A DNA stretch of 35,087 nt. Source: Methyloversatilis sp. XJ19-49 (GTDB taxonomy: Bacteria > Pseudomonadota > Gammaproteobacteria > Burkholderiales > Rhodocyclaceae). The position numbers and the translations under genes are program-made. The notes beneath the pieces were generated by a model. That model was given only the letters and a program-made list of their open reading frames with translations, made no database searches and had not been told where the DNA came from. This document shows positions 1 to 35,087 of the stretch, one piece after another. Position 1 is the first letter of the stretch. Each line of letters opens with the position of its first letter. The stretch lies in contig NZ_JANINI010000014.1 in assembly GCF_024580145.1 (NCBI RefSeq), positions 90,085-125,171 of the forward strand. Direction: 5' to 3'.

Positions 1-3000
1 TCGTCTCGGCGGCGCACGCCGACAACACGCCGCAAGCCCTGCCGTTTGCGCAGGACTGGGCAAACATCGGCCTGATCACGGCAAATGATGACTGGAGTGG
101 TGTGCCCGGCATCACCGGTTATCGCGGCGACGCCCTGGTGAGCGCGACCGGCGTCGATCCGCAGACGATCACAGCGGATGGCATTGCATCGCCGGTCGAC
201 GTGAACGCCAATCAGACCAATCCAAATACCTTCAGTACCGGTGGTGTCACCGAATTCCACCTTACCGATCCGGTCGTCGCACTGACCGGCTCGGGTACCG
301 CCGACGCGCCGTTCATCCTGCTGTCGCTGAACACCACCGGCCACAGCGGCATCGTCGTGCGCTACGATCTGCGCGATCTCGACGGCTCGGCCGACAACGC
401 GCAGCAGCAGGTGGCGCTGCAGTACCGCGTGGGCGCCAGCGGCAACTTCATCAATGTGCCGGAAGCCTATGTCGCTGACGCGACCGAAGGCCCGTCGCTG
501 GCCGGCAAGGTAATGCCGGTGCAGGTGACGCTGCCGGCCGACGCCGACAACCAGCCGCTGCTGCAGCTGCGGGTGATCACGACCAATGCGCCGGGCAACG
601 ACGAGTGGGTCGGCATCGACAACATATCGGTACAGGGCGGCGGCAGCGGTGCGGTGAATCAACCCATCGTGACCACCTGCCCGGCGCTTGTGCTGCAGGC
701 CGGCGAAGCAGGCAGCGTGACGGTGGCGGCCAGCGACGCCGACAGCGTGGTCGAGGCATTCTCGCTGACCGGCACCCCGCCGGTTGGTGTGACGGTCGAC
801 GGCTTCGCACCGGCGACGACCGACGGTGGTAGCGCGTCGGCGCAGGTCAGCGTCGCGGCAGGTACAGCGACCGGTCAGTACAGCATCGGTCTGCGCTTCA
901 CGAACAACGAGGCACAGGAAGGAACGTGCAGTGTCGATATCACGGTCGCTGCGCCAGCGGCCATCGTGCCGATCCCGGCTATCCAGGGCAGCGGTGAAGC
1001 CAGTCCGCTGAACGGTCAGGTCGTCACCACCGAGGGCGTCGTCAGTGCCGTGTTCCCCGGTTTGTCGGGCTACTACCTGCAGGATGATGCAGGCGACGGC
1101 GACGCGAGCACTTCTGATGGCATTTTCGTGTTCGCCCCGGGCAACACGGCCGTCGTCGGCCAGCGGATCCGCCTGACGGCCAGCGTCACCGAATTCAATA
1201 CCGTGACCGAACTGGTGTCGCCGAGCGCGGTGCAGGTGCTGGGCAGCGGCGTGACGATCACGCCGACCGACATCGTGCTGCCGGAAGCGTTCGAGGGCGA
1301 ACTGGAGCGCTACGAAGGCATGCTGGTTCGCATCACCTCGCCGCTCACCGTGTCGCAGAACTACTTCCAGGGTCGCTACGGACAGGTGACGCTGTCGGCC
1401 GAAGGACGCATGGAAATCCCGACCAACCGTCACCCGGCGGGCAGCGCCGAAGCACTTGCGCTGCGCGACGAGAACGCCCGTCGCCGCATTGTCCTTGACG
1501 ATGGCTCGAGCGCCCAGAACCCGAACCCGATTCCGTTCATCGGCGCCGACAACACGCTGCGTGCCGGCGACACGGTGAACGGTCTCACCGGCGTGATCGA
1601 CCATGGCCTGATCACCGCGTCGAGCACCGGGCCACGCGACTACAAGCTGCATCCTGTGGTGACACCGGAATTCACCCGCGACAATCCGCGCACCGCCACG
1701 CCGACCGCGGTCGGCGGCAATGTGCGGGTGGCCAGCTTCAATGTGCTGAACTACTTCAGCACGATAGACCAGGCGGGTGCATCGTGCTTCCCGACCGGCA
1801 CGCGCAGCGACTGCCGCGGCGCCGACAGCGCGCTGGAATTCAGCCGTCAGCGCGACAAGATCGTCGCCGCACTGCTGGCGATGGATGCCGACGTGGTCGG
1901 CCTGATCGAGATCGAGAATAACGGCCAGGGCGCGGTGAACAATCTGGTGGCCGCGCTCAATGCGTCCTCCGGCGGCGCGGTCTATGCTGCCGTCGGCCTG
2001 CCGGTCGGCGGCACGGGCACCGACGCCATCCGCCAGGCCATGATCTACAAGCCGGCGAAGGTCACGCCGGTCGGCAGTGCGATCAGCGACACGGCGACGG
2101 TCCATAACCGCCCGCCGCTGGCGCAGACCTTCGCCGCCGCCAATGGCGAGCGCTTCACGGTCATCGTGAATCACTTCAAGTCGAAGTCCTGCGGCGATGC
2201 CGCCGGTGTCGAGGCCGATCAGGGCGACGGTCAGGGCTGCTGGAATCCGCTGCGCGTGCAGCAGGCGGCGGCGCTGCAGACCTTCATTCAGCAACTGCCC
2301 GGCCAGGGTGGTGCGGCCGACGTGCTGGTCATCGGCGACCTGAACGCCTATGCGAAGGAAGCGCCCATCCTCGCATTGACCTCAGGCGGGCTGAGCGATC
2401 TGGCTGCAGGCATCGATCTCAACTACACCTACACCTTCGATGGCGAAAGCGGTGCGCTCGACCATGCGCTGGCCAGCGCTGCGCTGGCCGGCAAGGTGAG
2501 CGGCATCACGCAGTGGCACATCAATACCGATGAGCCCTTCGTGATCGACTACAACACCGAGTTCAAGCCGCAGGACCTGTACGCGCCGACCGCTTTCCGC
2601 TCGTCCGACCACGACCCGGTCCTCATCGGGCTGAACCTGCTGCGCACGATCAACGGCGGCGCCGGTCGCGACACGCTGACCGGTTCCCCGGGCGATGACG
2701 TCATCACCGGCGGCGAAGGCGCGGACCTGCTGACCGGCGGCAACGGCGCGGATACCTTCGTCTATCGAAGCGTGCGCGATGCGCTCGACACCATCACCGA
2801 CTTCGACCCGCAGCAGGATCGGCTCGATGTGCGACAACTGCTGGCCGGCGTCACGACCGGCAGCGACCCGCTGCTCAGCGGCCACATCAGCGTCCGCCAG
2901 ACCGGACCGAACACGATGGTGCTGTTCGACGCCGACGGGTCTGCCGGTCGCGGCGCCGCGCGTCCGCTGGTGACCCTGCGCAATGTGCTGCCGGCCCAAC

Positions 3001-3026
3001 TGGGCAGCGCAACCTTCCTCTACTGA
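1..3026 (+). CDS. ExeM/NucH-type extracellular endonuclease with RTX tail, 5' truncated
   Basis: The reading frame is open from base 3, so the gene begins before the window; 1007 residues are visible. The first visible residues (VSAAHA, then DNTPQ) look like the end of a Sec signal peptide with an AxA-type cleavage site. In order follow a beta-rich N-terminal domain, an OB-fold-like segment (from about base 970), and an endonuclease/exonuclease/phosphatase domain (about 1720-2640). That domain has the expected landmarks: SFNVLNY, LIEIENN, VNHFKSKS, IGDLNAY and SSDHDPV, which supply the metal and catalytic Glu, His, Asp and Asn residues. The last 120 residues hold glycine-aspartate RTX repeats (GGAGRDTLTG, GGEGADLLTGGNGADTF) and a type I secretion target-like end. 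The family degrades extracellular DNA and helps biofilm turnover or phosphate scavenging. Carrying both a Sec signal and an RTX tail is unusual. Family is confident, export route is not. Confidence 0.88.
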   Translation, partial: VSAAHADNTPQALPFAQDWANIGLITANDDWSGVPGITGYRGDALVSATGVDPQTITADGIASPVDVNANQTNPNTFSTGGVTEFHLTDPVVALTGSGTADAPFILLSLNTTGHSGIVVRYDLRDLDGSADNAQQQVALQYRVGASGNFINVPEAYVADATEGPSLAGKVMPVQVTLPADADNQPLLQLRVITTNAPGNDEWVGIDNISVQGGGSGAVNQPIVTTCPALVLQAGEAGSVTVAASDADSVVEAFSLTGTPPVGVTVDGFAPATTDGGSASAQVSVAAGTATGQYSIGLRFTNNEAQEGTCSVDITVAAPAAIVPIPAIQGSGEASPLNGQVVTTEGVVSAVFPGLSGYYLQDDAGDGDASTSDGIFVFAPGNTAVVGQRIRLTASVTEFNTVTELVSPSAVQVLGSGVTITPTDIVLPEAFEGELERYEGMLVRITSPLTVSQNYFQGRYGQVTLSAEGRMEIPTNRHPAGSAEALALRDENARRRIVLDDGSSAQNPNPIPFIGADNTLRAGDTVNGLTGVIDHGLITASSTGPRDYKLHPVVTPEFTRDNPRTATPTAVGGNVRVASFNVLNYFSTIDQAGASCFPTGTRSDCRGADSALEFSRQRDKIVAALLAMDADVVGLIEIENNGQGAVNNLVAALNASSGGAVYAAVGLPVGGTGTDAIRQAMIYKPAKVTPVGSAISDTATVHNRPPLAQTFAAANGERFTVIVNHFKSKSCGDAAGVEADQGDGQGCWNPLRVQQAAALQTFIQQLPGQGGAADVLVIGDLNAYAKEAPILALTSGGLSDLAAGIDLNYTYTFDGESGALDHALASAALAGKVSGITQWHINTDEPFVIDYNTEFKPQDLYAPTAFRSSDHDPVLIGLNLLRTINGGAGRDTLTGSPGDDVITGGEGADLLTGGNGADTFVYRSVRDALDTITDFDPQQDRLDVRQLLAGVTTGSDPLLSGHISVRQTGPNTMVLFDADGSAGRGAARPLVTLRNVLPAQLGSATFLY

Positions 3027-3045
3027 ACACCGACTTTCCGGAGCC

Positions 3046-3780
3046 ATGACCATGATCACCAGACCCCTAGCCGCCGCAGCGCTCATTGCCTCGCTGTTCG
3101 CCACCGCTGCGCACGCCGACGTGCGTTTCAGCGAAGACTTCAACAGCGGCTACGCCGCCAACTGGCAGACCGCGGGCGACGTGTCCGCGCAGGACAACTC
3201 GGGCGACACCTACATCGCCCTGACGACGGCATCGCTGACGTTCGAGGATGACTTCCCGCTGCCGGCCGGCTCGTTCAATCTGAGCGGTGTGGCCGCGGTC
3301 GAAACCGGTCTCGCGCTTGAGATGGCGATCGGTGCCGAGCCCGGCGCCTTCGACCGCGGCGACGACTTCACCTACGAAGGTTCGGCCATCTGGCGCAGCG
3401 TGAACGTGAATGTCGGCGACATCCTGCGCTTCGACTGGCTACTGGCGACCAACGAAGTTGGCGCCGAAGCGCGGCCGGACTTTGCTTTCCTGTCGGTCGA
3501 CGGCGACATCACGCGCATCGCCTCGGTCGCCGATGCCACGTCGGCGCCGATCCTCGATTTTCTGGCCGACACCGGAATCCGCAGCTTCGAGTATGTATTC
3601 ACGCGCGGCGGTGCGGTGCAGTTGGCGTTCGGAGTCGTTGATGTGGGCGACTACGGCGTCACGACCGCACTGGCGATCGACAACGTGAGCATCACCGCGG
3701 TGCCGGAACCGGAAAGCTGGGCGCTGATGCTTGCGGGTCTGATCGGTGTGGCGGGCGCGGCCCGTCGCGCGCGTCGCTGA
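3046..3780 (+). CDS. PEP-CTERM sorting domain protein
   Basis: A 244-residue exported protein of unknown specific function. The N-terminus (MTMITRPLAAAALIASLFA, ending AAHA before DVRF) is a signal peptide. The body is a beta-rich, acidic domain beginning FSEDFNSG. The C-terminus has the tripartite PEP-CTERM signal: VPEPESWAL, a short hydrophobic stretch (LMLAGLIGVAGAA) and a basic end (RRARR). In this system exosortase (EpsH/XrtA type) cleaves at the motif and the protein is displayed or released with the exopolysaccharide. GGAG at 3040-3043 is only 2 bases from the first ATG but 8 from the second ATG (3052), so translation may start at 3052. It lies 19 bases after the nuclease gene and is probably co-transcribed with it. 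No exosortase gene is in the window. Confidence 0.85.
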   Translation: MTMITRPLAAAALIASLFATAAHADVRFSEDFNSGYAANWQTAGDVSAQDNSGDTYIALTTASLTFEDDFPLPAGSFNLSGVAAVETGLALEMAIGAEPGAFDRGDDFTYEGSAIWRSVNVNVGDILRFDWLLATNEVGAEARPDFAFLSVDGDITRIASVADATSAPILDFLADTGIRSFEYVFTRGGAVQLAFGVVDVGDYGVTTALAIDNVSITAVPEPESWALMLAGLIGVAGAARRARR

Positions 3781-3789
3781 GCGACGTCC

Positions 3790-4461
3790 TCACGTCGTCT
3801 GCGCCGCCAAGTGCGCGCGCAGGCGGCGGGCGTGCCACAGGCGCACGCCGAACAGCGTGGCGAGGATGCAGGCATAAAGGATGGGTTCGGTCAGGTCCTT
3901 TTTCACCAGCCACCAGTAGTGCGCCACCCCGAGGACGCCGACGACGTACACGAGTTTGTGCAGCCGCTGCCAGGCGCGGCCGCCGAGCCGGCGCACCATG
4001 CCGTTGGTTGAGGTCACGGCGAGCGGCAGCAGCAGCAGGAACGCACCGAACCCGATCGTGATGAAGGGCCGTTTGATGATGTCCTTCACGATGCCTTCGA
4101 AGTCGAAGAACTGGTCCAGCCACAGATAGGTGAGCAGGTGCAGGCTGGCGTAGAAGAACGCGTACAGCCCGAGCATGCGGCGCAGGCGTACCAGCCAGTG
4201 CCAGCCGGTGATCTGGCGCAGCGGCGTCACGGCCAGCGTTACCAGCAGCAGGCGCAGCGTCCAGTCACCGGTGGCGCGCGTGATGTATTCGATCGGATTG
4301 GCGCCCAGCCGGTCCGTGCCGGCGCCGAATGCCAGCCACAGGAGCGGCATCAGGCAGGCGACCCAAACGAGGCGCCACAGCCATCTGAACGTGACGGGCC
4401 CCGGCGTCCGGGCGCGCGCATTGCGGCCCGGGGGCGGTACGGTCGATGCACGTGCCTGCAC
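3790..4461 (-). CDS. msrQ: MsrQ, heme-binding membrane subunit of the MsrPQ system
   Basis: A 223-residue polytopic membrane protein with about six hydrophobic segments, matching the YedZ/MsrQ ferric-reductase-like family in length and sequence. It carries heme b and passes quinol or flavin electrons to periplasmic MsrP, which reduces oxidised methionines in envelope proteins. Conserved histidines occur in the family positions (FYASLHLLTYL, RLHKLVYV, VAHYWW). The start is GTG at 4459-4461, one base after the msrP stop, so the two are almost certainly translationally coupled. Its 3' end faces the PEP-CTERM gene with only 9 bases between stops. Confidence 0.93.
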   Translation of the reverse strand: MQARASTVPPPGRNARARTPGPVTFRWLWRLVWVACLMPLLWLAFGAGTDRLGANPIEYITRATGDWTLRLLLVTLAVTPLRQITGWHWLVRLRRMLGLYAFFYASLHLLTYLWLDQFFDFEGIVKDIIKRPFITIGFGAFLLLLPLAVTSTNGMVRRLGGRAWQRLHKLVYVVGVLGVAHYWWLVKKDLTEPILYACILATLFGVRLWHARRLRAHLAAQTT

Positions 4462-4462
4462 C

Positions 4463-5416
4463 TCAGTAGTACTTCCTCAGGTCCATGCCCGTGTAGAGCG
4501 ACGCAACCTGATCGCCGTATCCATTGAACATCAGCGTCTTGCGCTTCGAGAACTCGCCGATGCGCCGCTCGCGTCCCTGGCTCCAGCGCGGGTGGTCGAC
4601 GTCCGGATTCACATTCGAATAGAAGCCGTACTCGCGACCGGCGGCGCGCGACCAGGCGCTCAGCGGCTCCTTGTCGGTGAAGCGGATCTTCACGATCGAC
4701 TTCGCGCTCTTGAAACCGTACTTCCAGGGCACCACCAGTCGCATCGGTGCGCCGTTCTGGTTCGGCAGCACTTCGCCGTACAGGCCCACGGCGATGAGGG
4801 TGAGAGTATGCATGGCTTCATCGAGCCGCAGGCCTTCGACGTACGGCCACTCGAGCACCGCGCTGCGCACGCCGGGCATGGTCTTCGGATCGGCCAGCGT
4901 GGTGAATTCGACGTACTTCGCGCTGCCCAGCGGCTCGACCTGCCTGAGCAGCACTGACAGCGGAATGCCGACCCAGGGCACGACCATCGACCATGCTTCG
5001 ACGCAGCGCAGCCGGTAGATGCGTTCCTCCAGCGGCGCCAGCTTCAGCACCTCCTCGATGCCCAGCGTCCTGGGCTTCTGCACCAGGCCCTCGATGCTCA
5101 CAGTCCACGGCCGGGTGGACATGCGGTGGGCATTCTTCGACGGATCGCCCTTGTCGGTGCCGAATTCATAGAAATTGCAGTAGCTGGTGATGTCCTCATA
5201 GTCGTTCGGCTTTTCGTCGGTCGAGAAGGGGCTTCTCGCCAGTGGCCCGAGCTTTTCGCCGCGCTTGCCCTGCGCGTCGGCGATCCTCGGCAGGCCGCCG
5301 AGCAGCGCCGCACCGGCACCCAGTCCGGCTGCGCGGATGAAGTCGCGGCGGGTATCGAACAGCGCGCGCGGCGTGATGTCGGAAGGCACGATGTCGGCCG
5401 GGCGTTTGATCAGCAT
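4463..5416 (-). CDS. msrP: MsrP, molybdopterin protein-methionine-sulfoxide reductase
   Basis: The catalytic subunit of the periplasmic methionine sulfoxide repair system, 317 residues. A twin-arginine signal ([19 protein letters not shown], residues 23-41) sends the folded, cofactor-loaded enzyme through Tat. The oxidoreductase molybdopterin domain follows, with the molybdenum-ligand cysteine at C138 in [10 protein letters not shown], equivalent to the single Mo-binding Cys of E. coli YedY. The reading frame extends upstream to 5470, but the ATG at 5416 is preferred because AGGAG lies 7 bases before it and it gives the normal N-terminus. msrQ follows immediately. Confidence 0.95.
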
Positions 5417-5556
5417 GGTGAAGCTCCTCGTTGTACGCTGCAGGGTGTCCGGACTGGGGGGTATCGGCATTGAATCGCGTGCGGCCTGCGATCGAACGTC
5501 AACAGACCCCAGTGCTGACCGGCCGCATCGGCGCGACCTTACCTGTATGACTGCAG

Positions 5557-6369
5557 ATGAACCGAAAGATTTTTCCCGAACTGCTCAACCTGCTGATGTG
5601 CGAGGCGCCGCAGGCCAAGTGCGCTGCGGTGGCCTCGCTGTGGTCAGACTGGCAGGCGGGTGTGGTGTTCGATCGCGCGGCATCGCTGCCGCATGCCATC
5701 GACGAACCCGGCCGGCCGGCGCGACCCGAACTGGTCGCGCCCTCTGCGCTGCGTTCGCGCCGTGTGGGCACGCGCGAAGGTCACGCGGCGATGATCCATG
5801 CGATCTGTCACATCGAATTCACCGCCATCAATCTTGCACTCGACGCGGCCTGGCGCTTCCGTGACCTGCCGGAGGCCTACCTGGCCGACTGGCTGCGCGT
5901 GGCGGCTGACGAAGCGCACCACTTCGGTCTGCTACGGACCCACCTGCAGACGCTGGGCTTCGACTATGGTGACTTTCCGGCGCACGCCGGCCTGTGGGAC
6001 ATGGCGCGGCGTACCGCCGATGACGTGCTGGCCCGCATGGCGCTGGTGCCGCGCGTGCTCGAAGCGCGCGGGCTGGACGCCACGCCGCCCATCATGGACA
6101 AGCTGCGCAACATCGGCGATGCGCCGGCGCTGGCCATCCTCGACCTCATCCTGAATGACGAAATCACGCATGTCGCAATCGGTGACCGCTGGTTCCGTCA
6201 TGTGTGCGCACAACGCGGACTGGCGCCCGAGGCCACCTTCCTCACACTGTTCAATGCCTTCGATGCACCGCGGCTGCAGCCGCCGGTCAACGCAAAAGCC
6301 CGCCTGGCGGCGGGCTTTTCCGAAGGCGAAATCGACAGCCTGACCGCTCAGCGCAGACCTGCCGCATAG
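5557..6369 (+). CDS. Ferritin-like DUF455 family protein
   Basis: A 270-residue protein of the DUF455 ferritin-like family, related in fold to diiron proteins such as MiaE. The sequence shows the helical-bundle carboxylate and histidine motifs expected of a diiron site: [19 protein letters not shown] and [13 protein letters not shown]. The physiological substrate is unknown, so no specific reaction is assigned. It is divergent from msrP across 140 bases. Its last 22 bases overlap the end of the cytochrome c4 gene on the other strand, and its C-terminal codons ([12 protein letters not shown]) contain a perfect terminator hairpin at 6294-6319 that appears to serve the opposing gene. Confidence 0.88.
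6294..6319. terminator. Bidirectional Rho-independent terminator inside the DUF455 gene
   Basis: AAAAGCCCGCC (6294-6304), loop TGGC, GGCGGGCTTTT (6309-6319): an 11-bp perfect stem with a T run in both directions. On the minus strand it lies 28 bases past the cytochrome c4 stop, the classic position for its terminator. On the plus strand it sits about 50 bases before the DUF455 stop codon. Confidence 0.8.
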
Positions 6370-6998
6370 TCGGAAACCGCCTTGATTTCGGCGTCGGTCA
6401 TCTTGATGGCAATCATGCGCATCATCTTGGCAGGATCATTCGCGCGTTCAGCGACACGGAAGTACTTCAACTGCGTTTCAGTGTAATCGGCGTGCTGGCC
6501 GGCAATGCGCGGGTACTGTGCAGGCATGCCGGCACCAGCCGGGCCGTGACAGCCGGCACAGGCGGGCAGACCCTTTTCGAGGTCGCCGCCACGCCACAGG
6601 CGCTGGCCGAGTTCGATGCTTTCGCGGTTGCCCTTGGCCTTTTCCGGCGTCTGGGTCTGGCTCGCATAGTAGGCGGACACGTTGCGCATATCGGCTTCCG
6701 ACAGGCCGGAGGCCAGTGCGCCCATGATGGCGTTGGCGCGCTCGGGCGGCTGACCGTCCTTGCTGCGGAAATTCATCAATTGCTTGTACAGGTATTCGGG
6801 ATGCTGGCCGGCCAGCTTGGGATTGACCGCGATGACGCTGTTGCCGTCGGCGCCGTGACAGGCCGCGCACACTTGCGTCGCGATGGTCTTGCCGGCCGCG
6901 ATGTCCGCTTTCGGGGCGGTTTTTTCGTCAGACGCCAGCGCGCTGGCGGAGACCAGGGTCAGAGACAGGGCAAAACCGAAAGACTTGAGCATACGCAT
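6348..6998 (-). CDS. Cytochrome c4, diheme periplasmic electron carrier
   Basis: A 216-residue exported diheme cytochrome. A signal peptide (MRMLKSFGFALSLTLVSASALA) is followed by two homologous class I cytochrome c domains, with heme motifs CAACH (44-48) and CAGCH (147-151) and methionines placed to be the distal ligands. Cytochrome c4 passes electrons from the bc1 complex or other donors to terminal oxidases. The frame continues upstream to 7103, but the ATG at 6996-6998 has AGGA 5 bases upstream and begins the signal peptide directly. Transcription probably ends at the hairpin at 6294-6319. Confidence 0.93.
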   Translation of the reverse strand: MRMLKSFGFALSLTLVSASALASDEKTAPKADIAAGKTIATQVCAACHGADGNSVIAVNPKLAGQHPEYLYKQLMNFRSKDGQPPERANAIMGALASGLSEADMRNVSAYYASQTQTPEKAKGNRESIELGQRLWRGGDLEKGLPACAGCHGPAGAGMPAQYPRIAGQHADYTETQLKYFRVAERANDPAKMMRMIAIKMTDAEIKAVSDYAAGLR

Positions 6999-7087
6999 GA
7001 CTATCCTTGAACGATGAATCCGGTCGTTGGCCCGGTCGATGGCCGGGTCGGTGCCGGATGGATCTGTGGCCGGTTGAATAGGGTGAT

Positions 7088-7111
7088 ACGGTAAACTCCT
7101 CATTTTACCGT
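7088..7111. promoter_or_regulatory. Perfect inverted repeat between cytochrome c4 and engB
   Basis: ACGGTAAA, loop CTCCTCAT, TTTACCGT: an 8-bp perfect inverted repeat in the divergent control region. It lies 32 bases before the engB start and 89 bases before the cytochrome start. It may be an operator or overlap the promoters (the minus strand reads TAAAAT, a possible -10). Function unknown. Confidence 0.5.
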
Positions 7112-7143
7112 GTTTTCCTGGGCGCGCGTGGCGCGTAATCGAT

Positions 7144-7773
7144 TTGTCCTCTCTGTTCCGCGGTGCTGCATTTCATCTGTCCGTCGCCAAGCCATCAGGC
7201 CTGCCTGCGCCTGCCGGCCCGGAAATCGCGTTTGCCGGCCGTTCCAATGCGGGTAAATCGAGTGCCATCAATACTCTGGTCGGCCACACGCGTCTGGCTT
7301 TCGTCAGCAAGACGCCCGGGCGTACCCAGCTGATCAACTACTTCACGCTGGTGCGCGGCGGCTTTCTGGTCGACCTGCCCGGCTACGGCTATGCTCAGGT
7401 GCCGATCGAAGTCCGCAAGGCTTGGGCAGGACTGATCGAGCGCTACCTGAAGGAACGCGAAAGCCTCGCCGGCCTCGTGCTCATCATGGATGCGCGTCAC
7501 CCGCTCACGCCTCTGGACTGGAACATGATCGAATGGTTCTCGGTGAGCGGCAAGCCGATGCATGTTCTGCTGACCAAGGCCGACAAGCTGACCCGCAGCG
7601 CTCAGGCGGCGACGCTGGCCGACGTGCGCAGACAGCTGTCCGGCATGGGGGAGCAGGTCAGCGTACAACTGTTTTCCAGCCTGAAGAAGACCGGTGTCGA
7701 GGAAGCCGAGGCGGCCGTTTCGCCATGGCTGGCCGCGCATCTGCCTGACCAGGCATCGTCGACACCGGTCTGA
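7144..7773 (+). CDS. engB: EngB/YihA ribosome-biogenesis GTPase
   Basis: A 209-residue essential-type GTPase of the YihA/YsxC family, which acts late in assembly of the 50S subunit. G motifs are intact: G1 GRSNAGKS (32-39), G2 around [10 protein letters not shown]3 DLPGYG (77-82) and G4 TKAD (144-147). The start codon is TTG; no in-frame ATG or GTG lies just upstream, and the resulting N-terminus ([21 protein letters not shown]) aligns with the family start. No clear ribosome binding site is visible, so initiation is probably weak. Confidence 0.92.
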
Positions 7774-7821
7774 CATCTGTTGCAGCGAAAGGGCCCACGG
7801 CGCACAGAACGCCGGGGCCGG

Positions 7822-11207
<3,386 letters not shown>

Positions 11208-11229
11208 CTAGGGTCGGGAAAAAGTGATT

Positions 11230-11679
11230 TCAAGACTGCCGCAGCAACGCCTTGCGCTGGGTCAACATCCGTATCGCATCGCGATTGGTCCATGAAAACA
11301 CTGCGTCAAGCGCCTCGCGCCAGGGCAGCCAGCGCCAGTCGCGGTGCTCGTCGGGTGCCAGCGTGATCGGCGTGTTGCGCGGTACGCACAGGCTGAACAG
11401 GTGTTCGGTGTTGTGCGTGACACCCGGCGGGTAGCGCTGGCGCCACATCGGGAAGATTTCGAAGCGGCTGCTGTGATGCCAGCGCTCGAAGTGCTCGGCC
11501 GGGGCGACGATTCCGGTTTCTTCGGCCACTTCACGCTGTGCCGCCTCGGCCAGCGATTCGCCGGCTTCGACGCTGCCCGTGACCGACTGCCAGAAACCCG
11601 GGTGCTTCGCCCGTTCGATCAGCAGGATGTCACCACAATCACTGTGGATCAGCACCAGGACCGACTGCGGTCGCTTCAT
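11230..11679 (-). CDS. nudB: Dihydroneopterin triphosphate diphosphatase (Nudix)
   Basis: A 149-residue Nudix hydrolase. The Nudix box is complete at residues 35-57: G-x5-E-x7-REVAEETGI. Sequence around it (AKHPGFWQSVTG, FERWHHSSRFEIFP, EHLFSLCVP) matches NudB, which removes pyrophosphate from dihydroneopterin triphosphate in folate synthesis. The ATG at 11677-11679 overlaps the barstar stop (ATGA), so it is translated after barstar in the aspS cluster; a nudB position downstream of aspS is common in proteobacteria. Confidence 0.9.
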   Translation of the reverse strand: MKRPQSVLVLIHSDCGDILLIERAKHPGFWQSVTGSVEAGESLAEAAQREVAEETGIVAPAEHFERWHHSSRFEIFPMWRQRYPPGVTHNTEHLFSLCVPRNTPITLAPDEHRDWRWLPWREALDAVFSWTNRDAIRMLTQRKALLRQS

Positions 11680-12131
11680 GCGCTGGCCATGAAGGGGCGT
11701 GCCAGCGTATTCGGCTGGTCGATCAGCACCCAGAACGGCGTGCCGCGCGCGCGCCATTCGGCGGCGGCCTCGTCGAGCACGGCGACGATGGCATTGAAGT
11801 CGTCCTTGCAATGTTCGACCGGCTTCGCGCAGCCACTCAGATGCACCAGATATCCGCCGGCCGGTATCCACGACAGGTCGCCGAGGCAGTCGCCGAGCGC
11901 GTCAAGGTTGTGGCCGAAGGTGGCCGGAAAGCCGAAGGTGTCGGCGAAGGCCTGGAACAGCGCAGCGCGGTCGCGCGCGTCCTTGAGATCGAGACCGATC
12001 AGCAGCAATCCGGCCTGATCGGCCACGCGCGCTGCGCGGGCAGCCGCGGTGGGCTGCGCGAAAAAAACGCCGCTGCGCGAGGCGTCGCGCAATCGGGCCT
12101 CCATCGATGTCGGTGGCGGCAGGGAAGACAT
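11676..12131 (-). CDS. Barstar-family ribonuclease inhibitor
   Basis: A 151-residue protein whose centre (residues about 60-135) is a barstar domain: FADTFGFPATFGHNLDALGDCLGDL is the characteristic helix and loop with the acidic residues that plug a barnase-type active site. About 40 extra N-terminal residues precede the domain. It starts 2 bases after the stop of a secreted barnase-like RNase, the arrangement expected of a toxin and its cytoplasmic immunity protein, and ends in a 4-base overlap with nudB. That it neutralises the neighbouring RNase is an inference from family and position. Confidence 0.9.
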   Translation of the reverse strand: MSSLPPPTSMEARLRDASRSGVFFAQPTAAARAARVADQAGLLLIGLDLKDARDRAALFQAFADTFGFPATFGHNLDALGDCLGDLSWIPAGGYLVHLSGCAKPVEHCKDDFNAIVAVLDEAAAEWRARGTPFWVLIDQPNTLARPFMASA

Positions 12132-12133
12132 GG

Positions 12134-12523
12134 TTACTCCTTGATTCGGCGGAAACTTCGGTAGTGATCGCCCGTGTAGTAATACTCGCCCGAGCTGCGC
12201 ACATCGCGTTCGGTGCCCTCGCCGGCGACGATGCGCCGCGCGCCGCGGTGATTCAGACCGGGCGTGCGCACGGTGTATTCGCGGTAATAGCCGCGCTGGC
12301 GCGCCGGCAGCAGCCGTTCGCGGTTCTGGAACACCACGCCGTCACGCGAGTACGGAAACGGACCGCCCTGCTTGATCAGCATCAGCGTGCGCGCAGCCTC
12401 GGGCGGCAGTCGGTCGAGCTCGACCTCGGGCAGACCGCCGGGCGGCGCAAAGCCGCTGAGCAACAGCCAGAGCAGTGCAAGCACCGCACTGCGGCCGGTC
12501 CGGCGAAACAGTCCCGAAGTCAT
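12134..12523 (-). CDS. Secreted barnase/RNase Sa-like guanyl-specific ribonuclease
   Basis: A 129-residue precursor. A basic start and hydrophobic core (RSAVLALLWLLLSGFA) form a signal peptide or lipid-free exported N-terminus, leaving a mature protein of roughly 100 residues. The catalytic triad of microbial guanyl RNases is visible: general base E82 in YREYTV, arginine R96/R97 in GARRIV, and general acid H120 in YTGDHYRSF. The frame opens at 12631, but the ATG at 12521-12523 gives the signal peptide and lies 8 bases after the aspS stop. It is followed by its presumed inhibitor. The enzyme is expected to cut RNA after G outside the cytoplasm; its biological role here is unknown. Confidence 0.87.
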   Translation of the reverse strand: MTSGLFRRTGRSAVLALLWLLLSGFAPPGGLPEVELDRLPPEAARTLMLIKQGGPFPYSRDGVVFQNRERLLPARQRGYYREYTVRTPGLNHRGARRIVAGEGTERDVRSSGEYYYTGDHYRSFRRIKE

Positions 12524-12531
12524 CAGCGGGC

Positions 12532-14325
12532 TTACTGCGCAGTGTCCGCCTTCGCGGTGTTGCGCAGGCGGATGTGCAGGTCGCGCAGCTGACGCTCGTC
12601 CACCGGGCTCGGCGCCTGCGTCAGCAGGCACTGCGCGCGCTGGGTCTTCGGGAAGGCGATGACATCGCGGATCGATTCGGCGCCGGTCATCATCGTGACG
12701 ATGCGGTCCAGACCGAAAGCCAGGCCGCCATGCGGCGGCGCGCCGTACTTCAGGGCGTCGAGCAGGAAGCCGAATTTCAACTGTTGTTCTTCCGGACCGA
12801 TGTTCAGCGCCTCGAAAACGGTTTCCTGCACGTCTGCGCGATGAATACGCACGGAGCCGCCGCCGATTTCCCAGCCATTGAGCGCGAGGTCATAGGCCTT
12901 GGCCAGACACTTGCCCGGATCGGTCTTCAACAGGCCGATGTGCTCATCCTTCGGGCTGGTGAAGGGGTGGTGGCAGGCGTTCCAGCGCTTTTCGTCCTCG
13001 TCGTATTCGAACATCGGGAAGTCGATGACCCACAGCGGGCGCCAGGCTTCGCCGGTGATGAACTTCTTCTCGTGGCCGATCTTCAGGCGCAGCGCGCCCA
13101 GCGCGTCCGACACCACCTTGCTCCTGTCGGCGCCGAAGAAGATCACGTCGCCGCTCTGCGCACCGGTGCGCGCCATGATGGCGGCCAGAGATTCAGGGCT
13201 CAGATTCTTGACGATGGGCGACTGCAGGCCTTCCTCGTTCAGCTTCGTGACGTCGTTGACCTTGATGTAGGCCAGACCGCGTGCGCCGTAGATCTTGACG
13301 AATTCGGTGTAGCTGTCGATTTCGCCGCGCGACAGCGAGGCGCCGCCGGGCACGCGCAGCGCGGTGACGCGACATGCCGGGTCGTTGGCCGGGCCGGAAA
13401 ACACCTTGAAGGCGACATCCTTGACCGCATCGGCGACGTCGACCAGTTCGAGCGTCACGCGCAGATCCGGCTTGTCGGAACCGAAGCGGTCCATCGCTTC
13501 GGCGTAGGTCATGCGCGGGAACGGCGACGGCAGCTCGACCGCGAGCGCCTCCCTGAACACGTAGCGGATCATCTCCTCCATCAGCGCGGTGATTTCGTGC
13601 TCGTCGAGGAAGCTGGTTTCGATATCGACCTGGGTGAATTCCGGCTGCCGGTCGGCGCGCAGGTCTTCGTCGCGGAAGCACTTGGTCAGTTGATAATAGC
13701 GGTCGTAGCCGGCCACCATCAGCAGCTGCTTGAACAACTGCGGCGACTGCGGCAGGGCGAAGAAATGACCATCGTGCACGCGGCTGGGCACCAGATAGTC
13801 GCGCGCGCCTTCCGGCGTGCTCTTGGTGAGCATCGGCGTTTCGATGTCGATGAAGCCCTTTTCGTCGAGGAAGCGGCGGAAAGCCATTGCGGTCTTGTAG
13901 CGCAGCATCATGTTCTTCTGCATCGCCGGCCGGCGCAGGTCGATCACGCGGTGCGTCAGGCGCACGGTTTCCGACAGATTCTCGTCGTCGAGCGGGAAGG
14001 GCGGCGTGACCGACGGGTTCAGCACCTCGACTTCATGCGCCAGCACTTCGATCTGGCCGGACACCAGATTGGCGTTGGTCGTGCCTTCCGGGCGGCGGCG
14101 CACGCGGCCGGTCACCTTCAGACAGAACTCGTTGCGAACCGATTCGGCCACGGCAAAGGTTTGCGCGCGATCAGGGTCGCACACGATCTGCACCAGACCT
14201 TCGCGGTCGCGCAGGTCGATGAAGATGACGCCGCCGTGATCACGCCGGCGGTGTGCCCAGCCGAACAGTGTGACGGTCTGATCAAGATAGCCCGCATCGA
14301 GCAGGCCGCAGTATTGCGTACGCAT
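12532..14325 (-). CDS. aspS: Aspartyl-tRNA synthetase
   Basis: A 597-residue class IIb synthetase of the bacterial type. An N-terminal OB-fold anticodon-binding domain ([14 protein letters not shown]) is followed by the class II catalytic core with motif 2 ([16 protein letters not shown]), the inserted GAD domain in the middle, and motif 3 near the end ([14 protein letters not shown]). It charges tRNA-Asp; whether it also charges tRNA-Asn cannot be decided from this window. The frame extends upstream to 15168, but that part shadows DUF502 and fmdB; the ATG at 14325 is right for the family. It heads the RNase-barstar-nudB tail. Confidence 0.97.
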
Positions 14326-14347
14326 GGTGTGTTTCCGGAAGAGAGAA

Positions 14348-14365
14348 GGGGCGCGGCCGCGCCCC
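14348..14365. promoter_or_regulatory. GC palindrome between DUF502 and aspS
   Basis: GGGGCGCGG joined to CCGCGCCCC, an 18-bp perfect palindrome in the 44-base gap before aspS. On the minus strand it is followed by a C/T-rich run (TTCTCTCTTCC), not a true T tract, so at most it is a partial terminator or attenuator for aspS. Confidence 0.4.
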
Positions 14366-14369
14366 GGTT

Positions 14370-14999
14370 TCAGTTGTCGAGTGCGGGCACTGCCGCTTTC
14401 TTTACCCTGGGTTTGCGTGGTGGCGGCACAACGCCCATCGAAACGATGTATTTCAGCGCTTCGTCCACCGTCATGTCGAGTTCTATCGCCTCGCTGCGCG
14501 GCACCATCAGGAAGAAGCCTGAGGTCGGATTGGGTGTGGTCGGCACATAGACGCTGATGTGGTCGGTCAGATGATTGGCAACATCGCCGCCGGGCTGGCC
14601 GGTCATGAAGGCAATGGTCCAGCTGCCCTGGCGCGGGTACTGGATCAGCATCGCCTTGCGGAATGCCTCGCCCGAGCTGGAAAACAGCGTGTCCGACACC
14701 TGCTTCACGCCGTTGTAGATCGACTTGACCACCGGAATGCGCGACAGCAGGCCTTCCCAGTAGCGCAGCAGGCGCTGGCCGATGATGTTGTGACCGACAA
14801 CGCCACTGAGCAGGATGATCAGCACGGTCAGGATGACGCCCAGACCGGGAATGTCGAACCCGAAAAGCTGCTCCGGCCGCCACTGGTACGGCACCAGCAA
14901 CATGGTTGAATCGAGCGTGCCGAGAATCCACGCGAGCACCCAGAGGGTGATCGCAAGTGGAATCCACATCAGCAGACCGGTGATGAAATAACGTTTCAT
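14370..14999 (-). CDS. DUF502 family membrane protein
   Basis: A 209-residue inner-membrane protein of the DUF502 family, with two N-terminal transmembrane helices (residues about 5-25 and 45-70) and a conserved soluble C-terminal part ([24 protein letters not shown]). Function is not established. The frame opens at 15026, but the ATG at 14997-14999 gives the usual [10 protein letters not shown] start and shares one base with the fmdB stop (TGATG), so the two are coupled. fmdB-DUF502-aspS is a conserved betaproteobacterial order. Confidence 0.88.
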
Positions 15000-15319
15000 C
15001 AATGGCAGGCGCAAGGTCCGCCGCAAGCCTTCGGCGCGGCCGGACTGCTGTCGGTCGATGCCGGTTCGGCAGAGGATCCGGATGACGCCTCCTTCGGGAC
15101 ATCGGCGCCGGCTGCAGGACTGGCCGGCTTTGCGCCGCCGCCCTTGAAATCGGTCGCATACCAGCCACTGCCCTTGAGCTGGAAGCCGGCTGCGGAAAGC
15201 TGTTTGATGAAGGTCGATGCGCCGCAGGCCGGGCAGACCGTCAGCTTCGCATCGCTGATTTTCTGCATTACATCTTTTTCATGACCGCAGGACGAGCAGC
15301 GGTAACCGTAAATCGGCAT
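14999..15319 (-). CDS. FmdB-type zinc-ribbon protein
   Basis: A 106-residue small protein. The N-terminal zinc ribbon of the FmdB regulatory family is clear: C8-x2-C11 and C29-x2-C32, with the typical start MPIYGYRC. The C-terminal half is a low-complexity Ala/Ser/Pro linker ending in a cysteine-rich tail (ACGGPCACH) that could bind a further metal. Function of the family is poorly known. It has GGAG 8 bases before the ATG and heads the DUF502-aspS cluster. Confidence 0.88.
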
Positions 15320-15334
15320 GTCAGGCTCCGGAAA

Positions 15335-15370
15335 ACGCAGAAGTATAGATTAAGGCATTGTTGCACATGC
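15335..15370 (-). promoter_or_regulatory. Putative promoter for the fmdB-DUF502-aspS cluster
   Basis: Minus-strand TATACT (15347-15342) matches five of six -10 bases and lies in the 121-base gap after pilD. No convincing -35 is visible at the right spacing. The predicted transcript start leaves a short leader of about 15 bases with GGAG. Confidence 0.4.
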
Positions 15371-15440
15371 ACATTTCAGTCCATATGCGGCCCTGTCGAG
15401 ATGAGGGTCGGTGCGCCGGAATCAAGTCCGGGCGCGCGCG

Positions 15441-16295
15441 TCAGAAGGCACTGAGGTAGGTCTGGTTGATCGACGGACCGAAAAACAGCGCCAGCACACC
15501 GGCTGCCGCCAGATAGGGACCGAACGGAATGGGCACGTTGCGGCCGTGCGAGCGAAAGACAATCATCGCGATGCCGACGCTCGCACCGACCAGCGACGAC
15601 AGCAGGATGACCACCGGCAGCATCTGCCAGCCGAGGAAGGCGCCGATGGCAGCGAGCAGCTTGAAGTCGCCGTAACCCATGCCTTCCTTGCCGGTAACCA
15701 GTTTGAAGGCCCAGTAAACCGACCACAGCACCAGGTAGCCGACGATCGCACCCGATACCGCGGACGGCAGATCGGTGAATCCGCCCGCCAGGTTTAGCGC
15801 CAGTCCGGCCCAGACCAGCGGGAGGGTAATGCTGTCGGGCAGGAGCTGCGTGTCGAGATCGATGAAAGTCAGGGCGATCAGCGCCCACACGAACACCAAA
15901 GCACCTGCCAGCAGCAGCGTGGGACCGAAACTCAGGGCGCAGGCGGCGCTGAGCAGGCCGGTCAACAGTTCGACCAGCGGATAGCGGATGCTGATCGGGG
16001 AGCGGCAGGCGCTGCAGCGACCGCGCAGCATCGCCCACGACAGCAGCGGGATGTTCTGCAGCGCAGTGATGGCGTGGCCACAAGACGGGCAGCGGGAACG
16101 CGGAACGGCGAGGGTCAGTGGATCAGCCGGCGCAGGCGTCTGGCCTGCGAGTTCCGCACACTGGGTCGCCCACTCGCGCTCCATCATCAGCGGCAGGCGA
16201 TGGATCACCACGTTGAGGAAGCTGCCGACGGCCAGACCGATCAGGCCGCACAGCAGCGCCAGCGGCCCGGACTGGGCCAGCAGGTCGAAGTTCAT
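15441..16295 (-). CDS. pilD: Type IV prepilin peptidase/methylase
   Basis: A 284-residue polytopic inner-membrane aspartyl protease (family A24) that cleaves the leader of type IV prepilins and methylates the new N-terminus. The cytoplasmic zinc loop has four cysteines in two pairs (C69-x2-C72 and C94-x2-C97). The catalytic aspartates lie in FIDLDTQLLPD (144-154) and GYGD (207-210). It is 18 bases after pilC. The usual coaE neighbour does not follow; fmdB does. Confidence 0.95.
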   Translation of the reverse strand: MNFDLLAQSGPLALLCGLIGLAVGSFLNVVIHRLPLMMEREWATQCAELAGQTPAPADPLTLAVPRSRCPSCGHAITALQNIPLLSWAMLRGRCSACRSPISIRYPLVELLTGLLSAACALSFGPTLLLAGALVFVWALIALTFIDLDTQLLPDSITLPLVWAGLALNLAGGFTDLPSAVSGAIVGYLVLWSVYWAFKLVTGKEGMGYGDFKLLAAIGAFLGWQMLPVVILLSSLVGASVGIAMIVFRSHGRNVPIPFGPYLAAAGVLALFFGPSINQTYLSAF

Positions 16296-16313
16296 GATGT
16301 GACCTGCCTGCGC

Positions 16314-17546
16314 TCAGACCGACTGCGCGACCTTGAAGATCGGCAGATACATGGCCACCACCAGGCCGCCGATCAACGTACCCAGTACCACCATGATGAT
16401 CGGCTCCAGCAGGCTGGACAGCGCCTCCACCGAGTCATCCACTTCCTGCTCGAAGAAGTCGGCCACCTTGGACAGCATGGCGTCGAGCTGACCGGATTCC
16501 TCGCCGATCGACGCCATCTGGACCACCATCACCGGGAACACATTCGTGTTCTGCATCGCCACGGTGAGGCTGGTGCCGGTACTTACCTCCGACTGGATCT
16601 GCTTGGTTGCCATGCGGTAGATGTGATTGCCGGCGGCGCCGCCGACCGAATCGAGCGCTTCGACCAGCGGTACGCCGGCCGCGAACATCGTCGACAGCGT
16701 GCGCGCCCAGCGCGCGATGGTGGCCTTGCGCACGATATCGCCCATCACCGGCAACCTGAGCAGCAGCCGGTCGACGGCAATCTGCAGCGGCAGCGATCGC
16801 TTGAGCATGTACGCGAAGCTGATGAAAGCGCCGGCGGCGACGAGCGCAATGAGCCAGGAATAGGCGACGAAGGCGTCCGAAATCGCAATGACGACGAGCG
16901 TTGGTGCCGGCAGGTCGGCACCAAAGCTCGAAAACACCTTCTTGAACTCCGGAATGACGAAAATCATGATCACTGCGGTGATGATGATTGCGATGCCCAG
17001 CACCGACGCCGGATAGAACATGGCCGACTTGATCTTGCCCTTGATGGCCAGGATCTTCTCGCGATAGGTCGCCAGCCGGTCGAGCAGGCTGTCGAGAATA
17101 CCGGCCTGTTCGCCGGCAGACACCAGGTTGCAGAACAAGGGATCGAAGTGCTGCGGGTATTTGCGGAAGGCCTGGTTGAGGCTCGAGCCGGACTCCACTT
17201 CGAGCTTGATGTCGCCCAGCAGGCGCGACACGGCGCCATTCGCAGCACCCTTGCCGACGATGTCGAAGGCCTGCAGCAGTGGTACGCCGGCTTTCATCAT
17301 CGTGGCGAGTTGGCGCGTAAACAGCGTGATGTCCTTTTCGGTCACCTTGCCGCCACGCCCGAAGCTGCGCTTCTTGACCTTGGTGACCAGAATGCCCTGA
17401 CGGCGGAGTGTGGCCTGGACCATGGCTTCGCCGCCGGCGCGCATTTCACCGCGCACCTGCTTGCCGCTCTTGTCCTTGCCTTCCCAGTTGAATACCTGGT
17501 CCTTGGAACCGCTGTCCTTGCGTGCGGGGCGGGTTGCGGTGGCCAA
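16314..17546 (-). CDS. pilC: Type IV pilus inner-membrane platform protein
   Basis: A 410-residue member of the PilC/GspF family, the membrane platform on which the PilB motor acts to build pili. Two homologous T2SSF domains are visible, each with a conserved cytoplasmic helical bundle followed by hydrophobic segments, and the family hallmarks FTRQLATMMKAGVPLLQA and WARTLSTMFAAGVPLVEA are repeated. The start is TTG (17544-17546) with AGGAG 6 bases upstream; no better in-frame start is near. Confidence 0.95.
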   Translation of the reverse strand: MATATRPARKDSGSKDQVFNWEGKDKSGKQVRGEMRAGGEAMVQATLRRQGILVTKVKKRSFGRGGKVTEKDITLFTRQLATMMKAGVPLLQAFDIVGKGAANGAVSRLLGDIKLEVESGSSLNQAFRKYPQHFDPLFCNLVSAGEQAGILDSLLDRLATYREKILAIKGKIKSAMFYPASVLGIAIIITAVIMIFVIPEFKKVFSSFGADLPAPTLVVIAISDAFVAYSWLIALVAAGAFISFAYMLKRSLPLQIAVDRLLLRLPVMGDIVRKATIARWARTLSTMFAAGVPLVEALDSVGGAAGNHIYRMATKQIQSEVSTGTSLTVAMQNTNVFPVMVVQMASIGEESGQLDAMLSKVADFFEQEVDDSVEALSSLLEPIIMVVLGTLIGGLVVAMYLPIFKVAQSV

Positions 17547-17605
17547 ATCAAGCTCCTAGCGCGGAATGTCCGCTCATGCTGGCGCGGCGGAGGTGCCGCG
17601 ACCGT

Positions 17606-19321
17606 TCATTCATTGGTGCAGGCAAGCACTTCCGCCAGCGAGGTCACACCCTGCTTGACCTTCAGCAGACCCGATTGCCGCAAATCCCTCACGCCGTCAC
17701 GCCGGGCCTGCTGCGCAATGTCGATCGAGTTGCCATTGGTCATGATGATATGCGCAATCTCATCCGAGATCGGCATCACCTGGTAGATGCCTACCCGGCC
17801 CTTGTAGCCACTGTCCTTGCAGCGCTCGCAGCCAACCGGGCCGTAGGGTTGCCAGCTGCCGTCGAGTTCTTCCTCGGTGAAGCCGGCTTCGAGCAGGGCT
17901 TCGACCGGAATGTCCATCGGTTGCTTGCAGGAGCATAGGCGTCGTGCGAGGCGCTGTGCAGTGATCAATATGACGCTCGATGCAATATTGAATGCTGCAA
18001 TGCCCATGTTGCGCATGCGGTCGAGCGTGGTCGGCGCGTCGTTCGTGTGCAGCGTCGACAGCACGAGGTGACCGGTCTGGGCGGCCTTGATCGAAATTTC
18101 GGCTGTTTCGAGGTCGCGGATTTCGCCGACCATGATCACGTCCGGATCCTGCCGCAGGAAGGATTTGAGCGCCGCAGCGAAAGTCAGGCCGGCCTTGTCA
18201 TTCACATTGACCTGATTGACGCCCGGCAGGTTGATTTCGGCCGGATCTTCCGCGGTCGAAATGTTCACGCCGGCCTGATTCAGTATGTTCAGGCAGGTGT
18301 AGAGCGACACGGTCTTGCCCGAACCGGTCGGCCCGGTGACCAGAATCATGCCGTACGGACGCCCGATCGCATGCATCAGCGCCGCACGCTGCGGAGGCTC
18401 GTATCCGAGCGCGTCGATGCCCAGCATGGCTGAACTGGGGTCGAGAATCCGCATGACGATCTTCTCGCCATGCAGCGTCGGCAGTGTGCTGACCCGGAAG
18501 TCGATGGCGCGCGTCTTGGACAGCACAAATTTCATCCGTCCGTCCTGCGGGACCCGCTTTTCCGAAATGTCGAGCCTGGAAATGACCTTGATGCGTGACG
18601 CGATCTTCTCGCGCAGCACCAGCGGCGGCTGGGTGATTTCGCGCAGTACGCCGTCGGTGCGGTAGCGGATGCGGTAGTACTTTTCGTACGGCTCGAAGTG
18701 GACGTCGGACGCGCCCTCATTGATCGCGTCAAGCAGGATCTTCTGGATGAAACGCACCACCGGCGCGTCGTCGATTTCGATGGCGCCAGTGTCATTGCTT
18801 GCGGCGTCCTCGTCCGGCGCCATTTCACCTTCGAAGTCGAAGTCGGCCGAAGAGAGTGATTCCAGCGTCTTTTCGACCGATTCAGACAACTTGTCGACCA
18901 GGGCAAACAGCTTGTCCGTTTCCACGACAACCGGATCGACGGCAAGGCCGGTCTGGAAGCGGACTTCATCGATGGCGCGCAGATTGGAGGGGTCGGCGAT
19001 CGCCACAGCCAGCCGGTTGGCGCGCTTCTTGAGCGCCAGCACGCGATGCGTGCGCATCAGCTTCTTGTCGATCGCGTCGGTAGCGAACTGGTCGGGGTCG
19101 TACTGAGTCAGGTCCAGCAGCGGATAGCCGAAGGTTTCCGATGCAAACACGGCCGCATCACGTGCCGACATCTTGCCGCTCGCCACGAGCTGGGCGACGA
19201 AACCGGCCCCCGACTGGTCGCCTTCACGTGTCAGCGTGCTGGCTTCCGTCTCGGTCAGGCGGCCGTGCTGAGCCAGCGCGCGCGCCAGACCTGACAGGGA
19301 GCTTTTTGCTGTAGCGGCCAT
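17606..19321 (-). CDS. pilB: Type IV pilus assembly ATPase
   Basis: A 571-residue hexameric cytoplasmic ATPase that powers pilus extension. An N-terminal MshEN/T2SSE-N-like domain (about 1-150) precedes the ATPase domain with Walker A GPTGSGKT near residue 328, Walker B region MVGEIRDLETAEI, and the zinc-binding cysteines (CSCKQP and CERCKDSG) near the C-terminus. It starts at ATG 19321 and is first in pilB-pilC-pilD. The 101-base upstream gap contains a pair of 10-bp direct repeats overlapping the end of yfjD. Confidence 0.96.
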   Translation of the reverse strand: MAATAKSSLSGLARALAQHGRLTETEASTLTREGDQSGAGFVAQLVASGKMSARDAAVFASETFGYPLLDLTQYDPDQFATDAIDKKLMRTHRVLALKKRANRLAVAIADPSNLRAIDEVRFQTGLAVDPVVVETDKLFALVDKLSESVEKTLESLSSADFDFEGEMAPDEDAASNDTGAIEIDDAPVVRFIQKILLDAINEGASDVHFEPYEKYYRIRYRTDGVLREITQPPLVLREKIASRIKVISRLDISEKRVPQDGRMKFVLSKTRAIDFRVSTLPTLHGEKIVMRILDPSSAMLGIDALGYEPPQRAALMHAIGRPYGMILVTGPTGSGKTVSLYTCLNILNQAGVNISTAEDPAEINLPGVNQVNVNDKAGLTFAAALKSFLRQDPDVIMVGEIRDLETAEISIKAAQTGHLVLSTLHTNDAPTTLDRMRNMGIAAFNIASSVILITAQRLARRLCSCKQPMDIPVEALLEAGFTEEELDGSWQPYGPVGCERCKDSGYKGRVGIYQVMPISDEIAHIIMTNGNSIDIAQQARRDGVRDLRQSGLLKVKQGVTSLAEVLACTNE

Positions 19322-19407
19322 GATCGGAGTCGGAGACGTGTTCTTCGAAAGTTGATAAATCGCCTTTGATGATGACGATTCAGGCTTGATCTGTAAACGG
19401 TTTCTGG

Positions 19408-19428
19408 CGTTTCAACGCCGTTTCAACG
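19408..19428. repeat. Tandem 10-bp repeat at the yfjD-pilB junction
   Basis: CGTTTCAACG occurs at 19408-19417 and again at 19419-19428, spaced 11 bases start to start, about one DNA turn. The second copy covers the yfjD stop codon. Because the unit is partly self-complementary the segment can also form a small hairpin (GGCGT, TGAA, ACGCC). It lies about 90 bases upstream of pilB. Confidence 0.5.
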
Positions 19429-20700
19429 TTTCGATTCGTCGACCGGTTTGAACAGGCGCACGCTGCGCACCATTCGGTCTTCGGTATGCAGTATTTCCAT
19501 CGTCACATTATCGATCCGAACCGAAAGGCCGGATTCAGGGATGTCCTGCAAATGATCGAGCAACAGCCCATTCAGTGTTTTCGGCCCCTGAAGCGGGAGG
19601 TTGAGCCCAAGCTTGCCATTCAGTTCGCGCAGGCTGCGGCTGCCATCGACGATGACGCTGCCGTCCGCCCAGGCCAGCGAGAGTGCGCTCCCTGGCTGGC
19701 CGGTGGTGAACTTGCCCACAATTTCCTCGATGATGTCCTCAAGGGTGACCAGTCCTTCGACCTCGCCATATTCGTTTACCACCAGCGCCAGGCGCTGCCG
19801 GTTCTCCTGGAAGAACTGCAGCTGGCTGTATAGCGGCGTCGCCGACGGTACGAAGTAGGGCTTGGTCAGCAGCGCACGGATTTCGTCCTTGTCGAGTTCA
19901 CCCGCCGACAGTGCGCTGACCACCCGCCTCTGCGGCAGCACTCCGAGCACCCGGTCCAGTTCGCCGACATAGACCGGTACCCGGCCGTGGTGGCTGGTGG
20001 CAATCTGGTGCTGGATGTCCGGCAGCGGCTGTTCGAGGTCGATCGCCTCGATCTGGTTGCGCGGGGTCATCACGTCCTCGACCGTCACGTCTTCCAGCTC
20101 GAACAGGTTGATCAGGATGCGCCGGTGTGCAGCGGGAATGAAGTGGCCGGATTCGGTCATCAGCGCGCGCAGTTCGTCCGCCGACAGCGCGTGACCTTCT
20201 TCCTGGTCGCCCGGGTTCAGGCGGGTGATGCGCAGGATGCCCGAAACGAGCAGATTGACCGACCAGATGACTGGATAGAACACCTTCAACAACGGCTTGA
20301 GCACGAACGCGACCACCGGGGCGATCGAATTGGCGTAGCCCGCGCCGACCACCTTGGGCGTGATCTCGGAAAACACCAGGATGAGGAAGGTGATCAGCAA
20401 CGTGCCGAACGCGAGCGTCAGCTCGCCTTCGCCGAACAGGCCGATCACGATCACTCCGGTCAGCGTGGCGGCGGCGGCATTGACCAGGTTGTTGAACAGC
20501 AGGATGACGCCGAGCAGCTTGTCGGTCTGTGCCAGAAGGTCGAGCGCATGTTGTGCGCCGCGCGAGCCACCCTGGGCCGCCGCCTTCAGCCGGTAGCGGT
20601 TGGACGCCATCATCGCGGTCTCGGCCATCGAGAAGAAGCCCGACAGCACCAGCAGTACGGCCAGCGCCACGAACTGGCTGGACAGAGGGATCGAATCCAT
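19423..20700 (-). CDS. yfjD: CNNM/CorB-type transporter with CBS domains (YfjD-like)
   Basis: A 425-residue inner-membrane protein of the hemolysin C/CorC/CNNM family. The N-terminal DUF21 domain has three to four transmembrane segments and the conserved SMAETAMMASNRYRL motif. Two CBS domains follow (about 205-325, including MTPRNQIEAIDL and TLEDIIEEIVG), then the CorC/HlyC domain. The family is linked to magnesium or cobalt export. The order yfjD-ypjD beside ffh is as in E. coli, supporting orthology. It starts 3 bases after ypjD ends. Confidence 0.9.
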   Translation of the reverse strand: MDSIPLSSQFVALAVLLVLSGFFSMAETAMMASNRYRLKAAAQGGSRGAQHALDLLAQTDKLLGVILLFNNLVNAAAATLTGVIVIGLFGEGELTLAFGTLLITFLILVFSEITPKVVGAGYANSIAPVVAFVLKPLLKVFYPVIWSVNLLVSGILRITRLNPGDQEEGHALSADELRALMTESGHFIPAAHRRILINLFELEDVTVEDVMTPRNQIEAIDLEQPLPDIQHQIATSHHGRVPVYVGELDRVLGVLPQRRVVSALSAGELDKDEIRALLTKPYFVPSATPLYSQLQFFQENRQRLALVVNEYGEVEGLVTLEDIIEEIVGKFTTGQPGSALSLAWADGSVIVDGSRSLRELNGKLGLNLPLQGPKTLNGLLLDHLQDIPESGLSVRIDNVTMEILHTEDRMVRSVRLFKPVDESKR

Positions 20701-20703
20701 CGC

Positions 20704-21516
20704 TCAGGTACGGCCGAGCACGACCTCGAGCACGAAGCGCGTACCGATATAGGCGAGCAGCAGTACGAAGAAGCCGCCCAGCGTCCAGCGCAGCGCGAGC
20801 CGGCCGCGCCAGCCACGGAAGTGCCGCCCGGCCAGCAGGATGCCGAACAGCACCCAGGAAAGGATCGCGAAGAAGGTCTTGTGGTTGAAGGTCAGCGGCT
20901 TGCCGAATACCTGTTCCGAAAACACGATGCCGCTGACCAGTGTTGCACTGAGCAATACGAAGGCCACGGTAATGAGCCTGAACAGCAGGCCTTCCATCAC
21001 CAGGAGCGGCGGCATGTTATCGAGCAGTCGGGTCAGGCGGCCCTTGTGCAGGCTGCGCTCGACCGCCGACATCAGCATCGCGTGCAGGGCTGCCAGCGTA
21101 AACAGGCTGTAGGCGGTCATCGCCATGACGAAATGGGTGCGGAACAGCAGGTTGTCGGCATTGCCGATCGCGTGACGGTCCGGCCAGATGACCGGAATCG
21201 CGGCGCACACCGCAGCGACCGGCAGCGCCAGTGTGTGCAGGCCATCCAGGCGCGACGACAGGCTTTCCACCCAATAGAAAACCAGCGCCAGCCAGGTCAT
21301 CACGGCGAGCGCGTCGGCCGCGCCGAACCGCATCTGGCCGTCCGGGAATAGTTGGTTCGACAGCACCATGCCATGCACCACAAGCGCGAAGGCCAGCGCC
21401 GCGGTGCGCGTGCTACTCCCCGGTGCCGGCAGTACCCGGGCCAGCATGGCAGGGAGGGCAAGCCAAAGCGCCAGTGCGGCGTACAGGGCGGAGGGGAGCA
21501 GTTCGATTAGAATCAT
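20704..21516 (-). CDS. ypjD: YpjD, CcsA/HemX-like cytochrome c assembly membrane protein
   Basis: A 270-residue polytopic protein with about eight transmembrane segments, related to the CcsA/ResC/HemX heme-handling family. A conserved histidine occurs in the ILSWVLFG/GRHFRGW region and others in THFVMAMTAYSL. Its actual role is not established. The frame opens at 21594, but the ATG at 21514-21516 with GGGAG just upstream gives the usual start. It is divergent from ffh across only 37 bases, so both promoters must be compressed or overlap coding sequence. Confidence 0.85.
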   Translation of the reverse strand: MILIELLPSALYAALALWLALPAMLARVLPAPGSSTRTAALAFALVVHGMVLSNQLFPDGQMRFGAADALAVMTWLALVFYWVESLSSRLDGLHTLALPVAAVCAAIPVIWPDRHAIGNADNLLFRTHFVMAMTAYSLFTLAALHAMLMSAVERSLHKGRLTRLLDNMPPLLVMEGLLFRLITVAFVLLSATLVSGIVFSEQVFGKPLTFNHKTFFAILSWVLFGILLAGRHFRGWRGRLALRWTLGGFFVLLLAYIGTRFVLEVVLGRT

Positions 21517-21553
21517 TGCTCCCAGTTTAACCCAAGGCGCAGGCCGCCCCGAC

Positions 21554-22909
21554 ATGCTAGACAACCTCACCCAACGGCTTGCCAAGGTCGTCAAGACGCT
21601 GCGCGGTCAGGCTCGTCTGACCGACGAGAACATTGCAGACATGCTGCGCGAGGTGCGCATGGCCCTGCTTGAAGCCGACGTTGCGCTCCCTGTCGTGAAA
21701 GACCTCGTCGCGAAGATCCGCGAAAAGGCGGTCGGTCAGGAAGTGGTCGGATCGCTCACCCCCGGCCAGGCGCTGATCGGCGTCGTCCATGACGAGCTCA
21801 CCGCGCTGATGGGCGGCGCCTCGGTCGGTCTGAACTTCGCTACCCAGCCACCTGCCATCGTGTTGATGGCCGGCCTTCAGGGCGCCGGCAAGACGACGAC
21901 AGTCGGCAAGCTGGCCAAGTGGTTGAAGGAGACGCAGAAGAAGAAGGTGCTGACGGTGTCGTGCGACGTCTATCGCCCGGCCGCCATCGAGCAGTTGCGC
22001 ACGGTGACCGGCCAGGCCGGCGCAGAGTTCTTCCCGTCGACGCCGGACCAGAAACCGGTTGACATCGCGCGCGCGGCGGTCGAATTCGCGAAAACCCGTT
22101 ACTTCGATGTGCTACTGGTCGACACCGCTGGCCGATTGGCGGTCGACCAGCCGATGATGGATGAGATCCGCGCGCTGCACGAGGCGATCAAACCGATCGA
22201 AACGCTGTTCGTTGTCGACGCCATGTTGGGTCAGGATGCGGTCAATACCGCCAAGGCGTTCAAGGATGCGCTGCCGCTGACCGGCGTCGTGCTGACCAAG
22301 CTTGATGGCGATGCGCGCGGTGGCGCAGCGCTGTCGGTGCGCCATGTGACCGGTGCGCCGCTGAAGTTCGCCGGCGTCGGCGAAAAGCTGACCGGACTGG
22401 AGGAGTTTCATCCGCAGCGCATGGCGTCCCGCATTCTCGGCATGGGTGACATCCTCGGTCTCGTCGAAGACGCGCGCCGTCAGGTCGACGAGGATCAGGC
22501 GCGCGATCTGGCGCAGAAGCTGAAAAGCGGCAAAGGCTTCGATCTCAATGACTTCAAGCAGCAGATCGCGCAGATGCGCAAGATGGGTGGCCTGTCGGCG
22601 CTGATGGACAAGCTGCCGGCGCAATTCGCTAGTGCCGCCCAGCAGATGCAGGGTGGCCAGGACGACAAGGCCATCCGGCGCATCGAAGGCATCATCAATT
22701 CCATGACGCCGTCCGAACGTACCAAGCCCGAACTGATCAAGGCAAGTCGCAAACGGCGCATCGCAGCGGGTTCCGGTACATCGGTGCAGGAGGTGAACCG
22801 GTTGCTGAACCAGTTCGAACAGACGCAGAAAATGATGAAGCAGTTCTCCAAGGGGGGCATGCAGAAAATGATGCGCAGCATGAAGGGCATGCTCCCGGGC
22901 ATGCGCTGA
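21554..22909 (+). CDS. ffh: Signal recognition particle protein Ffh
   Basis: A 451-residue SRP54 GTPase that binds 4.5S RNA and hydrophobic signal sequences and docks with FtsY to insert membrane proteins. N domain (1-85), G domain with G1 GLQGAGKTTT (about 107-116), DTAGRL and TKLDGDARGG, and a methionine-rich M domain with the RNA-binding SMTPSERTKP region and tail of MMKQF and MQKMMRSMKGMLPGMR. The frame opens earlier but the ATG at 21554 gives the standard MLDNLTQRL start. A response regulator-like gene follows 19 bases later. Confidence 0.97.
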   Translation: MLDNLTQRLAKVVKTLRGQARLTDENIADMLREVRMALLEADVALPVVKDLVAKIREKAVGQEVVGSLTPGQALIGVVHDELTALMGGASVGLNFATQPPAIVLMAGLQGAGKTTTVGKLAKWLKETQKKKVLTVSCDVYRPAAIEQLRTVTGQAGAEFFPSTPDQKPVDIARAAVEFAKTRYFDVLLVDTAGRLAVDQPMMDEIRALHEAIKPIETLFVVDAMLGQDAVNTAKAFKDALPLTGVVLTKLDGDARGGAALSVRHVTGAPLKFAGVGEKLTGLEEFHPQRMASRILGMGDILGLVEDARRQVDEDQARDLAQKLKSGKGFDLNDFKQQIAQMRKMGGLSALMDKLPAQFASAAQQMQGGQDDKAIRRIEGIINSMTPSERTKPELIKASRKRRIAAGSGTSVQEVNRLLNQFEQTQKMMKQFSKGGMQKMMRSMKGMLPGMR

Positions 22910-22928
22910 GCGCGCGGAGCCGGTCGCC

Positions 22929-23555
22929 GTGGTTCGCGAGCTGGTATGTGTCGTCGATGACGACGAGCGCGCCCGCCGCGCGCTGGCGGAAGCGCTTGAA
23001 GGACCGGAGATCGATGTGCAGGTGTTTGCCGGCGCCGGTTCGCTGCTGCAGAACCGCAGTGCCATCGCACGCGCGGCTTGCCTGGTGGTCAGCGCGACCT
23101 TGCGGGACATCGCCGGCGTCGAGTTGCAGTCCAGTCTGCGCGCCATCGGCAGCCGCGCCCTGATCGTGTTCGTGTCGGGCCCCTGCGAGGTGCACCAGGC
23201 TGTTCAGGCGGTGCGTGGCGGCGCGCTGGATTTCCTGCTCAAGCCGGTCGATCCGGTGCAATTGCGCGAACGGGTGAATGAAGCGATCGCCATCCACAGT
23301 GCGCAGCGCGGCCGGCGCAGCCGCCTTAATGCGGTCGGACAACATTTGGGAACTCTGACCGCGCGCGAGCGCGAAGTGCTCGAACGCGTCATGGATGGGC
23401 GTCAGAACGCGGAGATCGCAGTCGATCTCGGCATCAGCACGAAGACAGTGGAGCAGCACCGCGCGCGTGTGATGACCAAGATGAAGGTCGATTCGCTGGC
23501 CGAACTGGTGGCTCAGGTCACCGAATGGCGATTGCTCTCGGAGCCATTGCGCTGA
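22929..23555 (+). CDS. FixJ-like response regulator with degenerate receiver
   Basis: A 208-residue protein: receiver-like domain (1-120) and LuxR-type helix-turn-helix (about 141-200, TAREREVLERV, IAVDLGISTKTVEQHRARVM). By alignment with FixJ the acidic pocket D10-D12, the S83 switch position and K105 (LLKPVDP) are kept, but the phospho-acceptor aspartate of CLxLDxRMP is serine here (CLVVSATLRD, S55). It should not be controlled by ordinary phosphorylation. It starts with GTG 19 bases after ffh and is likely co-transcribed with it. No histidine kinase is near. Regulator of unknown targets. Confidence 0.88.
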   Translation: MVRELVCVVDDDERARRALAEALEGPEIDVQVFAGAGSLLQNRSAIARAACLVVSATLRDIAGVELQSSLRAIGSRALIVFVSGPCEVHQAVQAVRGGALDFLLKPVDPVQLRERVNEAIAIHSAQRGRRSRLNAVGQHLGTLTAREREVLERVMDGRQNAEIAVDLGISTKTVEQHRARVMTKMKVDSLAELVAQVTEWRLLSEPLR

Positions 23556-23561
23556 CCGGGT

Positions 23562-24173
23562 TCAGGGATTGCTGGCACTCAAGCCGGGCCAGGACCAGTG
23601 ACGCTCCCACGCGCCGCGCACAAGATTCGGGTATTCGGCCTTGCCCAGGCTGCCGTTGTAGCGTCCGAGCGCCCTGAACAGGTTGCCCTTCTCGATGTCG
23701 AGATAGTGGCGCAGGATCGTGCAGCCGAAGCGCAGGTTGGTGCGCAGGTGGAACAGGTTGCTTTCCTCGTTGCCGATCAGCTTCACCCAGAACGGCATGA
23801 CCTGCATGTAGCCGCGCGCACCGGCGCTCGACACCGCGTATTTGCGAAAGCCGCTTTCCACCTGGATCAAGCCGAGCACAAGCTGCGGGTCGAGTCCGGC
23901 CCGTGTTGCCTCGTAATGCACCGCCTTCAGGAATTCCATGCGCCCGGCTTCGTCCGGCATGCGCTTGGTCAGCCGCTCGGACATCGTGTTCAGCCACAGC
24001 TGACGTTCGGCCGACGCGCCGCCGGCTGACTCCGGTGCCGGTCGGTCACTGATTGCCCGGTGCAGCGCCGCGCGCACGCTGTCGGCCAGCGGCTCGTACT
24101 GCTGAGACGCGGTCGCGCCGCCCGTCAGCAAAGCGAGCAGCAGGGCGAAGCAGGCGAGCTGAGCGCGTCTCAT
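23562..24173 (-). CDS. Lytic transglycosylase (SLT domain)
   Basis: A 203-residue exported murein hydrolase. A signal peptide (LACFALLLALLTGGATA) leads to an SLT/goose-lysozyme-like domain with catalytic E106 in LIQVESGFRKYAVS, the family GYMQVMPFWV motif and the later GRYNGSLGKAEYPNLV. It cleaves peptidoglycan to 1,6-anhydromuramic products in the periplasm. The ATG at 24171-24173 shares a base with the proS stop (TGATG), so it is coupled to proS. Its 3' end faces the response regulator with 6 bases between. Confidence 0.93.
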   Translation of the reverse strand: MRRAQLACFALLLALLTGGATASQQYEPLADSVRAALHRAISDRPAPESAGGASAERQLWLNTMSERLTKRMPDEAGRMEFLKAVHYEATRAGLDPQLVLGLIQVESGFRKYAVSSAGARGYMQVMPFWVKLIGNEESNLFHLRTNLRFGCTILRHYLDIEKGNLFRALGRYNGSLGKAEYPNLVRGAWERHWSWPGLSASNP

Positions 24174-25900
24174 CAGTGTCCCGCAGGGGCGCCCAGTAGT
24201 CCGGACACGGCGTCCGGCGCCACTTTGAGCACCACGCCCTCGCGCCGGTGCTGGTACTCGACCAACCCCTCTTTCAGGCCGCGCTCGCCGACCGTGATGC
24301 GGTGCGGCACGCCTATCAGCTCCCAATCGGCGAACATCACGCCCGGGCGCTCGTCGCGATCGTCGAGGATGACGTCGAAGCCCTTTTCGACCAGTTCGCA
24401 ATAAAGCGACTGCGCCGCGCCGCGTACGGCGTCGGACTTGCTCCAGCCGACCGGGCAGATCACGACTTCGAACGGGGCGATCGTCTGCGGCCAGATGATG
24501 CCGCGCTCGTCGTGGTTCTGTTCGATCGCTGCGCCGACCAGACGTGTCACGCCGATGCCGTAGCAACCCATCACCATGGTGCGTGGCTTGCCGGTTTCGT
24601 CGAGATAGGTGCAGTTCATCGCTTCCGAGTACTTGGTGCCGAGGAAAAACACGTGGCCGACCTCGATGCCGCGCTGGATGGCCAGCACACCCTTGCCGTC
24701 CGGTGACGGATCGCCTTCAACCACGTTGCGCAGGTCGGCGACCGCTTCGGGTTCCGGCAGGTCGCGGCCCCAGTTAACACCGGTCAGGTGGGCGTTCGGC
24801 TGGTTGGCGCCGGTGACGAAGTCGTTCATGTTGGCGACCGTCAGGTCGGCCACGACGCGCACCGGCTTCTTCAGGCCGATCGGCCCGAGATAGCCCGGTA
24901 CGCAGCCGAAGTGCTCGACGATCTCCGCTTCGGACGCAAAGCGGAATCCGTCCTTGAGGCCTGCCAGCTTCGACGCCTTCACTTCATTCAGTTCGTGATC
25001 CCCGCGCAACATGAGCAGCCACAGTTCGGTCCTGCCTTCCTTTTCGGCCGCAAGCACGATGGACTTGACGGTCGACGCCAGCGGGATGCCGAGCAACGCC
25101 GAAACATCCTCGCACCGCGTCGTGCCGGGCGTCGGTGTTACGGCCATCACCTGCGTCGCCACGCCACGTTGCGGGATCAGCGACACGGCATGCGCCAGTT
25201 CTATGTTGGCGGCGTAGTCGGAATCGGGGCACCAGGCGATCAGGTCTTCGCCGGTGTCGGCGATCACCTGGAATTCGTGGCTGCGCGAGCCGCCGATGGC
25301 GCCGGTGTCTGCGGCAACCGCGCGAAACTGCAAGCCGAGCCGGTTGAAGATGCGCAGATAGGCATCGAACATGATGTCGTAGCTGCGGCCGGCCGCGTCG
25401 TCGTCACGATCGAACGAATAAGCATCCTTCATCGTGAATTCGCGTCCGCGCATCACGCCGAAGCGCGGCCGGCGCTCATCGCGGAATTTGGTCTGGATGT
25501 GATAGAAATTCTTCGGCAGCTGGCGCCAACTGTGGATTTCGGCCCGCGCGATATCGGTCACCACTTCTTCCGAAGTCGGCTGGATGATGAAGTCGCGGTC
25601 GTGCCGGTCCTTCACGCGCAGCATTTCCGGCCCCATCTTCTCCCAGCGCCCGGTCTCCTGCCAGAGCTCGGCTGGCTGAATCAGCGGCATCAGCAGCTCG
25701 ATCGCGCCGGCCTTGTTCATTTCGTCGCGGATGATGCCTTCGATCTTCCGGATGACCCGCAGCCCCATCGGCATGTAGTTGTAGATGCCGCCAGCGAGCT
25801 TGCGGATCATGCCGGCGCGGGTCATAAGCTTGTGCGAAACGACCTCGGCGTCCGAGGGGGCTTCCTTGAGTGTGGAAATGAAGAATTTGCTGGCGTGCAT
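24173..25900 (-). CDS. proS: Prolyl-tRNA synthetase
   Basis: A 575-residue class IIa synthetase of the bacterial type, with the editing domain that removes mischarged alanine inserted in the middle (about residues 225-405). Landmarks include the class II core [14 protein letters not shown], the motif 2 region [23 protein letters not shown] region, [13 protein letters not shown], and the anticodon-binding domain at the C-terminus. The frame opens at 26029, but the ATG at 25898-25900 gives the standard [15 protein letters not shown] start. Confidence 0.97.
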
Positions 25901-25934
25901 GAAGTTCGCGAACCCGGGAATGGTTAAGTGGCCA

Positions 25935-25971
25935 ACCTGCAATTCTAGCCGCTTGGCACCGATAGGCTGAA
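25935..25971 (-). promoter_or_regulatory. Putative proS promoter
   Basis: Minus-strand TAGAAT (25947-25942) with TTCAGC (25971-25966) 18 bases upstream. The -10 matches five of six bases, the -35 only three. The predicted leader is about 35 bases. It lies in the 144-base divergent region shared with rppH. Confidence 0.45.
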
Positions 25972-26002
25972 GCGGCGACCTTTGCTTCAATTCGGTGACG
26001 AA

Positions 26003-26020
26003 TTGTGGAAGAATCCACAA
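26003..26020 (+). promoter_or_regulatory. Hairpin upstream of rppH
   Basis: TTGTGGA, loop AGAA, TCCACAA: a perfect 7-bp stem followed by AAATTTC, ending 24 bases before the rppH start. It could be a 5' leader hairpin or a protein-binding site. No T run follows, so it is not a terminator. Confidence 0.45.
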
Positions 26021-26044
26021 AAATTTCATCAGGCAGGTTCAGTC

Positions 26045-26620
26045 ATGCTCGACCGGGAAGGGTATCGCCCGAACGTCGGCATCATCCTCATCAACGGGCG
26101 CAATGAGGTCTTCTGGGGAAAGCGCATAGGCGAACACGCCTGGCAGTTTCCACAAGGAGGCATCAACCACGGTGAATCGCCCGAGCAGGCGATGTACCGC
26201 GAGCTCTGGGAAGAGTTGGGGCTACGTCCGCAGCATGTGCGTATCGTCGGGCGCACCCGCGACTGGCTGCGCTATGACGTGCCGCGCAACTGGGTGCGGC
26301 GCGAATGGCGCAGTGCGTACCGCGGCCAGAAGCAGATCTGGTATCTGTTGCGCATGGTGGGCCGCGATTGCGACGTCTGCCTGCGCGCGACCGATCATCC
26401 CGAATTTGACGCATGGCGATGGCACGATTACTGGATTCCGCTGGATTCGGTCATCGAATTCAAGCGGCAGGTCTATCAGCAGGCGCTGACTGAACTGGCG
26501 CGGCTGGCCTTCCGGAACGCCCGCGCGAAAGGCTGCTCGAGTCATGGCGACGACGAGGAACACAAGGCTGCGCCGCTTCCGGACGATTCACGCCCGGACT
26601 CTGTTTCCCCGACGCCTTGA
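26045..26620 (+). CDS. rppH: RNA pyrophosphohydrolase
   Basis: A 191-residue Nudix enzyme that converts 5'-triphosphate RNA ends to monophosphate and so triggers RNase E decay. The Nudix box [23 protein letters not shown] (38-60) fits the RppH form, and [30 protein letters not shown] and RDWLRYDVP are diagnostic. A variable hydrophilic tail (about 40 residues) follows. The frame opens at 25982, but the ATG at 26045 gives the family start. rppH divergent from proS is a common betaproteobacterial arrangement. Confidence 0.95.
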
Positions 26621-26644
26621 GCGCGTCGAATTTCGTCCGGGCCG

Positions 26645-26676
26645 TGCAGGTTCTGCAGCAAGTTGCGGAACCTGCA
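26645..26676 (+). promoter_or_regulatory. Long hairpin between rppH and the CNP1-like gene
   Basis: TGCAGGTTC (26645-26653) pairs with GAACCTGCA (26668-26676). Inside, T-GCA pairs with TGC-G, making a nearly continuous 13-bp stem with a 6-base loop (GCAAGT). No T run follows on either strand. It sits 26 bases before the CNP1 start codon. Confidence 0.5.
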
Positions 26677-26702
26677 TCAACCAAGGACCCTCAACTGCTC
26701 AT

Positions 26703-27284
26703 ATGTCGATCAAACCTCCTCCAGCCGCCGGACGTCATGCTGCGGCGTTGTTGCTGTGCTTCTGGATGACCGGCGCAGGTGCGCAGATCACCGACTGGCA
26801 GAAACCGGAGCCCTATCGCGGAGAGGAAGCCGGCGAACCGGGCGAACTGAAGGAAGACGACTTCGCATTGCCCGATGTTGCAGAGGCGACGGACTGGGTC
26901 GAATTCCATGTCGGTTCCGAGACGCGAAATCGCTATTTTGTCGCACGCGCGAGTATCAGCGTGGGCAAGGACGAAGTGACGCGCTTCATTTCCCGTGTGC
27001 TGACCGCGGGTGGCGCAGAGACTGTTTCGGTCGAGGGCATCCGTTGCGCAACGGCGGAGCGCCGTCTGTACGCCTACCTCAGGACAGGAACGGGCTGGGT
27101 GACTCCGCGTAGTGTGCGCTGGTCTCCGGTCTACACCGGCAATCGCTTCAACGCCTATCACTATGCTTTGTTCGATGGTTTGGTGTGTGCTGGCGATCGC
27201 CCGCAGAAGCCATCTCAGGCGATCGAGTTGATGGCGGCCAGCTTCAAGTCGCGCGTCGGTACACCACTTACGGGCTATCGCTGA
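26703..27284 (+). CDS. CNP1-like family exported protein
   Basis: A 193-residue protein of the CNP1-like family (first noted in Neisseria and other betaproteobacteria), function unknown. An N-terminal signal peptide (AAALLLCFWMTGAGA, ending before QITDW) sends it to the periplasm. The mature domain has family segments DWVEFHVGSETRNRYFVARASI and FNAYHYALFDGLVC. The frame opens at 26544 within rppH; the ATG at 26703 is chosen because it begins the signal peptide, although no good ribosome binding site precedes it. coq7 starts on the next base after its stop. Confidence 0.82.
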   Translation: MSIKPPPAAGRHAAALLLCFWMTGAGAQITDWQKPEPYRGEEAGEPGELKEDDFALPDVAEATDWVEFHVGSETRNRYFVARASISVGKDEVTRFISRVLTAGGAETVSVEGIRCATAERRLYAYLRTGTGWVTPRSVRWSPVYTGNRFNAYHYALFDGLVCAGDRPQKPSQAIELMAASFKSRVGTPLTGYR

Positions 27285-27908
27285 ATGTTCCCGGATCGAC
27301 TGATCATCGAACTTGATCGCGCGCTGCGCACTCTGGCGGCACCCGCACGAACCGCACGCCCGATTCCGGGTTCCGAACTGCCGGAGCCGGATCTCGACGA
27401 CGGCCAGCGTCGTCATGTAGGTGCTCTGATGCGCATCAACCATGTGGGCGAGATCTGTGCCCAGGCGCTGTATCAGGGGCAGGCGCTGACATGTCGCGAT
27501 CCATCTGTTCGCGATGCGTTGCGTCAGGCGGCCATCGAGGAGACCGAACATCTGTGCTGGACTGCGTCACGCATCGGGGAACTCGGTGCTCGGACCAGCC
27601 TGCTGAATCCGCTCTGGTATGGCGGTGCGTTGCTGGCGGGCGTTACCGCCGGACTGGTCGGCGACAAGTGGAATCTGGGTTTCCTGATGGAGACAGAAAG
27701 GCAGGTCGAGGCGCACCTGCAAGGGCATCTGGATCGACTGCCGGCCGCTGACCAGAAATCCTGGAGGCTGCTCGAACAGATGCGGCAGGACGAGCGCCAG
27801 CACGCGCGCCTTGCGGAAAGGCTGGGCGCAGCAGACCTGCCGGCGCCCGTCCGGGCTGCGATGCGTGCGTCGTCGTCGGTGATGACCAGACTCGCTTACC
27901 ACGTATGA
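27285..27908 (+). CDS. coq7: Coq7-type demethoxyubiquinone hydroxylase
   Basis: A 207-residue diiron monooxygenase that hydroxylates the ring of 2-polyprenyl-3-methyl-6-methoxy-benzoquinol, a late step in ubiquinone synthesis. It replaces the flavin enzyme UbiF of E. coli. Diiron ligands are visible: E56 in NHVGEICAQ, the EETEH pair (E86 and H89), METERQVEAHL and RQDERQHARL. A hydrophobic mid-segment may dip into the membrane. ATG follows the CNP1 stop directly (TGAATG), implying translational coupling. Confidence 0.95.
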   Translation: MFPDRLIIELDRALRTLAAPARTARPIPGSELPEPDLDDGQRRHVGALMRINHVGEICAQALYQGQALTCRDPSVRDALRQAAIEETEHLCWTASRIGELGARTSLLNPLWYGGALLAGVTAGLVGDKWNLGFLMETERQVEAHLQGHLDRLPAADQKSWRLLEQMRQDERQHARLAERLGAADLPAPVRAAMRASSSVMTRLAYHV

Positions 27909-27920
27909 CGGCGCCTGCGA

Positions 27921-28343
27921 TCAGGCAGGCGTTTCGATGATTTCCCAAGTGTGTTCGATGCGCGCCGTCTGGCCGAGCATGATGGAGGCCGAACAGTACT
28001 TCTCGGCAGACAGATGGATCGCGCGCTCGATCATTTCCGGTTTCAGCTGCCGCCCACTGATCTTGAAGTGGAACCCGATGCGGGTGAATACCTTGGGGTC
28101 TTCGAGTGCTCGGTCTGCCTTGAGCTCCACTTCACAGCCAGTGACCGCCTGACGACTTTTCTTCAGTATCAGCATGACATCGAAGGCTGTGCAGCCTCCG
28201 GTGCCGGCGAGCAGCAGTTCCATGGGTCGCGGTGCCATGTTGCGACCGCCGGCTTCCGGCGCGCCGTCCATATTCAGCATGTGGCCGGAGCCCGTCTCGG
28301 CCACGAAGCTCACGCCGTCCAGCCACTTCACGACACATTCCAT
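27921..28343 (-). CDS. yhfA: OsmC/YhfA family peroxide-defence protein
   Basis: A 140-residue OsmC-fold protein, closest in pattern to E. coli YhfA (VKWLDGVSF, MDGAPE, PMELLLAGTGGC, LSAEKYCSASIML). The two reactive cysteines of the fold are C51 (GGCTAFD) and C117 (EKYCS), as needed for thiol-dependent peroxidase chemistry, though YhfA substrates are not defined. AGGAG lies 8 bases before the ATG. It converges on coq7 with a 12-base gap. Confidence 0.9.
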   Translation of the reverse strand: MECVVKWLDGVSFVAETGSGHMLNMDGAPEAGGRNMAPRPMELLLAGTGGCTAFDVMLILKKSRQAVTGCEVELKADRALEDPKVFTRIGFHFKISGRQLKPEMIERAIHLSAEKYCSASIMLGQTARIEHTWEIIETPA

Positions 28344-28359
28344 TGCGCCATCTCCTGTT

Positions 28360-28375
28360 AGAGCGAGAGATTGTA
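28360..28375 (-). promoter_or_regulatory. Putative yhfA -10 element
   Basis: Minus-strand TACAAT (28375-28370) matches five of six -10 bases and would give a leader of about 20 bases with a good ribosome binding site. No convincing -35 is seen. Confidence 0.4.
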
Positions 28376-28591
28376 ATGCTCAGACGCAATGAATCCGCGA
28401 GCGCCGGAATTGTTGCAACGCGGCACGAGTTGAGTGGCAATGCGAAGTAATCCGCATTTTAGTAGGGATGATTCATTGGCTGACGAGTGGCTAGCCTGCA
28501 AATTATTGAAAAATATAGTTATTTGCGGCCGTGGGTCAGTATGGGTCCATATTTCGGATGCGTCACATTACTTGTGCGACGCAAAAAATTC

Positions 28592-28620
28592 TTGCTTACG
28601 CGGGTCGGCTGGACAATAAT
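28592..28620 (+). promoter_or_regulatory. Sigma-70 promoter of the second candidate small RNA
   Basis: TTGCTT (28592-28597), 17 bases, AATAAT (28615-28620). The -10 matches five of six and the -35 three of six consensus bases at ideal spacing. Predicted start near 28627. The surrounding 180 bases are distinctly AT-rich. Confidence 0.55.
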
Positions 28621-28626
28621 CAGGTC

Positions 28627-28753
28627 AAGTTTCGAGAACGATCGTTCATGTGGAGCCTGCCGGCAGCTCCGCGATCGTTTCTCCGCAGGTGTCTCCTCCA
28701 CCCTCCTCCTTTGGTGTGGATTTAGCGCGACTCAATGAGTCGCGCTTTTTTTA
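28627..28753 (+). ncRNA. Candidate small RNA with CCUCCUUU anti-Shine-Dalgarno loop
   Basis: An RNA of about 127 bases with a promoter on one side and a strong terminator on the other, and no protein-coding gene between. Hairpin 1: AACGATCG/CGATCGTT (28637-28644, 28672-28679), inner stem GGAGC/GCTCC. Hairpin 2: TCCACCC (28697-28703) pairs with GG-T-GTGGA (28713-28720, one bulged T), loop TCCTCCTTT. Hairpin 3 is the terminator. The second loop holds CCUCCUUU, identical to the 3' end of betaproteobacterial 16S rRNA. A further CTCCTCC stretch precedes the stem. The rplM promoter lies beyond the terminator, so this is not the rplM leader. A Shine-Dalgarno-blocking role is inferred. Confidence 0.68.
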
Positions 28754-28755
28754 TT
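28724..28755 (+). terminator. Rho-independent terminator of the second small RNA
   Basis: AGCGCGACTC (28724-28733), loop AAT, GAGTCGCGCT (28737-28746), then seven T and ATT. A 10-bp perfect stem with an excellent T tract, just upstream of the rplM promoter. Confidence 0.9.
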
Positions 28756-28768
28756 CAGGCGTCGAGCA

Positions 28769-28797
28769 TTGACACGCCTGACTCCGCGGGCTATATT
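28769..28797 (+). promoter_or_regulatory. Strong sigma-70 promoter of rplM-rpsI
   Basis: Consensus TTGACA (28769-28774), 17-base spacer, TATATT (28792-28797). Predicted start near 28804 gives a 40-base leader containing a small hairpin. Confidence 0.85.
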
Positions 28798-28806
28798 CGC
28801 CGGCTT

Positions 28807-28825
28807 TTGGGCGATCTGGCCCGAA
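28807..28825 (+). promoter_or_regulatory. rplM leader hairpin
   Basis: GGGC (28809-28812), loop GATCTG, GCCC (28819-28822). It sits about 20 bases before the rplM start. L13 is known to repress its own operon in E. coli, so a leader target is plausible, but this hairpin is not shown to be it. Confidence 0.4.
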
Positions 28826-28843
28826 ATCATTGGGACGTTCGAG

Positions 28844-29272
28844 ATGAAAACCTTTTCAGCCAAGCCGCACGAAGTCGAGCGCGACTGGTATGTCGTCGAT
28901 GCCTCTGACAAGGTGCTCGGGCGCCTGGCCAGCGAAATCGCACGCCGTCTGCGCGGCAAGCACAAGCCTGTATTCACGCCGCACGTCGATACGGGCGATT
29001 ACATTGTTGTTGTGAACGTCGAGAAGCTGCGCGTTACGGGCAACAAGGCAGAAGACAAGAAGTACTACCGCCACTCGGGTTACCCCGGCGGTATCTACGA
29101 AACGAATTTCACGAAGCTGCAGCAGCGCTTCCCGGAGCGTGTTCTTGAGAAGGCAGTCAAGGGGATGCTTCCGAAGGGGCCGCTTGGCTACGCAATGCTC
29201 AAGAAGCTGAAGTGCTACGCGGGGACGGATCATCCGCACACCGCGCAGCAACCCAAAGCACTGAATATCTGA
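28844..29272 (+). CDS. rplM: 50S ribosomal protein L13
   Basis: A 142-residue large-subunit protein, among the first to bind 23S rRNA in assembly. Diagnostic segments include [37 protein letters not shown] and [17 protein letters not shown]. The frame opens at 28769, but the ATG at 28844 gives the standard MKTFSAKP start and length. rpsI follows 13 bases later, the usual operon. Confidence 0.98.
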
Positions 29273-29285
29273 GGACGGTCCGGTC

Positions 29286-29684
29286 ATGGCTTTCAACGTT
29301 GATTATTACTACGGCACGGGACGGCGCAAGACTGCGGTCGCCCGGGTGTTCCTCCGTCCGGGCAAGGGCGCTTTCGTCGTAAATGACAAGCCGGTCGACG
29401 AGTTCTTTTCGCGCGAAACCGGCCGAATGGTCGTCCGACAGCCGCTTGAGCTGACCGAGCATGTGAGCACGTTTGACATCATGGTGAACGTTATCGGCGG
29501 TGGAGAATCCGGCCAGGCTGGCGCGGTTCGCCACGGCATCACCCGCGCGCTCATCGACTATGATGCGACGCTCAAGCCCGCACTCAGCAAGGCGGGGTTT
29601 GTCACGCGGGATGCACGTGAAGTGGAGCGCAAGAAGGTTGGTTTCCACAAGGCGCGTCGTCGCAAGCAATTTTCGAAGCGCTGA
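29286..29684 (+). CDS. rpsI: 30S ribosomal protein S9
   Basis: A 132-residue small-subunit protein whose C-terminal tail reaches the P-site t[19 protein letters not shown] at the start, [19 protein letters not shown] in the middle and the basic end [11 protein letters not shown] are diagnostic; the final Lys-Arg is the tRNA-contacting end. It is second in the rplM-rpsI operon and is followed by a terminator. Confidence 0.98.
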
Positions 29685-29707
29685 TCCGTCAGTCGCCTCA
29701 TCCGGAG

Positions 29708-29733
29708 AAGGCCGCCTCGACAGCGGCCTTTTT
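29708..29733 (+). terminator. Rho-independent terminator of rplM-rpsI
   Basis: AAGGCCGC (29708-29715), loop CTCGACA, GCGGCCTT (29723-29730) followed by TTT. An 8-bp perfect stem, 23 bases past the rpsI stop. Confidence 0.85.
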
Positions 29734-29807
29734 CGTTTCTGGCATCATGCGACGTATGCGGAGCTACGAGATCGCTCCACGCCGCATCCATTCAAAGGGG
29801 AATCGAG

Positions 29808-30839
29808 GTGGCAATACGGGTTGGTATCGTCGGTGGAACGGGTTACACGGGTGTCGAATTGCTGCGCCTGCTGGCGCGACATCCAGAAGTTGAACTGAAG
29901 GCGATAACCTCGCGCGGCGATGCGGGCAAACTCGTTTCCGAGATGTTTCCAAGCCTGCGGGGGCATGTCGATCTGCGTTTTGCCGACCCAGTCGAGGCGG
30001 GGCTCGAAGACTGCCATGTGGTGTTCTTCGCCACACCGAACGGCATTGCCATGCAGCAGGTGCCGGCACTGCTGGCGGCAGGGGTGAAGGTAATCGACCT
30101 CGCTGCGGACTTCCGGCTCAAGGACGAGGCCGTCTGGGAAAAATGGTACGGCATGCCGCATGCCTGCCCAGACATCCTTGCTGAAGCAGTCTATGGCCTG
30201 CCCGAGGTCAACAGGGCGCAGATCCGTTCCGCACGTATCGTCGCAAATCCTGGTTGCTATCCGACAGCCGTGCAGCTCGGATTTATTCCACTGATCGAAG
30301 CAGGTGTGATCGATTCCGAGGGCCTCATCGCCGACGCCAAGTCCGGCGTGTCCGGTGCGGGGCGCAAGGCGGAAGTGCACACGCTTTTTGCTGAATCATC
30401 GGATAATTTTAAGGCGTACGGGGTCCCGGGACACCGCCACCTCCCTGAAATCCGGCAGGGCCTGTCGAACGTGGCCGGCAGAGAAATCGGCCTGACCTTC
30501 GTGCCGCATCTGACGCCTCTGATTCGCGGCATTCACGCCACCCTGTATGGCCGCCTGACGAAGGGCTGTGACCTGCAGGCGCTGTTTGAGGAGCGCTACG
30601 CTTACGAGCGCTTCGTCGACGTCCTGCCGGCGGGCAGTCATCCCGAGACGCGTTCGGTTCGCGCGTCCAACACTTGCCGCATCGCGGTACATCGCCCGCA
30701 AGGGGGCGATACGGTTGTTGTGCTCAGCGTTATCGACAATCTGGTAAAGGGGGCTGCGGGGCAGGCGGTGCAGAACATGAATCTGATGTTCGGGTTTGAT
30801 GAGTCGTGTGGACTAGAGCTCGTACCGGTCTTGCCGTAA
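29808..30839 (+). CDS. argC: N-acetyl-gamma-glutamyl-phosphate reductase
   Basis: A 343-residue NADPH-dependent reductase for the third step of arginine synthesis. Rossmann motif [17 protein letters not shown] (7-23) and catalytic C150 in [13 protein letters not shown] are clear, as are [10 protein letters not shown] and the GHRHLPEI segment. The start is GTG (29808-29810) with AAGGGGA about 9 bases upstream. Two downstream genes and erpA follow in the same direction with short gaps. Confidence 0.96.
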
Positions 30840-31567
30840 AGGCGCGTCGCTGGCGCTCGCGCCACGGCATCGCAGCCCGGCAGGTTGCGGTGCGTTCCCA
30901 CGCGCCCTGGTATCTCAAGGTGCTTGCGGTCACGGGTGTAGTGGCGATTGCGCTTGTGCTAGCGCAAGTAATTTTTGACGCTGGACGCGGCTGGGTGGGT
31001 CTGGACGTTTCGGGTATGCAGTCGGAGGCACGATCGCTCCGCGCACGCGTATCGATGCTGGAACGCGAACTGGCTGGTATTCGTCAGCAGGCCGATGCAG
31101 CGCATAGCACGTTGCAGATCGAGCGAAGCGCTCAGGAGCAGCTGACGTCCCGCATCCGCTCGCTGGAGAGCGAGAATAGCCGCCTGCGCGAAGATATGCT
31201 CGTATTCGAAAGTCTGGCCGGTTCATCCGGCGTCGAGCAGGGTTTCAAGATCAACCGACTGGTGCTCGAATCCGATGGGGAAGCGGGGCGCTACCGTTAT
31301 CGCATGCTGATCATCCGCCAGGGTGGCAAGCCCGACCAGGACGCACTTGGGGCCTACGAGATCGTTGCGACAATTGACCAACAGGGTCACGATGCTAACA
31401 TCACATTTCCGCCCAAATCCGGCGACGCATCGCATCGCGTTGCCTTCAGGCACTTCCAGCGTGTCGATGGGGTGATTACCCTGCCTGATGGCGCGCGACT
31501 GAAGTCGATTGAAGCCCGCTTTGTTCAGGACGGACAGATCAGGGCGCGCGCGACGGCCGCGGTTTGA
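30806..31567 (+). CDS. DUF6776-type membrane-anchored coiled-coil protein
   Basis: A 253-residue protein conserved next to argC and erpA in betaproteobacteria; I match it to DUF6776 by overall pattern, function unknown. It has a basic N-terminus ([15 protein letters not shown]), one transmembrane helix (about residues 37-56), a long coiled coil (about 70-130, rich in heptad Leu/Glu/Arg) and a C-terminal beta-rich domain. The GTG start at 30806 overlaps argC by 34 bases; a later GTG at 30887 would cut into the conserved N-terminal segment, so it is less likely. Its neighbour bactofilin suggests, without proving, an envelope-scaffold link. Confidence 0.75.
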
Positions 31568-31590
31568 ATCTGCAACCCACGGAGGACGGC

Positions 31591-31992
31591 ATGTTCGGAA
31601 AGAAATCGAAGAAACCCAGCAACCGCATCGACAGCCTGATCGGCGCGGGCACCAGAGTGGTTGGTGACGTTCATTTCCGGGGCGGCCTGCGCATTGATGG
31701 TGAAGTGGCGGGCAATGTGCGAGCTGACGGGGATGAATCCAGCACACTGGTGCTGAGCGAGCACGCGCGGATCGAAGGCGCTGTATCCGTGACCCACGCC
31801 ATGGTGAATGGTGTTGTCAACGGGCCCATCGTATCGTCCGAGTTTCTCGAGCTGCAGCCGCAGGCACGAATTTCCGGCGATGTTGTCTATAACAGGCTGG
31901 AAGTGCATCTTGGTGCTATCGTCAAGGGGCAGCTTGAACATCAGAATGCAGCGCCGCGTGCGATAGAGCTGAAATTGGCCAGTGGAAGTTGA
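31591..31992 (+). CDS. Bactofilin (polymer-forming cytoskeletal protein)
   Basis: A 133-residue bactofilin. These proteins polymerise without nucleotide through a right-handed beta-helix; here the repeated strands run over about residues 20-115 (IDGEVAGNVRADG, LVLSEHARIEGAVSV, LELQPQARISGDVV, LEVHLGAIVKGQL). A short basic N-terminus (MFGKKSKKPSNRI) may bind membrane. The frame opens at 31564, but the ATG at 31591 has GGAGG 5 bases upstream. It lies between the coiled-coil membrane protein and erpA, a common betaproteobacterial order. Confidence 0.92.
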   Translation: MFGKKSKKPSNRIDSLIGAGTRVVGDVHFRGGLRIDGEVAGNVRADGDESSTLVLSEHARIEGAVSVTHAMVNGVVNGPIVSSEFLELQPQARISGDVVYNRLEVHLGAIVKGQLEHQNAAPRAIELKLASGS

Positions 31993-32039
31993 GTTGAACG
32001 AACCTGCCTTGTAGTGCAGAAACCTTGGAGTGACGAAAC

Positions 32040-32390
32040 ATGAATGCAATGACCGAAATGCCGATGCCGCTGCTTTTTTCCGACAGCGCGGCAAACAAAG
32101 TCCAGGAGCTGATCCTCGAGGAGGGCAACCCTGACCTGAAACTGCGCGTTTTCGTGTCGGGAGGTGGATGCTCCGGTTTCCAGTACGGCTTCACGTTCGA
32201 CGAAGTGACCAACGAAGACGACACTGCACTTGAGAAGAACGGTGTGACGCTGTTGATCGATCCGATGAGCTACCAGTACCTGGTTGGCGCAGAGATTGAT
32301 TACAGTGAAGGTCTCGAGGGTGCTCAGTTCGTGATCAAGAATCCGAACGCGACATCGACCTGCGGTTGCGGCTCGTCCTTCTCGGTCTGA
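32040..32390 (+). CDS. erpA: Iron-sulfur cluster insertion protein ErpA
   Basis: A 116-residue A-type iron-sulfur carrier. The three cluster cysteines are C44 ([10 protein letters not shown]), C108 and C110 (STCGCGSSF) in the standard pattern. ErpA hands clusters to respiratory and isoprenoid enzymes. GGAG lies 9 bases before the ATG. Its 3' end meets the opposing anmK with 16 bases between stops. Confidence 0.96.
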
Positions 32391-32406
32391 TTTTGCAAGC
32401 TGGTTT

Positions 32407-33507
32407 CTAGGCCGGCCATACGGCGCCCAGTATCCGGGGGCCGCGGGCACCGGTGACGTTCGGTACGTTGCCAGGCTCGCCGCGCAAGGTGCGCCGCGCA
32501 AGCCAAGCGAACGCGAGCGATTCAACGCTGCCCGGCGCGACACCCCAGTGGGCGGTGCTGATGACTTGAGCTCTTGTATGGGCCTGCAGTCGGTTCACAA
32601 GATGCGTGTTCAAGGCGCCACCGCCGCACACGGCGATCTCATCGGCGCTGAAACCGGCGGACGCCAGCGCCTGGCACACCGACATTGCGGTCAATTCCGC
32701 CAGGGTGGTCTGCACGTCCTCGGCGCGCTCGCTTCCCGTCATCAGCGAATCCAGCCAATCGAGATTGAACTGCTCGCGCCCACAGCTCTTTGGTGGCTGG
32801 CGTGCGAAGAACGGATGCGACAGCAACCCATCGAGCAGCTTCCGATCCACCTTCCCGGTTGCTGCCCACTCGCCATCAGCATCGTAGGGTAGCTCCCGCG
32901 CGCGCGCGATCCAACCGTCCATCAGCACGTTGCCGGGGCCGCAATCAAATCCACGCACCGGCTCGCCCGGCGCCAGCAGCGTCACGTTCGCCATGCCGCC
33001 GATGTTCAGTACCACGCGCGACCGCGTTGCATCGGAGAAAACATGAGCGTGGAACGCTGGCACGAGCGGTGCGCCTTGTCCGCCGGCCGCTAGATCGCGC
33101 GTACGGAAATCGGCGACCACGGCAATCCCTGTAAGTTCGGCCAGCAGTGAAGGTGCGTTGATCTGCAAGGTGTAGCCGTCGTCCGGCATATGCCGGACGG
33201 TCTGGCCGTGGCAGCCGATGGCGCTGACGTCTGCGGCACACAGTCCGGCCGCGGCGAGCAGTCCGGAAACCAGTTCGGCACTGGTATGGGCCAGTGCAAT
33301 GGCTGCGCGTTGCGACCGATGTATTTCGTCCGGCCCGCTCGCGCACAGTGCGGTCAGTTCATCGCGCAGCGTGCTCGCGTAGGGCTGGTGTGCATGCGCG
33401 AGCTGCGCAGGCCGTTCAGCCGAAAAATCGACCAGTACCGCATCAATTCCGTCGAGGCTGGTGCCCGACATGATTCCGACGAACAGCTCCCTCATGAGCC
33501 TTGCCAT
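32407..33507 (-). CDS. anmK: Anhydro-N-acetylmuramic acid kinase
   Basis: A 366-residue sugar kinase that converts 1,6-anhydroMurNAc, released by lytic transglycosylases, to MurNAc 6-phosphate in peptidoglycan recycling. Phosphate and sugar motifs are present: [56 protein letters not shown] and CGGGALN. The frame opens at 33573; ATG at 33507 (AGGA upstream) or 33495 are the likely starts. It is divergent from tyrS across 96 bases. Confidence 0.95.
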
Positions 33508-33549
33508 CGGCGCGGTCCTGCGCTTGCTATACCATCGCGCGATTTGCAT

Positions 33550-33578
33550 GCCGGTTGGCCTGATCTGGGCCAACCGGC
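33550..33578 (+). promoter_or_regulatory. tyrS leader hairpin
   Basis: GCCGGTTGGCC (33550-33560), loop TGATCTG, GGCCAACCGGC (33568-33578): an 11-bp perfect stem between the anmK start and tyrS, 14 bases before the tyrS ribosome binding site (GGAG, 33593-33596). Only GTTTCTGG follows, so it is a weak terminator at best. TGCTAT at 33526-33531 may be the tyrS -10. A T-box is not apparent. Confidence 0.55.
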
Positions 33579-33603
33579 GTTTCTGGATACCCGGAGTACA
33601 GTC

Positions 33604-34809
33604 ATGTCAGATGTCGAACAAGCGTTGCACTGGATAAAGCGTGGCGTGGAAGAGTTGTTGCCCGAGGCTGATCTGGTAGAGAAGTTGAAGTCCGGGCGCC
33701 CGCTGAGGGTGAAGGCCGGCTTCGATCCTACAGCACCGGACCTGCATCTTGGGCACACCGTATTGCTGAACAAGCTGAAGCATTTTCAGGACCTTGGTCA
33801 TCACATCCTGTTTCTGATCGGTGACTTCACCGGCTCGATCGGTGACCCGACTGGCAAGAATGCGACCCGGCCCCCGCTCAGCCGCGAACAGGTGCTTGCC
33901 AATGCGCGCACCTATCAGGATCAGGTCGGCAAGATTCTTGACCCTGAGCGCATGGAGGTCGTGTTCAATTCGACCTGGATGAACGACCTCGGCGCCGAGG
34001 GCATGATCCGCCTCGCTTCGCGCCATACGGTGGCCAGAATGCTCGAGCGCGACGATTTTGCGAAACGCTATGCCGGCAATCAGCCGATTGCCATCCACGA
34101 ATTCCTTTATCCCCTTTGCCAAGGCTATGACTCGGTCGCATTGAAGGCCGATGTGGAACTCGGCGGGACCGATCAGAAGTTCAACCTGCTGATGGGGCGC
34201 GAGCTCCAGAAACAATACGGACAGCCGCAGCAGGTTGTACTCATGATGCCGCTGCTTGAAGGGCTGGATGGCGTCAACAAGATGTCCAAGTCCCTTGGCA
34301 ACTACATCGGCGTATCAGAGCCCCCAAACGAGATCTTCGGCAAAGTGATGTCGGTGTCCGATACGCTGATGTGGCGCTACTTCGAGCTGTTGTCGTTCCG
34401 CAGCAGTGCCGAGATCGAAGCGCTGCAGACAGAGACTCGGGCAGGCCGCAATCCGCGCGATGCGAAAGTGATGCTGGCCCAGGAGATCGTTGCGCGCTTC
34501 CACGGCGCGCCTGCGGCTGATGCAGCGCTCCAGGACTTTGAAACCCGGTTCCGGCAAGGCGGTGTACCGGATGATTTGCCGGAAGTGATGCTTCAGGCGC
34601 CGCCATCCGGTTTGCCGATCGCCCAGGCGCTGAAGTCTGCTGGGCTCACGGGAACGACTTCGGAGGCGCTGCGCATGATCGAGCAAGGCGGTGTACGCCT
34701 CGACGGCGAGAAGGTATCTGATCGCGGCCTGTTGCTTGCGGCGGGTGCAAACGTGGTGGCGCAGGTCGGCAAGCGAAAATTCTGCAGGATCATCGTCGGT
34801 CAGTGTTGA
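33604..34809 (+). CDS. tyrS: Tyrosyl-tRNA synthetase
   Basis: A 401-residue class Ic synthetase of the shorter-core TyrZ-like kind. HIGH motif is HLGH (48-51) in [18 protein letters not shown] is exact at 226-230. The C-terminal S4-like RNA-binding domain (about 335-400, [14 protein letters not shown]) is present. The frame opens at 33190 against anmK, but the ATG at 33604 is the family start. An rrn operon follows in the same direction. Confidence 0.97.
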
Positions 34810-34816
34810 GCCGGTA

Positions 34817-34843
34817 GTTCGCTGATCGAACGGGAAATTTTTA
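34817..34843 (+). terminator. Weak terminator-like hairpin after tyrS
   Basis: GTTCG, loop CTGAT, CGAAC (34817-34831), then GGGAAA and a TTTTTA run. The stem is short and the T run is displaced by 6 bases, so efficiency would be low. Confidence 0.35.
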
Positions 34844-34882
34844 TACGTCTGTCGTGTGGCATCGGGGCAGCATGGGTGCGGA

Positions 34883-34950
34883 GCAAAAAATATTCAGGAT
34901 TCTTTCGAAAAGCTATTGACGGCCTTTCGATTATCCGTAGAATGCGCACC
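34883..34950 (+). promoter_or_regulatory. rrn operon promoter with UP element
   Basis: TTGACG (34916-34921), 16 bases, TAGAAT (34938-34943). An A/T-rich block from 34883 to 34915, including AAAAAATATT and TTTCGAAAA, has the position of an UP element. The discriminator after -10 is GC-rich (GCGCACC), the feature that makes rRNA promoters sensitive to ppGpp and start-nucleotide levels. Predicted start near 34950. Confidence 0.85.
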
Positions 34951-34953
34951 TCT

Positions 34954-34982
34954 CGTTGCTCAGCAGCGAAGCTCTTTAAAAA
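34954..34982 (+). promoter_or_regulatory. rrn leader antitermination site (boxB-like and boxA)
   Basis: GCTCTTTAAAA (34971-34981) is a near-consensus boxA, the NusB/S10 loading site for rRNA antitermination. Just before it a small stem (TTGCT, CAGC, AGCGA) resembles boxB. Confidence 0.8.
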
Positions 34983-35078
34983 CACAAACAGCCGATAGGT
35001 GTGGGCACGGCATGGTTGTAACGGCGTGTAGATGTCGTTTCGGGGGAACCTGGGGTGATGGAAGCGCGCATGACAACT

Positions 35079-35087
35079 AAATTGAAG
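35079..35087 (+). rRNA. 16S ribosomal RNA, first bases only
   Basis: The window ends with AAATTGAAG, the usual 5' end of 16S rRNA immediately before AGTTTGATC. Together with the rrn promoter and boxA upstream this marks the start of an rRNA operon that continues past the window. Confidence 0.8.

Follow-up and report, generated by a model that had tools for sequence, protein, structure and literature searches.

A conserved RF02278 small RNA between osmC and rplM of Methyloversatilis sp. XJ19-49, with relatives at rplM beyond Betaproteobacteria and a PhaR-operator-like box at its promoter

The window, a stretch of 35,087 nucleotides from Methyloversatilis sp. XJ19-49, carries the gene order coq7-osmC-sRNA-rplM. 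The upstream neighbours are coq7 (27285-27908, plus strand; NF033656, PF03232) and the OsmC family gene osmC (27921-28343, minus strand; NF008009, PF02566). Downstream lies rplM, encoding ribosomal protein L13 (28844-29272, plus strand; TIGR01066, PF00572). An earlier note on this DNA had placed a promoter, a terminator and an independent rplM promoter in the gap between osmC and rplM, and all three were found. The predicted sigma-70 promoter of the sRNA (TTGCTT at 28592-28597, a spacer of 17 nt, AATAAT at 28615-28620, plus strand) is a weak match (8/12), below the listing threshold of the promoter scan. The top-scoring pick in a later scan was another 8/12 site, GTCACA-16-AAAAAT. TTGCTT-17-AATAAT was favoured because a locus from the same genus (L030) keeps its hexamers and spacing unchanged. 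Of the 55 betaproteobacterial copies, 48 have a promoter-like site of at least 8/12 at a distance of 35-150 nt before the core; in control regions further up the count was 6/55. Transcription is expected to start near 28627 and would run to the intrinsic terminator (28724-28752, plus strand), a 10-bp stem AGCGCGACTC-AAT-GAGTCGCGCT at 28724-28746 followed by a T run. After this terminator, rplM has its own promoter, TTGACA-17-TATATT (28769-28797, plus strand), which scored 11/12 in the promoter scan. Although open frames cross the region, a small-protein reading was rejected by inspection: the leader sequence is variable and the terminator part differs in length.

The earlier note had not recognised the RNA, and the proposed Rfam scan changed this. 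Using cmscan, the core at 28690-28753 (plus strand) matched RF02278 (Betaproteobacteria_toxic_sRNA) with 66.7 bits against a gathering cut-off of 50 (E 1.7e-11), over model positions 1-64 of 64. By this match the window RNA is a member of an already described family. The family layout of two hairpins, the second being the intrinsic terminator, with CU-rich unpaired segments, was found in the window RNA, as was the neighbourhood of the S17/NcS27 orthologue group, with coq7/osmC on one side and rplM on the other. The window RNA is the sole RF02278 match above cut-off in its own genome; the next best reached 35.7 bits. This second, weaker family copy (L003 1501-1566, minus strand; G000:C42:81285-81350) is flanked by fbp and a CbbR-like LysR gene. 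It has a loop other than CCUCCUUU and, 115 nt upstream, a TGCACTGCA box. In the same bacterial family, RF02278 matches at E<=0.001 were obtained in 96/101 genomes and matches above cut-off in 75/101. The corresponding numbers for the same order were 158/250 and 93/250. Elsewhere in the window (7824-7912, minus strand), Rfam identified RF02837, an anti-hemB sRNA, with 63.6 bits against 49.5.

C/U-rich segments of Rhodobacter CcsR and of RsaE/RoxS pair with ribosome binding site (RBS) regions. The same is described for the Neisseria NmsR sibling RNAs (PMC5688073). The window has no Rfam match at cut-off to any of these families; L128, a relative from the gammaproteobacterial set, reached 30.3 bits with NmsRb, where the cut-off is 52. 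Closer in build are the 'double-hairpin' RNAs NcS27 (also bdhR1), ncS03, ncS05 and ncS62, which like the window RNA have two CU-rich segments, a loop hairpin and a terminator. Four family members are reported in Herbaspirillum (PMC7011215). NcS27 of B. cenocepacia is 92 nt long and can be processed; its overexpression attenuates growth, and expression of its reverse complement has the opposite effect (PMC5688073). Growth impairment on overproduction is published for Burkholderia members of the family (PMC5688073). Two Burkholderia loci (L070 and L077) resemble the window in having the RNA between osmC and rplM, but differ from it in leader sequence and length and in lacking the strict PhaR-like box, described below, near the promoter. 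L077 is probably the NcS27 locus, because its predicted transcript of about 91 nt agrees with the published length and the genes flanking it point the opposite way from the sRNA, an orientation also reported for NcS27.

A further characterised relative is S17 of B. pertussis, a 190-nt RNA that is processed by RNase E at GU|GU to 67 nt and depends on Hfq (PMC11722255). S17 represses BP2158 via pairing, and compensatory changes restore repression; its deletion alters about 91 genes (PMC11722255). S17 and the window RNA both lie beside coq7 and have a conserved 5' segment and loop; a long primary RNA with a GU|GU cut site, as in S17, is predicted for the window. For S17, adjacency to coq7 is reported and adjacency to rplM is not mentioned (PMC11722255). 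In contrast to the 190 nt of S17, the primary RNA of the window would measure about 126 nt, and its processing and targets are assigned by analogy. The transcription unit of about 127 nt that the earlier note had described can be seen in the sequence; judged from S17, however, it is probably only the precursor of a mature form of about 63 nt. Judging by the GU|GU site of S17, RNase E may cut at a GUGU at 28689-28692 (plus strand). The predicted leader hairpin (28634-28683, plus strand), variable in sequence among relatives, would then probably be removed by processing. Three hairpins had been proposed, and the predicted folds contain them, the first being this variable leader.

The fold of the RNA was analysed against shuffled sequences. 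The 63-nt core gave a z of -6.07 and the 128-nt RNA a z of -4.66, and in both cases 0/200 shuffles were equally stable. The core carries two anti-Shine-Dalgarno (anti-SD) segments. Site 1, the 5' segment UCUCCUCC (28692-28699, plus strand), is mostly unpaired in the predicted core fold and lies 5' of the loop hairpin. Site 2 is presented by a predicted hairpin at 28697-28720 (plus strand) in a 9-nt loop, UCCUCCUUU (28704-28712). As had been pointed out, this loop repeats the last bases of the 16S pattern GCTGGATCACCTCCTTT, namely CCUCCUUU; the pattern occurs once in the own genome. The idea of a free-standing RNA that pairs with SD sequences agrees with the published mode of S17 and NcS27, although Site 1 as a second pairing segment had been missed. 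In the gammaproteobacterial alignment, 7/8 pairs of the terminator helix were changed on both sides. The loop helix had no covariation support in this alignment, and 3/5 of its pairs were invariant. Leaders of 55 nt were also folded singly. The gammaproteobacterial leaders had a mean z of -2.25, with z < -2 in 30/55 compared with 3/53 control windows; the betaproteobacterial ones had a mean z of -0.97, with z < -2 in 9/49 compared with 1/49 controls. The window's own 55-nt leader alone gave -0.92. RNAalifold predicted no leader pairs in the consensus of the aligned gammaproteobacterial leaders, so that the signal came from the leaders folded singly. These folds suggest that gammaproteobacterial leaders tend toward a hairpin directly before the core, a feature that appears to be new. 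In the alignment of the gammaproteobacterial loci (A3), the start region after TTGACA is strongly conserved (TATTAGAAAAT..CTTACAT.CTGATT), and in several loci the end of this region supplies the 5' arm of the leader hairpin.

Directly upstream of the -35 hexamer, a PhaR-operator-like palindrome was found, TTGTGCGACGCAA at 28572-28584, with TGC-GAC-GCA at 28575-28583. In S. meliloti, the PhaR consensus core is YGC-RNY-GCR, one of the listed sites is ACATTGTGCGGCGCACAAAGT, and PhaR represses the sRNA MmgR (PMC12542648). The window box fits this consensus, which is alphaproteobacterial, and gives the sRNA promoter a putative TGC-RNY-GCA operator as in the PhaR regulon. Among the betaproteobacterial copies, 43/55, the window's included, carry TGC-RNY-GCA at 40-150 nt before the core (shuffle mean 1.78, maximum 5). 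The half-extended form with a TTGTGC or GCACAA arm was present in 39/55 copies (shuffle mean 0.04, maximum 1). Fourteen different box centres were counted, and therefore the box is not one frozen copy. The strict box was absent from 12/55 betaproteobacterial copies, L070 and L077 among them, and was present in only 2/54 gammaproteobacterial loci.

The own genome has one PhaR gene and two phasin loci. Two boxes surround a TATAAT in one of the phasin promoters; no strict box was found upstream of the second phasin locus. The half-extended box occurs five times in 1.04 Mb of this genome, once at the sRNA promoter. Another half-extended box, TGCACTGCACAA, lies in the window at 10671-10682, intergenic and beside a GC-rich inverted repeat, and a further one was seen near 94815 of G000:C3, directly before an ABC-transporter-like substrate-binding gene (named by eye). 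The arrangement proposed for the window RNA, an sRNA promoter with a PhaR-like site, has its counterpart in S. meliloti MmgR, which is under PhaR (AniA). MmgR is an alphaproteobacterial RNA reported to act on phasin expression, and is likened to the window RNA by regulation alone.

As a control, regions 240-350 nt upstream of the core were scanned, and the strict box was found in 18/55. A binned count revealed that a second box cluster lies at -310 to -200 (24/55), with 0-3/55 per 110-nt bin beyond -300. This cluster faces osmC, and PhaR possibly controls osmC as well. The cluster also speaks for a different reading, in which the boxes near the sRNA promoter are sites of another regulator or serve the divergent osmC, and the identification with PhaR relies on a motif described in an alphaproteobacterium. 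Against it, 43/55 copies carry the box within 40-150 nt of the core and the window's box adjoins the -35; the second family copy of the own genome likewise has a box, although it lies far from osmC, and one own phasin promoter has two. We regard such a non-PhaR origin of the boxes as a serious but somewhat doubtful possibility. The data suggest PhaR control as a proposal for the betaproteobacterial branch, a testable lead that appears to be new. Of the papers on relatives, PMC5688073 describes the regulator as unknown, and PMC11722255 postulates a repressor. PhaR is not named in the main texts of PMC5688073, PMC11722255 and PMC4603805, and a literature search of partial coverage found no paper on PhaR control of the RF02278 family. 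Possibly the box corresponds to the 'common upstream motif' in Fig. S3 of PMC5688073.

Possible targets were surveyed in 1.04 Mb of the own genome with crude gene calling and starts picked by SD match (844 starts). Contiguous matches of at least 7 bases were obtained for Site 1 at 37/844 starts and for Site 2 at 43/844; control windows within genes gave 0. These matches mostly say that SD sequences can be reached, and the test is partly trivial, the starts being SD-selected. Pairing beyond the SD core revealed no clear excess: the true flank gave 4, the median of 64 flanks was 2 and the best 6. By analogy with MmgR, phasin was considered as a target, and a 6-nt match, GGAGAC, was found before one phasin start. 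The missing excess beyond the SD core, the identity of CCUCCUUU with the 16S end and the attenuated growth on NcS27 overexpression (PMC5688073) would all suit a decoy role, in which the RNA imitates the 16S rRNA tail and lowers translation initiation in general; this would also explain the 'toxic' name. However, deletion of S17 affects about 91 genes and not all, repression is restored by site-specific compensatory changes, and S17S hardly affected growth of E. coli and was not similarly toxic there (PMC11722255). A general decoy is thus very unlikely.

The position of the RNA was compared among 29 other loci of the same bacterial family. The exact 23-nt core was present in 28/29; the remaining locus (L013) carries one extra T. 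On the upstream side osmC was found in 28/29, and rplM followed on the same strand within 1.5 kb in 23/29, leaving 6/29 without it. In L009, L011, L013, L014 and L033, the sRNA core and the osmC side are kept with no rplM within 1.5 kb, an arrangement that resembles the one reported for S17 beside coq7. Conservation of the loop bases in relatives had been named as a test of the RNA, and the RNA passed it: in the 23 rplM-linked loci, the core (-2 to +30) was identical in 22, and the leader and post-terminator DNA had a mean ungapped identity of 28%, about the level of unrelated DNA. In all 48 rplM-linked betaproteobacterial loci other than the window, the core (-2 to +23) had a mean identity of 97% and was identical in 38, and the Site 1 region (-2 to +8) was identical in 47. 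Named rplM loci were searched in addition, and in 25/80 the core, allowing up to 4 edits, precedes rplM on the same strand. These include Thauera, Azonexus, Dechloromonas, Tepidiphilus, Cupriavidus and Burkholderia, as well as Paraburkholderia, Herbaspirillum, Noviherbaspirillum, Pseudogulbenkiania and Chitiniphilus among others. No such core was found in 55/80, some of which hold little upstream sequence.

We then turned to the class level, with a draw of 274 genomes consisting of the own genome, 2 labelled as the same order and 271 others. RF02278 matches at E<=0.001 were obtained in 80 of the 271 other genomes, all labelled as the same class. None of the matches in these 80 genomes reached the RF02278 cut-off, the best having 48.7 bits. 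RplM was located in 76 of the 80 genomes; in 54/76, rplM follows a match on the same strand at a distance of 90-691 nt, and in 22/76 it does not. When 20 of the 54 rplM-linked loci were scanned against all Rfam families, 0/20 had a match at cut-off. In a permissive Rfam scan of ten gammaproteobacterial loci, RF02278 came first in each, at the core. By sequence, the gammaproteobacterial rplM-linked RNAs would thus be relatives, and not members, of RF02278.

A gammaproteobacterial covariance model was built from 33 of these sequences, none from the order of the window. In the window, this model matched the window RNA and nothing else (50 bits, E 4.6e-12), and matches were obtained in 121/274 class genomes. 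Outside the order, among the matches listed (116 genomes), RplM was located in 111 and an rplM-linked match in 77, from 53 families; as many as 33 of these 77 had also served for training, and the 54/76 above is the count free of training overlap. Two genomes with matches (G435 and G551) were left out of the linkage count. A further 26 matches of at least 45 bits were not linked to rplM, and thus the RNA is also present elsewhere in genomes. At the phylum level, matches were found in 15/150 genomes. Seven of these lie outside the class, all with weak matches (best E 2.4e-5), and in the 2 where RplM was checked it was not adjacent to the match. One family (f210) gave weak matches in four genomes, none near rplM. 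In two loci, L137 (G487:C83) and G474:C1, a tandem pair of RNA copies was seen upstream of rplM. The gammaproteobacterial extension of the RNA at rplM is well supported by these searches and appears to be new; no paper on a gammaproteobacterial version of the RF02278 RNA was found in a literature search of partial coverage.

The adjacency to rplM, from which a link between growth and translation control had been suggested, is real and widespread. A link through rplM itself found no support, since rplM as a target has a contiguous match of at most 3 nt to either segment. It is also very unlikely that the RNA is a terminated leader, or attenuator, through which the rplM-rpsI operon would control ribosomal protein synthesis in cis. 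In favour of this, the RNA precedes rplM on the same strand in the window, in 23/29 same-family loci and in 54/76 genomes outside the order. Against it, a strong promoter of rplM's own follows the terminator, 6/29 same-family loci lack rplM within 1.5 kb, S17 beside coq7 is published as a free-standing sRNA (PMC11722255), and conservation is highest in the anti-SD core and not in a terminator/antiterminator pair. A link to carbon state is better supported than a growth link via rplM, by the published targets of relatives and by the PhaR-like box.

Taken together, the window RNA is very probably a trans-acting sRNA of the RF02278 family that is processed, pairs with RBSs and blocks translation, with a promoter that is probably repressed by PhaR in Betaproteobacteria. 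Its elements, family membership, conservation, synteny and boxes can be read from the DNA; processing, Hfq binding and repression by pairing are published for relatives; for Methyloversatilis sp. XJ19-49 itself we infer expression, targets and PhaR control. After transcription, RNase E would probably cut off the leader and leave about 63 nt. The two CU-rich segments, in the 5' tail and in the hairpin loop, would pair, probably with Hfq, with the purine-rich RBS of selected mRNAs. Translation would be blocked by this pairing, and the genes affected would mostly serve uptake and catabolism, as in the relatives. The betaproteobacterial promoter would probably be repressed by PhaR, a sensor of PHB granules, and the carbon storage state would thereby set the level of a translational brake. 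In a broader reading, this is an old anti-SD sRNA anchored at coq7/osmC-rplM across much of Gammaproteobacteria (GTDB, in the wide sense), mostly outside the RF02278 of Rfam, to which the betaproteobacterial branch has added a PhaR-controlled promoter, so that carbon storage sets the brake on uptake and catabolic genes; we see the chances of this whole reading as evenly balanced.

In itself the RNA belongs to a known kind and is nothing unusual for Betaproteobacteria. Retention of an sRNA at one locus in many families would show a fixed pairing sequence under changing leader and promoter control, and the wider distribution would allow RF02278 to be extended in Rfam. The PhaR operator, if true, offers an answer to the regulator question left open by PMC5688073 and PMC11722255, and would tie PHB storage to the translational control of nutrient uptake.
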